64,000 nucleotides of DNA from Bacteroidia bacterium (lineage in GTDB: Bacteria; Bacteroidota; Ignavibacteria; SZUA-365). Within the stretch, counting starts at the first letter, position 1. The number at the start of each line of letters is the position of its first letter. A model generated the notes under the pieces. The model worked only from the letters and a program-made list of their open reading frames with translations. It was not told where the DNA came from and did no database searches. The stretch lies in NCBI GenBank assembly GCA_027493955.1, contig JAOSJT010000001.1, forward strand, positions 511,131-575,130. Direction: 5' to 3'. A program made the position numbers and the translations under genes. This document shows, piece after piece, positions 1 to 64,000 of this stretch.

Positions 1-50
1 AAATCCGTATTGTGCGCGGTGAAACGAAACCCGTCTTGCCGGACGTCTGA
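1..50 (+). CDS. Possible 3' end of an upstream gene (partial)
   Basis: Reading from base 3, the frame gives about 15 residues ending in VLPDV and a TGA at 48-50, followed 36 nt later by the next gene. A short open stretch at a window edge can be chance, so this is only a candidate C-terminus. No function can be assigned. Confidence 0.25.
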   Translation, partial: IRIVRGETKPVLPDV

Positions 51-85
51 CGGCGAAGCGGAACCCGGAGGCAGAAGGAGTGTCC

Positions 86-3061
86 ATGAGATCATTTTTT
101 CGATTCTTCTCATTTTCGGCCGCGCTTGCAGGAACGGTGCTCTGCGCCGGTGCGGTCGCATTTGCGCAGCTCACCGGCGATGTGACGCGCGTTCTCGTGC
201 GTCCCGCCAATGTGAAAGCGGAATTCACGACATTTTGCGGGGGGCAGCGCTATGAGTCGTTGACGCAGAATGATGTTACAACCATCGTGGACGGGGCTCC
301 GGTGGAGATACTGGGCTTCCGCTGCCCGGATCCCGGGACGAGGCCGTATTCCGCTGTGTTGCTGCTGGATGTGAGCGAAGATGTAGGACAAATGCGTGCG
401 CAAATCATGCGCGATGCGGCCCGCAGTTTTGTCGACAGTCTCGACGGCGTGCTCGACGAGGCCTCGGTCATGATGTACAATGCGCACTCCGAGGTCATTC
501 AGCAGATGACCACGATAAAGCCGATGCTGTACAGCGCGCTGGAGCGTCAATCCGGGATTGGCGAACGGCATACCTATGACGCCTTGTACCACGCGGTGGA
601 GGAGGTTTCCCTGATGCCGTCGCACAACACGACGGCGGTGATTCATTTTGTCGCCGGTCCGGAGCAGGGTAGCAGCGAACATTACGGCAAACTGCTCTCC
701 CTCGCTCGTCAGCGCGGTGTACGGATTTATAGTATCGCTTTCGCGGGATGGTCGGTTTCCGGCCTTGAGAGTCTCGTGAATTCCACGGGAGGGAGTCTTT
801 TCCGAACCGATGACGTTTCGCGTATGCGCGCGAAGCTGACGGAGATACGGGATTCCCTTCGGCGCTATGCGGAACAATGCTCGGTGGTGCTTCCGTTGCT
901 CTGTACCGATGGAGACGCGCATGCGCTTACCCTGCATGTCAGCGGATGCAATGACACAAGTTCCTTGCACGCATCGTACATCGCACCGGAGAATGGGGTC
1001 CCGTCCCAAAACCTGTTCTTTTCCATGGGAAAAACGATGACGCGCGGGCTCGACACTTTCCGCGTCCCGATCACCCTGCACACCGTGCCGAAGACGGGCG
1101 TGCTGTATCCGGCGCTCTTCTGGTTCGGGTGCGATCCCGCACGGCTGACCTTCATCGACGCCGAGGCGCCTCCGGGCGGTCTCCTGCACGGCGTCCCGCT
1201 GCACGTGGAACGCGGCAACGATTACATCAAGATCTCGACGGACCGGCCTGTGCCGGTGTCTTCAGAAGGCCTCTGCCTGATGCTTACGCTGGCGGCACGA
1301 GGTACGCTCAAAACCGTGGAAACAACGATTCGCACGGTGAGTGCGCGCAGTCTCAGCGGCTGCGGGAATCTCTCCCTTAACGGATCGAATGTTACGATTT
1401 ATCCGAATAATGCCGCTTCGGTCCTCCATCTGCGATCGGGCCAGATCACGGCATCGGGCATGACGGTGGAATTCTCCGCTTTGTGCGACGGCAATTCGCT
1501 CTTGGCAGCGGACAGTGCGAACGTGCGTGTGGTGATTGACGGTGTGCCGCAGACGCTTGCGTCGCCTCCGAAGTCCCTCGGTGAAGGAGTGTGGGAATGT
1601 GCGCTCCTGTATTCCTGTACCGACGGCCGTTCGCATCATGTGCAGCTGACGCTGGAGAATACGTGTTCGGAGATGATCAGCGACACGCTGACCATTCCTT
1701 CACCCTTGATCGCCCGGCACATTGTTTTCGAGGGGCCGGAGCACATCTGCGCGGGAGATTCGACCGTGCTGGACGCCGGCGCCGGATACGCGGCGTATCG
1801 CTGGAGCACAGGGGAGACCAGCAGGCGCATCGTCGTTCACAAGCCCGATGTGTACATCGTCGCCGTGGAAAGCGCAACGGACGTCTGCGATGTCTACATC
1901 GCCCCTGCCATTGTCAGCGGACCGGTGCAGCCACGCATTCAGCCGCCGGGCCCATACACCTTGTGCAGGGGAGCGACCCGCACACTCACGCTGCCGTTGA
2001 ACTATGCTTCCTATCGCTGGTCGAACGGCAGCGAACAGGAAAGTATTACGGTCTCCGTCCCCGGTGAGTACTTCGTCACCGTGACGGATCAGAGCGGTTG
2101 CATCATTCAATCAGACACCGTGCACATTACGCAAGCGGATACTTTGCGTCCCGTTATCACACCAGGCGGTGTTGTTACGTTCTGTGAAGGGGCCGGGGTG
2201 GAGCTCGATGCAGGCGGACAATGGAACCGGTATCTCTGGTCGAACGGTCATGAGGGCAGGCGGCTGTACGTCCATGAAAGCGGCAATTACTCCGTCCGCG
2301 TCTGGAATGAGACAGGGTGTACCGGTGAATCCGCCGCCATACCTGTGATGTCGCTGCCGAATCCGAAACCTCGCATCGAGATCGAGGGGTCTCTCGATCT
2401 GTGCGAAGGCGACAGTGTCCGGCTCTCCCTGCCCGGATTCGAGCACCGCGTTTTGTGGATCACGGAAGATACCATCTCGTCACTCATGGTCCGTTCGGCA
2501 GGCGTGTTTTGGGCAAGTGTCCGTCACACGAACGGTTGCCAGGCGGCGACCGACACCGTTGTCGTGCGACTGTATTCCCGCCCGCCACGGCCGGACATCA
2601 CGCGCGTGGGCAACAGGTTGCAAACCATTCCCTGGAGCGCATACCAGTGGTATCTGGACGGTGCACCGATTCCTGGCGCGACGTCCGCGTTCTATGACCT
2701 GAAGTCAGCCGGCGGCTATCAGGTGGAAGTATTCAATGAGCACGGCTGTTCGAGTATCTCCCGGTTGTTCGATGTGAATGTGCTGGATGCGGCATCGGCT
2801 GATGTGACGCAGTTTCGCTGTGAGCTGTATCCCGAACCGGTCATCGAAAGTGTGACAGTGGATATCTCGTTGCCCGCGCCCGGGCGGCTGCATGCAGTAT
2901 TGAGCGACATGGCGGGACGGGCTGTTCTTCGGGAGGAGGTCGAAACAGCCGGGACACGGCATCTGCTGAAAATCGATGTATCCGCGCTGTCCCCGGGTGT
3001 GTACATCTTCCGGTTGATCCATGGGAATGCCGTTACAGGTCGCGTTATCACAAAAATGTGA
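86..3061 (+). CDS. Secreted vWA-domain protein with Ig-like repeats and T9SS sorting domain
   Basis: A 991-residue exported protein. The ATG at 86 is preferred over the GTG at 80 because AGGAG at 76-80 sits 5 nt upstream. Residues 1-28 form a signal peptide ending AFAQ. A von Willebrand A-like fold follows (about 85-265), but its metal site reads D-V-S-E-D where DxSxS is expected, so metal binding is doubtful. The second half carries about five Ig/PKD-like repeats with the pattern Y-x-W-S-x-G...G-x-Y-x-V-x-V...G-C. The last ~80 residues (from ELYPEP to VITKM) match a type-A T9SS C-terminal sorting domain, so the protein is probably anchored to the surface or released through the Por system. 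It is paralogous to the next gene in architecture. The ligand is unknown; an adhesin or surface-structure role is inference. Confidence 0.85.
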   Translation: MRSFFRFFSFSAALAGTVLCAGAVAFAQLTGDVTRVLVRPANVKAEFTTFCGGQRYESLTQNDVTTIVDGAPVEILGFRCPDPGTRPYSAVLLLDVSEDVGQMRAQIMRDAARSFVDSLDGVLDEASVMMYNAHSEVIQQMTTIKPMLYSALERQSGIGERHTYDALYHAVEEVSLMPSHNTTAVIHFVAGPEQGSSEHYGKLLSLARQRGVRIYSIAFAGWSVSGLESLVNSTGGSLFRTDDVSRMRAKLTEIRDSLRRYAEQCSVVLPLLCTDGDAHALTLHVSGCNDTSSLHASYIAPENGVPSQNLFFSMGKTMTRGLDTFRVPITLHTVPKTGVLYPALFWFGCDPARLTFIDAEAPPGGLLHGVPLHVERGNDYIKISTDRPVPVSSEGLCLMLTLAARGTLKTVETTIRTVSARSLSGCGNLSLNGSNVTIYPNNAASVLHLRSGQITASGMTVEFSALCDGNSLLAADSANVRVVIDGVPQTLASPPKSLGEGVWECALLYSCTDGRSHHVQLTLENTCSEMISDTLTIPSPLIARHIVFEGPEHICAGDSTVLDAGAGYAAYRWSTGETSRRIVVHKPDVYIVAVESATDVCDVYIAPAIVSGPVQPRIQPPGPYTLCRGATRTLTLPLNYASYRWSNGSEQESITVSVPGEYFVTVTDQSGCIIQSDTVHITQADTLRPVITPGGVVTFCEGAGVELDAGGQWNRYLWSNGHEGRRLYVHESGNYSVRVWNETGCTGESAAIPVMSLPNPKPRIEIEGSLDLCEGDSVRLSLPGFEHRVLWITEDTISSLMVRSAGVFWASVRHTNGCQAATDTVVVRLYSRPPRPDITRVGNRLQTIPWSAYQWYLDGAPIPGATSAFYDLKSAGGYQVEVFNEHGCSSISRLFDVNVLDAASADVTQFRCELYPEPVIESVTVDISLPAPGRLHAVLSDMAGRAVLREEVETAGTRHLLKIDVSALSPGVYIFRLIHGNAVTGRVITKM

Positions 3062-3204
3062 CGCCAAATCAACCGCGTCGTGAAAATGGCGGCATGATGC
3101 TGTAACAATTGCCGTCGTCATGTGTTATTCTTTACTATACATGATGACGAACTCATTCGCCGTTCGAGTTCACGAAGTCTCAAGTGCGAAAAAGGAGGAA
3201 GCAA

Positions 3205-6200
3205 ATGATGAAAACGTATTGTACCAACCTGCGCCGTCTCACTCTCATAATACCGGTTCTGTTTATTTCCTTGTCAGTCGCTCACAGTCAGCCGGATTTG
3301 CGTATTCAGCGTGTTGTCAGGAACTGGCCGGGCATTTCCGTGTTTTACAGCATCCAATGCGGTGGTCAGCTGAATTTTTCCCATACGGTGCAGCAACTTT
3401 CCCTCCGCGAGCAGGGCTTCCCCGTCACGGCGTTCACGAAGTACTGTCCGGACACAACGCTGGTGGGTGACATTTCGCTCGGACTGGTGCTGGACGGCTC
3501 GGGGAGTACGATCGGAGCCGGGAACCGGTGGATAAAGGCTGGGGCAAAAGCCGCGATCGAAAAAATGAAATCCTCCGACGAAGGTGCGGTGCTGCATTTT
3601 GCTTCCACTCCCTCGCTTGTACAATCCATGACAACCGACACAGCGGCACTCAAGGCTGCGGCAGACCAGCTCATCGCTTCCGGACAATCCGGGGTGTATT
3701 CCGGGATTTACCTGGGTCTGACACATCTGGGACTTACCGCATCGAAGAGCCGCCGGGCCATAATTGTCACGACGGACAGTGGGGACAATTCCAGTCTTCA
3801 CGCACCGGACTCCATTGTAGCATTATCGGTGCGGCTGGGAATTCCGGTGATCGTGATCGGCATTGGCGCAAGTGTGCCGACTGCCGAGTTCAGCGCCTTC
3901 GCGAATCTGACTGGCGGTGCGTTCATCCTGGCGACAGACTCTGTTGCCGTTTCGCAGGCCTTTCGCGACGCCTACGAGCTTGTGGCAGATGATTTTCAGG
4001 TATGCCGTCTCGACTACACAACGTCATGCACCGACGGTACGCTTCGCCTCGTCGAGCTCGAAGTCACCGGCGTGTGTTCCGGTAGCGATATGGATAACAA
4101 TCAGTACCGCGCGGTGATGGATACGAGCGGTCGGACACCTTTGGTGCTCAGTTTTCCACCTACCGAGGCGCTCGCCACCAAACCTTTCGTGATACCGGTC
4201 AGCATCAGCTCTGTGTCTCCCGGGCTGCTGCACAGTTTCGACATGGATCTGCAATTCACCTCTCAGTGCATGGTGCTCGATTCGATCTCCGTACCGGCAG
4301 GATCGCCTCTCGCCGGCTCGACCCTCATCGGATATCCGGTAAGCGGGTACACGCGCGTGCGTTCCGGAGTTACCGTCCCCGTCACCGGACCCGGCCCGCT
4401 GTTGAATTTGCATTTTACCGCCGCTCCCCGCGTTGATTCCGCGACCTGCGTTCTGACCATGCAGCGGGTGCTGTATGCCGCCGGATGCTATACGTCACCC
4501 ACTGTGTCCACCGGGGTGAATATCGGGGTGCCGCCGCTGCCGGTTATTTCGCCCTCGGGGCGCATCACCTTGTGTCCTGGTGAAACCGTAACCCTTGTCG
4601 CCAATCCCGGTTATGACACCTACGAGTGGAACACCACGAGCACTGCGCAATCCATCGTCGTCTCCACCGCCGGCAGCTACTCGGTGACGGTCATGGACCG
4701 AGCCGGCCGTACAGCGACCTCAGCACCGGTGGAAGTCGTTTTTCGTAGCTCTCCCAATCCGCGGTTGACCGTCGGACCGACGCTCACGCTGTGCAAGGGA
4801 AGTTCCGTCCTCGTCGGTGTCAATGCAGCTTTCCCTTCGTACCAATGGTCCACCGGTATGCCGACGAACTCCATCCTCGTGACGCAAGCCGGGAGCTACT
4901 TCGTCACGGTGACGGACGACCATGGCTGTACCTGGAATTCCGATACCCTCGTGGTCACTGTCTCCGATCCGCAGGTCGCGATCTCCGCCAGCGGACCTCT
5001 GACGCTGTGCGAGGGAGAAGAAGTCACGTTGACGGCGAGTCCGGGTTTTGATACTTACACATGGTCAAGCAACGAGAAAACTCCAGCTATCGTGGTGCGA
5101 AGTTCCGGAAGCTATTTCGTTCAGGCCAGGAATGCAGCCGGCTGCACGGCTGTTTCGGATACCATTGAAGTGATTGTCCGGACACGTCCGACAGCAGGCA
5201 TTCTTCCGTCGGGACCTCCCGTGCTGTGTCCCGGCGACACCTTGTATCTCGATGGCACGCCGACGTTTGCGTCATGGGATTGGTCCACCGGTGAGGCGAC
5301 CCGTACCATCGCGATTTCGCGGGCGGGAACGTATTCTCTGAGTGGTATGGATGCCTTCGGCTGTCGTTCCGATACCGTCTCGCTTACGGTCACAATGGAG
5401 CAACGTCCCGCATTGAATCTTCCCGATACCGTCACCATCTGTCCCACGGGTGCTGTGACCATGGACGCGGGTGCGGATTACACGTCCTATCTTTGGAGTC
5501 AGGGAGCGACGACCCGAAGCATCAGAGTCAGCACCGCAGGAACATTTTTCGTTCGCGTCGGCACAAGTAGCGGGTGCGTGATGTATTCCGATACCGTCGT
5601 CGTCGAGGTACGCGCGCAACTCAAGCCGGTGGTCACACTCAGCGGTCCCTCGCGCATCTGTGAAGGGGATAGCGTACAGCTGGACGGTGGAGATTTCTTG
5701 AGTTGGGATTGGTCCACGGGCGAAAAGACCCGTCGTATCACCGTGCGCAGTGGGGGCAGTTATTCTGTCAGTGTCACTGATGCATACGGTTGTTCCGGCA
5801 GCAGCGATCCCGTCGTGATCACGGTGGTGCCCGCTCCCGCGCCGACCGTACAGGCGTTGACGCCGACACGGGTCTGCGTAGGGGATACTGTGGTGCTTGT
5901 TGCCTCCCCGGGCTTTGTAGATTATCAGTGGAGTAACGGCAGCACGGGAGCAACGCTTCGAGTCACCAGCAGCGGAAGCTATTTCGTGACTGTGGTGAAT
6001 GCGGATGGCTGCGGAGGTACGTCGCCGCCGCTTTCCGTAACCGTTGTTCCACCGCCGACAAAACCCGCAATCACCCGAAGCGGTGATACCTTGCTTTCGA
6101 CTCCCGCCGTAGCTTATCAGTGGCTGAAAGATGGAAGCATACTGACGGGTGCGACGGGGCGGAGCCTCATACCGGCCTCCTCGGGCAGTTATGTCGTACG

Positions 6201-6531
6201 CGTCTTCAACGTCGACGGCTGTTTCACCGATTCGGATCCGCTGACCGTTGTCGGCAGTCCTTCTGTTGAAGCACCCAAACCTCGCGGAATTTCCGTGTAT
6301 CCCGATCCCACGAGCGGACGCGTCACCGTCAGTGGCGAGATTACCAGGGGCATCGGTCTGGAAATAACGGCCACCAATCTGCTTGGACAGACGGTTGCGC
6401 GCATCGTGGATACGGGCGCTCGCGGGTTGTTCAATCGCAATATCGATATCAGCGGAGCACCACGCGGGGTGTACCTGTTGCACGTGCGCTACGGAAACCA
6501 TGTGATCGTCCGGCGCATCGTCAAAACCTGA
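3205..6531 (+). CDS. Secreted vWA-domain protein with eight Ig-like repeats and T9SS sorting domain
   Basis: A 1108-residue exported protein with the same architecture as its upstream neighbour. The start is ATG 3205 (a second ATG follows at 3208), with AAGGAGG at 3192-3198. After the signal peptide the vWA domain contains an intact MIDAS start, D-G-S-G-S. A cohesin-like or beta-sandwich region follows, then eight Ig-like repeats of about 75 residues, each with Y/W-x-W-S...G-S-Y-x-V-x-V...G-C-x-x-x-S-D. The C-terminus (ISVYPDP to RIVKT) is a type-A T9SS sorting domain. About 140 nt separate it from the first gene, so the two may share transcription or have separate promoters. It is likely a long surface stalk with a vWA head; the ligand is unknown. 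Confidence 0.87.
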   Translation: MMKTYCTNLRRLTLIIPVLFISLSVAHSQPDLRIQRVVRNWPGISVFYSIQCGGQLNFSHTVQQLSLREQGFPVTAFTKYCPDTTLVGDISLGLVLDGSGSTIGAGNRWIKAGAKAAIEKMKSSDEGAVLHFASTPSLVQSMTTDTAALKAAADQLIASGQSGVYSGIYLGLTHLGLTASKSRRAIIVTTDSGDNSSLHAPDSIVALSVRLGIPVIVIGIGASVPTAEFSAFANLTGGAFILATDSVAVSQAFRDAYELVADDFQVCRLDYTTSCTDGTLRLVELEVTGVCSGSDMDNNQYRAVMDTSGRTPLVLSFPPTEALATKPFVIPVSISSVSPGLLHSFDMDLQFTSQCMVLDSISVPAGSPLAGSTLIGYPVSGYTRVRSGVTVPVTGPGPLLNLHFTAAPRVDSATCVLTMQRVLYAAGCYTSPTVSTGVNIGVPPLPVISPSGRITLCPGETVTLVANPGYDTYEWNTTSTAQSIVVSTAGSYSVTVMDRAGRTATSAPVEVVFRSSPNPRLTVGPTLTLCKGSSVLVGVNAAFPSYQWSTGMPTNSILVTQAGSYFVTVTDDHGCTWNSDTLVVTVSDPQVAISASGPLTLCEGEEVTLTASPGFDTYTWSSNEKTPAIVVRSSGSYFVQARNAAGCTAVSDTIEVIVRTRPTAGILPSGPPVLCPGDTLYLDGTPTFASWDWSTGEATRTIAISRAGTYSLSGMDAFGCRSDTVSLTVTMEQRPALNLPDTVTICPTGAVTMDAGADYTSYLWSQGATTRSIRVSTAGTFFVRVGTSSGCVMYSDTVVVEVRAQLKPVVTLSGPSRICEGDSVQLDGGDFLSWDWSTGEKTRRITVRSGGSYSVSVTDAYGCSGSSDPVVITVVPAPAPTVQALTPTRVCVGDTVVLVASPGFVDYQWSNGSTGATLRVTSSGSYFVTVVNADGCGGTSPPLSVTVVPPPTKPAITRSGDTLLSTPAVAYQWLKDGSILTGATGRSLIPASSGSYVVRVFNVDGCFTDSDPLTVVGSPSVEAPKPRGISVYPDPTSGRVTVSGEITRGIGLEITATNLLGQTVARIVDTGARGLFNRNIDISGAPRGVYLLHVRYGNHVIVRRIVKT

Positions 6532-6574
6532 TACGCCCACACTCTTCTGCGCAGTGCGGGACAGACTGGAAAAA

Positions 6575-6610
6575 AAATCCCCGGCAGTACGATGGTAGTG
6601 CCGGGGATTT
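6575..6610. terminator. Bidirectional intrinsic terminator
   Basis: A perfect 12-bp stem (AAATCCCCGGCA / TGCCGGGGATTT) with a 12-nt loop has an A tract on its left and T-rich sequence on its right. It lies between convergent genes ending at 6531 (+) and 6627 (-), so it can serve both strands. Confidence 0.85.
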
Positions 6611-6626
6611 ATTGTTCCAGAGGTGA

Positions 6627-7853
6627 TCATTTGTACCGAAGCTTCCTTTCAGGGAGAAAGAGAATAGAGCGCAAGGCCTGGATCTTGTGTATGGCCGAGA
6701 CAGCAAAATCCATATACGACTGACGCTGCAGCAGGTCCTGAATGATCATGTGCTCGGAGTGGACAAGCGCGTCTTCCTGCAGTTCCCCGACACGTTTGTT
6801 CAGACCATGCCAGGTGGAGTTGAGCATGTTGCCGTAGGTCGCGTAGGACTGATGCTTGATCAGATTCTTGATGCGCGAATCGAGCGCGAGGGATTCCCTG
6901 CCGTGTCCATTGTCGGAAAGATCAATGGCTTTTATCTCGAACGTACGGTAGTCCCCGGCGGTGTGCGTGTATATCGCCATTTCCCGAATGTACAATTCGC
7001 TGTAGCAGAGCCACTTCGCCTGCGCAATCAGCCCATCCTCGAAGCGGGCATCCTCGAGCACATAGTGAATTTTCTCGATATAGGGATGAATATCAACACG
7101 CTGGAAACGGTACATCTCCTCCAGAACATGGAGCACATTCTCCTTGGTGACGGCCTTGTCCTTCTTTCGGAGCAACTTGTCGGCTTCCGTCAGCAGGAGG
7201 TCGTAAAAATTCGTCACCATGCGCAAATGCGAATGCAATTCCGGCGATGTGTACTGATCGAGGAACTGTTGATAGCCGTGGACGCCATAGGGCTCACCGT
7301 GCGCATCGGGAACACGTTCCAGCAGATCCTCGAGCGCATCGTGCATGAATCCGACGGTGGAGTACACATGTCCGCCGTCATTGTCCATACCGAGCCGCCG
7401 TACGACGGCGCCGACGCGGCTCAGATGCGCGACGGAAGAAATGCCGCATTTGCGCGAAAGTCGGTACTTGAGGAACAGACGGATAATTTCCCGTACTTCC
7501 TCGGCGTAGTGACCGTAGAGCGGTTCGAGATCCACCGCATCGGGGAGGTCCCCGAACAGCACCCGCAATTGCAGGCGCTGAAAGTCTATGCCTTCCTCCA
7601 CCTGACTGCGCGCATCGGAAATCTCGGTGGACGCCTTATCCACGTGCGGTCTGCGTTGCCCGAAGCCCTCCGGGTGGCTTTCTAAATGCCGTTCGAATAC
7701 CCCGCGCATCACCTGCGCGTGTTGAATGCCGTACAGTGCGACGAGATCCTGTGACTCCGGCAGGACGCAACGAAGGAGTGCGTCGAGTAGGTTGCATGCG
7801 TTCTGATAGCGGGGATCCTGCTGCATTCGTTGGATGCTGTCGTTATAGCGCAT
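6627..7853 (-). CDS. Stand-alone HD-domain protein resembling the RelA/SpoT (ppGpp) hydrolase domain
   Basis: A 408-residue cytoplasmic protein. Residues ~137-340 carry the HD signature of RelA/SpoT/Mesh1 hydrolases: a His in VAHLSRVG (H143), H171-D172 followed by E175-D176 in MHDALED, and D311-x-x-x-N315 in DLSDN. The HD-to-ED spacing and the D-to-N spacing of 4 equal those of Rel family hydrolases (H77-D78, E81-D82, D144, N148 in streptococcal Rel). There is no synthetase domain and no TGS/ACT region. The first ~130 residues and the last ~70 match nothing I recognise and are mostly helical in character. The likely chemistry is Mn-dependent hydrolysis of a 3'-pyrophosphate or another phosphoester; the substrate is inferred. 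GAGG lies about 8 nt before the ATG. It is monocistronic and convergent with the vWA gene. Confidence 0.7.
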   Translation of the reverse strand: MRYNDSIQRMQQDPRYQNACNLLDALLRCVLPESQDLVALYGIQHAQVMRGVFERHLESHPEGFGQRRPHVDKASTEISDARSQVEEGIDFQRLQLRVLFGDLPDAVDLEPLYGHYAEEVREIIRLFLKYRLSRKCGISSVAHLSRVGAVVRRLGMDNDGGHVYSTVGFMHDALEDLLERVPDAHGEPYGVHGYQQFLDQYTSPELHSHLRMVTNFYDLLLTEADKLLRKKDKAVTKENVLHVLEEMYRFQRVDIHPYIEKIHYVLEDARFEDGLIAQAKWLCYSELYIREMAIYTHTAGDYRTFEIKAIDLSDNGHGRESLALDSRIKNLIKHQSYATYGNMLNSTWHGLNKRVGELQEDALVHSEHMIIQDLLQRQSYMDFAVSAIHKIQALRSILFLPERKLRYK

Positions 7854-8365
7854 TGATAACCTCGGGGAAGTGAATAGCCGCAGTGCTCGTGCTGAAAGGT
7901 GCGCGGCCGTCGGGAGTGCAAGCCCTGCGGAAGTAACGGAGGGAACTCTCCCCGATGGGCATCAGTCCCGGTAACCTACGAGCTATGGACGCCATGCACG
8001 CTGCATCCTGTTCCGCTCACGAACTGTGCGTAAGGGAGAGGCATTTTTCAGCAACAGGGGAATATACGGGATTCCAGACTCCGATGACAGTGGCCGCATT
8101 CGAGAATGCACGGGACTGCACTGTTCGCGATCGCACGTCCGTGGCAGGTCTCCGGATCGTGTGCTGTCCGTTTTCGCCTGCTCGGTGACAGCGAAGCATC
8201 CGGGCGTGCATTTTTTTTACACTGGACTTTATGCCTGACAATTGCAACATTGCAGTTTGTACGATGGAACAATTCATGACGCTGTACGAAAAAAGAGGCT
8301 ATCATCCGAAACCACGGCTGACGGCCGGGACCGGAGTCGTGAAATCGCTGTATGCGGAACACCGA
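7854..8365. other. 512-bp intergenic region between divergent genes
   Basis: No convincing gene. It should hold the promoters for the HD protein (minus) and the META lipoprotein (plus). The stretch 7915-7985 is GC-rich with several short complementary runs (for example GGAG/CTCC and GATG/CATC), which might be a structured leader, but I could not match it to a known riboswitch class. A T run occurs at 8211-8218. Confidence 0.4.
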
Positions 8366-8788
8366 ATGAAACGACGATTCCTGCCAGTCCTGTGCATTCT
8401 TCCGATGCTCTTTTCGAGTATCGTTGGCTGCAGCGAGGATGATTTCTCCCGCGGACGACTCGACGGGACGCAATGGCGCCTCGTGGCATGGTCGGTCAGT
8501 TCGCTGCATCCCGGCGACTTCACCATCACTGCCGATTTCAGCGGCGGTCGTATGTCCGGTACCGCCGCGGTGAATCTGTATGGAGGTCCCTATTCCACAA
8601 CCGCGGGGGGTGGATTTTCCGTAGGTTCGCTGAGTATGACCGAGATGGCGGGTCCGGAGGATGCTATGCGCGCGGAAGCGCTCTATGTGCAATTGTTGCT
8701 TGACTGCGAAAAGTATCAATGGAATGCCACACAACTGACGTTGTACGACGCAAACGGAAACGAATTGCTGATCTTCCGAAAGCGCTGA
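8366..8788 (+). CDS. META-domain (HslJ-like, DUF306) lipoprotein
   Basis: A 140-residue lipoprotein. The frame is open from 8231, but the ATG at 8366 directly begins a typical lipoprotein signal (MKRRFLPVLC...) with lipobox S-I-V-G-C. The mature part is a single META domain: L-D-G-T-x-W-x-L near the start, an S-G-x-x-G/A-x-N-x-Y-G-G-x-Y core, then a region shaped like MTEMAGPEDAM and a final strand NELLIFRKR. META/HslJ proteins are envelope proteins linked to heat and novobiocin tolerance in E. coli; the molecular function is not settled. The Shine-Dalgarno is weak (GCGGAAC). Confidence 0.75.
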   Translation: MKRRFLPVLCILPMLFSSIVGCSEDDFSRGRLDGTQWRLVAWSVSSLHPGDFTITADFSGGRMSGTAAVNLYGGPYSTTAGGGFSVGSLSMTEMAGPEDAMRAEALYVQLLLDCEKYQWNATQLTLYDANGNELLIFRKR

Positions 8789-8848
8789 TGCGTGGCAGAC
8801 CCGTCCTACGCGGGATCCCATTCTCTCAAATGCAACAAGGAAGACACG

Positions 8849-9352
8849 ATGGCCCGTAATATCGAGATCAAGGCACGGCTGGACAATGCGGAGGATTTTC
8901 TTTCTCGTGTCGGTGAGCTGGCGGACAGCGGTCCGTTTGAAATGGAGCAGGACGACACCTTCTTCCGTTGTGAAAACGGCCGGTTGAAATTACGGGTGCT
9001 CTCCGAAGCGCATGCGGAGCTGATCTATTATCGCAGAGGCGATCAGGCCGGACCGAAGGAGTCGTATTACCACATCACTCCCACCATGGATCCTGAGGGC
9101 CTGCGAGAATCGCTCGATATGGCCTACGGCATAGTGGGACGTGTCGTCAAACACAGGACGCTCTTCATGATCGGTCGCACACGCGTGCACATCGATCGGG
9201 TGGAGGGATTGGGGAGTTTTATGGAGCTTGAAGTCGTCCTGAACGATGATGAGAGGAGCGGAGACGGAATGCGGGAGGCCACAACGCTGATGCACAGTCT
9301 CGGCATCGCCGAGGATTCCCTGATAGACTGCGCGTACGTCGACATGCTGTGA
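8849..9352 (+). CDS. CYTH-domain protein (class IV adenylate cyclase/triphosphatase-like)
   Basis: A 167-residue protein. The start is ATG 8849 with AAGGAAG at 8837-8843; the open frame further upstream lacks a ribosome site. It begins M-A-R-N-I-E-I-K-A-R-L, the ExExK-like strand of CYTH domains, and later has R-x-R-V-H-I-D-R-V-E-G-L-G and the acidic strand S-F-M-E-L-E-V. CYTH enzymes form a tunnel that binds triphosphate-containing substrates with divalent metal. Proteins of this length and N-terminus are usually annotated as class IV adenylate cyclase; which substrate is used cannot be told from sequence alone. It lies 60 nt after the META lipoprotein and could be cotranscribed. Confidence 0.8.
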   Translation: MARNIEIKARLDNAEDFLSRVGELADSGPFEMEQDDTFFRCENGRLKLRVLSEAHAELIYYRRGDQAGPKESYYHITPTMDPEGLRESLDMAYGIVGRVVKHRTLFMIGRTRVHIDRVEGLGSFMELEVVLNDDERSGDGMREATTLMHSLGIAEDSLIDCAYVDML

Positions 9353-9465
9353 GGATTGACGCGCGTCCACCGCGAAATCAGTCAGCTGTAACTTTTTTCC
9401 GCTTTGAGGTTCCTTCTCATGTACCATGAGCTGAAGCAATCTCGCACATTCGTAACAGGTGAAGA

Positions 9466-11046
9466 ATGCACACACACCTTTCCAGACCTTTCCGACGATG
9501 TTCCGGATACTTGTGCGTAGCGGCGGCACGAATTGTCGTCCGCGTAGTCATCACCGCCATACTTCTGCTTTTCGGATTGAAGCACGGCGCCGCGGTAGCC
9601 CAGCAACAAAAGCTGGCAAAACCATCGCTGTCGTGCACGGTCCAGGTGCCGGAGCTTCGCTGGCTGTTTCGGGAAATGCGCTTCGAGCCTGATCCGCTGC
9701 CTGTAACCATCACGGTGACGAATACCGGCGATCAACTCGCTGACTCCGTCTTCGCCACCATCGTGCTTCCGCGGAATGGCATGCTGACGCATCGGGATTC
9801 GCTGCCTACCGTCCCGCTCACGCCCGCGTGGATATTCCCGGGACAATCCGCTTCGGTTGTGAGACTACTCCGGATATTCGAAGGGGGAGTTTCCACGGTC
9901 GGTGTCCGTGCGTTCACCAGGCGTGGGGACAGCGCACACTGCGAAACCATCCTCGATGTTCCTGATCCGGCATACATAGATTTTTCACCATACGCGACGA
10001 TTGCGGATCCTCCACGGGTAGCCGACGACGCGGCGCCGTACAGTCCCAATCCTTTCATGGTGACGCTCACGTGCATCAATCGCGTTGAAGGGACAGCCGC
10101 CCGAAAGGTTGAAGCGACAATAACTCTCCCCGAGCATCTGGTACTGGATCCTCCGGAGCAGCAGGCGACGGTGCTCATCTCGGATTCACTCGCCAGACCC
10201 GCCTTTGGTACACCTGCGCCCACCGTCACGTGGTCGCTGCGTTGGACGCATCTGGACAGGGATACGATTCGCAGCACACTGGGCTTCGCCGTTACCGCGT
10301 TGGGACCGGATTCCTTGCCTGTGGGGCCGTGGACGACACAGTGCTCCCTGACCGTTCCCGGTCTGCCGCGATCTCTCAGTGGATTCATTTGTGCGCAGGC
10401 GAGGGGAGAACTGCCCGGTAGTCTTGCTTGTAATGAAGACAGTACCGATTACGTCCCGAATCCGATCGAGATGCACTGGGGGCTGTTTTTCCAATCGGGC
10501 TGGCTGCCGATACGGCTGACCCATGCGGAATTGCGTTTTCCGGGAGCGGATGGGCTTCGTCTTGACGATGCCACGCCGAGACGTTGGGACGGCGATACAC
10601 TGCTCAATCGCGGGGACACGCTGCTGTTTTTCTACCGCCTTCACGTCGAAGCGCGGCCGACTCGCCGTCTCCCGTTGATAGCTTTCCGGCTGAGTGATGG
10701 CGACGGCGAGTGGGGAGGAGAGCACTATGTCACAATACCCGGTCTGCCCCATGTAACGGAGTACGGCGTAATCGCGAGTCCGGGAGGACTTACCATCAGC
10801 GCACCGCGGCCGCATCCGGTGCAGGGACGTGCATACGTCACCATTGCGCTTCGAGACGCAGGCGTCATGGAAGCCACGCTTCAGGATCTTGCGGGCCGAC
10901 GTGTGTGCACCCTGCATCAGGGATGGATGCTCGCAGGGGAGCACGAGCTTGTGCTTGATCGGGGCACGCTGACGCCGGGTTTTTACATGTTGATGCTTCG
11001 TATGGTCGGGGGTGGCTCGGCGCGGCGTGGAATGGTATTGCAGTGA
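9466..11046 (+). CDS. Secreted beta-sandwich protein with T9SS sorting domain
   Basis: A 526-residue exported protein with a long n-region signal peptide (residues ~1-45). The body is beta-rich, with repeated D/T-x-V-T-I-T-V-T-N-T-G-D-like segments typical of CARDB/DUF11-style sandwich modules. The tail (APRPHPVQGR to RRGMVLQ) contains L-A-G-R-R-V, L-x-x-G-x-x-x-x-x-L-D and L-T-P-G-F-Y-M-L, a type-A T9SS sorting domain. AGGTGA at 9457-9462 supports the ATG. No catalytic motif is visible and the function is unknown. Confidence 0.75.
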   Translation: MHTHLSRPFRRCSGYLCVAAARIVVRVVITAILLLFGLKHGAAVAQQQKLAKPSLSCTVQVPELRWLFREMRFEPDPLPVTITVTNTGDQLADSVFATIVLPRNGMLTHRDSLPTVPLTPAWIFPGQSASVVRLLRIFEGGVSTVGVRAFTRRGDSAHCETILDVPDPAYIDFSPYATIADPPRVADDAAPYSPNPFMVTLTCINRVEGTAARKVEATITLPEHLVLDPPEQQATVLISDSLARPAFGTPAPTVTWSLRWTHLDRDTIRSTLGFAVTALGPDSLPVGPWTTQCSLTVPGLPRSLSGFICAQARGELPGSLACNEDSTDYVPNPIEMHWGLFFQSGWLPIRLTHAELRFPGADGLRLDDATPRRWDGDTLLNRGDTLLFFYRLHVEARPTRRLPLIAFRLSDGDGEWGGEHYVTIPGLPHVTEYGVIASPGGLTISAPRPHPVQGRAYVTIALRDAGVMEATLQDLAGRRVCTLHQGWMLAGEHELVLDRGTLTPGFYMLMLRMVGGGSARRGMVLQ

Positions 11047-11494
11047 AGGTGTAAGGGAAAAATGTTGTTACGTGACCCTTCCTGGCGATGCGTGACGTAG
11101 GGATGCCACCTTCTGAACACGCGCTCTCTCGCATCCGCGCCTTCAAAGCACGATGCGCTGCAGGACCTCAGCGCGGTGATGCAGTTCGTCGCGTTCCTTG
11201 CGCCGTTGGTATTCGTCCCATTGCCTGCCCGTGCGACATTCAGCGAAGACGGCCTCCCGGTGTATTACATCGCAAAACTCCGCCGGGACGGCATGAAATA
11301 CCGGGGGAGCCAGCTGAGCGCACGTCTTTCACGCTGTCATCGCGTTGCCCATCCGGTGCCCATATACCCGTGATTCGGTTTATGCAGTATATTGGACATC
11401 ATGGCGTGAAAGCTGCAACAACGGGCGGGGCTTGTGCCTGCTTGAGTCGTGTATGATGCTGATCGCCGGATGTTCAACGAGTTGGAGATGGCAC
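11047..11494. other. 448-bp intergenic region
   Basis: No supported gene. A 65-codon frame at 11176-11373 starts with a hydrophobic stretch but has no ribosome site and an Arg/His-rich tail, so I do not call it. TATATTGG at 11388-11395 resembles the -7 box seen elsewhere in the window, about 100 nt upstream of the HEPN gene, but no TTG lies 20 nt before it. Confidence 0.35.
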
Positions 11495-11917
11495 ATGCCG
11501 CTTTCATTAGACAGTTTCCGAAAAGCGATCATCGCCATGCGCGGGGTGAGTACCCGGAGCAAGGATGAGTATTTCATGGCATCGTTGGACAGGATTACAC
11601 AGGACGCAATACGAGCAGGCGTGATCCAGCACTTTGAATTCACCTATGAACTCGCCTGGAAGTTCATGAAACGCTGGCTTGAGCTGAACGTCGGTGCCAC
11701 AGTTGTTGACGGGGTGACGCGCCGCGAGCTGTTTCGGCATGCCGCCGAGCAGCGGCTCATTTCCGATGTGGAAGCATGGATGCGTTTTCACGATGCACGG
11801 AATATTTCAACACATACCTACGAGCCCGAAGTCGCGGACGAGGTGCTGCGCATCGCATACGCTTTCCTCCCTGAAGCCCAATCACTTCTCGAGAATCTGG
11901 AAGTGCGGAATGATTGA
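11495..11917 (+). CDS. HEPN-fold nucleotidyltransferase-associated protein (HI0074/HepT-like)
   Basis: A 140-residue all-helical protein of the HI0074 'nucleotidyltransferase substrate-binding' family. GGAG at 11484-11487 supports the ATG. It has the family core F-E-F-T-Y-E-L-A-W-K and, at its C-terminal helix, F-H-D-A-R-N-I-S-T-H, which contains the HEPN ribonuclease signature R-N-x3-H (RX4H). It overlaps the downstream MNT gene by 8 nt, the usual arrangement of HEPN/MNT (type VII) toxin-antitoxin pairs in which the nucleotidyltransferase adenylylates and inactivates the HEPN RNase. Whether this copy is toxic is inference. Confidence 0.85.
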   Translation: MPLSLDSFRKAIIAMRGVSTRSKDEYFMASLDRITQDAIRAGVIQHFEFTYELAWKFMKRWLELNVGATVVDGVTRRELFRHAAEQRLISDVEAWMRFHDARNISTHTYEPEVADEVLRIAYAFLPEAQSLLENLEVRND

Positions 11918-12260
11918 TCTCGATCCTCGTCATCTCGATCTCGTCAGGCGCATCCTCGCACAAAATGTCCCGCACTGCGAGGTCTGGATGTTCGGTTCGC
12001 GCGTGAGCGGTCAGGTAAAAGAGTACTCGGACATAGACCTGGTGATCATTGGAAAAGCGAGACTCGATTTCGATACTCTGCGCTCACTGCGGGAGGCGTT
12101 CGTCGATTCCGTGTTGCCCATGCGTGTGGATGTACTCGATTGGCATGCCACATCGGAGGCATTCAGGGATGTGATTTTAGAAGCTGGTTACGAGGTGTTG
12201 CAACGGGCTCCGGATGTCGCCGGGAACGATACAGAGACCACGGTCGAAGGCGAGCGGTAG
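11910..12260 (+). CDS. MNT-type minimal nucleotidyltransferase (HI0073/MntA-like antitoxin)
   Basis: A 116-residue pol-beta-fold nucleotidyltransferase. It carries the canonical GSx10DxD signature: G-S-R-V-S-G, then Y-S-D-I-D-L-V-I-I-G, plus the third acidic position in M-R-V-D-V-L-D. It starts at ATG 11910 inside the end of the HEPN gene (8-nt overlap), so translation is probably coupled. The pair fits the HEPN/MNT toxin-antitoxin family, where MNT transfers AMP to the HEPN protein. The ~15-residue C-terminal tail is polar and probably disordered. Confidence 0.87.
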   Translation: MIDLDPRHLDLVRRILAQNVPHCEVWMFGSRVSGQVKEYSDIDLVIIGKARLDFDTLRSLREAFVDSVLPMRVDVLDWHATSEAFRDVILEAGYEVLQRAPDVAGNDTETTVEGER

Positions 12261-12370
12261 TTGATGTTCGTGTTAGCGATGAGGAGCGGTGAGGGTCACG
12301 CGCGACAGATATCCCAGGAGGGGAATAGGCCGGCTTGCGGTTCAACAATTTTCATGAGGAAGACACAGAC

Positions 12371-12595
12371 ATGAAACGCTTCCTGTATACCTTTCTCGGC
12401 GCCGTCGCGGGATACATTTCCGGCGCCGTGCTGGGATACATTCTTGTGCACCTGTTCTCACCCAATGTCCATGACAAGGAACTGGAAGCGGCGATGACCG
12501 GCGCATTTTTCAGCGGTCCGGTGATCGCGGTACTTTCGGCGGTCGTCGGTTTCGTCCTGGGTGGAAGGAAGCGTGTGAGGGATTCCGGAGAGTAA
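12371..12595 (+). CDS. Small two-helix membrane protein
   Basis: 74 residues with two hydrophobic segments (about 5-28, with small residues G-A-V-A-G-Y, and 42-66, G-P-V-I-A-V-L-S-A-V-V-G) and a basic C-terminal tail (G-R-K-R-V-R). AGGAAG lies about 8 nt upstream of the ATG. The family is not recognised. Gly-rich spacing suggests tight helix packing or oligomerisation. Confidence 0.55.
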   Translation: MKRFLYTFLGAVAGYISGAVLGYILVHLFSPNVHDKELEAAMTGAFFSGPVIAVLSAVVGFVLGGRKRVRDSGE

Positions 12596-12771
12596 GCGCG
12601 GAGAGGCAGAGGCGCGGTGTACCCAAACCCGCGAGACAAGCGCTCCTCAGGCCGTCCGTCATCCATCGCTCAATGATTCGGTACGGCGCAGTATTCTTCG
12701 CAGGCGGGCACAGTACGCCCGGCTGACGTTCTGCACTGCAACCGATGCACGCTTGTCACGGGAGAATGGGC

Positions 12772-15069
12772 TCACCGCTGTTGACTGTTCATCCGGGAGA
12801 GAAGAATCCGTTCTGCTGTCAGAATGTAGTCTGCGGCTGTGGCGATGGATGGCTGCGCACCGTAAAATTTTCCGGTGACGGGATCGTACAACTCCGGAAG
12901 CATGTTGCCGTGTGCGGCGGCAATGCTCGTGACTTTTGCGAACAGCGCCTCGGCGCGTTCGTGTTTCCCCGCGGCCGCATACGCGCGGCAGAGGCGCAGG
13001 GCGATTTGCGGACGGACCTGTCGCTCGAACCAGTCTCCATCCGGACGCGCATGGTAATGCAACGCTTCGCCCTCCACCGAGAAGGATGTTTCCACCATAT
13101 CGAGGATGAATGCGGTCTCCTCGCTCGCGGCTTCAAAGATTCCGAGTGCAACCGCATCGCAGAGCAGTGGATGGAACACGCGCAACGCACGCGCGTCAAG
13201 GGCGTCAGCTTTGTCAGATGTCACGACGCGCCGGAGAAGGGCGAGCACACCGTCGCGGCAGCGCCGTGCCGCATCGCGATAGAGAAAGGCTTTCAGGTCG
13301 TCGCGCATCCACTCGGCAAAGCGCGCGGCAATGCCCAGGGCGTGTATGGCGCGGACGCTGCCATGCACCGACGGCAGCTCACTGAGACCGCTGCCCCAGG
13401 GGCTGTCATCCTGCTTGAGTAATCCGGTGCTGTCGAGCCGATACGTGAGGATGTCAGCGACCTGCGTCGACAACTGCTGCCACCACGGCGCAACCCAGGC
13501 GCTGTCGTCGAATCGTGCTCCCGACGTGATGACGCGATTGCGCTCATGTTCACGCAATGCGTCAACTGCCTCGATGTACCAGGCAGGCCCGTCGAAGCGC
13601 AGAGTAGCCTGATCGGCGCGCGGCCACCGCCATTCATTTCCTGAGCCGTCCCAGGGAACCGGAGGTACAAGGTAGGGATATCCGACACCTCTCTCGTTTC
13701 CGTAGACGTCGAACAGTGTGTACTGCGCGTGCTCCGCATTGTGTACGAAGCGTAGGGCGTCATGCGCGACGCTGCCCAAGCCCGCCGCCGCCAGGGCACG
13801 CACCGCGAGCAGGTGGTCTGCGGGTATGCACACCGCGCGGGACCGCGGTTCGAGGCCGGAAAGTATCTGGCCGAACCCCCCACCGGGCTCGCGAACGGTC
13901 GCCTGGAGAAGAGAGATCAGCGACTGCGAATACACGGCGTGTTCTTTGGCATCGAGCAAACCGGGTATGTAGCGCGCTTCGCGGTGCAGCGACCTCCACC
14001 GCGCGATCTCCGCGTCGAGTCCGAACACTGCCTCGCCCTGATCCATGACCTGGTCGATATCGCGTTCGGCGAGTTCCATACAGCAACTGTTATACACCAG
14101 GATGTGATAGGTCGTCCGCATACCTGGATCCTCCGTCGTCAGCGCACGATACATCCACGCCGGTCGGTCGAAGGTGAAACCTATGCCGCTCTCGCGCGGA
14201 GTGGATGCGGGTGCGCGTATTGCCGTCACCAGCACGCGTTGTTCCATGTCCCGCGGATGATACCAGTACACCTCGAGGTCACCGGGAAACGTTGCGTGAA
14301 GAATCCCTGTGCCGGGAATGAACCCGATACCCGTCGGAGGCGGCAGGGGCCTGCCATCTTCTCCCGATGTGAGCTGCAGCTGGCTGAGAGTGTTTTCCGT
14401 TAAGAGGTCCTGCGAAATTCTGTCATACAGACGGGGCCTGCTCCAGCGCACGATGCCGCTGTCTGCGCTGATGGCCGACACCATGACGCCGTTGGAAATG
14501 TACAGTGACGCCGCTTCCGCCGGAGTGTCCACGATCTCATCGAGCACCTTGCCGATGTCCTCCGCCCGGATGATACGGAAAATCGCGCCGGTGATACCGC
14601 CGTCATCTCCTTTGTCGAACACGCGCACCGCGAGGAGATTGTGTTCCTCGCGGATGAAACGGGGCAGGGGATAGACACGAAGGGACCGCAGTTCGGAGCG
14701 GACGTTCGGGGGAAAGGCACCGCTTTTTCCGACGAGCACGCCGTTGAGGAAGGTCTCGTCCGCGTCATCCACAGCGCTCATGACGAGCAGCAGTGAATCC
14801 CCCCGCATTGCGTGAGGAACGCGAAATCGGACGCGATACCACGCGAAGCCGTCAAGAAGAGGAAAACCGTTCGCTTCCCAGGCACCGGGTACGGGAATGA
14901 AATTCCATTCCTCGATTTCATCGATGTATTTACTGCGCCAGACGTCATCGTCTCCCGGACGGAATGCGGCTTTGCCCCGCAGGTCAATGAAGCTGCTGTC
15001 CTGCGCCACGGCGGGCGGGGTACACAACCATGGGATGAGGAAGACCAGGAGGAGAAAATACCTGCGCAT
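12772..15069 (-). CDS. Secreted protein with galactose-binding jelly roll and toroid-like C-terminal region
   Basis: A 765-residue exported protein with a signal peptide ending AVAQ. Residues ~25-165 form the jelly-roll seen in sialate O-acetylesterases and beta-galactosidases: W-x-x-I/F-P-V-P-G-A-W-E...G-F-A-W-Y-R-V-R-F, then D-D-A-D-E-T-F-L-N-G. The C-terminal half is helical with repeated A-x-R-A-L-A-A-A-G and W-x-x-Q-L segments, resembling an (alpha/alpha)6 toroid of six-hairpin glycosidases. I cannot assign a GH family or catalytic acids. Its ATG overlaps the punA stop (TAATG, one shared base), making it the last gene of the tdk-nupC-punA operon. A longer frame runs upstream to 15567, but that part is a shadow of punA. 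Confidence 0.7.
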   Translation of the reverse strand: MRRYFLLLVFLIPWLCTPPAVAQDSSFIDLRGKAAFRPGDDDVWRSKYIDEIEEWNFIPVPGAWEANGFPLLDGFAWYRVRFRVPHAMRGDSLLLVMSAVDDADETFLNGVLVGKSGAFPPNVRSELRSLRVYPLPRFIREEHNLLAVRVFDKGDDGGITGAIFRIIRAEDIGKVLDEIVDTPAEAASLYISNGVMVSAISADSGIVRWSRPRLYDRISQDLLTENTLSQLQLTSGEDGRPLPPPTGIGFIPGTGILHATFPGDLEVYWYHPRDMEQRVLVTAIRAPASTPRESGIGFTFDRPAWMYRALTTEDPGMRTTYHILVYNSCCMELAERDIDQVMDQGEAVFGLDAEIARWRSLHREARYIPGLLDAKEHAVYSQSLISLLQATVREPGGGFGQILSGLEPRSRAVCIPADHLLAVRALAAAGLGSVAHDALRFVHNAEHAQYTLFDVYGNERGVGYPYLVPPVPWDGSGNEWRWPRADQATLRFDGPAWYIEAVDALREHERNRVITSGARFDDSAWVAPWWQQLSTQVADILTYRLDSTGLLKQDDSPWGSGLSELPSVHGSVRAIHALGIAARFAEWMRDDLKAFLYRDAARRCRDGVLALLRRVVTSDKADALDARALRVFHPLLCDAVALGIFEAASEETAFILDMVETSFSVEGEALHYHARPDGDWFERQVRPQIALRLCRAYAAAGKHERAEALFAKVTSIAAAHGNMLPELYDPVTGKFYGAQPSIATAADYILTAERILLSRMNSQQR

Positions 15070-15902
15070 TACAATCGTCCGAGCAGCGCGGTCAGCAGTC
15101 GCGAGAACTGTTCGGCGGATTGCGCGGCGACGGTGGTAACGTCCTCGTGCGTCACACGCTGCTGCACCGTCACTGCCTTGTTCGTGATGCACGAAATGCC
15201 GAGTGTGGGGATGCCATTTCTTACCGCCGCGAGAATCTCGGGCACGGTGGACATGCCCACCGCGTCGGCGCCCATCAGACGAAACATTCCGATTTCGGCG
15301 CGCGTCTCGTAGGTCGGCCCCGAGCAGAAACCGTACGTGCCTTCGCGAAGCCGTACGCGTCCTTCGTTGGCGGCATCGCGTGCGAGCTGCATAAGATGTT
15401 CGGAGAACAACGGTCTCGGCAGGGGATGATCTTCGCTTCCCGGCCCGTGGAGGTCCAGTCCCATACGCCGGGCGAGCGGCAAGACAAGGACATCGGTAAT
15501 AAGCATCAGGTCGCCGGCCTGATATGCGGTGTGCAAACCGCCCGCGGCATTCGTGGCAATGAAACAACGTGCGCCGAGCCGGGCGGCAATGCGCGCAGGA
15601 AACGCGGCAGCGGAAACATCATGCCCCTCATACCCGTGAAGTCGTCCGACAAAGGCCAGGACGGTCCGTCCCGCGACGCTTCCGGTGGCAAGCTCGCCCG
15701 CGTGACCCGCGACGCCGGAGACAGGGAAGCCCGGTAACTCCGCGGCAGGAATGCGACGCACGTTGTGTACTGTTTCCGCAAAGCCGCCCAGACCGGACCC
15801 GAGCACGACAACGGCGTCAATGCGCCGTCCGGTGAATGCGATGACGGCGTCCGTCATAGCCTGCGGAGGGTGTGCGTGCAGTGCTTCCATTCCGGCCCGC
15901 AT
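15069..15902 (-). CDS. punA: Purine nucleoside phosphorylase (PNP family 2)
   Basis: A 277-residue enzyme splitting purine (deoxy)nucleosides with phosphate to base plus (deoxy)ribose-1-phosphate. Family hallmarks in order: G-S-G-L-G (phosphate binding, ~35-39), G-R-L-H-G-Y-E-G, T-N-A-A-G-G, G-P-T-Y-E-T and G-A-D-A-V-G-M-S-T-V-P-E. This is the trimeric inosine/guanosine-type PNP rather than hexameric DeoD. The start at 15902 shares one base with the nupC stop (TGATG); internal ATGs at 15890 and 15857 are alternatives. Coupling to nupC and tdk makes this a salvage operon. Confidence 0.95.
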   Translation of the reverse strand: MRAGMEALHAHPPQAMTDAVIAFTGRRIDAVVVLGSGLGGFAETVHNVRRIPAAELPGFPVSGVAGHAGELATGSVAGRTVLAFVGRLHGYEGHDVSAAAFPARIAARLGARCFIATNAAGGLHTAYQAGDLMLITDVLVLPLARRMGLDLHGPGSEDHPLPRPLFSEHLMQLARDAANEGRVRLREGTYGFCSGPTYETRAEIGMFRLMGADAVGMSTVPEILAAVRNGIPTLGISCITNKAVTVQQRVTHEDVTTVAAQSAEQFSRLLTALLGRL

Positions 15903-17257
15903 CAGAAACCCGTCAATATTCCCGCAATCGCCGCCGTCATCATGGTGGCGAGAGTACCGCCGAGCAGGGCGCGAAGTCCCAGGCGCGAGATGTCCGGCCT
16001 CCGTCCCGGAGCCAGCGGACCCAGACCGCCCATCAGTATGGCGATGGATGAAAAATTGGCGAAACCGCACAGCGCGAACGCTGCCATGGTGATGGTTTTG
16101 TCGGAGTACAGCGTTCCGGCGCTGATCATTTTGGACATCTCGAGATACGCAACGAATTCGTTGAGCACCAGCTTGGTGCCCATGAGACTCCCGACATGAA
16201 AGCTTTCATTCCATGGGAAGCCGATACCCCACGCGATGTACTGCAACACGAGTCCGAAGAGCAATTCGAGACTCAAGGGTTTCCCGAAATGCGCTCTCAA
16301 CAGGTCATTCAGACCGCCGATGTTGCCGGCCAGCTCAAGCAGGTAATTCGACAACGCGATGAGTGCGATAAAGGCCAGCAGCATCGCTCCGATATTCAGC
16401 GCGAGCTGTAAGCCGTCCGAAGCCCCGCTGGCGGCGGCGTCAATCACGTTGGACGCATTCTTCTCCTTCGCGATGTGCACATGTCCCAGCGTTAACGGCG
16501 TACCCGTTTCCGGGAGCAGAATTTTACTCAGCACCATGCTCGCAGGCGCCGCCATGATGCTCGCACCCAGCAACTGCGCGGCGAAGCGTACCTGCGCGGT
16601 ATCCACTGTCATACCGTGAAGTTCGGCATAGGAAATACCGAGCATCTGCACATACGCGGCCATCACTCCGCCGGCGATGGTCGCCAGACCTCCCACCATG
16701 ACGGTCAACAATTCCGATTCGGTGAGGTCTTTGAGGAAGGGGCGTATCATCAGCGGCGCTTCCGTCTGTCCGACGAAAATATTCGCCGTGTTCGACAGCG
16801 ATTCCGCGCCGCTGGTTCCGAGGAGTTTCACCATGATCCACGCCATGCCCTGAACGATTTTTTGCATAATGCCGAGGTAATACAGTACCGACATCAGCGA
16901 CGCGAAAAAGATAATGGTCGGCAGCACCTGAAAGGCGAAAAAGAAGCCCAGACTATCGGTTTGTCCGGGGCTGGAAGCCAGTGTACCGAAAATGAATGCC
17001 GCACCTTTGGTGGTGAAGGAGAGCAGTGTGACAAACGCCCGCGATATGGCGTCGAAAGCGAGTTGCGGCCAGCCGAGAGGGGACCACAACGCGCCGAGTG
17101 CTTCTCCCTTGATCACGAGCACGCCGAACAGGAATTGAATCCCGAGCCCTTTGATGACAAGCCCCCAGGAGATGCGGCGCTTGTGTCGCGAGAAAAGAAA
17201 CGCGATGCCAAGGATGAGGGTGATGCCGAGCAGACCGCGAAGAATGCTTTCAACCAT
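15902..17257 (-). CDS. nupC: Concentrative nucleoside transporter (NupC/CNT family)
   Basis: A 451-residue inner-membrane protein. CNT motifs include [10 protein letters not shown] (re-entrant hairpin/TM region), [25 protein letters not shown] and the C-terminal E-F-V-A-Y...[12 protein letters not shown]. CNTs use a Na+ or H+ gradient to import nucleosides. It overlaps the tdk 3' end by 8 nt and couples to punA downstream, so uptake, phosphorylation and phosphorolysis are expressed together. Confidence 0.95.
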
Positions 17258-17858
17258 GAGCGCGACTCGCCTCCTCGAGATTGGTGGTGAAGCACGTGCG
17301 GCAGCGGGCTTCGTATGCGTCCGCGGCGCCCACAAGGACACGTTCCGGATTCAGCGTGACCCGTTGCGTCCTGTTCGCCGGGTTGCCGCACACGACACAG
17401 ATCGCGAGCGTTTTGGTAATGTATTCAGCGAGTGCGAGAAGCTGCGGCATGGGCTCGAAGGGTTGACCGAGGTAATCCTGATCCAGACCGGCGACAATGA
17501 CGCGCTTCCCCTGATTCGCCAGCGCTTCGCAGACATGCACGAGCTCCAGATCGAAAAACTGCGCCTCGTCAATGCCGATCACCTCCACGTCGCCGATGCG
17601 CAGAGGGATTTCCGCCGCCGATGACACAGTAATGGAAGGGAGGGAGACCCCGCTGTGCGAGACGATCCGGTCTTCGGCGTAGCGTGTGTCTATCGCAGGT
17701 TTAACAATGGCCACGCGCTGACGCGCGATCTGGGCGCGGCGCAAACGGCGGATGAGTTCCTCCGTTTTACCGCTGAACATCGAGCCGCATACGACTTCTA
17801 TCCAGCCGGTATCCTGCGGAAGGTGCTTGTGGGGAATGGTATCAACCATGAGAGACAA
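17250..17858 (-). CDS. tdk: Thymidine kinase (type II)
   Basis: A 202-residue cytosolic enzyme phosphorylating thymidine to dTMP. The P-loop G-S-M-F-S-G-K-T is at ~25-32, D-E-A-Q-F-F holds the catalytic base region, and the C-terminal lobe has a four-Cys zinc site (C-V-V-C and C-R-T-C) with the lasso loop before A-Y-E-A-R-C. First gene of the tdk-nupC-punA-jelly-roll operon. ATG 17849 (M4) is an alternative start. About 46 nt upstream of the ATG on the minus strand, TACATTTT with TTC 20 nt before it could be the promoter. Confidence 0.95.
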
Positions 17859-18226
17859 CCGTTACGATAATGGGATTCCCGCCTCGTCGGACGGGAGACA
17901 AAAGGAAAATGTACACGCTTTTTTTCTGTGAAGGAAATGGATCAGCAGGACGAATGCTGCGCAAGGATCGCTCATTCCATCCGCTTCGCGGAGAGACAGA
18001 TCCTGCCACGCTTCAGAACACGCTCCGCACCCGATGGTGCATGCCGATGTCATTCGTGACGGTTTTCAGCTCGACCGGACGGGAGCGGACTCCGGCCATC
18101 GTGTGACGCGTGAAAATGAAGCGCATGCATTATCAAACTCGCCGGATCTTGTCCTGCGATGTTCGTATGTGTGCAGACGCACAGACGTGAAAGATGATGT
18201 GGATGACGGCAGGTCACTCCCGACGA
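17859..18226. other. 368-bp intergenic region
   Basis: No supported gene; the short frames on both strands lack ribosome sites and family resemblance. It should contain the tdk promoter (minus strand, near 17916) and the end of the VKOR transcript. Confidence 0.4.
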
Positions 18227-19525
18227 TTATTTCTTTTCTTTCAGAGAATCTGCCGGAACCGGTGCGAACGCAGCCTTGAAGCGACGTACGTCAAGCATGA
18301 TGCGCTCCAGTAAAGCATGGACCGCGCGGGGACGAAGATCCCGGATCTGTCTGCCGTTTATAAAAAGCGAGGGGGTACCGGCAAGACGCAACTTCCCGGC
18401 AAACGTCACGTCCCGCGCAATGGCTGAGGCGACCTCTGTGCTTTTGAAATCGCGTAAAAATCGGAGGGAATCACAACCAGTTTCAACTGCGAGCTGAATG
18501 AATCCTGCGTCTGAATCTGGTACTCCGGAGAGGAACAGCGCGTCGTGATAGTCCCAGAAGCGGCCCTGGAGTCTTGCCGCATCGGCGGCGCGGGCGGCTT
18601 CGCAAGAGAAAGGATGCAGGGGTGTTTCCAGCATGGGATTACAGTCACTGTCCAGGGGCATGTGCTTGAACACGAGCACAGCATCCCTTCCGAACAAGGG
18701 TTCGAGCTTCATCAGCTCGCGGGCGAGCAAGCCGCATCCCGGGCATCCGAAGTCGCTGAAGAGCACGACTTTTACCAGTGCGCTTGTATCGCCCATAACC
18801 GCATCATCAGCTTCGATTGCAACAGGCCGTATCGGTAGCTGATTGAACTCGAGAACCAGTGCCTGCTCGTCCACTGACTCGGCACGTCGGTCGAAATCTT
18901 TTTCGATGATCACCGCCCAGAGATAGAAAGCAAGGCCGCACAACACGGCTAATATGGTGCCGGTGACCGACAACCGTTGTGCTGTGCTCAGCGGGCTGCC
19001 GGAAAGTACGAAAGATCGAACAAGTTCCAGTGCGCGACGCAGGAGTACCGGGATCGGTCTTGCGGTGAGCTTGAGCAGAAGCACGGCTATCGCCAGGTTG
19101 ATGCCGTGGACGACAGCGCAGAGCGGACAAAAGGCGGTCGCACCAATGCTCATCAGCGACAAGAGTGTCATACCGCCAATGGCCGCAGCCGCAGCGAGAA
19201 CGACGGAAACGCCATTTGCGCGGCTCGACTTCCCTTCCGCAGATAATCCATGCATCGTCAACTGGACGATAAGAATGGCGTAAAACACTATGCCCCATGC
19301 GGCGAGCGGCACTCCGAGAACTTTGGAAAACGGGCTTCGCAATGCCTCGTCACAGCCGCCTCCGAGCAGTGTACACAAGCCCCCCGAGGCTGTGCCGAGA
19401 CGAACACCGATATGCACCGTAAAAAGGTACACCGACAGCGATAATCCGATGACTATACACAGGACAATCGCGATGAATGTGCGTTGCGAAGATGATGGGA
19501 TTTTCTGGGAGAGAGAATTGGACAT
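18227..19525 (-). CDS. VKOR-thioredoxin (DsbA-like) fusion for disulfide bond formation
   Basis: A 432-residue membrane protein. Residues ~15-155 form a VKOR domain: loop cysteines C51 and C58 (G-G-G-C), G-V-P-L-A-A-W-G and the active-site C135-P-L-C138. After a short basic linker and a fifth membrane helix (~190-207) there is a periplasmic DsbA/DsbG-like domain with C263-P-G-C266 in F-S-D-F-G-C-P-G-C and the cis-Pro region A-G-T-P-S-L-F-I-N-G. VKOR oxidises the fused thioredoxin and passes electrons to quinone, replacing DsbB plus DsbA. The cysteines of exported neighbours are plausible clients. ATG 19525 is chosen over a TTG 12 nt earlier; no clear Shine-Dalgarno is present. Confidence 0.93.
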   Translation of the reverse strand: MSNSLSQKIPSSSQRTFIAIVLCIVIGLSLSVYLFTVHIGVRLGTASGGLCTLLGGGCDEALRSPFSKVLGVPLAAWGIVFYAILIVQLTMHGLSAEGKSSRANGVSVVLAAAAAIGGMTLLSLMSIGATAFCPLCAVVHGINLAIAVLLLKLTARPIPVLLRRALELVRSFVLSGSPLSTAQRLSVTGTILAVLCGLAFYLWAVIIEKDFDRRAESVDEQALVLEFNQLPIRPVAIEADDAVMGDTSALVKVVLFSDFGCPGCGLLARELMKLEPLFGRDAVLVFKHMPLDSDCNPMLETPLHPFSCEAARAADAARLQGRFWDYHDALFLSGVPDSDAGFIQLAVETGCDSLRFLRDFKSTEVASAIARDVTFAGKLRLAGTPSLFINGRQIRDLRPRAVHALLERIMLDVRRFKAAFAPVPADSLKEKK

Positions 19526-19655
19526 GCTGGAATACAAGGTGTGAAAATTCAGGGAGGTGCAGGTCGTTATCGGACCTTCGATTCATTATGTGGCCGAGGA
19601 TGTATGGTGCATCAAAGCAACCCGGCGGGTTACGCCGCAGATGGCGGGATTGAAA

Positions 19656-19687
19656 CGGGAAACGGCGACCGGAGCCGCCGTTTCCCG
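19656..19687 (-). terminator. Intrinsic terminator of the small exported protein gene
   Basis: An 11-bp perfect stem (CGGGAAACGGC / GCCGTTTCCCG) with a 10-nt loop lies 17 nt downstream of the minus-strand stop at 19705. On the minus strand it is followed by TTTCAATC. Confidence 0.75.
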
Positions 19688-19704
19688 CGAGTGTATTCTT
19701 AGGA

Positions 19705-20079
19705 TCAGTTGTTCGCGCGGATGGTGCAGCGAAGCATTGCGGTGCCATCGGTAGCGACAACCGCAAAGGTGTTGTCGGTCAAACCCGACTGCGTACCGCA
19801 CGTAAATCCTCTGTACTGCGTGGTCTGGGTCGGCCAGTAGCCTTCGGGAATCGCGAACTGACAGTTGAAGTTCGTGTTGCCGCTCGGTGTCTGCACAGCA
19901 TGGCTCTCGGTGGTGAACAAATTGACACCAAGTCCGGTCAGACTATTGGAGAGAAAACAACCGAAACCGTCGTACACGGTTGCGGGGTTGCTGCTGGCTT
20001 CCAGAGAAGCAGGGACAGTGGAGACCACCGCGACGAGCGCGACGGCGAGGGCGAGAAGGGAAAGACGGACTTTATTCAT
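19705..20079 (-). CDS. Small exported protein of unknown function
   Basis: 124 residues. The start is ATG 20079 with GGAGG about 9 nt upstream. The signal peptide occupies ~1-29, cleaving near L-E-A-S-S. The mature ~95 residues are rich in Thr, Asn and aromatic residues and contain four Cys (in G-F-G-C-F, N-F-N-C-Q-F, F-T-C-G-T and L-R-C-T-I), which could form two disulfides. The family is not recognised. It lies upstream of the VKOR-DsbA fusion on the same strand but has its own terminator in between. Confidence 0.65.
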   Translation of the reverse strand: MNKVRLSLLALAVALVAVVSTVPASLEASSNPATVYDGFGCFLSNSLTGLGVNLFTTESHAVQTPSGNTNFNCQFAIPEGYWPTQTTQYRGFTCGTQSGLTDNTFAVVATDGTAMLRCTIRANN

Positions 20080-20524
20080 GGAAAGAACCTCCAATTGGTT
20101 TGCCGGTTTGAATTCCCTTGTTATGCCTCCGGCATGCGGCTTCACAAGGTATGGTTGTGTAGGTCACAATTCTGCATCTCAGCGGAATATCATGCCGCTG
20201 AACAACATTCGAGGAATCATCCTGATTCGCCCGGATTTTTGCTTAAAATATGTATTCGTAACAAATGACCGTTTAATATACATTCCCTCTGAAGCGAATG
20301 CAAGAGGAAACAGATTATTCAGGATTTTTTTTTTTTGTGATAACAACTCGACATCTGTTCGCTACCATTGCCGCGGAAAGAGGCTGCGGAGCTCCGACAA
20401 CGAGCGATGGCGTGAGGGACCAGGTGCGATCTGCCGAGCAGAATGTCTTAGAAGACGTGACAGTGTTCCTTCAATGCGGCGGAGATAGGTGGGCGGAGGA
20501 GGTATTTGGCCCTGAAGGAAAACC
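20080..20524. other. 445-bp intergenic region between divergent genes
   Basis: No supported gene. It contains AT-rich sequence at 20235-20345 including a long T run near 20323-20336, and should hold promoters for the exported protein (minus) and the hybrid kinase (plus). I see no box pair with the spacing found elsewhere in the window. Confidence 0.4.
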
Positions 20525-23365
20525 GTGCAATATTACGGCATGTGCTGTGACCGATACCCTCACATTTACCGGCGCGGCCTGCATATTCTGCCGATAGTCG
20601 TACTGGCACTCTTTTGTCAGGTCGCCGCCAGCACAGCGTGGGCACAATCACCCGACGCTTTGCTCGACAGTGCCCGTTCATTGTTGACCAATGATCCGGC
20701 GCGCGCGGCTACCGTCGCCCATCGTGCGCTTGTGCTCGCTGTGAGCGAACAGCAAAAAGCGAGCGCGCTGTATGTGCAGGGCAGCGCGTTGCGCAAGCTC
20801 GGAAAGAATGCCGGTGCCATGGACCGGTATCGCGAAGCCTTGGCACACGCGCAGCGTTCGGGTGATGTCCGGCTGCAGGCGTTGGTGTTGTCCGACAAGG
20901 GGAAGGCGCATCGTCTTATGGGTTTCCTCGACCACGCGCTCAATGATCACCTGAAAGCGCTGGCCTTGTACGACTCCCTCCGCGATGGCGCAGGTGCAGC
21001 CACCGCGATGAACGACGTTGCCATCACGCTGCGCAATCTGCAGCGCTATACTGAAGCCCGGCGGTATCACGACCGCGCCCTCGCGCAGCGGCGCGCCCTC
21101 GACGATTTGAGCGGTATTGCGGCTTCGCTTTGCGGAATTGGGAATCTGTACTGGTACGCCGGGAATCTCGATTCCGCCGAAACATATTACCGCCAGGCCC
21201 TCGAGATGGAACGGAATGCGGGACAGCTCAGCGAGAATGTCGCGGGATATCTCAACAATCTCGCGAATGTGTACCGCGAACGCGGGAATTTCCGGGAAGC
21301 GCACACGAAGTACCAGGAATCTCTCCGGCTGAGCGACCTGGTAGGCGACATGAATATGCGCGCCGTGACCCTGAAAAATCTCGGCATTCTGTACGCCCGG
21401 AGTGGTGAGCTGCGCCGGGCCGAAGCGCAGCTTCGCGAAGCGGCGGCCGTGGCCCGCGATAACGGCCTGGCACGCGTGTACGCCGAAAGCATGGACGCTC
21501 TGCCATCCGTGTATGAACGGCTGGGGGATCTTCGCATGGCGCTGCAAGCCATGGCGGCCGCGTCGAAAGTGAAGGATTCACTCGGCGCATTGCTCAGTGC
21601 CGAGCGCCTCGCCAACGCGGAAGCCCTCTATCAATCCGAGAAGCATCAGCGATCTCTCCGCGAGCTGGATTCCGAAAAGCAAACCTATTACACGCGCTTT
21701 CTGTTCGTATCCGCCATTCTCCTGCTCGTCGTCGTCGCCGGCACGTTGTTCTGGCTCTCCACGACCAGGAAGCAGAACCGCGAACTGGCGGGGCGCAGCG
21801 AGCGCGCCGAAGCAATGCACGCACAGTTGGAAGCGATGCACGAGCAGGTTGCCCGCTCCGAGGAACAGTACCGTCTGCTGTTCGAAGGCCTGCCCGTCGG
21901 TGTGTTTTTCTATGACAACACGTTACGTGTCATACAGGCAAATCACGCACTTGCCGATATTCTCGCCATCGCGCCCGAACAGTGCGATGGCTACGACCTG
22001 TATCAACTGCAATCGCAACGCGTACTGGAAGCGCTGTCCAATGGCCTCAATGCCGATCATGGCATGTACGAGGGTCCGTTCCTGCCGCCCGGAAGTACCG
22101 AATCCATCATGGTGTCGCTGCGCACCGCGCCGCTGCGCGTGGATGCCGGATTGCGGGGTGCGGTCGGCTTCCTTCTCGACATCTCGGATTGGAAACAGGT
22201 GGAGCGTGAACTGCTCGGCGCCAAGGAGGCCGCGGAACAGGCGGTGCGTCTCAAACAAGCGTTTCTTATCAGCATCTCCCACGAGATCCGTACACCCCTG
22301 AATGTGATCATGGGGTACGTCAGTGTACTGTTTGCCGCGCTCGTGGAACGAATCTCCACCGGGGAAAAGGAGTATTTCGAAAAAATCGACCTCGCGGTGC
22401 GACGGCTGACACGCACGGTGGACCAACTCCTCAGTCTTTCCATACTCGAGTCCGGCGGCTATGCCCTCGAACCGGAGTATCTTGATATCTGTGCTCTGGT
22501 TGAGCAGCTGGTGGATGAAACCCGCTCCATCGCCGAGGATAAAAAGATTCCCGTCACCTTCAGAGCGCCGGACAGAAGCGTCTTCATCCGGGCCGATAAG
22601 TATTCCGTCTCCCAGGCGCTGCGCAATCTGCTCGATAACGCGGTGAAATTTACGGACGAGGGAGAGATCACCGTAACGATCTCGGTGCGGGAACCGGACG
22701 TCATAATCAATGTTGCGGATACGGGCATCGGGATATCGGAATCGTATTTACGCCAGCTCTACGTCGCCTTTACCCAGGAAAATGTCGGCTATACACGTCC
22801 GTACGACGGCCTCGGCCTCGGACTGACGCTCACCAAGCGCTATGTGGATGCCAACAACGGCGGTATCACGGTCAAGAGCACCAAAGGTCTCGGCTCTACC
22901 TTCACCATCGCTTTTATGGAAGCGACCGGCAGCCAGACCACTCAGCACCTCGCGGAGGAGCGAGTTGCCGCCGCGCATCCCGCACATGTAACGCTCCTGG
23001 TGGTGGAAGACGATCACGAAACACAAAAATTCCTCAACCTTGTGCTCTCCGACGACTACACCATGCACTTCGCGGATAGTGCGGACGATGCCTGGACCAT
23101 TCTCCATCAGCATCGCATTGACATTGTGCTTATGGACATCTCGCTGCGTGGCGAAGAGGATGGCCTTTCGCTCACACGCCGCATTCGCGCCGAGGCGGGA
23201 ATTGCAAAAATTCCGGTGATCGCCGTCACTGCGCACGCGTTCACCGAGGACAAGCGCCGCAGTTACGAAGCGGGCTGCGACGACTATCTCGCCAAACCCT
23301 TCCGCACCCAGCAGTTACGCGAACGCATACAGCGGCAGATCAACCGCATCGCCTCACTCGCTTGA
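20525..23365 (+). CDS. TPR-containing hybrid sensor histidine kinase with PAS and receiver domains
   Basis: 946 residues from GTG 20525 (GAAGGAA 4 nt upstream); ATG 20540 is an alternative. Order: N-terminal signal/TM (~20-40), periplasmic tetratricopeptide repeats (~45-350, with Y-x-x-A...L...A-L motifs), a TM helix (~393-413), a coiled coil, a PAS domain (~445-565), HisKA with phospho-acceptor H586 in S-H-E-I-R-T-P-L-N, HATPase_c with N-L-L-D-N-A-V-K-F, D-T-G-I-G-I and G-L-G-L-G-L, and a receiver with phospho-acceptor D871 in V-L-M-D-I-S and the conserved K in L-A-K-P-F. The TPR region may sense a periplasmic or membrane partner. No separate output regulator lies next to it, so it may relay to a distant partner. 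Confidence 0.92.
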   Translation: MQYYGMCCDRYPHIYRRGLHILPIVVLALFCQVAASTAWAQSPDALLDSARSLLTNDPARAATVAHRALVLAVSEQQKASALYVQGSALRKLGKNAGAMDRYREALAHAQRSGDVRLQALVLSDKGKAHRLMGFLDHALNDHLKALALYDSLRDGAGAATAMNDVAITLRNLQRYTEARRYHDRALAQRRALDDLSGIAASLCGIGNLYWYAGNLDSAETYYRQALEMERNAGQLSENVAGYLNNLANVYRERGNFREAHTKYQESLRLSDLVGDMNMRAVTLKNLGILYARSGELRRAEAQLREAAAVARDNGLARVYAESMDALPSVYERLGDLRMALQAMAAASKVKDSLGALLSAERLANAEALYQSEKHQRSLRELDSEKQTYYTRFLFVSAILLLVVVAGTLFWLSTTRKQNRELAGRSERAEAMHAQLEAMHEQVARSEEQYRLLFEGLPVGVFFYDNTLRVIQANHALADILAIAPEQCDGYDLYQLQSQRVLEALSNGLNADHGMYEGPFLPPGSTESIMVSLRTAPLRVDAGLRGAVGFLLDISDWKQVERELLGAKEAAEQAVRLKQAFLISISHEIRTPLNVIMGYVSVLFAALVERISTGEKEYFEKIDLAVRRLTRTVDQLLSLSILESGGYALEPEYLDICALVEQLVDETRSIAEDKKIPVTFRAPDRSVFIRADKYSVSQALRNLLDNAVKFTDEGEITVTISVREPDVIINVADTGIGISESYLRQLYVAFTQENVGYTRPYDGLGLGLTLTKRYVDANNGGITVKSTKGLGSTFTIAFMEATGSQTTQHLAEERVAAAHPAHVTLLVVEDDHETQKFLNLVLSDDYTMHFADSADDAWTILHQHRIDIVLMDISLRGEEDGLSLTRRIRAEAGIAKIPVIAVTAHAFTEDKRRSYEAGCDDYLAKPFRTQQLRERIQRQINRIASLA

Positions 23366-23392
23366 TCTTTACTAAAGAGCATCGTATCTTTT
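23362..23392 (+). promoter_or_regulatory. Candidate Bacteroidota-type promoter for the DUF362 operon
   Basis: TTG at 23362-23364 and TATCTTTT at 23385-23392 are separated by 20 nt, with the DUF362 start 30 nt downstream. It overlaps the stop codon of the kinase gene. Confidence 0.4.
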
Positions 23393-23422
23393 GTTCTGTT
23401 GCGATCAACCTCCGAGGTGGCA

Positions 23423-24397
23423 ATGAACGAGCATCCGATTTCCCGACGAGACTTCATTATCCGTACCGGCAAGGCCTCCGGCTTCGCTGCGGCCGCCTGC
23501 GCCGCGGGATGGGTCCTGCACGAACCCCTGCGCCGGCCCTTTGACCGAAACGACGAAGCACCGGTCGTCCGCGATATGCGTGTTCCCGGCCTTTCGCCGG
23601 AATTGGTCGTCGGCCACGGGAGCGACGCCGTGGCGCTCACAGCCGCCGTGCTCACCGCCCTCGGAGGGATGCAGACCTTCGTTGCGCAAGGCGACGTGGT
23701 GGTCGTCAAGCCCAACATCGGCTGGGACCGGCGTCCGGAACAGGCCGCCAACACCAATCCGGACGTCATTGCGGAGCTTGTCCGCCATTGTGTTGCCGCA
23801 GGAGCCGGCAAGGTCATCGTCACGGACGTTACGTGCAATGATCCGGTACGGTGCTTCAACCGCAGCGGCATTGGCGCCGCCGCGCGTGAGGCGGGTGCCG
23901 AAGTGCTGCTGCCTTCGGATGCGCGACTGCGCGAAGTGAACATGGGCGGCGCCATGCTCGGCAGGCAGCGCGTGTTCGATCTCTACCTCGAAGCGGACAA
24001 GGTCATCAACGTGCCCATCGCCAAGCATCACGGCCTGACCCGTGTCACACTGGGCTTCAAGAATCTCTACGGTATCATCGGCGGAAATCGCAGCCGCCTG
24101 CATCAGGACATCAACAACAGCATCGCCGACCTGGGTAACTTCCTGCGGCCCACGCTGACCATTCTGGACGGCATGCGCGTGCTGCTGCACAACGGACCGC
24201 AGGGCGGCAGTCTCGATGATGTGGAGACGCGCAATACCATCGCGGCGAGCATCGATCCGGTGGCTCTGGACGCCTGGGGCGGAATGGAATTTTTCGGGCT
24301 TGCGGTTGAGGAAATGCCCTGGCTTCCGCTGGCACGCGACTATGGGCTTGGGACGGAGGATTGGGCTTCCTTGCCACGAAAGGACGTGACTGCATGA
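23423..24397 (+). CDS. Tat-exported DUF362 protein
   Basis: A 324-residue protein. The start is ATG 23423 (GAGGTGG at 23414-23420). It begins with a twin-arginine signal S-R-R-D-F-I-I followed by a hydrophobic A-A-A-A-C-A-A-G segment. The DUF362 core shows V-V-V-K-P-N-I-G-W near residue 94 and V-P-I-A-K-H-H-G-L-T-R-V-T-L-G-F-K-N-L-Y-G later. DUF362 proteins are often found with 4Fe-4S ferredoxin modules; here the next gene, overlapping at ATGA, is a membrane polyferredoxin, supporting a shared extracytoplasmic redox role. The reaction is unknown. Confidence 0.87.
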   Translation: MNEHPISRRDFIIRTGKASGFAAAACAAGWVLHEPLRRPFDRNDEAPVVRDMRVPGLSPELVVGHGSDAVALTAAVLTALGGMQTFVAQGDVVVVKPNIGWDRRPEQAANTNPDVIAELVRHCVAAGAGKVIVTDVTCNDPVRCFNRSGIGAAAREAGAEVLLPSDARLREVNMGGAMLGRQRVFDLYLEADKVINVPIAKHHGLTRVTLGFKNLYGIIGGNRSRLHQDINNSIADLGNFLRPTLTILDGMRVLLHNGPQGGSLDDVETRNTIAASIDPVALDAWGGMEFFGLAVEEMPWLPLARDYGLGTEDWASLPRKDVTA

Positions 24398-26106
24398 GTA
24401 CCGCGAGTCCCGAAGCGCAACAGTCGTTCCGGCGATTTCGCGCTCTGCGATGGGCGCGGCGTGCATCGCAGGCATTCTTCCTCCTGCTCTTTGTGGCGTT
24501 ACTGCTGAAAACCAACATGGACGCACTGTCGTCCCCGGAAGAGCTGCCGCGCATCTCCGCACCGGTGAGTCTCTTTCTTGAAATGGATCCGCTCGTCGCG
24601 CTGGGCACGGTACTCAGCACGCACACGCTGTACAGAAATCTGTTTTACGCGCTGCTCATCATCGTCGGGACGCTTTTTCTCGGCAGGTTCTTTTGCGGAT
24701 GGATCTGTCCGATGGGCACCATCAACCACATGCTTGCGTCGGCGAAAAGCGGGAAGCTTCGCGGCATGGCGCGTATTGAGAGCAATCGCTACCGGCCCGC
24801 GCAGCGGTGGAAGTATCTCATCCTCACAGCCGTTCTCGCTTCCGCCGCTGCCGGATCGCTGCAACTCGGGTTGCTCGATCCCATTTCTCTGCTTACGCGA
24901 TCACTCACGCTGCTCGTCTTTCCGGCCTGGAACGTGCTCACACAGGACGTGTACACGTGGAGCTTGCATGCCAACGGCGGAGCGTTCGACATACTGCTGA
25001 CGCCGCTCGCGTGGCTTTCTCACGCAGCTCTGGTGCGTACCAAAGTCGTAGTCTTCGAACAGACCGGTTTGATCCTCTTTGTGTTCATCGCCATTCTCGC
25101 CGCCAATCGCTACGTCACCCGGTACTGGTGCCGCATACTCTGTCCGCTCGGTGCGTTGCTCGGCGTGCTGTCCAAGACTTCCATCCTTGGTCTCGAAAAG
25201 CGGCCCTCCATGTGCTCCGGGTGTAACCGCTGCGCACTGCATTGCCAGGGTGGCGACAATCCCGAGCCTGGCACCACCTGGCATCAGAGCGAGTGTCATC
25301 TCTGCCTCAATTGTGTCGCGAGCTGTCCCGAGGCGGGAATCGCCTTCCGGTTTTTTCCGAAACGCGATGAAAGCACTCAAGCCGTGAACATGACCCGCCG
25401 CTCGGTGCTGTTGTCCACAGGCGCGGGCCTGGCCGCCGTACCGCTGCTCCGCACAGGCGTGCATCCCGACACGACGCCGCATCGGGATCTGGTGCGCCCC
25501 CCGGGTTCCATAGAGGAACGCGAATTTCTTTCCCGCTGCATTCGCTGCGGCGAATGCATGAACGTTTGTCCCAACAACGCGCTGCATCCGACCTTTCTCC
25601 AGGCGGGGATGGAGGGAATCTGGTCACCCATGCTCATGCCGCGCATCGGGTACTGCGAACCCACATGTGTTCTGTGTTCGCAGGTCTGTCCCACCGGCGC
25701 CATTGACGAGATTACCGAAGCGGAGAAGTCCTGGGTACCATCGGCGGAGTCCGTCGATGACGAGCGTCGCCCGCCGCTGCGCATCGGTACCGCCTTCTAT
25801 GACTTCGGCCGCTGTTTGCCCTGGGCCATGGCCAAGGAGTGCATCGTGTGCGAGGAATGGTGCCCGACCACGCCGAAGGCCATTTACTTCGAAATGGCGG
25901 AGGTGACGGACAGGGAGGGCAACTACCATTGGCTCAAACGTCCGCATGTGGATCCCGCGCTCTGCGTGGGCTGCGGCGCCTGCACTTTCGCCTGTCCGGT
26001 GAAGGGCGCGCCGGCGATATATGTTACCGCGGTGGGTGAAACGCGCAATCCCCATAACCGCATCTTGCTCGAAGGGGCACAGAAGCAGAAAAGGAGCGAA
26101 TCATGA
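24394..26106 (+). CDS. Membrane polyferredoxin (NapH/NosR-like 4Fe-4S protein)
   Basis: A 570-residue iron-sulfur membrane protein. The ATG overlaps the DUF362 stop by 4 nt. The N-terminal part has several TM helices with C-G-W-I-C-P-M-G and a second C-R-I-L-C-P-L-G motif, typical of NapH/NosR/RdxA proteins. At least five further Cys clusters follow (C-S-G-C-N-R-C, C-H-L-C-L-N-C-V-A-S-C-P, C-I-R-C-G-E-C-M-N-V-C-P, C-V-L-C-S-Q-V-C-P, C-V-G-C-G-A-C-T-F-A-C-P), plus an unusual C-I-V-C-E-E-W-C-P-T. Between the NapH-like part and the ferredoxin part sits T-R-R-S-V-L-L-S followed by a hydrophobic stretch, as in an internal Tat-like anchor, so it looks like a NapH-NapG-type fusion. Likely role: electrons from quinol to a periplasmic acceptor; the acceptor is unknown. 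Confidence 0.9.
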   Translation: MSTASPEAQQSFRRFRALRWARRASQAFFLLLFVALLLKTNMDALSSPEELPRISAPVSLFLEMDPLVALGTVLSTHTLYRNLFYALLIIVGTLFLGRFFCGWICPMGTINHMLASAKSGKLRGMARIESNRYRPAQRWKYLILTAVLASAAAGSLQLGLLDPISLLTRSLTLLVFPAWNVLTQDVYTWSLHANGGAFDILLTPLAWLSHAALVRTKVVVFEQTGLILFVFIAILAANRYVTRYWCRILCPLGALLGVLSKTSILGLEKRPSMCSGCNRCALHCQGGDNPEPGTTWHQSECHLCLNCVASCPEAGIAFRFFPKRDESTQAVNMTRRSVLLSTGAGLAAVPLLRTGVHPDTTPHRDLVRPPGSIEEREFLSRCIRCGECMNVCPNNALHPTFLQAGMEGIWSPMLMPRIGYCEPTCVLCSQVCPTGAIDEITEAEKSWVPSAESVDDERRPPLRIGTAFYDFGRCLPWAMAKECIVCEEWCPTTPKAIYFEMAEVTDREGNYHWLKRPHVDPALCVGCGACTFACPVKGAPAIYVTAVGETRNPHNRILLEGAQKQKRSES

Positions 26107-26600
26107 GATCCTCAGTGCATGCCCGGCCATCCGTCGGCCGCTTCCCGTCGGTTCGCACTACGCTGCTGCCGGTAATCCTGCTTGTCTGTCTACTCCCCGC
26201 CTGCGAGGATGACAGCGTCGCACCGAACCCCGACGCGCATTTCAGGGCGAAGCAGGTATGGAAGCTCGCCGGTGTGCACGACTATGACTTCACACAAAGG
26301 CGGGATTGCTACTGCGTACTCGGCGGCAGGGAAGTGCGCTTGGAGGTGCGCGGTGATTCTCTTCGGTCGGGCATTCTCATGGCTGACAGCAGTGCGTTGT
26401 CCAAGGAACTCCTGCAATCCTACTGCACGGTGGACAGCCTGTTCTCCTATATCGAGATGGCGCGTGCGGCGAATCCCGCGTCACTCGTCGTCGAGTATGA
26501 TTCTCTCCTTGGGTATCCACGCCGCATCAGCGTGGATTTTTCCGTGAACGTCGCCGATGATGAATTCATCTACTGGAGTTCCGATTTGAAAACGCGGTAA
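26103..26600 (+). CDS. DUF6174-type lipoprotein
   Basis: A 165-residue lipoprotein with lipobox L-P-A-C at Cys34. The mature part has W-K...Y-D-F-T-Q-R-R-D-C-Y-C, V-E-Y-D-S-L-L-G-Y-P-R-R-I-S-V-D and A-D-D-E-F-I-Y-W, the DUF6174 pattern. Its ATG overlaps the polyferredoxin stop by 4 nt, so the three genes form a translationally coupled unit. The C-Y-C pair might bind metal or form a disulfide. No function is established. Confidence 0.8.
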   Translation: MRSSVHARPSVGRFPSVRTTLLPVILLVCLLPACEDDSVAPNPDAHFRAKQVWKLAGVHDYDFTQRRDCYCVLGGREVRLEVRGDSLRSGILMADSSALSKELLQSYCTVDSLFSYIEMARAANPASLVVEYDSLLGYPRRISVDFSVNVADDEFIYWSSDLKTR

Positions 26601-26619
26601 GTCGAGCGAGGGGTACATC

Positions 26620-27354
26620 ATGCTCCATTACGAAGGCCTGATAGCGGACTGGTACGACGATTTTCTCCTCGACGAACACGCGGACCTGGATCTGTACACT
26701 GAACTCGCCGCGGCGCAGGGCGGTCCCGCGCTCGAGCTCGCCTGCGGTACCGGACGCATGCTCCTCGCCCTGCACGGCGCCGGAATCGAAGCCGACGGTG
26801 TGGACATCTCCCCGGATATGCTCGAGCGCTGCCGCGCGAAGGCCGAAGCAGCGGGATGCTCACCAGAACTGCGTCTCGCACCCATGCAGAAATTCACCAT
26901 GGATCGGCGGTACCGAAGCGTGCTCGTCAGCGGCGGTTCATTCCAGTTGCTCGCGAACGCGGAGGACGTCGCGTCCTGCCTGCATTGCATCCGCGAGCAT
27001 CTGCTGCCCGACGGACGCTTGTTTCTCGATGTGGATGTGGCGGAACCCGCCTGCCATGCCGAGTGGGGTATAAGGCGAGTGGCGGCGCGTGGAGAGGAAA
27101 CATTTGTGTATATGTCGACCAACACCTACGACAGCGTCCTCCGCTGCAATGTGATCCGCACCCGATACGAGCTCATACGGCGAAGCCGCGTTCGGAAAGT
27201 AATCAAGGACACAATTGTCATGCGCGTGTTCAGTAGTGAGGAAATGTCGATGTTGCTGCAACAGGCGGGATTTGTTGTCCTTGAGGTACGTCCCGTTCAG
27301 CTGTTCGATTCCCATCCGGGGTCGATGTTGTTTATCGCGGGATGCCTGCAATAG
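26620..27354 (+). CDS. SAM-dependent class I methyltransferase
   Basis: 244 residues with GAGGGG 8 nt before the ATG. Motif I is L-E-L-A-C-G-T-G-R-M, followed by V-D-I-S-P-D-M-L (motif II) and L-L-P-D-G-R-L-F-L-D-V-D (motif IV/post-IV region), i.e. a small-molecule type Rossmann methyltransferase. The substrate cannot be inferred. It lies 19 nt after the DUF6174 gene and may be the last member of that operon. Confidence 0.88.
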   Translation: MLHYEGLIADWYDDFLLDEHADLDLYTELAAAQGGPALELACGTGRMLLALHGAGIEADGVDISPDMLERCRAKAEAAGCSPELRLAPMQKFTMDRRYRSVLVSGGSFQLLANAEDVASCLHCIREHLLPDGRLFLDVDVAEPACHAEWGIRRVAARGEETFVYMSTNTYDSVLRCNVIRTRYELIRRSRVRKVIKDTIVMRVFSSEEMSMLLQQAGFVVLEVRPVQLFDSHPGSMLFIAGCLQ

Positions 27355-27439
27355 CTCACTGTCTGATCCGGCGTGCTGAGAAGGGAGCCGAGGTCTCGTA
27401 CAAAGCATCTCTATGCATACTTCTGACTGATACTTCGAA

Positions 27440-27467
27440 ACAAACATTTGTTCCCAAAAATGGAACA
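27440..27467. promoter_or_regulatory. Candidate HigA operator: two overlapping inverted repeats
   Basis: ACAAA-CA-TTTGT (27440-27451) and TGTTCC-N7-GGAACA (27449-27467) are perfect inverted repeats covering the spacer of the predicted higBA promoter. HigA-type antitoxins repress their own operon, so this is the expected operator position. Confidence 0.5.
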
Positions 27468-27478
27468 TGGTATATTTA
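27448..27478 (+). promoter_or_regulatory. Candidate higBA promoter
   Basis: TTTG (TTG at 27448-27450), a 20-nt spacer and TATATTTA at 27471-27478. The HigB ATG follows only 3 nt later, which would make the mRNA leaderless or nearly so. Confidence 0.45.
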
Positions 27479-27481
27479 CGC

Positions 27482-27775
27482 ATGCGCGTATTGTCACGCA
27501 AAACCTTGATGGAATTCTGGAGCAAGCACCCCGATTCGGAACAAGCTTTGAGGTCCTGGTTTTCTGAAGTCCAAAAAGCATCGTGGAAACGTCCCGTCGA
27601 TATTAAAAAAGAACACCCGACCGCGAGCTTTCTTGCCGATAACCGAATCGTGTTCAACACCAAGGGCAACAGGTACAGACTGATCGTCAGGATATACTAC
27701 AGCTACGGCCAGGTGTTTATCCGTTTTATTGGCACGCATTCCGAATACGACAACATCGACGCATCGACAGTATAG
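27482..27775 (+). CDS. higB: HigB-type toxin (RelE-superfamily mRNA interferase)
   Basis: A 97-residue toxin of the HigB_toxin family: M-R-V-L-S-R-K-T-L-M-E-F-W-x-K-H-P-D-S-E at the N-terminus, then F-N-T-K-G-N-R-Y-R-L-I-V-R-I and R-F-I-G-T-H-S-E-Y-D at the C-terminus, the usual RNase core with catalytic basic residues and the final H/Y/D. ATG 27482 gives the family N-terminus exactly; the ATG at 27467 would lie inside the promoter. HigB cleaves mRNA on the ribosome and is neutralised by HigA, encoded 18 nt downstream. No Shine-Dalgarno precedes it. Confidence 0.93.
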   Translation: MRVLSRKTLMEFWSKHPDSEQALRSWFSEVQKASWKRPVDIKKEHPTASFLADNRIVFNTKGNRYRLIVRIYYSYGQVFIRFIGTHSEYDNIDASTV

Positions 27776-27793
27776 CAGAAAGAGAAGGTTGAG

Positions 27794-28156
27794 TTGATTA
27801 TCAAACCGATTCATACAGAAACCGACCATATGCGGGCGCTGCAGCGTATCGATATGATTTTCGATGCCCGACCAGGCTCTCCGGAAGGAGACGAACTCGA
27901 AATTCTGGGAATCCTTGTGGACGAATACGAAAGCAGGCACTTCCCGATCGAGGCGCCAGATCCGATTGAAGCCATCAAATTCAGACTGGAGCAACTCGGG
28001 CTCACGCAGTCCGATCTCGCCCGCATCCTCGGTTCCCGTTCAAGAACCAGCGAAGTACTTGCAGGGAAACGAAAACTCTCCATCTCGATGATCAGAAAAC
28101 TTCATGCGAGCCTGAATATCCCGGCAGACATTCTGATCAGGGATACAGCACTCTGA
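27794..28156 (+). CDS. higA: HigA-type antitoxin with HTH (XRE family)
   Basis: A 120-residue antitoxin. TTG 27794 is preferred as start because it gives the family opening I-I-K-P-I-H-T-E; AAGG lies at 27785-27788. ATG 27830 would remove this. It has the conserved P-G-S/T-P-E-G-D-E-L, the linker H-F-P-I-E-A-P-D-P-I-E-A-I-K-F, then a helix-turn-helix (L-T-Q-S-D-L-A-R-I-L-G-S-R-S-R-T-S-E-V-L) and the tail L-N-I-P-A-D-I-L-I. It should bind HigB and repress the operon. Confidence 0.93.
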   Translation: MIIKPIHTETDHMRALQRIDMIFDARPGSPEGDELEILGILVDEYESRHFPIEAPDPIEAIKFRLEQLGLTQSDLARILGSRSRTSEVLAGKRKLSISMIRKLHASLNIPADILIRDTAL

Positions 28157-28309
28157 AATGCCATGTGTAATCCAGGGAACCCGAAGTACACAGGATCGAA
28201 GAAGCGTGAGGAGAGGTGACAAGCGCTGATGCTGAACAGGTCGAAGTCTACTATGCCGATATTACCGTGAGATTGATCAGCTTCACAATGTCCATCAAGG
28301 AGTTTATTT

Positions 28310-29137
28310 ATGGATGATTTTCTCACATTCGTCGAAAAGGCGGTTCAGCTCTACGCGCTGAACATCGTTTTGGCGATAGTCATTTTTCTCGTCGGTCTCT
28401 GGCTTGCGGGTCGGTTGCGTAACGGACTCAAAAAGCTCATGCGCCGACGTCAGGTGGACGAAACCCTCACCAAATTCGCGGGCAGCGTAATCTATGCCAC
28501 TTTTCTGATCTTCGTGATCATCGCGGCGCTCGGACAGCTCGGTATACAGACCACCTCGCTCATCGCCATACTTGGTGCGGCGGGACTTGCCATCGGACTC
28601 GCGCTTCAGGGATCGCTCAGTAATCTCGCTTCGGGTGTGATGCTCATCGTACTGCGGCCGTTCAGCGTGGGGCATTACATCGAGGGTGCGGGTATCGCCG
28701 GAACGGTACGCGGCGTGCAGCTATTCACCACCACGCTTATGACGCCTGACAATCGTCGCATCATCGTCCCGAATTCGAAGCTGACAAACGACAACATCAT
28801 CAACTACACCATCGAGGAAAAGCGCCGAATTGATTTCTTTTTCTCCGTCGCCTACAACGACGATATTCGCAGGGCACAGGAAGTCATGCTGGAGGTGCTG
28901 CACGGCGACGCACGCGTGTTGGACGATCCCGAGGCCACGGTGGGCGTGTTCGAGTTGGGAGATAACGCGGTGAAGTTCGCCGTGCGTCCCTGGGTAAAAA
29001 CCGAGGATTACTGGCCGGTGTATTTCGATATGATGCAAACGATGAAACGACGGCTGACGGACGAGGGCTTCAATATTCCCTTTCCTCAGCGCGATGTGCA
29101 TCTGTATCATCATCGCGGCGATGCGCCGGAGCTGTGA
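28310..29137 (+). CDS. Small-conductance mechanosensitive channel (MscS family)
   Basis: 275 residues. Three TM helices: ~15-35, ~60-80 and the pore helix ~85-110 with G-A-A-G-L-A-I-G-L-A-L-Q-G-S-L-S-N-L-A-S-G. The MscS beta domain follows with R-P-F-S-V-G-H-Y-I, G-T-V, T-P-D-N-R-R-I-I-V-P-N-S. The length and pore motif match basic MscS rather than the large MscK type. It opens upon membrane tension to release solutes during hypo-osmotic shock. Confidence 0.95.
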   Translation: MDDFLTFVEKAVQLYALNIVLAIVIFLVGLWLAGRLRNGLKKLMRRRQVDETLTKFAGSVIYATFLIFVIIAALGQLGIQTTSLIAILGAAGLAIGLALQGSLSNLASGVMLIVLRPFSVGHYIEGAGIAGTVRGVQLFTTTLMTPDNRRIIVPNSKLTNDNIINYTIEEKRRIDFFFSVAYNDDIRRAQEVMLEVLHGDARVLDDPEATVGVFELGDNAVKFAVRPWVKTEDYWPVYFDMMQTMKRRLTDEGFNIPFPQRDVHLYHHRGDAPEL

Positions 29138-29205
29138 CGCAACAAGTGCCACAGATCGGCGTATTTGTTGGGAATGGGTCGTTTCTTAAAAAATGGAGCA
29201 CCACC

Positions 29206-29898
29206 GTGAACGAACAACGATATACCATCACCCCGAGCGCAGTCGCGGGATTGCTGCTCGTGCTTCTCGGAATACTGTTTCTCCTCGATAATTACAACAT
29301 GATCAACGCAGGGGCCTGGCTGCGTTACTGGCCCGTGCTTCTGGTGATACTCGGTCTGCTGAAGGCGACACGTCCGGGCAATGCGTCCGGCCGCATCTTC
29401 GGCGGGGTGGTGGCGACTATCGGTGCGCTCATGGTCCTGAACAGAGCGGACATTCTGCACATTTCCATCGGCAGCTTGTGGCCGCTGATACTCGTGGCCA
29501 TCGGTCTCTCCTTCGTCTTTCGCTCCGGACGGCGGAAGCAGCACGCGGACGCGATAGCGGGGGACGGTGATTCCGTGCGGGGCAGCGCCATACTCGGCGG
29601 CATCGAGCAAAGCAACAGCTCGAAGCGCTTTTCCGGCGGCAGCGTCAGTGCCATACTCGGAGGACATGATCTCGACCTTCGCGAGGCCGACATGCCCGAT
29701 CGCGGCGAAGCGGTATTGGACGTGTTCGCCTTCATGGGCGGCGTGGAAATTAAAGTGCCGCGGGAGTGGACCGTGGTTGTGGATGCCAGCGCCTTCCTCG
29801 GCGGTTTCGAGAATAAGACCTCTCCGCATCAGCACGGTCTGAAAACCCTGCGCATTACCGGCAGTGCCGTGATGGGCGGGGTGGAGATCAAGGCGTAA
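29206..29898 (+). CDS. LiaF-like membrane protein (DUF5668 + LiaF C-terminal domain)
   Basis: 230 residues from GTG 29206 (GGAG at 29195-29198, 7 nt spacing). A GTG at 29134 overlapping the mscS stop would add 24 residues with no ribosome site of their own. The N-terminal half has four short TM helices arranged as in DUF5668 (G-L-L-L-V-L-L-G-I-L-F-L-L-D-N...Y-W-P-V-L-L-V-I-L-G). The C-terminal half contains repeating strands A-I-L-G-G, A-F-M-G-G-V-E-I-K-V-P, A-F-L-G-G-F-E-N-K and A-V-M-G-G-V-E-I-K, the LiaF/DUF1707-like beta-solenoid. LiaF proteins modulate envelope-stress signalling in Firmicutes; no LiaRS pair lies here. Confidence 0.85.
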   Translation: MNEQRYTITPSAVAGLLLVLLGILFLLDNYNMINAGAWLRYWPVLLVILGLLKATRPGNASGRIFGGVVATIGALMVLNRADILHISIGSLWPLILVAIGLSFVFRSGRRKQHADAIAGDGDSVRGSAILGGIEQSNSSKRFSGGSVSAILGGHDLDLREADMPDRGEAVLDVFAFMGGVEIKVPREWTVVVDASAFLGGFENKTSPHQHGLKTLRITGSAVMGGVEIKA

Positions 29899-30240
29899 CG
29901 CGGAACGCAGAACACGCAGAAAAAGCAGAACACGCAGAAAGCGAAATACGCAGACAAAGAGGAACGCGCGGAACACGGAACGCAGAACACGCAGAAAAGG
30001 CAGAACACGGAACGCAGAACACGCAGAAAAGGCAGAACACGGAACGCAGAACACGCAGAAAAGGCAGAACACGGAACGCAGAACACGCAGAAAAGGCAGA
30101 ACACGGAACGCAGAACACGCAGAAAAGACAGAACACGCAGAAAGCGAAATACGCAGACAAAGCGGAACGCGCGGGACGTGGAACGCGGAACACGGAACGC
30201 AGAACACGCAGAAATGACAGAATACGCGGGTCGCGGAATT
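29899..30240. repeat. Purine-rich tandem repeat array (32-bp units)
   Basis: Begins directly after the LiaF-like stop codon. Four near-identical 32-bp units (AAAAGGCAGAACACGG followed by AACGCAGAACACGCAG) start at 29995, 30027, 30059 and 30091. They are flanked by shorter permutations of the same words (AACACGCAG, GCGGAACACGG, AACGCAG) from 29899 to 30240, and by a second repeated block (GCGAAATACGCAGACAAAG) near 29941 and 30144. The reverse strand is open for long stretches only because of this composition. It is not CRISPR-like: no unique spacers. Confidence 0.85.
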
Positions 30241-30274
30241 CGCCAAGATGGCATAAACAGGTTAAATAGAACGG

Positions 30275-30318
30275 AGCTCCCGGATGGCGCTTGTCACGAT
30301 CGGGAGCTTCTTTCTGTT
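30275..30318 (+). terminator. Intrinsic terminator
   Basis: The stem AGCTCCCG (30275-30282) pairs with CGGGAGCT (30301-30308) across an 18-nt loop and is followed by TCTTTCTGTT. It probably ends transcription of the mscS-LiaF-like unit after the repeat array. Confidence 0.6.
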
Positions 30319-30755
30319 ATGGTCGGGAGCGGAGGGCACACACGTGACCGAATGTACGAAGTATTCTCCCGTTGTTCTCAAAACGGATGCGGCTCCGGTG
30401 TGACGGAGAGGTGGCTCACCCTTTTCCCGCTTGTCCCTGCTTCGCAATAGGATGTCAGTATCCTCTGTTTCGTGCACGGCGCGCTGTAGCCAGGCGCTCC
30501 GCGTCACTGCTCTGATCCCTCAGCCGGGGGTGGCGGATATTGACCACCACTGAGATATTGTGCCGAACAATGCATCCTCCCATTCAGGACTGCAGATGTC
30601 TGATCGCGAACGGCGGCGATAATCCGTCAGAATCTCATCTCGTACGCGAAACTCTCCCTTAGAACCTCAGGCGGTGATACCGATGCTTTGGCCGGGAATT
30701 TCCGCGGTCCTCTTCGTGTTCGATGTGAACGTATCACTACCAACCGAGGAACGCC
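30319..30755. other. 437-bp intergenic region
   Basis: No supported gene on either strand. It should contain the promoter for the zinc-ribbon gene at 30756, but no clear box pair is seen. Confidence 0.35.
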
Positions 30756-31043
30756 ATGAAATGTCCCGTTTGCAGAGAACCCGATTTGGTCATCACCGAT
30801 CGTCAGGGAATTGAGATTGACTATTGTCCCCAATGCCGCGGTATCTGGCTGGATCGTGGCGAACTGGATAAAATTATCGAGCGCACAGCGCCGCAGGCCT
30901 CTGCGGATTCCTATCGGAGTGAGCGGGGCGGAGAAAGGGACCGCGACCGGTATGCAGGCGGTTATCGTCATGATGACGACTACTATGAGCATAAGCACAA
31001 GAAGAAGAAGGGCGGATTACTGGGGGAGTTGTTTGACTTTTAA
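30756..31043 (+). CDS. zf-TFIIB zinc-ribbon protein
   Basis: 95 residues. The N-terminus is a zf-TFIIB domain: M-K-C-P-V-C at the start, C-P-Q-C-R-G-I-W-L-D-R-G-E-L-D-K-I at ~24-40. These two Cys pairs bind zinc, and the W-L-D-x-G-E-L motif is diagnostic. The rest is very charged (Arg/Asp-rich, then H-K-H-K-K-K-K) and ends G-G-L-L-G-E-L-F-D-F, a pattern common in this family. GAGGAACGCC precedes the ATG. Function unknown; nucleic acid or protein binding is inference. Confidence 0.85.
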   Translation: MKCPVCREPDLVITDRQGIEIDYCPQCRGIWLDRGELDKIIERTAPQASADSYRSERGGERDRDRYAGGYRHDDDYYEHKHKKKKGGLLGELFDF

Positions 31044-31150
31044 CAATTCCAGCTACCGGATGCCTGGTCGGACGGCGGAGTCGTCCGCCCGGGCGTCGCG
31101 GCTGTATCGTGAAAGGACGCCGTCTGCATCCGCGGGAGAACGGATGTGCT

Positions 31151-31182
31151 TTGCGTGTGTCACTGAAATTTGTCTACATTGA
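31151..31182 (+). promoter_or_regulatory. Candidate promoter of the P-type ATPase gene
   Basis: TTTG (TTG at 31151-31153), a 21-nt spacer and TACATTGA at 31175-31182, about 60 nt before the ATG. Confidence 0.4.
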
Positions 31183-31242
31183 CGCAGCAAAATGGGACAC
31201 AGGGGAGGTCCTGAATTCCGGTCGAGTACGAACAGGATATTT

Positions 31243-33993
31243 ATGGCAACGACACATTGGCATACGGAAACCATAACGGATATCGCTCGTGAACTTGAGG
31301 TCCCTCTGTCGACGGGCTTGAGTGACGAAGTCGTCGAGGCGCGTCGCGCGAAGTATGGTCCGAACGAGCTCCGGGAGCATGGCGGTACTTCACCCATCAA
31401 ATTGTTGTGGGCGCAGTTCACGAACACGATGGTTCTGATTCTGATCGCCGCTGCAGTGGTTTCCGGTTTCCTGGGGAAGGCGACGGAGGCCGGCGCCATC
31501 GGGGCTATCGTCGTGCTTTTCGCTATCCTGGGTTTCGTGCAGGAGTTCAGGGCCGAGAGGGCCATGGCCGCTTTGAAACGTCTGGCCGTGCCGGGCGTGC
31601 GTGTGCGGCGCGGAGGCAGTGTACAGGAAATATCCGCCGCACAGTTGGTGCCCGGAGATGTTGTTTTGCTGGAGGCGGGAAACGCCATTCCCGCCGATTT
31701 GCGCCTTGTGGAAAGCGTGAACCTTCGTATTCAGGAAGCCGCGCTGACCGGTGAATCGGAGGCGGTGGAAAAGCATACAGATCCATTGCCTCAGGAAGAT
31801 GTCCCCCTCGGCGACCGGCGGAACATGGCGTACCTGGGTACCGTCGTCACCTACGGACGCGGCACGGCCGTGGTGGTTGCCACAGGCATGGACACGGAAC
31901 TGGGGAACATCGCTACCTTGCTGCAAACTGTCGAATCCGGACTGACGCCATTGCAGCAACGACTCGATCAGGTGGGCAAACAGTTGGCTGTCGGCGGCGT
32001 CATCGTCGCCGTTCTGGTGATGCTCATCGGTATCCTGCGCGGCGAGGCCCTGGAGGAAATGTTTCTGACGGCTGTTTCCGTCGCAGTCGCCGTGGTTCCT
32101 GAAGGACTGCCCGCCGTCGTGACGATCACGCTGGCACTGGGCGCACAGCGTATGCTTCGCCGCCGCGCGTTGATCCGCAAACTTCCCGCCGTAGAAACTC
32201 TTGGTTCCGTCACCACCATTTGTTCCGACAAAACCGGCACGTTGACCGAAAACCGCATGACGGTCACGGTCATTGACGTCGCCGGGCACTTCCTGGAATT
32301 ACAGGGCACGAAGCGCCATCCCGCCGCGGTACTCCTCCCGTCCGATGCCGGTCCGGATTTCCTGGAGAATCAACCCCCGGAAATTGGGCTCGCTCTTGCC
32401 GCCGGTGCCTTGTGCAATGATGCTTCCCTTCAACCTGATCCGCAGACTGGACGATCCGTTGCTCTGGGTGATCCGACCGAGGGTGCGCTGTTGGTTGCCG
32501 CTTCGCAGGGCGGTCTGGACAAGAGTGATCTGGAGCACATTGTTCCGCGTGTGGCGGAATTACCCTTCGACGCGGATCGCAAACGCATGACCACCGTGCA
32601 TCGCCTGCCGGACGACAGAAGCACCTTGCCCGCTGCGCTCCGCGCACTGCACGATGCGCCGTCGCCCTTCGTCTCCGTTACCAAGGGAGCGGTGGATGGT
32701 CTGTTGCCGCTCTGTCACGCAATCTGGCTGAATGGCGTGGCGGCACCCCTGGACGACGCGTGGCGGAAGCGTATCACTGTCGCGAACGATGAAATGGCGC
32801 AGAACGGTATGCGCGTGCTGGGCCTGGCGATGCACTGGCAGGATACCGCCGATCCCTCGGAGGAGACGCTGATCTTTATCGGACTGGCAGGGATGATCGA
32901 CCCGCCGCGACCGGAAGTGAAGGAGGCGGTGGCGACCTGCAAGGCGGCCGGTATTCGACCCATCATGATCACCGGCGACCATCCGTTGACAGCCAGATTT
33001 ATCGCACACGATCTTGGCATCACCGACAAAATGCGGGTCACAACCGGACAGGAGCTGAGTCGCATGTCACCTGAGGAATTACGGGACGTCGTTCGTGAAG
33101 TGTCGGTGTACGCGCGCGTGACGCCGGAGCACAAACTCCGCATCGTGGAAGAACTGCAAGCGCAGGAGCAGGTTGTGGCCATGACCGGCGACGGCGTCAA
33201 TGATTCGCCGGCGCTGCGCAAGGCCGACATCGGCATAGCCATGGGCATCACCGGCACCGACGTTTCGAAAGAAGCGTCGGAGATGGTGTTGCTGGATGAC
33301 AACTTCGCAACCATCGTCTCGGCCGTGGAGGAAGGCCGCGCCATTTACGACAACATCCGCCGTTTCGTGAAATTCTCTATAGCGGGCAATGTCGGCAAGG
33401 TGCTGGTGATGCTGCTCGCCCCGTTGGGCGGCGTCAATGTGGCACTGCTGCCGCTGCAATTGTTGTGGCTGAATCTCCTCACAGACGGACTGCTGGGTCT
33501 GGGACTGGGGGTGGAGCCCGTCGAACCGAATGCCATGAAACGTCCTCCGCGCGCGCCGAAGGAAAGCTTGTTCAGCGGGGGCCTGACCCGTCACGTCATC
33601 TGGGTTGGACTGGTGATCGGTGTACTCGCGCTGGGTGTGGGAGCGCTGTACTACCTCGAGAGCGGAGGCAGCGACAATCGCTGGCAGACGATGATGTTTA
33701 CGGCCCTGGCCTTCATGCAGATGGGGCAGGCACTGGCGTCCCGTTCCACCTTCGAGTCGCTGGCCTCCCTGGGACTCCGGTCCAATCCCGTCATGCTGGC
33801 ACTGGTGTTGATTACGGCGACACTTCAGCTTCTTGTCCTCTATGTTCCCGCTGTGGCCGGCGTCTTCCACATTGCGCCCCTCGGTGTGCTCGATCTGCTG
33901 CTGTGCGCAGGCCTGGGGGCCGCAGTATTGCTGCTGATTGAATGGGAGAAGGCATGGCTGCGCCGTAAGGCAGCTATGACAGTACCCGGGTGA
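31243..33993 (+). CDS. P2-type cation-transporting ATPase (Ca2+/SERCA- or Na+-like)
   Basis: 916 residues from ATG 31243; the open frame upstream to 31192 lacks a ribosome site. N-terminal cation-ATPase domain (H-T...L-S-T-G-L-S-D...Y-G-P-N-E-L), T-G-E-S actuator loop, TM4 with [10 protein letters not shown] (ion-binding), phosphorylation site D329 in [18 protein letters not shown] and [11 protein letters not shown] hinge, and six C-terminal TM helices with [10 protein letters not shown]. The P-E-G-L-P motif and C-terminal domain place it in the P2A/P2B-like group exporting Ca2+ (or other hard cations) from the cytosol. The specific ion is not certain. Confidence 0.93.
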
Positions 33994-34017
33994 TGCGGTC
34001 AACAACCCGCCCCGGGC

Positions 34018-34064
34018 GGTCCCTGAGCGAAGTTTCGGCGGTCCCTGAGCGAAGCCGAAGGGAC
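34018..34064. repeat. REP-like palindromic repeat (two copies)
   Basis: GGTCCCTGAGCGAAG occurs at 34018-34032 and 34040-34054. The second copy continues into a hairpin with GTCCCT (34041-34046) pairing to AGGGAC (34059-34064). This word family (CCCTGAGC...GAAGGG) is a widely dispersed bacterial intergenic repeat. It lies just after the ATPase gene and may also act as a transcription or mRNA end element. A second element resembling the common TCATCCCGCGAAAGC repeat lies at 34155-34169. Confidence 0.6.
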
Positions 34065-34223
34065 GCTCAACCACCATTGAAGAGCCGCACAAGGCGCACA
34101 GGAACGCGGTACGTGGATCAACGTCAATCATGATCAATGATGCGCTCCCTCGATGTCATCCCGCGAAAGCTGAGATCGGGGGAGCAAGGGTGAGACAACG
34201 CGTCGATCCGGCTGTGCCGCTGT

Positions 34224-34859
34224 TCACATTTGCGTAAAGTAATCCGTCTTTTCGTCCGTATGGATCGCCAATGCGCCGGCGCGGACGAGCCGAACGAGCA
34301 GGCGTGTGGCGCGCCTGTCGGAGACGTTGATGAGCTTGGCATATTCCTTGACGGTGATGCGTTCGTTGCGCTCGAACCATGCGAACAGCCGTTTCTCCGC
34401 CTCGCCCACGATGAGCCGCACGGGTTCCGACGCGCCGTACTGATGCCGCAAGACGCGCACCATTTCCTTCGACGCCTGAATGCTTTTCTCGCCTACCCGG
34501 ACATACGCTACACGATCTCCCGCGTCTGAACGCAGATAATGGGGCTTGTGCTCGCTTTCGGGTAAGCGTACGCAGATGATGTCGCGGCTGTCGATTTGAA
34601 AGATGAATACGGCATAGGGGAGCGGGGGATCGCTCAGCACTTCCGCGGCAATACGTATGTCCTCCATCTCACTTTTCTCGCTTTCCACACCCACCACGCT
34701 TTTATCGTCGTCGATACCGAAAATGACGGTGCCGCCGCGTGTATTCGCGAAGGCGATCATCTCGCGCGCGATTTTTTCGGGCGAGGAGACCTTGCGTTTG
34801 AATTCGACGGTCAGACCCTCGCCTTCTTCCAGCATTGCCGTAAGTTCGTGAAAGCGCAT
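34224..34859 (-). CDS. AlbA_2 (Schlafen-type) domain transcriptional regulator
   Basis: 211 residues from ATG 34859; the frame extends to 35033 but that part lies in repeat-rich sequence. Residues ~10-125 form an AlbA_2/Slfn domain: E-G-L-T-V-E-F-K-R-K near the start, I-A-R-E-M-I-A-F-A-N-T-R-G-G-T-V-I-F-G-I-D-D, then the R-x-x-Y-V-R-V-G motif. The C-terminal ~70 residues look like a winged helix (I-T-V-K-E-Y-A-K-L-I-N-V-S-D-R-R-A-T-R-L-L). The family (COG2865) is annotated as putative transcriptional regulators or ATP-binding proteins; no target is evident. A possible promoter (TTG, 22 nt, TACTTTAC) lies upstream on the minus strand. Confidence 0.85.
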   Translation of the reverse strand: MRFHELTAMLEEGEGLTVEFKRKVSSPEKIAREMIAFANTRGGTVIFGIDDDKSVVGVESEKSEMEDIRIAAEVLSDPPLPYAVFIFQIDSRDIICVRLPESEHKPHYLRSDAGDRVAYVRVGEKSIQASKEMVRVLRHQYGASEPVRLIVGEAEKRLFAWFERNERITVKEYAKLINVSDRRATRLLVRLVRAGALAIHTDEKTDYFTQM

Positions 34860-35066
34860 TGCAGCCTCATGCGTGAATAGTGCGTGTAAAGTATCCGAAA
34901 AAACCACCGAAGCGGCAAGCGTGCAGCCCTCCGAGCCGGGAGCCGAGAGCAAAGAGCGAAGAGCACGGCCGGCACAAACCGAGAGCAAAGGGCGGCCCGC
35001 AAGATCTACATGGGTCACGGAAAATTCGAACACCTTTACCCTTCACCCTTTACCTCTCCACGTGTC

Positions 35067-35434
35067 GTCCTTCGGACTAGGAGAGTGGGTGGGTTGTGCG
35101 TGACCCCCCACTGACGTTGGGGGTTAGAGGAAGTGTCGCCCTTCGGGCTCTTCGCTCTTCACCCTTTACCTACTCGTCGTCAAAACCACAAGACGTCCCG
35201 GCAGAAGACCCCTTTACTCTTCACCCTTCACCCTTTACTTCCCCAGTGGCGTCCTTCGGACTAGGAGAGTGGGTGGGTTGTGCGTGACCCCCAACTGACG
35301 TCGGGGGTTAGAGGAAGTGTCGCCCTTCGGGCTCTTCGCTCTTCACCCTTTACCTACTCGTCGTCAAAACCACAAGACGTCCCGGCAGAAGACCCCTTTA
35401 CTCTTCACCCGTCACCCTTTACCTACTCGTCGTC
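35067..35434. repeat. 184-bp tandem duplication
   Basis: The block starting GTCCTTCGGACTAGGAGAG at 35067 is repeated from 35251 with few changes (offset 184 bp). Each copy contains GTGGGTGGGTTGTGCGTGAC, a hairpin-like CGCCCTTCGGGC and one TACTCGTCGTCAAAACC word that also occurs in the 69-bp array. The stretch 34860-35066 upstream holds no gene. Confidence 0.8.
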
Positions 35435-35767
35435 AAAACCACAAGACGTCCCGGCAACAGATCCCTTTACTCTTCACCCGTCACCCTTTACCTACTCGTC
35501 GTCAAAACCACAAGACGTCCCGGCAACAGATCCCTTTACTCTTCACCCTTCACCCTTTACCTACTCGTCGTCAAAACCATAAGACGTCCCGGCAACAGAC
35601 CGCTTTACTCTTTACCCTTCACCCTTTACCTACTCGTCGTCAAAACCACAAGACGTCCCGGCATCAGACCCCTTTACTCTTTACCCTTCACCCTTTACCT
35701 ACTCGTCGTCAAAACCACAAGAGGTCCCGGCATCAGACCCCTTTACTCTTTACCCTTCACCCTTTAC
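35354..35767. repeat. Six tandem 69-bp repeats
   Basis: CTACTCGTCGTCAAAACC starts at 35354, 35423, 35492, 35561, 35630 and 35699, exactly 69 bp apart, each followed by ACAAGACGTCCCGGCA, a variable CAGACC/AGATCC step and pyrimidine words CTTTACTCTTCACCC. The unit is 23 codons long, so a frame stays open, but it has no gene-like start and the array is intergenic. The neighbours differ at a few fixed positions (GAAG/AACA/ATCA), which would let the array's growth be ordered. Confidence 0.9.
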
Positions 35768-35882
35768 CTCCCCAGTGGCGTCCTTCGGACTCTTCACTCT
35801 TCATGTGTCGTCAGCCTCAGGCTGCGCTGCGCTTCGTTTAACGTTCAACAGTTTACCGTATTAACAGCGAATTGTAAATCCA

Positions 35883-35913
35883 TTGCCGCTGTACCGTCAT
35901 TTTCGTATCATTC
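35883..35913 (+). promoter_or_regulatory. Candidate promoter of the radical SAM gene
   Basis: TTG at 35883-35885, a 20-nt spacer and TATCATTC at 35906-35913, 32 nt before the ATG at 35946. Confidence 0.3.
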
Positions 35914-35945
35914 ACCTTGTCACCAACGCGCGAAAGCCAGACCAC

Positions 35946-36914
35946 ATGCCGATACTGTGCAACTATTATCTGACCTACCGCTGTAACGCCTACTGCGACT
36001 TCTGCCATTTCGGGGATCATGCGCAGTTCCGCGGGCAGCGGCACGCGGAAACCACCGACGTGCTGCGCAACATTCCTGCGCTGTACAAACTCGGCGTGCG
36101 CTTCATCGATCTGACGGGAGGCGAGCCGCTGTTGCATCCGGATATTGACGTCATCGCGCGTTGCGCAAAGGACGCCGGAATGCGCACCAGCATCACCAGC
36201 AATGGATTGCTGTATCCGAAATTTGCGCGGCGGCTGCGGGGACTGGTGGATCTGCTCCATTTCTCACTGGACAGCGACGACGCTGCGCAGCACGACGCGT
36301 TGCGCGGTGTGCCGTGCTTCGACGAGGTGATGCGCTCGCTGGACCTGGCGGCGGAACTGGGCGAGAAACCGGATCTGATTTTTACCGCTACGAGAGACAA
36401 CTACACACGTCTCGCGGCGGTGCATGATATAGCGCGCTCGCGGGGACTGATGCTGCTCATCAATCCCGTCTTCGAGTATTTTCGGGAGGAGGACCTCCCC
36501 GAGGAAGCCCTTCGCGAGATCGAGCGCGTCGCGAAGCTCCCGATGGCCTATCTCAATCCGTCCTTCATCACGCTGCGGCGCCGGGGGGGCAACGATCCCG
36601 CCGCTCCGTTGTGTCGCGCGGCGTCCCGCGTCATCGTGATTTCGCCGGACGATCATATTCTGCTGCCTTGCTACCATCAGCACATGGAACGCATTCCCAT
36701 CGAGGGAGATTTGCTGCGCGCATACCAAAGCGAGCGCATCGCCTGGCATCGCGAGAGGGAAGGGCGCCACTCCTTCTGCAAGGGATGTACCATCAATTGC
36801 TACTTCGAACCCTCCTTCGCCTTCCCGACCAATCTGCTGTCCATCGCGTCCGTTCCTTCCAAAATCAAATACGGTTACACCAAGTACATCGTGCAGCCCC
36901 TGCGCGGGAGATGA
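35946..36914 (+). CDS. Radical SAM protein with SPASM-like C-terminal cysteines
   Basis: 322 residues from ATG 35946. A TTG at 35883 in the same frame adds 21 residues but overlaps the predicted promoter; the ribosome site is weak for both. The radical SAM [4Fe-4S] motif is C-N-A-Y-C-D-F-C (CxxxCxxC), followed by T-G-G-E-P-L-L-H and L-H-F-S-L-D-S-D. C-terminal cysteines in L-C-R-A, L-P-C-Y-H and F-C-K-G-C-T-I-N-C-Y could bind an auxiliary cluster (SPASM/Twitch style). It ends with a basic tail without a hydrophobic anchor. No peptide precursor or partner gene is adjacent, so the substrate is unknown. Confidence 0.88.
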   Translation: MPILCNYYLTYRCNAYCDFCHFGDHAQFRGQRHAETTDVLRNIPALYKLGVRFIDLTGGEPLLHPDIDVIARCAKDAGMRTSITSNGLLYPKFARRLRGLVDLLHFSLDSDDAAQHDALRGVPCFDEVMRSLDLAAELGEKPDLIFTATRDNYTRLAAVHDIARSRGLMLLINPVFEYFREEDLPEEALREIERVAKLPMAYLNPSFITLRRRGGNDPAAPLCRAASRVIVISPDDHILLPCYHQHMERIPIEGDLLRAYQSERIAWHREREGRHSFCKGCTINCYFEPSFAFPTNLLSIASVPSKIKYGYTKYIVQPLRGR

Positions 36915-36983
36915 CCGCAGGGAGGGAACCTCTTGCCGCGACCGTTCGTCAAAGCGTCGAATCGCAGGTCACCCCGAAGTGGT

Positions 36984-37015
36984 TTGCAGGAATCAGTCCC
37001 GTGTCAGTAAATTAT
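36984..37015 (+). promoter_or_regulatory. Candidate promoter of the moxR-bat operon
   Basis: TTTG (TTG at 36984-36986), a 21-nt spacer and TAAATTAT at 37008-37015, 95 nt before the moxR ATG. Confidence 0.35.
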
Positions 37016-37109
37016 TCGATACACGCTTCCGCCCGGGAATTGGCGGCGTCCCGCGATTGCGGTGACCGATACGGCGGCGATCAATTCAGAGTTTATCAGA
37101 GAGGATTGC

Positions 37110-38099
<990 letters not shown>

Positions 38100-38147
38100 C
38101 GCGGCCGCACGACAGCACGGTGACGCTATTCACAAAGTGATCAGGCG

Positions 38148-39026
38148 ATGGATACCACGCAGATTTTCAGAAATGTCCGGCAAATAGAAATCCGCACGCG
38201 GGGGCTGGTCAATCAGCTTTTCTCGGGCGAATACCATTCTGTGTTCAAAGGACGCGGCATGGAATTCACCGAGGTGCGCGAATACAATTACGGCGACGAT
38301 GTGCGCACGATAGACTGGAACGTCTCCGCGCGTTTCAACAGGCCATTCGTCAAGGTGTTCGAAGAGGAGCGCGAACTCACCGTCATGCTGCTCGTGGACA
38401 TGAGCGGTTCGCAGGATTTCGGGACCATGGTGCGCAAGAAGCGCGAAATCGCCGCGGAGCTCTGCGCGGTGCTGGCCTTCAGCGCCATCAAGAACAACGA
38501 CAAGGTGGGCATGGTCATTTTCACCGACAGGGTGGAGACCTTCATTCCTCCGAAAAAAGGGCGCTCGCATATCCTGCGCATCATTCGCGATATTCTTGCC
38601 TACCAGCCGCAGGGCAACGGGACGAATCTCAAGGCGGCGCTGGAGTACTTCACCAGCGTGACCAAGAAGCGCTCCATCGTGTTTCTGGTCTCCGATTTCA
38701 TTGACGATGGCTATCAGCGTCCGATGAAAATCGCGGCGCGCAAGCACGACCTCATCGCCGTGCGTCTCATTGACGCACGCGAGGCGGATGTGCCCGATGT
38801 GGGTCTGGTGAAACTGCGCGACGCGGAGAGCGGCAGCGAGCGTTGGATAGATACTTCACAGGCCTCGGTGCGGAAGGCGTGGCGCGAAAACTGGGAGCGA
38901 CGCTTCGAAGCACAGTCACGGGAGTTCCTGATCTCCAATGTGGACGCCATCACCATCGACGCGCGCCGCGGCTATGTGCAGCCGCTCGTGGAATTTTTCA
39001 GAATGCGGGAGAAACGCTACCGATGA
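38148..39026 (+). CDS. DUF58 family protein
   Basis: A 292-residue soluble protein with the DUF58 signature (G-x-E-F-x-E-V-R-E-Y-x-Y-G-D-D-V-R-x-I-D-W-N) and a vWA-like fold with D-M-S-G-S. It sits between moxR and the bat genes, its normal place, and probably couples the ATPase to the membrane vWA proteins. Its stop overlaps the next ATG (ATGA). Confidence 0.93.
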   Translation: MDTTQIFRNVRQIEIRTRGLVNQLFSGEYHSVFKGRGMEFTEVREYNYGDDVRTIDWNVSARFNRPFVKVFEEERELTVMLLVDMSGSQDFGTMVRKKREIAAELCAVLAFSAIKNNDKVGMVIFTDRVETFIPPKKGRSHILRIIRDILAYQPQGNGTNLKAALEYFTSVTKKRSIVFLVSDFIDDGYQRPMKIAARKHDLIAVRLIDAREADVPDVGLVKLRDAESGSERWIDTSQASVRKAWRENWERRFEAQSREFLISNVDAITIDARRGYVQPLVEFFRMREKRYR

Positions 39027-39979
39027 CGTTACGGGCAATCATACCGCTGCTGTTGCTTCTCTTCCTTCCGGCGATAGGCGCGGCGCAGGACGTGCGCGTC
39101 AAAGCGGAGGTCGATTCCACCACCTTCCAGATAGGCGAGTGGATACACACACGTCTGGAGGTTTCCGCACCGAAGGACGCAAAACTGCAATTCCCGCAAA
39201 GCGACGACGACATCGAGAACGGCGATTTCGTTTCGATAGACAACGAGGAAATGGAGGCCGGGGACCTCTCGCAGCTCGTGCGCCGCGAGATGATCATGAC
39301 GGTATTCGACACCGGCCGCATCGCGGTGACGGTGCTCGTGCGCTACCGTCTCCCCGGCGACACCACCAGTTATGTGGCACGATCCAACACCCTCACCTTC
39401 GTCATCGGCACCGTCGCCCTCGACACCAGCATCACGTTCAAGGACATCCGGGATGTGATGCACGTCTCCCTGACCGTGTGGGACTATCTGCTCATCATCG
39501 GTATCATCGCGGCGGTCGCGCTGCTCGCATGGTATTTCTACAAGCGTTGGAAACGGCGTCCTGTGATTGAAGCGGAGGAAGTACCCGAGCCCGAGCCCGA
39601 AATTCCTCCGCACGTCGAAGCGCTTGCCGCAATTGATCGTCTCGAAAAAGACGCTCCCTGGCGGCACGGCGAGCACAAGGGTGCGCAATCGCGACTGAGC
39701 GAGATTCTCCGGCAGTACATCGAACGCCGTTATCGCTTCCCGGCTCTCGAAGAAACGACTGGCGAAATCATGCGCGACGCGGTACGTTATGGCGTGGAGC
39801 GCGATATGCTCGTCGAACTCGAGCAGACGCTGCGCGTTGCAGACCTTGCGAAATTCGCGCGCTTCGAGCCGAGCATACCACAGCATGAAGACGGTGTACA
39901 CTTCGCCCGGCGATTCGTGACACGCACGACACCGGTGGCTGCTTCGTCGCTGGAGCGTGGGCAGGGAGGAGAGGCATGA
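39023..39979 (+). CDS. BatD-like single-pass membrane protein of the bat operon
   Basis: 318 residues: signal peptide (1-22, ending A-A-Q-D), a beta-sandwich ectodomain (~25-145, opening V-K-A-E-V-D-S-T-T-F-x-I-G-E, like the N-terminal strand of BatD), a TM helix (~155-177, L-L-I-I-G-I-I-A-A-V-A), and a cytoplasmic helical domain with R-L-S-E-I-L-R-Q-Y-I-E-R-R-Y as in DUF4381/BatD tails. It overlaps the DUF58 stop and the batA start by 4 nt each. It looks like a short BatD paralogue; a partner role to BatA/B is inference. Confidence 0.8.
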   Translation: MTLRAIIPLLLLLFLPAIGAAQDVRVKAEVDSTTFQIGEWIHTRLEVSAPKDAKLQFPQSDDDIENGDFVSIDNEEMEAGDLSQLVRREMIMTVFDTGRIAVTVLVRYRLPGDTTSYVARSNTLTFVIGTVALDTSITFKDIRDVMHVSLTVWDYLLIIGIIAAVALLAWYFYKRWKRRPVIEAEEVPEPEPEIPPHVEALAAIDRLEKDAPWRHGEHKGAQSRLSEILRQYIERRYRFPALEETTGEIMRDAVRYGVERDMLVELEQTLRVADLAKFARFEPSIPQHEDGVHFARRFVTRTTPVAASSLERGQGGEA

Positions 39980-40974
39980 TTCCGGAAATCACGCAATTCG
40001 CCAATCCCGCGTTTCTCTGGCTTCTGCTGCTCTTGCCACTGCTGACGGCGTGGCACGTGTGGAAGCGGAACCGCCTCACCGCCTCGCTGCGTCACTCTTC
40101 GCTCGACGTATTGCGCGGGTTGCCTTCCGGCTGGCGCGCGCATCTGCGCCACCTGCCCTTCGCCCTGCGCATGCTCGCGCTTGCGGCGCTCATCATCGCC
40201 TTCGCGCGTCCGCAGACCTCGGCGCGGGGGGAGAATGTGTACCGCGAGGGAATTGATATCACTATTGTGCTCGACATTTCCGGCTCCATGCTGGCGGAAG
40301 ATTTTCGTCCCAACCGCCTCGAAGCGGCAAAAACCGTGGCGCAGGAATTTATCCTCGGCCGCGAAAGCGACCGCATCGGCCTGGTGATTTTCGCCGGCGA
40401 GAGTTTTACGCAGTGTCCGCTCACCACCGACTACAGCGTACTCGTGGATCTCCTGAAAAAAGTGAAAACCGGCTATCTGCAGGACGGCACAGCGATAGGG
40501 GAAGGCGTGGCCAACGCGGTGAATCGCATGAAGAACAGCAAGGCGAAAAGCCGCGTGATGATTGTTCTCACCGACGGGGTCAACAACATGGGCTCCATCG
40601 ATCCGGCCACCGCGGCCGAGATAGCCGCCACCTTCGGCATCCGCATGTACACCATCGGTGTGGGCACGCGGGGAACGGCGCCGTATCCGTTTAAAACGCC
40701 GTTCGGCATTCAGTATCAGCAGATGCCGGTGGAGATTGACGAGACCATGCTGCGGCAGGTGGCCGAGCTGACCGGCGGCGAGTACTTCCGCGCAACGGGG
40801 AACCGTGCGTTGCGCGAGATCTACGAACGCATAGACAAAATGGAGCGCACACGCGTGGAAGTCACGGAATTTCACCGCTACACGGAGCTGTTCTACGGAT
40901 TCGTGCTGTGGGCGCTCGCTTTGTTTGCCGCGGAATTGCTGCTGCGCGCCTTCGTGTTCCGGAAAATTCCCTAG
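39976..40974 (+). CDS. batA: BatA, membrane-anchored vWA protein
   Basis: 332 residues: two N-terminal TM helices (~12-27, ~63-78), a cytoplasm- or periplasm-facing vWA domain with intact MIDAS D100-I-S-G-S, T at the T-T-D-Y site and V-L-T-D-G-V-N-N, and a C-terminal TM (F-V-L-W-A-L-A-L-F-A-A-E-L). Bat proteins support oxygen/stress tolerance in Bacteroides and pathogen virulence in Francisella and Leptospira relatives; the molecular role is unsettled. Confidence 0.93.
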   Translation: MIPEITQFANPAFLWLLLLLPLLTAWHVWKRNRLTASLRHSSLDVLRGLPSGWRAHLRHLPFALRMLALAALIIAFARPQTSARGENVYREGIDITIVLDISGSMLAEDFRPNRLEAAKTVAQEFILGRESDRIGLVIFAGESFTQCPLTTDYSVLVDLLKKVKTGYLQDGTAIGEGVANAVNRMKNSKAKSRVMIVLTDGVNNMGSIDPATAAEIAATFGIRMYTIGVGTRGTAPYPFKTPFGIQYQQMPVEIDETMLRQVAELTGGEYFRATGNRALREIYERIDKMERTRVEVTEFHRYTELFYGFVLWALALFAAELLLRAFVFRKIP

Positions 40975-40996
40975 CAATGACAAACAGGTCGCATCG

Positions 40997-42037
40997 ATGA
41001 TTAAATTCGCCCATCCGGAATATCTCACCTGGCTGTTCGCGCTGCCGGCGCTGGCCGCGCTGTTCTGGTATGTGTGGTTTCGGCAGCGGCGGGGGATGCG
41101 GCGCTACGGCGACAGCGCGCTCGTCAGACGCATGATACCCGAACGCAGCGGGGTCAAGCATTGGTTGCGCATGTCGCTGATTCTTCTTGCCGCCGCGTCG
41201 CTCATCGTGGCGCTGGCCAATCCCAAAGTCGGCACGCGCTTCGAAGAAGTCACGCGCAGCGGCATTGACATTATCGTCGCGGTGGACGTGTCCAACAGCA
41301 TGCGCGCGGAGGACATTCAACCCAACCGCATAAAAGCCGCCAAAAAAGAACTGCAAAACCTCATTAACAATCTCAAGGGCGATCGCATCGGCATCATCGT
41401 GTTCGCCGGCGACGGCTATACGCAACTGCCTCTCACGTCGGATTACAACGCGGCCCTCATGCTCACCGATGTAATCACGACGGGCATCGCCCCCAAGCCG
41501 GGTACCGCCATAGGCACCGCCATCAATCTTGCGCGCGAGTCCTTCGAGAAGGAGGAGGGCAAGTACAAGGCGCTGGTGATCATCACCGACGGAGAGAATC
41601 ATGAAGACGATCCCGTCGAGGCAGCACGCGAAGCGGCGGATGAGGGCATCGTCATTCACACTATCGGCATGGGCTCGCTCGAAGGCGCACCGATTCCCGC
41701 GGGCGACAGTCCCAACGCCGGTTACAAGCGCGACAACAGCGGCGAGATGGTTCTCTCGCGGCTCGATGCGGAAACCTTGCAGAACATCGCCGCGGCGACG
41801 GAGGGGACCTTCACGCAGGCCGTCAGCGGCAGGGACAATCTCGCCACCGTGTTCGAGCAGATCGAGCGCATGGAGAAAAAGGAATTCGGTACGAGACAAT
41901 TCACCGATTTCGAGGATCGTTTCCAGTTTCCCCTTGCGCTCGGATTGCTGTTGCTCATAGGCGAATTGTTTCTATCCGAAACGCGCAACCGTTTCCTCGC
42001 GCGCTTCTCCATTTTCGCCCCGAAGGAAAATGACTGA
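40997..42037 (+). CDS. batB: BatB, membrane-anchored vWA protein
   Basis: 346 residues from ATG 40997. Same layout as BatA: N-terminal TM pair, vWA domain with MIDAS D97-V-S-N-S, I-I-T-D-G-E-N-H, and a C-terminal TM helix. Paralogous with BatA and expected to form a complex with it. It lies 22 nt after batA. Confidence 0.93.
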   Translation: MIKFAHPEYLTWLFALPALAALFWYVWFRQRRGMRRYGDSALVRRMIPERSGVKHWLRMSLILLAAASLIVALANPKVGTRFEEVTRSGIDIIVAVDVSNSMRAEDIQPNRIKAAKKELQNLINNLKGDRIGIIVFAGDGYTQLPLTSDYNAALMLTDVITTGIAPKPGTAIGTAINLARESFEKEEGKYKALVIITDGENHEDDPVEAAREAADEGIVIHTIGMGSLEGAPIPAGDSPNAGYKRDNSGEMVLSRLDAETLQNIAAATEGTFTQAVSGRDNLATVFEQIERMEKKEFGTRQFTDFEDRFQFPLALGLLLLIGELFLSETRNRFLARFSIFAPKEND

Positions 42038-42052
42038 ACCGGAGATGACACG

Positions 42053-42895
42053 ATGAACAGGATACAGCTTCTCGCACTTGCTCTGGCGCTCCTTCTCCCT
42101 GCCGCTTCCGCGACCGCGCAGTCTTACCGCGGCCTCGTAAACGACGCGAACGAGGCCTACCGGCAGAAGAAATACGATGCTGCCCGCGACGGCTATGCGA
42201 AAGCGTCGAAGGAAAAACCCGACCGCATCGAAAGCTGGTTCAACAGCGGGAATACCGCCTACCGCACCGATGACATACAGACCGCGCTCAAGCAGTACGA
42301 ACAGGCCGGGAAGCGGGCCCGCAGCAAGGAGGAAGTCGCCGGCGCACTGTACAACGCCGGAAACGTGTTCCTGAACGCCGCGGAGAAGGGCGCCGACAAT
42401 CCCGTTCTCACGCAGGCCGCGGGAGGCGACGCCGCAAAACTCCGCATGGAAGGGTACCGGCAGGCCATCGGTATGTACAAGCAGGCGCTCAAACTCCATC
42501 CCTCCGACGCGGACGCACGCTACAACCTCACGTATGCGCGGAAGAAGCTCGATGAGCTTCAGCAACAGCAGCAGAATCAAAATCAGAATCAGGACAAGAA
42601 ACAGGAAAAACAGGACAAGAATCAGGATCAGCAGAATCAGGATAAGAGCAAGCAGGAAGAGCAGCAGAAACAGGATAAACAGGATCAGCAACAGCAGCAA
42701 CAGCAGAACCAGAAAGATCAGCAGCAGAAGGATAAGGCGAAGCAGGACCAGCAACAGCAGCAGAAACCGCAGCCGCAAATGTCCAAGCAGCAGGCGGAGC
42801 AGATTTTACGCGCCCTGGAACGCCAGGAAAAAGATTTACAAAAAGAAAAGCGGCAGCAGGTGCCTGTCCGAATTCAGGTGGAAAAAGACTGGTAA
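42053..42895 (+). CDS. batC: BatC, exported TPR protein with Gln/Lys-rich tail
   Basis: 280 residues. Signal peptide (1-23), then TPR motifs (Y-D-A-A-R-D-G-Y-A-K-A, W-F-N-S-G-N-T-A-Y, A-L-K-L-H-P-S-D-A-D-A-R-Y-N-L) and a ~110-residue low-complexity stretch of Gln, Asn, Lys and Asp followed by a helical end (Q-I-L-R-A-L-E-R-Q-E-K-D). This layout, including the Q-rich insert, is typical of BatC. 15 nt after batB. Confidence 0.9.
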   Translation: MNRIQLLALALALLLPAASATAQSYRGLVNDANEAYRQKKYDAARDGYAKASKEKPDRIESWFNSGNTAYRTDDIQTALKQYEQAGKRARSKEEVAGALYNAGNVFLNAAEKGADNPVLTQAAGGDAAKLRMEGYRQAIGMYKQALKLHPSDADARYNLTYARKKLDELQQQQQNQNQNQDKKQEKQDKNQDQQNQDKSKQEEQQKQDKQDQQQQQQQNQKDQQQKDKAKQDQQQQQKPQPQMSKQQAEQILRALERQEKDLQKEKRQQVPVRIQVEKDW

Positions 42896-42899
42896 ACCC

Positions 42900-44783
42900 A
42901 TGAACTCCGTGCGCAGACATGCTCCCATGATATCCCTGCTGCCGGGCGGCGCGCTCGCCCTGCTGTGTCTCTTGTGCCTGGCGATACCGGCGGCGGCACA
43001 GCAGGCGCAATTCATGGCCAGCGTGGACAGGACGGAAGTGCCGATGGGACAGCAGTTCCAGGTGACGTTCACACTATCGGGCGGGAGTCTCAAGCGCTAT
43101 TCCGACTTCCGTGCCCCGGATATGAATCGCGACTTCCTCACCCTCGCCGGCCCCAGCACCTCGCAGAGCATGCAGGTAATCAACGGACGCGTGTCCACCA
43201 GTATCGCCTGGACCTTTGTCTTACAGGCTCGAAATACAGGGACGTTTACGCTCCCGCCGGCGTCCATCAATTACGATGGCGCGGTCATGAAGACCAATAC
43301 GATCAAAATTACCGTCACCCGCGCCGCGCCGCAGACGCAGCAGCAACAGCAGCAAGGCCGGCAGCAGGGCGGAAATGCGCAGGTGGAACTCGGCGACAAT
43401 CTCTTCATTCGCGCTATCGCCAACAAGACCAATGTGTGGATGGGCGAGCCCATCACCGTGACCTACAAACTGTATTCGCGCGTGGCCTTTCAATTGGATA
43501 ATCCCATCAAGCTGCCGCGCATGATCGGTTTCTGGAGCGAAGACATCGAAGCGCCGACACAGCTGCAGCCCCGGGTTGAAGTGTACAACGGCAAGCAGTA
43601 CGAAACCTATATGCTGCGCAAGGTGCTCTACTTCCCGACACAGTCCGGCAATCTCACCATCGAGCCCTTCGAAATCGGAACCACGGTGCGTGCCCGCAAA
43701 CGCCGTAGCACCGGCGATGACTTCTTCGACCGCTTTTTCAGCGACCCGTATTTCGATTCCTATGAGAGCGTGAAGAAAACCCTGCTGACCGAAAAGGTGA
43801 AGGTGACGGTCAAGCCCCTGCCGGAGGAGGGAAAACCGAAGAACTTCACCGGTGTCGTGGGCAGCTACAGCATGGATGCTTCGCTGGACAGGACACAACT
43901 CAAAACCAATGAAACCGCCACGCTGACTCTGCTGCTCAAGGGAAAAGGGAACCTCCGTCTGCTCGATGCCCCCGTACTGGAATTTCCGTCCGGCATCGAT
44001 CACTACGATCCGACCATCACGGAGGATGTGAAGCTGTCGGAAGGATCCATGACCGGATCCAAGACCTTCGAGTATCTTTTAGTGCCGCGTTTCCCGGGCA
44101 AGTCCACGATACCGCCGGTCGAGTTCAGCTATTTCGACCTGGACAAAAAGCGCTATGCCACGCTTCGCAGCGACGCCTTCTCCCTCACCATCGAGGAGGG
44201 GGAATCGCGCCGACAGGCGGGTACCGTCGAGCAGAAAATGATAGATTATCTCGCGCTCGACGTCCGCGCTCCGAAAGCGCTGCCTCCCGACGGCATCCGG
44301 CCCGGCCGGCAGGGGATAGGAGTCATCGGACTGGCGGGTCTGTATATTCTGCCGCTCCTGGCTTTCGTCGGAGCGCTTGCATGGAAACGTCGTTACGACC
44401 GTATTCATGGCGACACCGCCGGGCTCAAGCGCCGCCGCGCCACACGCGTCGCGGAGAAGCATCTCGGACGCTCCAAGCAATATCTGGATAAAGGCAACAT
44501 TGACGAGTACTATCTCGAAATCGCGCGGGCGCTCTGGGGCTATGTGCAGGACACGCTTGGTCTCCCCACATCCATGACGGCGTCTGCGACCGTGGCCGAG
44601 CAGCTCGCGGCGCGCGATGTGCCGGACGAAGTTGTGCAACGCATGCTCCGCGCCCTGCACGCGGTAGACTATGCCCGTTTTTCTCCTTCGCGAGCCGAGA
44701 TGGCCGAAATGCGCGATTTGTACACCGGCAGCAAGAATGCGATTATCGAGACGGAGCAGAATCTGAAGGGGAGGAAATCATGA
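42900..44783 (+). CDS. batD: BatD, large single-pass membrane protein
   Basis: 627 residues from ATG 42900, 4 nt after batC. The long frame upstream to 42534 is a batC shadow. Signal peptide (to ~35), then several beta-sandwich domains (F-M-A-S-V-D-R-T-E-V-P-M-G-Q-Q-F opening; D-N-L-F-I-R-A-I; later V-G-S-Y-S-M-D-A-S-L-D-R), a TM helix (~480-500) and a cytoplasmic basic helical tail. Matches BatD (oxygen tolerance) in order and place. Confidence 0.92.
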   Translation: MNSVRRHAPMISLLPGGALALLCLLCLAIPAAAQQAQFMASVDRTEVPMGQQFQVTFTLSGGSLKRYSDFRAPDMNRDFLTLAGPSTSQSMQVINGRVSTSIAWTFVLQARNTGTFTLPPASINYDGAVMKTNTIKITVTRAAPQTQQQQQQGRQQGGNAQVELGDNLFIRAIANKTNVWMGEPITVTYKLYSRVAFQLDNPIKLPRMIGFWSEDIEAPTQLQPRVEVYNGKQYETYMLRKVLYFPTQSGNLTIEPFEIGTTVRARKRRSTGDDFFDRFFSDPYFDSYESVKKTLLTEKVKVTVKPLPEEGKPKNFTGVVGSYSMDASLDRTQLKTNETATLTLLLKGKGNLRLLDAPVLEFPSGIDHYDPTITEDVKLSEGSMTGSKTFEYLLVPRFPGKSTIPPVEFSYFDLDKKRYATLRSDAFSLTIEEGESRRQAGTVEQKMIDYLALDVRAPKALPPDGIRPGRQGIGVIGLAGLYILPLLAFVGALAWKRRYDRIHGDTAGLKRRRATRVAEKHLGRSKQYLDKGNIDEYYLEIARALWGYVQDTLGLPTSMTASATVAEQLAARDVPDEVVQRMLRALHAVDYARFSPSRAEMAEMRDLYTGSKNAIIETEQNLKGRKS

Positions 44784-45538
44784 AGCTTCTCCTTCGTGCC
44801 GGCGTTTTCCTGTTGCTGACGATGCACGCCTGGTCAAGTTCGGGACCCGCGGTCCGTTTCGCCGAAGCCCTGCAGTCCTATAAAAGCGGCCAGTACTCCG
44901 AAGCGATATCGCTGCTCGAGTCGCTGGCGCGTGATGGTCACGCGGGATACGAAGTGCAATACAATCTCGGAAACGCGTACTACAAGAACGGCGACATCGG
45001 AAAAAGCGTCCTCGCGTTTCAGCGTGCCTTACGATTGCGGCCGACGGACGAGGACGCGACGCACAATCTCAATGTCGTGCTGGCGCGAACCCGCGATCGG
45101 GTCGAGCCCATGCCGCTGCTCTTTTTTGTACAATGGTGGAACGATCTGAAGATGTCCCGGCTGCCCGATGATTTTCTCCTCTGGTCGGTGATTTTCCTCT
45201 GGCTGACCGCTGCCGCGGCTTTTGTGTTCTTCGGTTTCAGGTCCACCTTCGTACGACGCCTGGCGCTGGTGGGCGGTGTGTTGATCGCGTTGTGTTTCGC
45301 GGCAAGTTTTTCATTGTACAGCGAGCGGCTGGCGGATTTCCATCAGCGAAACTTTGCCGTTGTCATGGCGGCACAGCTCTCCGTGAAAAGCGCACCGGAT
45401 GAATCGGGCATAGAGAGCTTCATTATTCACGAGGGACTCACCGTCGAAATTCTCGAGCGCCGCGACGAACAGCTCCTCATCCGCCTCGCGGACGGCAAAC
45501 AGGGTTGGATACCCTCCTCACAGATCGAAAGAATCTGA
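44780..45538 (+). CDS. batE: BatE, TPR and SH3-like membrane protein
   Basis: 252 residues. ATG overlaps the batD stop by 4 nt. Signal peptide, TPR (Y-N-L-G-N-A-Y-Y-K-N-G-D-I-G-K-S-V-L-A-F-Q-R-A-L-R), two TM helices (~135-155, ~165-180) and a C-terminal bacterial SH3-like domain ending Q-G-W-I-P-S-S-Q-I-E. This is the BatE layout and closes the operon. Confidence 0.92.
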   Translation: MKLLLRAGVFLLLTMHAWSSSGPAVRFAEALQSYKSGQYSEAISLLESLARDGHAGYEVQYNLGNAYYKNGDIGKSVLAFQRALRLRPTDEDATHNLNVVLARTRDRVEPMPLLFFVQWWNDLKMSRLPDDFLLWSVIFLWLTAAAAFVFFGFRSTFVRRLALVGGVLIALCFAASFSLYSERLADFHQRNFAVVMAAQLSVKSAPDESGIESFIIHEGLTVEILERRDEQLLIRLADGKQGWIPSSQIERI

Positions 45539-45659
45539 GCCTCCAGCCCTTGAGCTCTTCTTTCCTGTGTCGCATCCGCTGCGGGAGACGGCTCAAGCGG
45601 AGCACGGATCAGGGAGCCGGCTGCGGAAGCAGTTTTATCGGAGCGCACATCTTCCTGAG

Positions 45660-45690
45660 TTGAATGTTAGGGCTGCTGTGGGTATTTTCA
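45660..45690 (+). promoter_or_regulatory. Candidate promoter of the outer-membrane protein pair
   Basis: TTG at 45660-45662, 20-nt spacer, TATTTTCA at 45683-45690; the ATG follows 32 nt later. Confidence 0.4.
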
Positions 45691-45722
45691 AGCATTGAGC
45701 ATCCGGAACAAAGCCGAATTCC

Positions 45723-46487
45723 ATGAAACGTCGTTCTGTCGTCCTTGTCTTTTCAGTGGTCCTGCTCGCCTGCGCTTCGACCGCATCGGCGCAGCGCGAA
45801 GATGATATTCTCCGCCCCGTGCCTTTCCGCTTTCATGTGGGTCCCCTGATTGGCCTGGGGTACAATGCCTCCTACGGCGAGTTTCAGACCTTGTGTCAGT
45901 GTGAATACAGCGCCGGATACGGCTTCGGACCCATTATCGGCGGCTTCATTGATTATCCTGTCAGTCGTGATCTGTCCGTGTATGTCGTCGGCGGAACGCA
46001 GTCTCTCAACGCGTCCTATGACAAGGCGCAGCAGCGCTACGAGTACGTTGAGCAGATGGGGCAGTTTCGCGCCATAGATTTCGAGCTCGAAACCGACCTG
46101 ACGCTGTACACCTTCGGTGTCGGGACCTATGTAAAATGGGATACTCCGGTGTCCGGACTCTATCTTGCGGCCGGGCCGGAATTCGGTTTTGTCTTGTACA
46201 GCAACATCGAGGAGACGGAGCGCATCGTGTCTCCGGGCTACACCTATATCCCCTCCGGCGAGCGCGAAAGCGTATTCATGGATGGCGGCCTGAGTGAGTA
46301 TTACGATGCCAACACATTCCGTATGGCTGTGGCGGGAAAAATCGGGTACATCATTCCGATACTTGACCGGCTTGCCATCGCGCCTGAATTCACCGTCGCC
46401 GTGCCGTTCACGTCGGTAACGGCGGAGTATGGTACCTGGAAAATTCTTCCGTATCAATTCACCATCGCAGCCCGTTTCGGTATCTGA
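45723..46487 (+). CDS. Outer-membrane beta-barrel protein
   Basis: 254 residues with signal peptide ending A-S-A-Q. The mature part alternates amphipathic strands and ends in F-T-I-A-A-R-F-G-I, a typical barrel C-terminal strand with aromatic and apolar residues. It resembles OmpA-like or PorT-like 8-12 strand barrels (outer membrane protein beta-barrel families). A C-x-C motif (L-C-Q-C-E-Y) lies in the first loop and is shared with the next gene. Its function is not known. Confidence 0.75.
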   Translation: MKRRSVVLVFSVVLLACASTASAQREDDILRPVPFRFHVGPLIGLGYNASYGEFQTLCQCEYSAGYGFGPIIGGFIDYPVSRDLSVYVVGGTQSLNASYDKAQQRYEYVEQMGQFRAIDFELETDLTLYTFGVGTYVKWDTPVSGLYLAAGPEFGFVLYSNIEETERIVSPGYTYIPSGERESVFMDGGLSEYYDANTFRMAVAGKIGYIIPILDRLAIAPEFTVAVPFTSVTAEYGTWKILPYQFTIAARFGI

Positions 46488-46511
46488 CATCCTTCCTTTT
46501 CAGGAGTATTC

Positions 46512-47288
46512 ATGCATCTGCTTGTTCGACCGCACACCGCGCTGGCATTTTTTCTTCTCCTTGCCGTGTTCTCAACGGAAGAGGGATCGGCTCAGCGTTC
46601 GGTTATACCGCATGGTTTTGCCGCACGGTATCCCGGTGCGCTTACCGTTGGTGTTTCGGGTGGTCCGTTGATCCTTCTCGGCTCAAACGGTCCGACAGGC
46701 ACCTGCGATTGCGTCTACGACGAAGGAGGCGGTACCGGTTTCAACGCGGGGATCGCTTTCGATGTGTACATCAATCCTTTGTTGGGGCTGCGAGTCCAGG
46801 GTATGTTCGAATCGCATGCACCGGTATTCAGCAAGAATCTGACCCGTGATCTGTATTCTTCCGACGGCTCACCGGTGACGGTCGAAGCTGAGCGGCGATT
46901 CGAAGCGGATCTCCGCTACGCAGGCATTTCCATGCAGCTGCTATGGTTTACCGGAGCGGGGGACCTCTTCCTTACCGCCGGTGCGGGCGCCGGATTCTTT
47001 GTTGACGGGACGGCGCTCGATCAGGAGACACTCAATAGTCCCGGCGTTTTTTACCAGCAGGGTTCAAACCGCGCAGTATATCATGACGGGGATCTCAAAG
47101 ACTTTGCCGATCCCGGTCTTCGTGCCTCGCTTATCGTGGGTATTGGCTATGATTTGGCACTCGCACGCGGTCTCGCGCTCGCACCCGAAGTACAGCTCGA
47201 TGTGCCGTTGACCTCCGTGACCAGCGAGCACAGCGAGTGGAAACAGCTTGCGCTGCGTTTCAATGCAGCGTTGCGGCTTGGAATCTAG
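46512..47288 (+). CDS. Outer-membrane beta-barrel protein, paralogue of the upstream gene
   Basis: 258 residues, 24 nt downstream of its paralogue with AGGAG before the ATG. Signal peptide ends near G-S-A-Q. Similarity is seen in the first loop (T-C-D-C-V-Y...G-G-G/G-Y-G), in the middle D-L-R-Y-A-G and in the final part L-A-L-A-P-E-V-Q-L-D-V-P-L-T-S-V-T-S-E, against L-A-I-A-P-E-F-T-V-A-V-P-F-T-S-V-T-A-E in the neighbour. Tandem duplication is the likely origin. Confidence 0.75.
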   Translation: MHLLVRPHTALAFFLLLAVFSTEEGSAQRSVIPHGFAARYPGALTVGVSGGPLILLGSNGPTGTCDCVYDEGGGTGFNAGIAFDVYINPLLGLRVQGMFESHAPVFSKNLTRDLYSSDGSPVTVEAERRFEADLRYAGISMQLLWFTGAGDLFLTAGAGAGFFVDGTALDQETLNSPGVFYQQGSNRAVYHDGDLKDFADPGLRASLIVGIGYDLALARGLALAPEVQLDVPLTSVTSEHSEWKQLALRFNAALRLGI

Positions 47289-47296
47289 TGCTTTCG

Positions 47297-47328
47297 TTGA
47301 AACGACATAACGTATTGTCATAAAATCA
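47297..47328 (+). promoter_or_regulatory. Weak candidate promoter of deoC
   Basis: TTG at 47297-47299 and TAAAATCA at 47321-47328, spacer 21 nt. It also fits a sigma70-like TTGAAA-N18-TAAAAT, so the type is ambiguous. Confidence 0.25.
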
Positions 47329-47383
47329 TTTAGCTCGGTTGTTTCAATTGGACTCACCCCTCACCCCCAAGGAAGATTCCGCA

Positions 47384-48034
47384 ATGCTCGCCGGGATCAT
47401 TGACCATACGCTGCTGAAGCCCGAGGCGGGAGAGCGTTCCATCGTGCAACTATGCGACGAAGCGCGCACCTACACCTTCGCATCCGTGTGTGTCAATCCA
47501 TCCTGGGTGCGGCTGTGTTCTACGATTCTTCACGATTCTGCGGTTGCGGTATGCACCGTGATCGGTTTTCCTCTGGGGTGTTCAAAAACGGAAGCGAAAA
47601 TTCGCGAAACCGAATTGGCCGCGCGTGATGGCGCGCGTGAATTCGATATGGTTATGCACATCGGGCGCTTCAAGGACAGGGATTTCGCGTATGTGGAACA
47701 CGACATTGCGCAGGTGGTGCGCACAGCGCAAACAGCACTTCCGGACGGCCTCGTCAAGGTCATCCTCGAAACGGCACTGCTGAACGAACAAGAAATCGCC
47801 GAAGCCTGCCGTATCGCGCTGCACGCGGGTGCCCATTTCGTGAAGACCTCCACCGGTTTCGGACCCGGTGGCGCTACAGTGGAGGCGGTGCGCCTCATGC
47901 GCGCAACGGTGGGCAGTGACTGCGGCGTAAAAGCCAGCGGCGGGATTCGCGATCGCGCGACGGCGCTCGCCATGGTGGAAGCCGGAGCCGATCGCCTCGG
48001 CACCAGTTCCGGAATCATACTACTGACAAAATAA
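47384..48034 (+). CDS. deoC: Deoxyribose-phosphate aldolase
   Basis: 216 residues from ATG 47384 (AAGGAAG at 47369-47375). It cleaves 2-deoxyribose-5-phosphate to glyceraldehyde-3-phosphate and acetaldehyde. Class I aldolase motifs: I-D-H-T-L-L-K-P at the N-terminus, F-V-K-T-S-T-G-F-G with the Schiff-base Lys, and V-K-A-S-G-G-I-R. It would consume deoxyribose released by the PNP encoded at 15 kb after mutase action. Short-form DeoC (~215-225 aa) as in Gram-positives and Thermotoga. Confidence 0.95.
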   Translation: MLAGIIDHTLLKPEAGERSIVQLCDEARTYTFASVCVNPSWVRLCSTILHDSAVAVCTVIGFPLGCSKTEAKIRETELAARDGAREFDMVMHIGRFKDRDFAYVEHDIAQVVRTAQTALPDGLVKVILETALLNEQEIAEACRIALHAGAHFVKTSTGFGPGGATVEAVRLMRATVGSDCGVKASGGIRDRATALAMVEAGADRLGTSSGIILLTK

Positions 48035-48046
48035 TCGGAGAGAATC

Positions 48047-48646
48047 ATGAAAACCCTTCCACGCAGTATTCTCTGGGGCCTGCTTATAAGTCTGCCGCTC
48101 TTCCTGGCTTCCTGCAGTTCCAGTGAAGAGATCAGCGACGCCGCTTCGAGCACCGAGGGTGACGAAGCGGTGTTCGAACGCGTCGACAAAGAAGAGTCCA
48201 TCATTCCGGAGACCGACGTGCCCTCCGACGCAAAGCCCGCACAACCGCAGCCCGCCAAAGCCGAACGCACTGTTCCCGTGCAACCGCAGAGCGATCCTCC
48301 CACGGCGCAGGAAGCCCCCGCCGTTCCCGCCCGTCAGGAAACACAGGTCCCGCCGGTGCAGCCCGATGCAACCGAGACAAAACAGCCTGCGGACGCCGGT
48401 GCCAGCGGCACGATGATGTGGAGCGTTCAGCTTGGGGCATTCAAGAGCGAAGCCGGCGCACTCCAGCTCATCGAAGAAGTGAAGAAGAAATTCAATCAGC
48501 CGGTGTACAAGCGCTACGATGCCGTCACAGGGTACTACAAAGTGACGCTCGGTTCCTACCAGCTTCGTGAGGATGCCTCGCGTTTCAAGCTTGACGTGCA
48601 GTCCCGCGGCTATCCCGATGCTTTCGTTGTCGAAGTGGCGCGTTGA
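48047..48646 (+). CDS. SPOR-domain lipoprotein
   Basis: 199 residues. Lipoprotein signal with lipobox L-A-S-C (Cys24). A long Pro/Gln/Glu-rich linker (~30-120) leads to a C-terminal SPOR domain (~122-198) with W-S-V-Q-L-G-A-F-K-S, then Y-Y-K-V-T-L-G-S-Y and G-Y-P-D-A-F-V. SPOR domains bind denuded glycan strands of peptidoglycan, often at septa. Outer-membrane lipid anchor inferred. Confidence 0.9.
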   Translation: MKTLPRSILWGLLISLPLFLASCSSSEEISDAASSTEGDEAVFERVDKEESIIPETDVPSDAKPAQPQPAKAERTVPVQPQSDPPTAQEAPAVPARQETQVPPVQPDATETKQPADAGASGTMMWSVQLGAFKSEAGALQLIEEVKKKFNQPVYKRYDAVTGYYKVTLGSYQLREDASRFKLDVQSRGYPDAFVVEVAR

Positions 48647-48648
48647 GC

Positions 48649-49218
48649 ATGATCGCGCGGGAGGGGTATCGTAGCGTCGTGTATCATCGCCTAGCCGCGG
48701 CCTTTCTCGCGGTGCAACTCGTCGCCTGCTCCTCTTCCGGACCCGACAATACGCACCGCTCAGTTTCCGATCGGACCAAACGCACGGCAGTTCCCGACGA
48801 AGCAGAAGGGACAGGAGAGGGAAAGGCGATAGTGGGGCGTGATGCGGCGCGAGGAGACAGTGCATCGCATACCGACATCCGGTCCCGGAAAAATGTCAAT
48901 CCTGCCGCGCCAAAACCGGCCTACTCCGAGCGCAGTGAACGCGTCATGGGCTTTCGTCTGCAATTGCATTCCACCACCGATCACGCCGAAGCACGCAGCG
49001 TCATGAGTACGATGCGGCAGCGACTGGATTCGCTCGGTATGGAGCAAGGGCGCATGGACCTGGTGTTCGACGCGCCGTATTACAAACTGCGCTACGGCGA
49101 CTACCTCATGAAAGCCGATGCCGACCGCGAACGCGGAGTGTTTCACGAACTGGGGTTTCCGGCGGCCTTTGTCGTTCGCGATCACATTGTGCGCGTCATC
49201 AGGGAAAGAACGAAATGA
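48649..49218 (+). CDS. SPOR-like lipoprotein, partner of the preceding gene
   Basis: 189 residues from ATG 48649; a TTG 6 nt earlier is possible. A lipobox-like L-V-A-C-S-S-S at ~24, polar linker, and a C-terminal SPOR-like region (M-G-F-R-L-Q-L-H-S-T-T-D...Y-Y-K-L-R-Y-G-D-Y...L-G-F-P-A-A-F-V-V). The SPOR match is weaker than in the upstream gene. Separated by 2 nt from it, so cotranslated. Confidence 0.75.
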   Translation: MIAREGYRSVVYHRLAAAFLAVQLVACSSSGPDNTHRSVSDRTKRTAVPDEAEGTGEGKAIVGRDAARGDSASHTDIRSRKNVNPAAPKPAYSERSERVMGFRLQLHSTTDHAEARSVMSTMRQRLDSLGMEQGRMDLVFDAPYYKLRYGDYLMKADADRERGVFHELGFPAAFVVRDHIVRVIRERTK

Positions 49219-49220
49219 GT

Positions 49221-49241
49221 GACGGCGCACGAGGCGCCGTC
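49221..49241. terminator. Bidirectional intrinsic terminator
   Basis: Perfect stem GACGGCGC / GCGCCGTC with a 5-nt loop between convergent genes, extended by GAAAT/ATTTC further out. A tract on the left, T-rich on the right. Confidence 0.75.
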
Positions 49242-49287
49242 ATTTCGTACGATGGGCAGGGCAACGAAGGTGTTGCGATGCTGTCAC

Positions 49288-49734
49288 CTACTTCATCACA
49301 ACCAGCTTGGCCGTGACCTGCTCATTGAGCGCTGCGAAAAACGCGTCGATGTCTTTTCCCTCAGTGGCAGAGGGGAGTATCGCGAGAGACGGCGAAACGA
49401 ACAGTATGCTCGCGAGCGCGGCTTTCCGGCGGATGGAGAGGGTTTTTCCGCCAGCCACGAGGGCGTCGATTTCTTTTTCCAGCACGCTCAGATCCATTTC
49501 CGGATTGTGGACACGCAACTGTACGGCATAGTAGAGGCAGGATTCGACGAGTCCGCAATTGTCGCTTCGCAAGCCCGTTGCATAGTTCAACAGCGCGTTG
49601 CGCAATGGAGCGTTTGTGTTTGCACCCAGAGGCGGAAGTGCCGCTGCATCCGTCCGGGTATCCTGTGCAGAGATACTGCCCGGTCCGGAGAACAGGAGCA
49701 TTGCAACGAAGAGGGTAAGAAGGAGCGTTTTCAT
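49288..49734 (-). CDS. Exported protein of unknown function
   Basis: 148 residues; GGAAG about 9 nt before the ATG supports the start. Signal peptide ending I-S-A-Q. The mature part is helical with two Cys close together (N-C-G-L-V-E-S-C), D-L-S-V-L-E-K-E-I-D-A-L and a final E-Q-V-T-A-K-L. The layout resembles bacterial proteins that measure repeated gene-product deviations, but I recognise no family. Confidence 0.6.
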   Translation of the reverse strand: MKTLLLTLFVAMLLFSGPGSISAQDTRTDAAALPPLGANTNAPLRNALLNYATGLRSDNCGLVESCLYYAVQLRVHNPEMDLSVLEKEIDALVAGGKTLSIRRKAALASILFVSPSLAILPSATEGKDIDAFFAALNEQVTAKLVVMK

Positions 49735-49975
49735 GTTCGGACTTCCTGCATTGTCCATGTGTGTATCACAGCAGAGGTGTACGAAGGGAATTGCCGGAAG
49801 TTTCCCTGCTGCCCGCATGCGTCGCCATCCAATCCCGAGGTGGACCCGGGTGGACGCATCTCGTTGTATCACATCACAGCATCTCGTTCGTGCTGATGTC
49901 GCTGTTATGCTCGTATTCTGGTTCTCACCCTGCATGTCTGTGACCTTCCGTTCCGTCGAACTGCGCCGCTCCCCC

Positions 49976-50935
49976 ATGGAAACAGGCAAGGCCGTGCACG
50001 GCGGCATATCGTTCCTCTGGAAAACCGACGGATACATCCGCTGTATCGCACTCGTCGTGCTGTTGCTGCTTCTGCCGTTCACTGCCTCCTCTGCCGATCC
50101 CGACTCACTTGCAGAGCAGGGACCGTCTCTCCTCACCGGCGGGGCAGTCACCGCCGGGTATTTTGCGTTGTCGCTGTATGTTCTGGGCAACACCTGGTAC
50201 AAGGACAAGGCGGTGGTGCCGTTTCATTTCTCCAATGACAATGCGGCCTGGATGCAGGTGGACAAATGCGGACATGCCTTCGGGGCCTATGTGTACAGCT
50301 ATGTCGGCTACCATGGGATGCTCGCGGCCGGAATGCGGAGACGGGATGCTCCTCTTTTCGGCGCCACGCTCGGTGCACTCATGCAGACGCCTATCGAGAT
50401 CATGGACGGCCTGCACGAGGGCTATGGCTTTTCCTGGGGTGATGTCGTTGCGAATACGGCAGGGAGTGGACTCGTACTGGGACAGGAACTGCTACTCGGC
50501 GAACAGCTTCTGAAGCTCAAATTCAGTTACAGCCCCTCACCGTACGCAGCGCACGGCAACGGAGAGCTCGGCACGACGGATCTGGACCGCGTACTCAAGG
50601 ACTATAACGGGCAGACCTACTGGCTGAGTCTGCCAATCACTGCGCTCGTGGGTGAGAGCTTGCTGCCGCCATGGATATGTGCCGCTGTCGGGTACGGAGC
50701 AGACGGCATGTATGGCGCGTTCGACAATCACGCTGCTCTGCGTGACACACGCATTCCCGTTGTTTCTCGCAGACGTCAAGTATTCTTCTCCCTTGATGTG
50801 GACTGGTCGCGAATCGAAACCGATTCATCGCTTCTCCGTCTTCTCCTCCAGGGCCTCGACTTCGTCAAGCTGCCGTTTCCGGCAATAGAAGTCACTTCCG
50901 ACGGCGCTGTCAGAGCGCATGTGGTCTTTTTCTGA
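49976..50935 (+). CDS. DUF2279 (YfiM-like) membrane-associated protein
   Basis: 319 residues from ATG 49976; ATGs at 49934 and 49907 are alternatives and no start has a clear ribosome site. A hydrophobic signal segment (C-I-A-L-V-V-L-L-L-L-L-P) ends near S-S-A. The core shows Y-F-A-L-S-L-Y-V-L-G-N-T-W-Y, D-K-C-G-H-A-F-G-A-Y, then P-I-E-I-M-D-G-L-H-E-G-Y-G-F-S-W-G-D-V-V-A-N-T-A-G: the DUF2279 motif with D-K-x-x-H and D-x-x-A-N. The H and D/E residues resemble a metal or acyl-chemistry site, but no activity is known. Confidence 0.8.
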   Translation: METGKAVHGGISFLWKTDGYIRCIALVVLLLLLPFTASSADPDSLAEQGPSLLTGGAVTAGYFALSLYVLGNTWYKDKAVVPFHFSNDNAAWMQVDKCGHAFGAYVYSYVGYHGMLAAGMRRRDAPLFGATLGALMQTPIEIMDGLHEGYGFSWGDVVANTAGSGLVLGQELLLGEQLLKLKFSYSPSPYAAHGNGELGTTDLDRVLKDYNGQTYWLSLPITALVGESLLPPWICAAVGYGADGMYGAFDNHAALRDTRIPVVSRRRQVFFSLDVDWSRIETDSSLLRLLLQGLDFVKLPFPAIEVTSDGAVRAHVVFF

Positions 50936-51078
50936 TCCGGCACGGTTGCGCACTCAAAACATGGTTTTCCATATGTTGCATGCCAGCGTCTACGCCGGCT
51001 TCCCGGAATCGCAGGGATGTGCTAATTTTTCGAGAGTGCTCATGTCCGTCGCAAACAATCCCGCTGCGGGAGTTTTTC

Positions 51079-51597
51079 ATGGAAACCACCTTCGAATATC
51101 TTCTGACCCACTCATATAAGGCCGATCTGCTGGCACATATGCGCACGCAGCCCGGGGATTTCGGTGAACTGATTCAGCTGGCGCTCGCCGACAAACAGCC
51201 GTATTCCTGGCGCGCGGCCTGGCTGCTGTGGAGTTGCATGGAAAAAAACGACCAACGCCTACGAAAACATATCGGAGCATTTGTCGCAGCGCTCGCGGAG
51301 CGGCCGGATAATCAGATCAGGGAGTATCTGATGATTCTGCAGAAAATGGATATTCCTGAACGTTTCGAGGGACGCCTGTTCGACCAGTGCATCAGTATCT
51401 GGGAAGCGGTCGGCAAGCAGCCATCCGTCCGCTGCAATGCTTTCCGCCTGATGGTACGCATGGTCAAACGCTATCCCGAACTACGCAGGGAAATCACCTT
51501 CCTGACCGGGCCGCGATATACGGATACGCTCTCCCCGGGCGTACGTCATTCCATCCGAAAGCTCTCGAAAGATTGGACTGCGGCGGTTGACGCGTGA
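51079..51597 (+). CDS. Helical repeat (HEAT-like) hypothetical protein
   Basis: 172 residues from ATG 51079 with GCGGGAG 6 nt upstream. All-helical, with pairs of amphipathic helices (W-R-A-A-W-L-L-W-S-C-M-E, V-R-C-N-A-F-R-L-M-V-R-M-V-K-R-Y-P-E-L), as in HEAT/ARM-type scaffolds. A TAATTTTT box lies 56 nt before the ATG. No known family is recognised. Cytoplasmic. Confidence 0.65.
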   Translation: METTFEYLLTHSYKADLLAHMRTQPGDFGELIQLALADKQPYSWRAAWLLWSCMEKNDQRLRKHIGAFVAALAERPDNQIREYLMILQKMDIPERFEGRLFDQCISIWEAVGKQPSVRCNAFRLMVRMVKRYPELRREITFLTGPRYTDTLSPGVRHSIRKLSKDWTAAVDA

Positions 51598-51716
51598 TTA
51601 GCTCAGCGCTCGATCCGCCCCGTCGAGCGCCCTAAGTCTGACATAGCATACACAGTGCAGCGCTATGGAGCCGGGATGGAGACCGGTTGTACGAAAAGAG
51701 TTGCTCTGCCCGTTGC

Positions 51717-52142
51717 TCAATCCTCTGCGGACCATCGTCTGCCACGCGTTTTCTTCAGCTGACCCTTGCGGGATTTGCTGCGCAAACGGTCTTCCAGCGA
51801 GGCATGAGTCGGACGGGTGGGCCGGCGCTGTTTTTGTGGAACCATCGCCCTGCGCAGCAAGGACGCGAGCCGTTCGCGCGCATCACGTCTGTTGCGTTCC
51901 TGCGTGCGAAAACGCCTGGCTTCGATGATCAGAATGCCATCCTCCGTAATCAGTTTACCGGCAATTCTCGCAAGACGCTCCTTCACTGTTTCGGGAATTG
52001 AAGCGCTTCCGGTGACATCCAGGCGCAATTGCACAGCGCTGGCGACCTTATTGACGTTTTGGCCTCCGGGACCGGACGAACGGATGAAGCGTTCTTCGAG
52101 CTCGCGATCGTCGAGTGTCAGAGTAGCGGTGATTCTCAACAT
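51717..52142 (-). CDS. arfB: Alternative ribosome-rescue factor ArfB (YaeJ), peptidyl-tRNA hydrolase
   Basis: 141 residues. The GGQ catalytic loop is in I-R-S-S-G-P-G-G-Q-N-V-N-K-V-A, followed by the release-factor core and a basic tail (R-L-R-S-K-S-R-K-G-Q-L-K-K-T-R-G-R-R) that enters the empty mRNA channel. It rescues ribosomes stalled without a stop codon. The ATG has no Shine-Dalgarno and lies 4 nt after a predicted -7 box, so its mRNA may be leaderless. The frame reading to 52226 would cross the promoter. Confidence 0.95.
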   Translation of the reverse strand: MLRITATLTLDDRELEERFIRSSGPGGQNVNKVASAVQLRLDVTGSASIPETVKERLARIAGKLITEDGILIIEARRFRTQERNRRDARERLASLLRRAMVPQKQRRPTRPTHASLEDRLRSKSRKGQLKKTRGRRWSAED

Positions 52143-52146
52143 GGAG

Positions 52147-52177
52147 ACAATGTAGCGGACCGGGAAGCCTTGCGCAA
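52147..52177 (-). promoter_or_regulatory. Candidate arfB promoter (minus strand)
   Basis: On the minus strand TTG (52175-52177 complement), 20-nt spacer and TACATTGT (52147-52154 complement). ATG starts 4 nt later. Confidence 0.45.
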
Positions 52178-52201
52178 GGGGAGAGAGACTATGGGTGTTC
52201 A

Positions 52202-52234
52202 CACCTATAAAAATAGGTGGTACCACCTATTTTT
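52202..52234. promoter_or_regulatory. Perfect 26-bp palindrome with three CACCTAT heptamers
   Basis: A perfect palindrome spans 52209-52234, centred on GGTACC: 13 bases AAAAATAGGTGGT and their complement. The heptamer CACCTAT occurs at 52202-52208 and 52224-52230, and as ATAGGTG at 52213-52219. It lies between arfB (minus) and the orphan receiver (plus), about 60 nt from each start. It could be an operator for a dimeric regulator, or a bidirectional terminator (stem with A and T tracts), though a terminator upstream of both genes would be odd. Confidence 0.65.
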
Positions 52235-52292
52235 TCGCGTACCCTGGTTTCGCTTTTTGCATACGAAGGCATGAAAATCAGGAGACAGAAGT

Positions 52293-52673
52293 ATGACATT
52301 GTTGATTGTGGATGACAGTGCCGCCGTACGAAAGATGATGCGGCAGTTGATGCACCCCTTATTTGAAACAATTCACGAATGCGAGGACGGGTTGGCCGCA
52401 GTCAACGCCTTCGACGCTCAGGAATACGACATTGTGATCATGGACATTCAGATGCCGGTTCTTGATGGAATCGAAGCGACGGAAGCGATTGTGAGCAACC
52501 ACAAGGAAGCCCGGATCTTCCTCGTGACCGCGCATGACAATCCCGAGTACCGTCGTCGGGCGTCCGCGTCCGGAGCGATGGCGTTTTGCATGAAGGATGA
52601 TATCCTGGCCCTGCACTCACTGTTGCAGGCGATCGTGGAAGCAGAGTACGGCGTCCCTATTCAGGCGGCCTGA
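52293..52673 (+). CDS. Single-domain response regulator (CheY-like)
   Basis: 126 residues with AGGAGA 7 nt before the ATG. Receiver fold with acidic pair D7-D8 (I-V-D-D-S), phospho-acceptor D51 in V-I-M-D-I-Q-M-P, T at V-T-A-H and K in C-M-K-D-D. No output domain. It has no kinase directly next to it, though the TPR kinase begins 300 nt downstream. The receiver may dock to another protein or relay phosphate. Confidence 0.92.
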   Translation: MTLLIVDDSAAVRKMMRQLMHPLFETIHECEDGLAAVNAFDAQEYDIVIMDIQMPVLDGIEATEAIVSNHKEARIFLVTAHDNPEYRRRASASGAMAFCMKDDILALHSLLQAIVEAEYGVPIQAA

Positions 52674-52983
52674 GCTTTTGCATCGAACGGATGACATGTG
52701 CGAAAAGGCGCTTGCTTGGCTTACCCAAATTTGCTTGTGCAGCGATTTCCTATGTGAATTCGGTTGAGAGGAGCGGAATATCCGTGGCGACCTGTTGCTC
52801 TATTCGAACACGTGTCAGGAGAGTGAACCGTGATTCAACGTGTACGTCGTTTCGTGAAAGGACTATGAACCGCCTTTTTCCTTGATTGTCAGCAAAATAA
52901 AAGCGATTTTCTGCTTTCGTTCTATACAACCGTATCCGCTGTTGAGCGACTCGTTTTTTTTGCACCGGAGGAAGGCGCAGACT
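52674..52983. other. 310-bp intergenic region
   Basis: No supported gene. It should hold the promoter of the TPR kinase. AT-rich between 52880 and 52960. Confidence 0.35.
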
Positions 52984-55900
52984 ATGAAAACACGGCGACA
53001 TTGCATCGTACTCTGCATTGTGGTGTGGGGAGTGTTCGTCCCTGCCGGGAGCGCCTTCTGCCAGAAAGCCATTCTCGATTCCCTCGAACGTGTTGTCGCG
53101 TCACGAAGTGTTCGCGATACATTACGTGCCGCGGCTCTGATTGACCTCTGCTATGCGTACCTGAACTCCGGTTCCACGAAGGCGTTGAAGGTGGCGCGTG
53201 AAGCGTCGGAAATTGCGGCGGAAAGTGGTAATAAGCGGATGAAAATCCGTTGTGCGATCGCTCTCGCCAATGCAGAATCGCAACGAAAGAATAACGAGGC
53301 TTCCCGCAAGCACATCGACGACGCGCTCGCCTCAGCCGAGCTGCTGCACGACGACCAACTCATCGCAGCATCACTGAACGCCTTGTCCAATCTTCATCGT
53401 GGAACCGGTGAAGACGCAAAAGCGCTGGTCTGTTCACAGAGGGCCTTGAGCTACCTTGAGAAAACAGGTGACACACGCGGTGTATGCCAGACGCTGTATA
53501 ACATCGGGCAGATTCACAGCAAGCTGGAGAACCCCGAAAAGGCCATGGAGGCCCTCCGCCGCTGCAAGGAGACGGGAGAGCGGATCGGGTTCAAAGAGGC
53601 CGTCGTACGGGCGACCACCGCGATGGGCAGTGTCTATTCCAAAACGCACGAGTTTGATAAGGCACTGGCGTGTTACTCTCAGGCGATCACGCTCTACACC
53701 GAGATGCGGAATCCGTACGGAGTTGCTTTCTCGTATGGAAGCCTCGGTTGGGTGCACCACGAGTTGGGGAATCATCCCGAAGCGATCACCGCACTTGACC
53801 GTGCGATCACTGATTACGAGAAACTCGGAGATAAAACCAATCTGGCTGTGAATGTGCTTGCCAAGGGCAGGGTACTGTACCGCATGGGCCGATATGACGA
53901 AGCCGAAGAGGCGTTACAGCGTGCACTGCAACTGAAGCGAAGTATCGGGGATCGTCGCGGCGCCGCAGCCCTCCTCTCGTACCTCGGCAATATTCCTCTC
54001 GTCCGCAATCAACTGAAACAGGCGCGGGCATTGTTCTCTGAGAGCCTTGATTCCTGCAGGGCGACAGGCGATAGACAGGGGGAGCAAATGGCATTGCTGA
54101 ATCTCGGAATCGTGGAAGATAAACAGGGCAACTATAAGCGCGCCATCGAGTACTATCGAGAGAGTCTTCAGATTTCGCGTGAATTGAAAGACCCGACAGG
54201 CATCGCCAAGTGCTTCAACAACATCGCGAAGATTCATCTCACGCAAGGGCGACTCGGTCAGGCGCTCGAGTATTTCAATCAAAGTCTTGAGCTCGCGCGG
54301 AAAGAGCAACTTCACGACGAAGCCATGATTCTCAACAATATCGGTGCCATCCATACCGCGCAAGGCCGCATTGATGTCGCTCTCGCCTGCTACGAAAAAA
54401 GTTTAAGCATCGCCGAACGACGCGAGGACCGCCGCATCATGGTGAGTGTGCTGCAAAATCTTGTACGGTTGCTCTCCGAACAGGGTCGTTTCGATGAAGC
54501 GAAGGAATACAACGACCAGTCGCTGAAACTGAGCAGACAAATGGAGGACAGGCGGGGAATCGCCGCCGCCTATGCCAACCATGCGAATTTTCTCAGCCGC
54601 GCGGGACGTCATGATGAGGCATTACGCTATGCGAATATGAGTCTGGAACTCGCCGACGAGGCCATGGACGTACAAGCACAAGGTATCGCCACCCATCAAA
54701 AAGGCATTATCTACACCAATATGGGGCAATTCGCTCCTGCCCGCGAATACCTGACGCGAAGTCTTACACTCCGGGAGGGGAGCGAAGACGCTGAAGGCAC
54801 CGCGCTGTCATTCCTGGATATTGCTTCGCTCGATGTGAAACTCGGACGCATCGACGATGCGCGGAAAAACTGTGAACGTGCCCGTGATATCGCCCGGCAG
54901 AGCGGGTATGTCGTGATTCTGAAAAATGCCATGCGGATGTTGAGTGACCTGTCCGCGCTCGCCGGTCGGTACGACACCGCGTACGAGCAGTATCAGCGCT
55001 ACACCGCACTGAAGGATTCGCTCCTCAACGAATCCAACGCGCGACATCTCGCGGAACTCCAGGAACGCTACGAACGAGAAAAAAATCAGACGACAATCGC
55101 GTTGCTGCAAAAGGAAAAAGAAGTGCAGGATCTGGAAATCATCAAGAGCCGGGATGCGCTGAAATTGCAGGAACTGCTGGCGGAACGCGAGAATCAGCGA
55201 AATCAGGCCTTGCGCTTCGAGTTGGACCTTGCAGAACACGAAAAAAATCGCGCCTGGGCGGACGCCGAGATGCGAAAAGAAATCAACCTGCGCCGCGCCG
55301 AAGAGAACGAGCGCATGAAAATCGAGAGTGAAAACAGCAAACTGTCGGCCGAAAATGCGCGATTCACGCGCAATGCGCTGATCGTCGGATTGGCTCTCGT
55401 CCTTGCTCTGGCGGTGATGTTCGTCAACCGCTTCCGGCAGAAGCAGAAGCTGAGTGAGCTCCGCGCCAAGGAAGCCGAATTCCAGGGCCCGGCCGCTACC
55501 ATGCAGGCCATGGCTGTTTCACTTGAAGCGGAACGAAAGGAGCGTGCGATGCAACAGGAGTTTGCCCGTCGGCTCTTGTCTTCACAGGAGGAAGAGCGCG
55601 CGCGAATAGCACGCGAACTCCACGACAGTCTCAGTCAGGGTTTGATTGTCGTGAAAAACCGGGCGATGATGGGAATGCGCAATGTAGACAATAAGGAAAA
55701 ATTGATCGCACAGCTCGAGGCGATTTCCGAGGCGGCCACCGAATCCCTCACCGATGTCCGCCAGATCTCACGCGATCTGCGCCCGCATCAGCTCGATCAA
55801 CTCGGAATCACCGAAGCGCTGCGATCCATGATTCAGAACCTTACCGCCACAACGGAGATGACCCTGGATTTGGATTTCGATTCTATAGACGACAGATTTT

Positions 55901-56253
55901 CCCGTGACGACGAAATCGCGATCTTTCGTATCGTGCAGGAAGCGATGAATAACATACACAAACACGCAGGCGCCTCGCATGTCGCCGTTCATTTGCGAAA
56001 TGAGGATAATGAAGTCAGAATATTCATACGCGACAATGGCGTCGGATTCGACGTCAACAGCGCGACACGCGGATTCGGCATCCAGGGTATGGGCGAACGC
56101 GTGCGCATCCTCGGCGGCAGGATGACGATTGATTCGCGAAAAGGGGAGGGCAGCACGATCACGTTGACCATCCCCCGTGATGGCAATTCGAACGTTATTA
56201 CGAACCTGGGCATACTCAAACGGCGTCAGCAGGATGGCATGAGGGCGGTATGA
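52984..56253 (+). CDS. TPR-containing NarL-type (HisKA_3) sensor histidine kinase
   Basis: 1089 residues from ATG 52984 (GGAGGAAGG upstream); the frame further up to 52882 lacks a ribosome site. Signal peptide (to ~25), about 15 TPR-like helical pairs (~40-690, many with G-D/N-x-x-x-A-L-x-x-Y-x-x-A/S), a long coiled coil (~695-795), a TM helix (~798-817), then HisKA_3 with phospho-acceptor H880 in A-R-E-L-H-D-S-L-S-Q and HATPase_c with I-V-Q-E-A-M-N-N, D-N-G-V-G-F and G-I-Q-G-M. The stop overlaps the response regulator start by 4 nt, so this pair is a two-component system. Bacteroidota commonly sense with such TPR sensors. Confidence 0.93.
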   Translation: MKTRRHCIVLCIVVWGVFVPAGSAFCQKAILDSLERVVASRSVRDTLRAAALIDLCYAYLNSGSTKALKVAREASEIAAESGNKRMKIRCAIALANAESQRKNNEASRKHIDDALASAELLHDDQLIAASLNALSNLHRGTGEDAKALVCSQRALSYLEKTGDTRGVCQTLYNIGQIHSKLENPEKAMEALRRCKETGERIGFKEAVVRATTAMGSVYSKTHEFDKALACYSQAITLYTEMRNPYGVAFSYGSLGWVHHELGNHPEAITALDRAITDYEKLGDKTNLAVNVLAKGRVLYRMGRYDEAEEALQRALQLKRSIGDRRGAAALLSYLGNIPLVRNQLKQARALFSESLDSCRATGDRQGEQMALLNLGIVEDKQGNYKRAIEYYRESLQISRELKDPTGIAKCFNNIAKIHLTQGRLGQALEYFNQSLELARKEQLHDEAMILNNIGAIHTAQGRIDVALACYEKSLSIAERREDRRIMVSVLQNLVRLLSEQGRFDEAKEYNDQSLKLSRQMEDRRGIAAAYANHANFLSRAGRHDEALRYANMSLELADEAMDVQAQGIATHQKGIIYTNMGQFAPAREYLTRSLTLREGSEDAEGTALSFLDIASLDVKLGRIDDARKNCERARDIARQSGYVVILKNAMRMLSDLSALAGRYDTAYEQYQRYTALKDSLLNESNARHLAELQERYEREKNQTTIALLQKEKEVQDLEIIKSRDALKLQELLAERENQRNQALRFELDLAEHEKNRAWADAEMRKEINLRRAEENERMKIESENSKLSAENARFTRNALIVGLALVLALAVMFVNRFRQKQKLSELRAKEAEFQGPAATMQAMAVSLEAERKERAMQQEFARRLLSSQEEERARIARELHDSLSQGLIVVKNRAMMGMRNVDNKEKLIAQLEAISEAATESLTDVRQISRDLRPHQLDQLGITEALRSMIQNLTATTEMTLDLDFDSIDDRFSRDDEIAIFRIVQEAMNNIHKHAGASHVAVHLRNEDNEVRIFIRDNGVGFDVNSATRGFGIQGMGERVRILGGRMTIDSRKGEGSTITLTIPRDGNSNVITNLGILKRRQQDGMRAV

Positions 56254-56909
56254 TGCGTACGAACAACATCACCATTCTGATCGCCGACGATCACCCGATG
56301 TTCCGCAGGGGACTGAAGGAGTCGATAGAGGAGATCGAACGCTTCCAAATCGTCGCGGAATGCCAGAACGGAGCCATCGCCCTGGAGAAAATCCGTTTGC
56401 TGCGTCCGCAAATAACCATTCTCGACATGGAAATGCCGCAGATGGGTGGGCTCGACGTGGCGCTGCATTTGCAACGGGAGGAATTGCACACCGGCTTGAT
56501 TTTTCTCACCGTTCACGACGACGAGGCCATGTTTCGCCGCGCCATGGATCTTGGCGCGCGCGGATACATACTTAAGGAGGCCGTGGTCAACGAGATTGTG
56601 CAGGGCATCGAGGTGGTCGCGGACGGCGATTTCTACATCAGTCCGCTGCTCTCCTCCCGACTCCTGCAGATGACGCGCAACAACGACGGGAACGTCGCGT
56701 CACAGGCCGGCCTCTCGAATCTGACACCGGCGGAGCGCCGTATCCTCAAACTGATCGCCGAAGAACTCAGTACCGATGAAATAGCCGATAAACTCTGTGT
56801 CAGTCCGCGTACGGTCGAACATCATCGTTCGAATATGAACCATAAACTGGGTTTGTCGGGTTCGTACGCGCTCGTGCGTTTCGCGCTCAAAAATGCGAAG
56901 CTGCTGTAG
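56250..56909 (+). CDS. NarL/FixJ-type response regulator
   Basis: 219 residues. Receiver with A-D-D-H-P-M, phospho-acceptor D59 in I-L-D-M-E-M-P, T in L-T-V-H-D, K in I-L-K-E-A; C-terminal LuxR-type HTH with L-T-P-A-E-R-R-I-L-K-L-I-A-E, S-T-D-E-I-A-D-K-L-C-V-S-P-R-T-V-E-H-H. Partner of the preceding TPR kinase by overlap. Target genes unknown; transcriptional output expected. Confidence 0.95.
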   Translation: MMRTNNITILIADDHPMFRRGLKESIEEIERFQIVAECQNGAIALEKIRLLRPQITILDMEMPQMGGLDVALHLQREELHTGLIFLTVHDDEAMFRRAMDLGARGYILKEAVVNEIVQGIEVVADGDFYISPLLSSRLLQMTRNNDGNVASQAGLSNLTPAERRILKLIAEELSTDEIADKLCVSPRTVEHHRSNMNHKLGLSGSYALVRFALKNAKLL

Positions 56910-57000
56910 GTGTCCGGGAGTTCCGCTTTGCCTCGCGCATTTCTGAGGATGTCGTGTTAGGACGACGCATACGCTTTTCCGAGCGTTCGTAGCACGAAAG

Positions 57001-60000
57001 TCACCGGAGTACAACGACACTGCAGCTGCTTCGTTGGCTATTCGTTGTAAGCACGACGAAATAGGTGCCATTGGGAATGCCATCGGCACTCCAACTCGTC
57101 ACATGCTCACCGGCATTCAGCAACTGGTCGGTCAAACGAGCGACTATCGCTCCGGCGCTGTTGTGTATATTGACGATCACATGGTCTCGCGTTACCAGTC
57201 TGAACGGGATTGAGAGTGTCTGACCGGATGGCAGGGGATTGGGATACGCCGCGTCGAGCTGAACATCGTGTGGTATCGCCATATCATGCGTGTTACTCAC
57301 GAGAGGGTGGCGCCTCAACTTCTGCACAATACCTGTTCTCGATACCGCCCAACCGGTTGCGGAATCAGCGAATACCGCAGTCTGCATTTTTCCGAACGGA
57401 ACGAGCGCGGTTCTCAGCCAGGTGACCCCTTCGTCATTGCTCACCCATGCGCTGGAATCGGTAAATACCCAAAGGTGGTTGCACCCGGGGGCGACGGTGA
57501 TCTCAGCCACGCGCGTGCCATTCATGGGCCAGAAGGTCGAGAGCCAACGCTGTCCGCCGCTGTTCGTCCTCCTCGTCCGGGACTGGAAGGCGTCCACAGC
57601 AAAGCCCGTGCTTGGGTTGATGAATGCCATGTTTGTCACCTGTCGCGTCCCCGCATCGCTTCGTGTCCAGTTTTGGCCTCCATCAGTGGTACGCATTGTC
57701 GAAGCGCTGTTGTCTCCGTATGTCGCATACAGTCCTGTATGCGCGTCGAAGAAGCGGAGGGTGTTGGATACGGGATATGGCGACCCGAACTTTGCTGACG
57801 GAGCACCCCATGTCTGGCCACCATCAGTCGTACGATACATCACGGCGGAATCACCCCTGCTGAATGTGAGTGCCAATCCGTTGTTTTCATCGTGGAAGTG
57901 AAAATTCTCGAATCGTGCATCGATGTGCCTCATCGTCTCGCTCCAGCTGTGACCCCCATTCGACGTAAGGAAGATGCGCCCATCGCCGGAGCCGACAAGC
58001 ACGCGTGATCCGTTGAAGGCATGAATACCGGAAAACCAGCTTTTTACCTCCGGTAATTTATAGTGCTCCCACGCCGATCCGCCGTTTGTCGACCTGGAGA
58101 CGCGTCCGTCATCGCGAGTCAACCAAAGCGCGCCATCGTCCGTGTGTACGACTTTCGTAGCAAAACTATCCATCGCTTCAGGTGAAACGATAATCCATTC
58201 TGCGACATCCGGCGGTGAGACGCTGAGAGCGAAAGTCTGTGTGGCGGCACCTGACGCGTTGTACGCCTCGACGACGAAATCGGCGCGATCTCCACGCGCC
58301 TTCCAGCGTACAGTTCCGAATACGGAATCGACGCTCGCGCCCTCAGGCCCTGCGAGCAGGCGGAACGCCGCGGAAGGCGTTGCAGTGACAACGGGCGCAT
58401 AGATGAACTGCTGTCCTTGTTCGAGCAACGATGTGTCGGGACGAGAAGACCATATCGGTGACGAGGAAGGACGCTCGATCCATTTCAAGTCATACATCCC
58501 GCGGCCGTACGTGATAGCTCGAAGTGTCCCTGTCGCCGCATTATAACGTAATTTTTGAATGGAAATTGTGGGCATGCCTGAGCCGAAGCGTTGCCACGTC
58601 GCTCCGCCGTCATCGGAAATGAACGGACCAAGATCACTGCCGATGATCAGCTTCCCTTCGCTTTCGAGAATATCGTTGACGGGAATGTCCGGTAAATTAC
58701 CATTAAGATTTTCCCAGGTCGCCCCATTCGTCGTGGAGCGCCACACTTTCGGCACACCATAGCGGGTGTATGTTGCATACAGCACACCGGGCGTGAAGCT
58801 GCGCACCGACGAACAGTATCCATCAGGAAGGGAATCCCGTACATGGAACCAGTTCACACCCGCGTCCTGTGAGATGGCGATGCGGCCGTCCGTCGAACCT
58901 GTCAACACCATTTTGCTGTCATACTCCGCCAGGCTCACCGCGGAAATGTAATAGCATCCACCGCTGTTGCCGGGGAAGTGACAGCTGTTCATCATGATCC
59001 ATGATCGTCCTCCACTGGTCGTTCGGTACAGACGGTACGTCCCCAGATAGAGCGTGTACGGGTTCGTCGGATCCATGACGTATTCGACATAGAATAAACT
59101 TGATTCATCCGGAATGTTAACGGTTGCCGCAGTCCATGTGCGTCCAAAGTCCTCAGAGCGGTGCATGCTGATGCGTTGTTGCGACGCGTACATCATCTGC
59201 GGCGCGAACGGATTGATCGCGGCATTCCCGCCGTCGGCCCCAAGTACCTTCCACCAATCAGCCTTTTCGCGACTCATCAGTGTCCCATTATCCTGGGTGC
59301 CACCGAACAACAATTCGTCGGACGTGGGGTGCATCGCACCGCCAATGAATTGTGTGATGGAAAGCCCGCGGTCGCGTTTTTCCACCCGCGACCCGTTGTT
59401 CGTGACAACGTAAAAACCGCCGTCATTACCAACGTACACGATATCGGGATTCAGAGGGTTGAAATCAATGGAATGCTGGTCGACATGGAGTACGCCGCCA
59501 TAGCCCTCTTCCGGTATGCGCATCCAGGTTTCTCCTCCGTCGTCTGAATAGAGCATGCGGACGCCTCCGGCAAATACCTTGTTCGGATTTGTCGGATCAA
59601 CTCCCATAATATTGTTTTTCCAGCCCTGGGTTGTCAGGTAATCGAACGGTACGTGCAAACGACGCCAGGTGTCGCCCGCATCCACCGTCTTGTAAACACC
59701 GATCAAATCTCCGGCGAATGTGGAAATGCCTATGTAGAGAATATCCGGTTCGCTGTTGCAGATGGCGATACTCGTGCGTCCGATGCTGTCGGCGGCGAAA
59801 CCGAGATCCAGTTGTATCCACGACGCGCCGCCATCGGTGCTGCGAAACATTCCGCCAACTCTGCTGGTGTTGCTCACATTCATTTGGCTTGAAACCGTGT
59901 AGAGTATATTCGGGTCGGAGGGATTCATGGCCAGATCACTCGTCCTTCCTTCGAATATTTTTATCCATGTCGCCCCTGCGTCTTCCGTCTTCCACACGCC

Positions 60001-60729
60001 CTCGTGATTTTTATCGCGGGGGCCGTCGGGGATAGCGCAGTACAGCACAGATGGATTTAACGGGTTGATGGCTATATCGGCGAAGCGGGAATACGGCGGG
60101 AGCGTGCCCGCGCCGATTTCGTGCCAGGTACTCCCGCCATCAGTACTTTTGAACATCCCTCCGCCATCGAAGCTCCGCTGCGTAAAACTTGCCTGACCGG
60201 TACCCGCATAGACGACATTCGTGTCCAGCGGATCAATGACGATACTCCCCATCGCCTGCGTTGGGAGGTCGTCGGAAACCGGATGCCATGTTCCACCTTC
60301 GTCAAACGTGCGCCAGATCCCGCCGTCCGCAGCACCGATAAAAATCGTTCGCGGATTGGAGGGGTTGACCGCTATAGTCATGATGCGACCGCCGATAGTA
60401 AACGGCCCACGGTTGATCCATCGATAATCCGATCGAACTCCATTACGGCCTCGCGGTGCGTAGTATGACATGCCGCGTTGCATGTCCTCCCATGCCCGAA
60501 CCCGTGCGCCTTCTGGGATTGTGCCCCCCGGATATGTGGCGCGCGTGTAGAAGTACTCCTGGCGTTGGATGGCATTTCCCCGCGACGGAACGGAAGGACG
60601 TTGCTCCACCGGCTGGATGATCGGGACCGCCATGCCGGCATCCTGTGTGCGCGCTGTGATTGGGAACATGACAAACAGAGACACGACCGCGAAAAGCGTC
60701 GCACTATTCCGCTGTGGGGAGAGAACCAT
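57001..60729 (-). CDS. T9SS-exported BNR/Asp-box (sortilin-like) beta-propeller protein
   Basis: 1242 residues from ATG 60729; the open frame to 60816 overlaps a predicted promoter. Signal peptide ends T-R-T-Q. The body (~80-780) holds many BNR/Asp-box motifs (S-x-D-G-G-x-T-W, T-N-G-G-x-x-W), as in sialidases, sortilin/VPS10 and photosystem assembly factors (Ycf48-like), which form beta-propellers. A second group follows at ~900-1120. The C-terminal 75 residues (L-D-A-A-Y-P-N-P... to S-V-V-V-L-R) are a type-A T9SS sorting domain. No sialidase catalytic residues (R-I-P, triad Arg) stand out, so a structural or binding role is more likely. Confidence 0.88.
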   Translation of the reverse strand: MVLSPQRNSATLFAVVSLFVMFPITARTQDAGMAVPIIQPVEQRPSVPSRGNAIQRQEYFYTRATYPGGTIPEGARVRAWEDMQRGMSYYAPRGRNGVRSDYRWINRGPFTIGGRIMTIAVNPSNPRTIFIGAADGGIWRTFDEGGTWHPVSDDLPTQAMGSIVIDPLDTNVVYAGTGQASFTQRSFDGGGMFKSTDGGSTWHEIGAGTLPPYSRFADIAINPLNPSVLYCAIPDGPRDKNHEGVWKTEDAGATWIKIFEGRTSDLAMNPSDPNILYTVSSQMNVSNTSRVGGMFRSTDGGASWIQLDLGFAADSIGRTSIAICNSEPDILYIGISTFAGDLIGVYKTVDAGDTWRRLHVPFDYLTTQGWKNNIMGVDPTNPNKVFAGGVRMLYSDDGGETWMRIPEEGYGGVLHVDQHSIDFNPLNPDIVYVGNDGGFYVVTNNGSRVEKRDRGLSITQFIGGAMHPTSDELLFGGTQDNGTLMSREKADWWKVLGADGGNAAINPFAPQMMYASQQRISMHRSEDFGRTWTAATVNIPDESSLFYVEYVMDPTNPYTLYLGTYRLYRTTSGGRSWIMMNSCHFPGNSGGCYYISAVSLAEYDSKMVLTGSTDGRIAISQDAGVNWFHVRDSLPDGYCSSVRSFTPGVLYATYTRYGVPKVWRSTTNGATWENLNGNLPDIPVNDILESEGKLIIGSDLGPFISDDGGATWQRFGSGMPTISIQKLRYNAATGTLRAITYGRGMYDLKWIERPSSSPIWSSRPDTSLLEQGQQFIYAPVVTATPSAAFRLLAGPEGASVDSVFGTVRWKARGDRADFVVEAYNASGAATQTFALSVSPPDVAEWIIVSPEAMDSFATKVVHTDDGALWLTRDDGRVSRSTNGGSAWEHYKLPEVKSWFSGIHAFNGSRVLVGSGDGRIFLTSNGGHSWSETMRHIDARFENFHFHDENNGLALTFSRGDSAVMYRTTDGGQTWGAPSAKFGSPYPVSNTLRFFDAHTGLYATYGDNSASTMRTTDGGQNWTRSDAGTRQVTNMAFINPSTGFAVDAFQSRTRRTNSGGQRWLSTFWPMNGTRVAEITVAPGCNHLWVFTDSSAWVSNDEGVTWLRTALVPFGKMQTAVFADSATGWAVSRTGIVQKLRRHPLVSNTHDMAIPHDVQLDAAYPNPLPSGQTLSIPFRLVTRDHVIVNIHNSAGAIVARLTDQLLNAGEHVTSWSADGIPNGTYFVVLTTNSQRSSCSVVVLR

Positions 60730-60785
60730 GAGGCCTCCGTCGGATCGAAGTGATGGGACACAGTATGTGAATGCGAATGACGCAG

Positions 60786-60816
60786 GAATAATACGTCGGG
60801 AAAGCGCCGATAGCAA
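60786..60816 (-). promoter_or_regulatory. Candidate promoter of the BNR protein gene (minus strand)
   Basis: On the minus strand TTG (60814-60816 complement), 20-nt spacer and TATTATTC (60786-60793 complement), about 57 nt upstream of the ATG. The rest of 60730-61044 holds no gene. Confidence 0.4.
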
Positions 60817-61044
60817 GAAAAAAATAAAAGCAAGATTATTTTAAATAATGATGCGACCGACGAGTTCGCGCGAGGCCTGAATGGGAGAAAGCAATGCAGG
60901 GCGGCAGGAGTATCGATTCCCTCATGCAATATGCTTCTGTGTACGGATTTTTCGTCGGGATGCATAGGCGCGGGATATCGTCTATTTCGATGACGGCGGT
61001 ATATTGTTCCTATCACTTCCTTCAACAAGAAAGGCGGGTTCCCA

Positions 61045-62064
61045 ATGAGCAACAACCCCATCCTCTCCATACAAAAACTCGGCTTCCAGTGGGAAACTGT
61101 CGATCCCTTCCTGTTCTGTGTCCATCATGCGGACGCCTATCCCCGCGGCAATGCCGAGATGGGCCCCGCCGCGTCGCTTGCGGGACGCAACCTCGGTCAG
61201 GATTTTGAGCTCCGTGACGGGTGGCGCATGTATCATGGTGAACGCGTGCCCGGATTTCCCGCGCATCCGCATCGCGGGTTCGAAACGGTGACCGCTGTGC
61301 TCCGGGGTTTCGTGGATCACTCCGATTCCCACGGTGCGGCCGGTCGCTACGGCATGGGTGATGTGCAATGGATGACCGCCGGCAAGGGATTGCAGCACTG
61401 TGAAATGTTTCCGCTGATCAACCAGGAAAAGGAAAATCCATTGGAGTTGTTTCAGATCTGGCTGAATCTCCCTGCCGCGAAGAAGTACGTCGAAGCACAT
61501 TTTCGCATGCTCTGGGCGGAGAGCATCCCGACGACGGAACACCGCGATGTTTCAGGGAAGAAGACGCTCTGTACGCTGATTACCGGACGCATCGGGCAGA
61601 CCGTCGCACCGGATCCGGCACCGGACTCCTGGGCGGCAGATCCGGCGAATTACGTGGTGATTGCTATCATCGCGATGGAGGAAGGCGCGAGGTGGACGCT
61701 TCCCGCTGCTCCTGAGAACGTGCGCCGTACCCTCTACGCGTTCGAGGGGAGCGCCCCGGGTATCGACGGGACAGAGTTGCCATTCTACCACTCCGCCGAA
61801 TTGCGGCCCGATGTCGCAGTGGAACTCGATGCCAGAGGCGGTCCGCTCCGTATGTTGCTGCTGCAGGGACGTCCCATCGGTGAACCTGTGGTGCAGTACG
61901 GTCCGTTCGTGATGAACACCCGCGCCGAGATTCAGCAGGCCTTCGAGGATTTTCAGCGTACGGAGTTCGGGGGCTGGCCGTGGGAACGGAGCGACAATGT
62001 GCATGATCGTGAAAAGGGGAGGTTTGCCCGGCACGCCGACGGTAGACTCGAACAGCCCTCGTAA
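61045..62064 (+). CDS. Pirin family protein
   Basis: A 339-residue bicupin protein. The start is ATG 61045, with AAAGGCGGG about 7 nt upstream. The metal-binding cupin motif H74-P-H-R-G-F-E80 is present, with G-L-Q-H-C-E (later H and E) and E-L-F-Q-I-W-L-N-L-P. Pirins bind Fe or other metals; some act as quercetinases or redox sensors. The C-terminal cupin lacks the metal motif. TATATTGT at 61000-61007 may be a -7 promoter box, without a good -33 partner. Confidence 0.92.
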   Translation: MSNNPILSIQKLGFQWETVDPFLFCVHHADAYPRGNAEMGPAASLAGRNLGQDFELRDGWRMYHGERVPGFPAHPHRGFETVTAVLRGFVDHSDSHGAAGRYGMGDVQWMTAGKGLQHCEMFPLINQEKENPLELFQIWLNLPAAKKYVEAHFRMLWAESIPTTEHRDVSGKKTLCTLITGRIGQTVAPDPAPDSWAADPANYVVIAIIAMEEGARWTLPAAPENVRRTLYAFEGSAPGIDGTELPFYHSAELRPDVAVELDARGGPLRMLLLQGRPIGEPVVQYGPFVMNTRAEIQQAFEDFQRTEFGGWPWERSDNVHDREKGRFARHADGRLEQPS

Positions 62065-62207
62065 ACGTCGGTACGTTTTCGGCGCCTGCACGCGCCGGCA
62101 GGGATTATCTCCAACCGCACCGAGTCGAGGTCCGCGATTCCCGATCACGGCGAAGCATTGCTGCACATGCCGTTCAGCGGCGAAACGGTGCAATTCAACA
62201 AGCGGAG

Positions 62208-62238
62208 TTGCCTGTCCGATTGTCATCTGCTATATTTC
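62208..62238 (+). promoter_or_regulatory. Candidate promoter of the rubrerythrin gene
   Basis: TTG at 62208-62210, 20-nt spacer and TATATTTC at 62231-62238; the ATG follows 63 nt downstream. Confidence 0.4.
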
Positions 62239-62301
62239 CTGACGTGGCGTTCAGCAGCATCGTCACCTCTATACCGATACGAAACAATCTTGGAGCACCT
62301 C

Positions 62302-62802
62302 ATGAGCGAAACGAAAGAGCATCTCAAGGAAGCATTTGCCGGTGAGAGCCAGGCCAATCAGAAATACCGCGCCTTCGCGAAAAAAGCAGAGCGCGAGGGC
62401 TATCCCAACATCGCGAAACTCTTCCGCACCACCGCCGAAGCGGAACGTATTCATGCCGAAGGACACTTTGCCGCGCTGGAAGGAATAGGCAGCACTGCGG
62501 AAAATCTGAAAGCTGCCATCGATGGCGAAACCTACGAGTATCAGGAAATGTATCCGCCCATGCTCGAAACGGCCGAGGCCGCAGCACACCGTGCGCGAAC
62601 GATGTTCGGGTACGCCGTCAAGGCGGAAGAGGTCCACGCGCAACTCTACGCACTGGCGCTCAAGGCCGCCGAAGAGGGACGTGACCTCGAGGTCAGCGAG
62701 TTCTGGCTCTGTCCCGTCTGTGGACATATCGAGTTCGGAACCCCGCCCGACAAATGCCCCATCTGCGGCCTGAAGTCCGAAAAATTCGTTGTCGTCGTAT
62801 AA
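62302..62802 (+). CDS. rbr: Rubrerythrin
   Basis: 166 residues from ATG 62302 (GGAG at 62292-62295). N-terminal ferritin-like four-helix bundle with diiron ligands: E15 in G-E-S, E..H in A-E-A-E-R-I-H-A-E, and E/H in K-A-E-E-V-H-A-Q. C-terminal rubredoxin-like iron site C-P-V-C...C-P-I-C-G. Rubrerythrins reduce hydrogen peroxide in anaerobic or microaerobic cells. Fits the oxygen-tolerance genes (bat) in the same window. Confidence 0.95.
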   Translation: MSETKEHLKEAFAGESQANQKYRAFAKKAEREGYPNIAKLFRTTAEAERIHAEGHFAALEGIGSTAENLKAAIDGETYEYQEMYPPMLETAEAAAHRARTMFGYAVKAEEVHAQLYALALKAAEEGRDLEVSEFWLCPVCGHIEFGTPPDKCPICGLKSEKFVVVV

Positions 62803-62806
62803 ATTG

Positions 62807-62851
62807 GCGGAGAGCAGAGAGCGGTCGTGCTTTCCGCTCTCCGCTCTCCGC
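62807..62851 (+). terminator. Long hairpin after rubrerythrin
   Basis: An 18-bp stem (62807-62824 with 62834-62851) with a single mismatch and a 9-nt loop, built from GCGGAGAGC/GCTCTCCGC words. No T tract follows, so it may be an RNA-stabilising or rho-dependent element rather than a classical terminator. The next predicted promoter begins at its 3' edge. Confidence 0.5.
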
Positions 62852-62882
62852 TTGCTTCCCGTCCGAAAATACGCTAATTTTA
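62852..62882 (+). promoter_or_regulatory. Candidate promoter of the Cys-rich protein gene
   Basis: TTG at 62852-62854, 20-nt spacer, TAATTTTA at 62875-62882. The ATG at 62887 starts 4 nt later, so the transcript may be leaderless. Confidence 0.45.
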
Positions 62883-62886
62883 ACTG

Positions 62887-63348
62887 ATGCGTATTTTACG
62901 TCATAGCGCCCTCGCTCCCTCGCTCCGTTTGAGATTGTTCACGGTGTTGATGTTGGCCTTCGGATTTGTCTGTGGCACGTTTATCAGCAGCTACGCGCCG
63001 AGTATGTATTGCGGGGTGCTTGCTCCCTGTGCGGATGCCGGCACGCACAGCGATCATGATACGGATGCCGCCACGCACTGCGAGGTGCTTTCGGAGTGCG
63101 GATCGTGCCCCGACAGCGGGACGGACGTCTGTGAAAACGAAAGCCGGACAGACGAAAAGTGCTGCACCAAGGATTGTCCCGAGTGTTTCTTCTGTCATAG
63201 CGGTCCGCTGGTTCTGCTCGGCGCTTCCGCCGCATCGTACTTCGCTCCCGCTGTGGCGACCCTTCAGCAGCAGGATGAACAACCGCTTTTCCTTCCTTCA
63301 CCTCCTCTTCACCAACCTCCGAGATTTCTGAAATACACCCAGATCTGA
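62887..63348 (+). CDS. Cys/His-rich exported protein upstream of a TonB receptor
   Basis: 153 residues. N-terminal signal or anchor (L-F-T-V-L-M-L-A-F-G-F-V-C-G). The middle has many Cys, His and Asp: C-G-V-L-A-P-C, H-S-D-H-D-T-D, C-E-V-L-S-E-C-G-S-C, C-C-T-K-D-C-P-E-C-F-F-C-H. It ends Pro-rich (S-P-P-L-H-Q-P-P-R-F). Small Cys-rich proteins of this kind with a Pro-Pro tail occur upstream of TonB receptors in Bacteroidota (the HYC_CC_PP group) and may sense or bind metal. No Shine-Dalgarno; possibly leaderless. Confidence 0.65.
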   Translation: MRILRHSALAPSLRLRLFTVLMLAFGFVCGTFISSYAPSMYCGVLAPCADAGTHSDHDTDAATHCEVLSECGSCPDSGTDVCENESRTDEKCCTKDCPECFFCHSGPLVLLGASAASYFAPAVATLQQQDEQPLFLPSPPLHQPPRFLKYTQI

Positions 63349-63381
63349 TTTTTTTTTTTCCTATCAGCTTCGGAGTATTTC

Positions 63382-64000
63382 ATGAAAAACAGTCTCAGGC
63401 GCATTGCGCCATTGTTGCTGTGCCTATTTTCACTTGCGCTGCCGTACAGCATCCTGGCCCAAACCATTCACGGTTCGGTCAGTGCTGTGGAAGAGGGACA
63501 AAGCGTCGCTCTCCCCAAAGCCCACGTGTTCTGGCTCGGGACGAAAGATGGCGTCCTCACGGACGATCACGGGCATTTTCACATCGAACGCAAACGCGAC
63601 GCGACACATCTTGTCGTCAGTCATGTTTCCTGGGAAACCGACACGATTCTCGTCGGAGACCGACTAAGCATTGACGTACTTCTGTCTGTACCGCGAACAA
63701 CAGAAACCGTCGAAGTCACAGCCACCGCTCCGGATACCTACGTCGCGCCGATACCCCAACGCACGGAGGTTATAACCGCTCAGGAATTGGAGAAAGCCGC
63801 CTGTTGCGACCTTGCCGGTTGCTTCGGCACGACCTCCTCGGTACAACCCGACGCAACGGACGTCATCACGGATACCCGCCAATTGACCATGCTCGGTCTC
63901 GGTGGTGTCTATACGCAGGTGCTCGTTGATAACGTGCCGTTGCCCGGCGACCGGCTTACACGACAGTTCGGAATACAGAGCATCCCTGGTCCCTGGGTCA
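63382..64000 (+). CDS. TonB-dependent receptor (N-terminal part, runs off the window)
   Basis: 206 residues are visible and the frame stays open to the end of the window. GGAG lies about 8 nt before ATG 63382. Signal peptide ending I-L-A-Q, then a carboxypeptidase-regulatory-like beta-sandwich (residues ~27-105; T-D-D-H-G-H-F-H-I near 60) and a plug domain (from ~125) with E-V-I-T-A-Q-E-L, A-A-C-C-D-L-A-G-C-F, D-T-R-Q-L-T-M-L-G-L-G-G-V-Y-T-Q-V-L-V-D-N-V-P. The A-C-C-x-L plug motif is that of a Bacteroidota receptor group linked to metal uptake. The substrate is unproven. It lies 33 nt after the Cys-rich gene. Confidence 0.9.
   Translation, partial: MKNSLRRIAPLLLCLFSLALPYSILAQTIHGSVSAVEEGQSVALPKAHVFWLGTKDGVLTDDHGHFHIERKRDATHLVVSHVSWETDTILVGDRLSIDVLLSVPRTTETVEVTATAPDTYVAPIPQRTEVITAQELEKAACCDLAGCFGTTSSVQPDATDVITDTRQLTMLGLGGVYTQVLVDNVPLPGDRLTRQFGIQSIPGPWV

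Follow-up and report, generated by a model that had tools for sequence, protein, structure and literature searches.

A divergent, probable alarmone-type hydrolase with a duplicated N-terminal unit in one class of environmental Bacteroidota

A gene for a 408-residue protein, found in a 64,000-nucleotide stretch of bacterial DNA (hereafter the window), raises the question of whether the catalytic set of the RelA/SpoT-type (RSH) hydrolases can be carried by a protein otherwise built on different lines, and of what such a protein would act upon. The original prediction, drawn from the sequence, took the product to be an RSH-type HD hydrolase without a synthetase and with an extra N-terminal domain. 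The first of these claims is sustained here by profile comparison with controls, by a supportive fold match and by the invariance of the catalytic residues, while the second proved to describe only part of an altered architecture.

The gene, its relatives and its neighbours

The minus-strand reading frame, which opens with ATG, is a real gene; its features are collected in Table 1. The sequence MRY at the N-terminus of the protein is common to close homologues, in support of the likely ribosome-binding site. Homologues occur in 10 other genomes of the same family (nine at 58-61% identity and one at 34%), and in more distant genomes of the class at 31-42% identity; near and distant homologues alike have open frames. 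Members are about 400 residues long, and the full-length homologues end at the same place. A long plus-strand frame overlapping the gene (6687-7685) is broken by stops in most homologous loci and was taken to be an antisense mirror.

Table 1. Features of the hydrolase gene and its product, in window positions
Feature	Position	Strand	Basis
Gene for the 408-aa RSH-type HD hydrolase	6627..7853	minus	ORF and translation; 27 aligned members; AlphaFold model (pLDDT 89.1, pTM 0.86)
GAGG, likely ribosome-binding site, 6 nt upstream of ATG	7860..7863	minus	sequence read
First copy of the N-terminal repeat (residues 8-61), bearing the P-x4-L-x3-YG signature (P32, L37, Y41-G42)	7671..7832	minus	hhalign; helix pattern of the model
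N-terminal repeat copy 2, residues 83-132 (P104, L109, Y113-G114), running into the HD core	7458..7607	minus	hhalign; conservation
HD motif 1, R134-K135-C136 ... H143-x2-R146-V147 (RelSeq R44-K45-S46 ... H53)	7413..7454	minus	invariance; hhalign register with Rel
HDxxED motif, H171-D172-A-L-E175-D176 (RelSeq H77-D78, E81-D82)	7326..7343	minus	invariance; hhalign to HDVxED of Rel and SAH
Insert, about residues 218-274, with about three predicted helices (216-230, 237-250, 253-267)	7032..7202	minus	spacing; DSSP of the model; boundaries estimated
Putative metal/substrate motif, K308-x2-D311-x3-N315 (RelSeq K-x2-D144-x3-N148)	6909..6932	minus	invariance; predicted helix 303-315
C-terminal helical region, residues 319-398 (about 80 residues)	6660..6899	minus	conservation; helices of the model

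A profile search at the level of the class gave matches in 28 of 294 genomes, with a patchy spread in which several families are represented and many are not; at the level of the phylum 7 of 395 genomes matched, all seven from this same class. The relatives whose records carry names, recovered in another scan, are metagenome-assembled genomes of Ignavibacteria/Bacteroidetes. On the homologues found, this family of roughly 400-residue hydrolases is known from one class of environmental Bacteroidota only. The viral contigs, phages and plasmids searched held no relatives of the protein, and a phage or mobile origin is therefore unsupported.

Comparison of gene surroundings revealed no conserved operon partner. 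In nine close relatives the hydrolase gene is immediately preceded, on its own strand, by a gene for a large mechanosensitive channel of MscS type. The genome of the window holds its MscS orthologue elsewhere (G000:C1:4465789-4467579, 67% identity), and in more distant families the neighbours of the hydrolase gene are unrelated; the channel was accordingly rejected as an operon partner, since the linkage is limited to close relatives and absent both in the window and in other families. Within the window, the gene on the convergent side encodes a VWA/Ig-like protein that has a C-terminal domain of the type IX secretion kind; on the divergent side lie genes for META- and CYTH-domain proteins. 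Association with defence was also rejected, there being no PADLOC hit for the protein and no recurring neighbour. A tandem pair of long secreted proteins, related to each other, is encoded on the plus strand at 80-6531; the downstream member combines VWA and Ig-like domains with the C-terminal domain of type IX secretion. The CYTH-domain protein (8792-9352, plus strand), a possible triphosphatase encoded close to the hydrolase gene and divergent from it, was not seen as a neighbour in relatives.

Elsewhere in the genome the RSH complement consists of one long Rel, encoded by a separate canonical gene (near G000:C1 4369578), and two ordinary small hydrolases, with no other RelA_SpoT synthetase domain. 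A role as the antidote of a toxin-antitoxin pair was rejected as a first choice, because the long Rel carries the one RelA_SpoT synthetase domain that the genome encodes. The ordinary Mesh1-like small alarmone hydrolase (SAH) of this genome lies in a run of overlapping genes (G000:C1:3197108-3199384; L110, L015) in the order MscS channel, Nudix hydrolase, SAH, and MscS genes are found near an SAH also in L076, L078 and L079; as the genome contains just five MscS genes, this second link between such a channel and an alarmone-type hydrolase is curious. The other small hydrolase (L016, G000:C1:4568233-4568670) reads AERLDN where the metal-aspartate motif ADRLxN is expected, with Glu in place of Asp.

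Affinity with the RSH hydrolases

Curated libraries are silent on this protein. Pfam (HD_4 included), NCBIfam and PADLOC gave no family match for the 408-residue sequence, neither HD_4 (PF13328) nor any other relevant Pfam model matched any of the 13 first members, and searches of PHROGs and of PDB sequences returned nothing relevant to it. The missing HD_4 match is a matter of library criterion rather than of biology. In the direct comparison of alignments, the RSH set comprised hydrolase domains from 24 Rel and 6 small hydrolases of this and related genomes. Compared by hhalign, the 27-member family aligned with the RSH HD domains at 92% probability (E 6e-7), over residues 115-177 only, whereas the reversed RSH alignment gave 0.3% and profiles of other HD families gave 0.3% (PgpH-type), 0.2% (RNase Y) and 0.2% (CCA-adding HD). 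Non-RSH HD families were rejected as the parent on the strength of these controls, and the best matches thus fall where the original prediction placed them.

The metal and catalytic residues that it had named (H143, H171-D172, E175-D176, D311 and N315) do stand at those positions, and each is invariant in all 27 aligned members, as is R134, the counterpart of RelSeq R44, which it had not listed. Invariance in 27/27 extends also to C136, R146, V147, N215, R303, E306, K308, L312 and D314. In RSH order, the equivalents of R44, H53, H77, D78, E81, D82, D144 and N148 are R134, H143, H171, D172, E175, D176, D311 and N315. The R-K-x-G-x5-H-x3-V of the hydrolase is in register with the RKSGEPYxxHPxxV of this genome's canonical Rel. 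Predicted secondary structure agrees with the motifs, placing R134 in the loop ahead of helix 140-153, which contains H143, and the HD dyad between helices 163-170 and 173-178, with D311 and N315 both within helix 303-315 of the AlphaFold model. The half of the protein bearing D311 gave no significant hhalign alignment with RSH, and the probable equivalence of D311 and N315 to D144 and N148 of RelSeq therefore has its basis in the motif, in the helix where both residues lie and in their conservation throughout the family. Certain pocket-side positions differ from Rel and are nonetheless invariant in the family: by motif register, S46 of Rel is replaced by C136, R145 by L312 and H147 by D314.

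The AlphaFold model, built with ten sequences, resembles SAH, SpoT and Rel. Among the hits listed by Foldseek against the PDB, the top probabilities and TM-scores belong to enzymes of alarmone-hydrolase type: a Pseudomonas aeruginosa hydrolase (6z3n, probability 0.75, TM-score by target 0.62), which we take to be the small alarmone hydrolase PaSAH, followed by SpoT (7qpr, 0.60) and the Rel of Thermus thermophilus (6s2v, 0.57), all with E-values above 1. E-values in this search exceeded 0.4 throughout, and by that measure chance helical matches, whose TM-scores are 0.1-0.2, rank above the RSH hits, so that the predicted fold is supportive of RSH kinship, not conclusive. Against viral models the E-values were weak throughout, with two proteins of about 215 residues at probability 0.93-0.95.

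Architecture around the catalytic core

Spacing of the motifs had been described as Rel-like, and this is so for the first interval, R134 to the HD dyad, which is 37 residues against 34-35 in Rel. It does not hold for the second: from HD to D311 there are 140 residues (139-142 across the family), as compared with 66-67 in Rel and 61-74 in the small hydrolases of this and related genomes. The difference is due to an insert of about 57 residues, located between a T214-N215 motif and the helix pair that bears D311.

The extra N-terminal domain is likewise present, but as a description of the protein it was incomplete, for in the extension, by profile comparison, the helical unit that precedes the HD core is duplicated in tandem, and the insert and some 80 conserved C-terminal residues also add to the size. 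Residues 1-72 aligned with residues 73-140 at 95% probability (P 3.4e-8), compared with 0.4% (P 0.16) for the reversed control, and both copies show a similar helix pattern in the model. P104, Y113 and G114 of the second copy are invariant in 27/27 members, and because this copy continues into the HD core, the extension looks like a copy of the core-leading unit rather than a captured foreign domain. Foldseek with the isolated N-terminal region (model pLDDT 82, pTM 0.42) against the PDB returned chance helical matches only. Downstream of the core, the C-terminal region retains invariant K333, G341, W348, E357, D361, S379 and D382. Synthetase, TGS and ACT domains are lacking, as had been supposed; the full-length homologues share one end point, and no Pfam hit was obtained.

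Probable activity and comparison with known systems

These features are best accommodated, in our judgement with good though not overwhelming likelihood, by a divergent stand-alone RSH hydrolase, most likely a 3'-pyrophosphohydrolase of a pyrophosphorylated nucleotide. The protein is probably active and probably Mn2+-dependent. In RelSeq, Mn2+ is bound by H53, H77 and D144, while D78 nears the metal as the substrate binds; contacts with pppGpp are made by R44 and N148, and either R44Q or D78A causes loss of hydrolysis (PMC13299517). By analogy, H143, H171, D172 and D311 would hold one Mn2+, and E175-D176 together with the metal would activate water, which would remove the 3'-pyrophosphate from the nucleotide. 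The likeliest substrates are (p)ppGpp and (p)ppApp, which R134 and N315 would grip in the manner of R44 and N148. The core is probably wrapped by the duplicated N-terminal unit, the insert with its three helices and the helical C-terminal region, parts that may act in oligomerisation, gating or substrate choice. Stand-alone SAH proteins are Mn2+-dependent and cleave both (pp)pGpp and (p)ppApp (PMC10434055, PMC9765508), and some cleave NADPH as well (PMC9765508), a breadth among known small hydrolases which means that sequence does not name the substrate here. The substrate may differ from that of Rel, since S46, R145 and H147 are replaced; C136, L312 and D314 would permit, rather than establish, such a difference.

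A contrary view, which we consider doubtful, holds that an RSH-derived hydrolase now acts on a non-alarmone substrate, for example NADPH (as Mesh1 and XccSAH do) or a 3'-pyrophosphorylated tRNA, in which case the extra helical parts would bind a different or larger substrate. In favour of this view, a fourth RSH hydrolase acting on (p)ppGpp seems redundant in a genome already holding a canonical Rel with its hydrolase domain and two small hydrolases, and the single RelA_SpoT synthetase domain leaves no toxic synthetase in need of an antidote; the pocket-side residues are invariant but differ from those of Rel, and NADPH hydrolysis is known for SAHs (PMC9765508). However, every residue holding the metal and the 3'-diphosphate is kept, and the base contacts of RelSeq K45, S46 and T151 are made by main-chain atoms (PMC13299517), so that an altered side chain at these positions is not in itself a sign of a new base. 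That some other HD phosphohydrolase family converged on the HDxxED pattern could be argued from the failure of any RSH library model to match and from the weak E-values of the RSH Foldseek hits, but it appears highly improbable when profiles favour RSH over three other HD families and when R-x8-H, HDxxED and KxxDxxxN co-occur in RSH order. Large conserved non-catalytic regions might also suit an RSH-like regulator devoid of catalysis, which would bind an alarmone but leave it intact. Lost activity usually frees metal and catalytic residues to vary, whereas here all of them are unchanged throughout 27 sequences whose identity falls to about 31%, and we attach almost no probability to that reading.

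Beyond the preferred reading of an RSH-type 3'-pyrophosphohydrolase, we would offer only tentatively, as a rather unlikely extension, that the family forms a separate, previously undescribed RSH clade in which the duplicated unit and the insert shape the pocket for a substrate other than free (p)ppGpp (for instance NADPH, a 3'-pyrophosphorylated tRNA or an adenine alarmone), and that the MscS linkage seen in close relatives may connect the family with envelope stress.

Small alarmone hydrolases (Mesh1, Mesh1-L, paSpo, pbcSpo, ActSpo2 and the enzyme of 6z3n) have the same stand-alone HD metal and catalytic motifs, in an HD domain without SYNTH, TGS or ACT, as does the protein described here, and among the structures that Foldseek listed for it 6z3n has the highest probability and TM-score, at an E-value above 1. 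These enzymes are of about 180-230 residues, compared with about 400 in this family, their HD-Asp spacing is 61-74 against 140, and they differ further from the 408-residue protein in its duplicated N-terminal unit, its insert, its conserved C-terminal region and its want of an HD_4 match. The long RSH proteins (Rel and SpoT) share R-K-x(7)-H-x3-V, HDxxED and KxxDxxxN in their hydrolase domain and are matched by Foldseek (7qpr and 6s2v, E-values above 1), but carry the SYNTH, TGS and ACT domains that are absent here. PgpH-type proteins, RNase Y and the CCA-adding enzyme have the HD dyad in common with it, without the ED pair and the R-x8-H, and gave profile probabilities of 0.2-0.3%. Compared by named groups rather than by a tree, the family was not recognised among those of the 2011 RSH survey (PMC3153485). 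Curated libraries miss it entirely, and inventories of alarmone hydrolases based upon them would therefore omit the protein. Its host bacteria already hold three other RSH hydrolase domains, and the combination of a full RSH catalytic set with a rebuilt periphery makes it possible to test in what way new regulation or substrates are gained by the alarmone-hydrolase fold.
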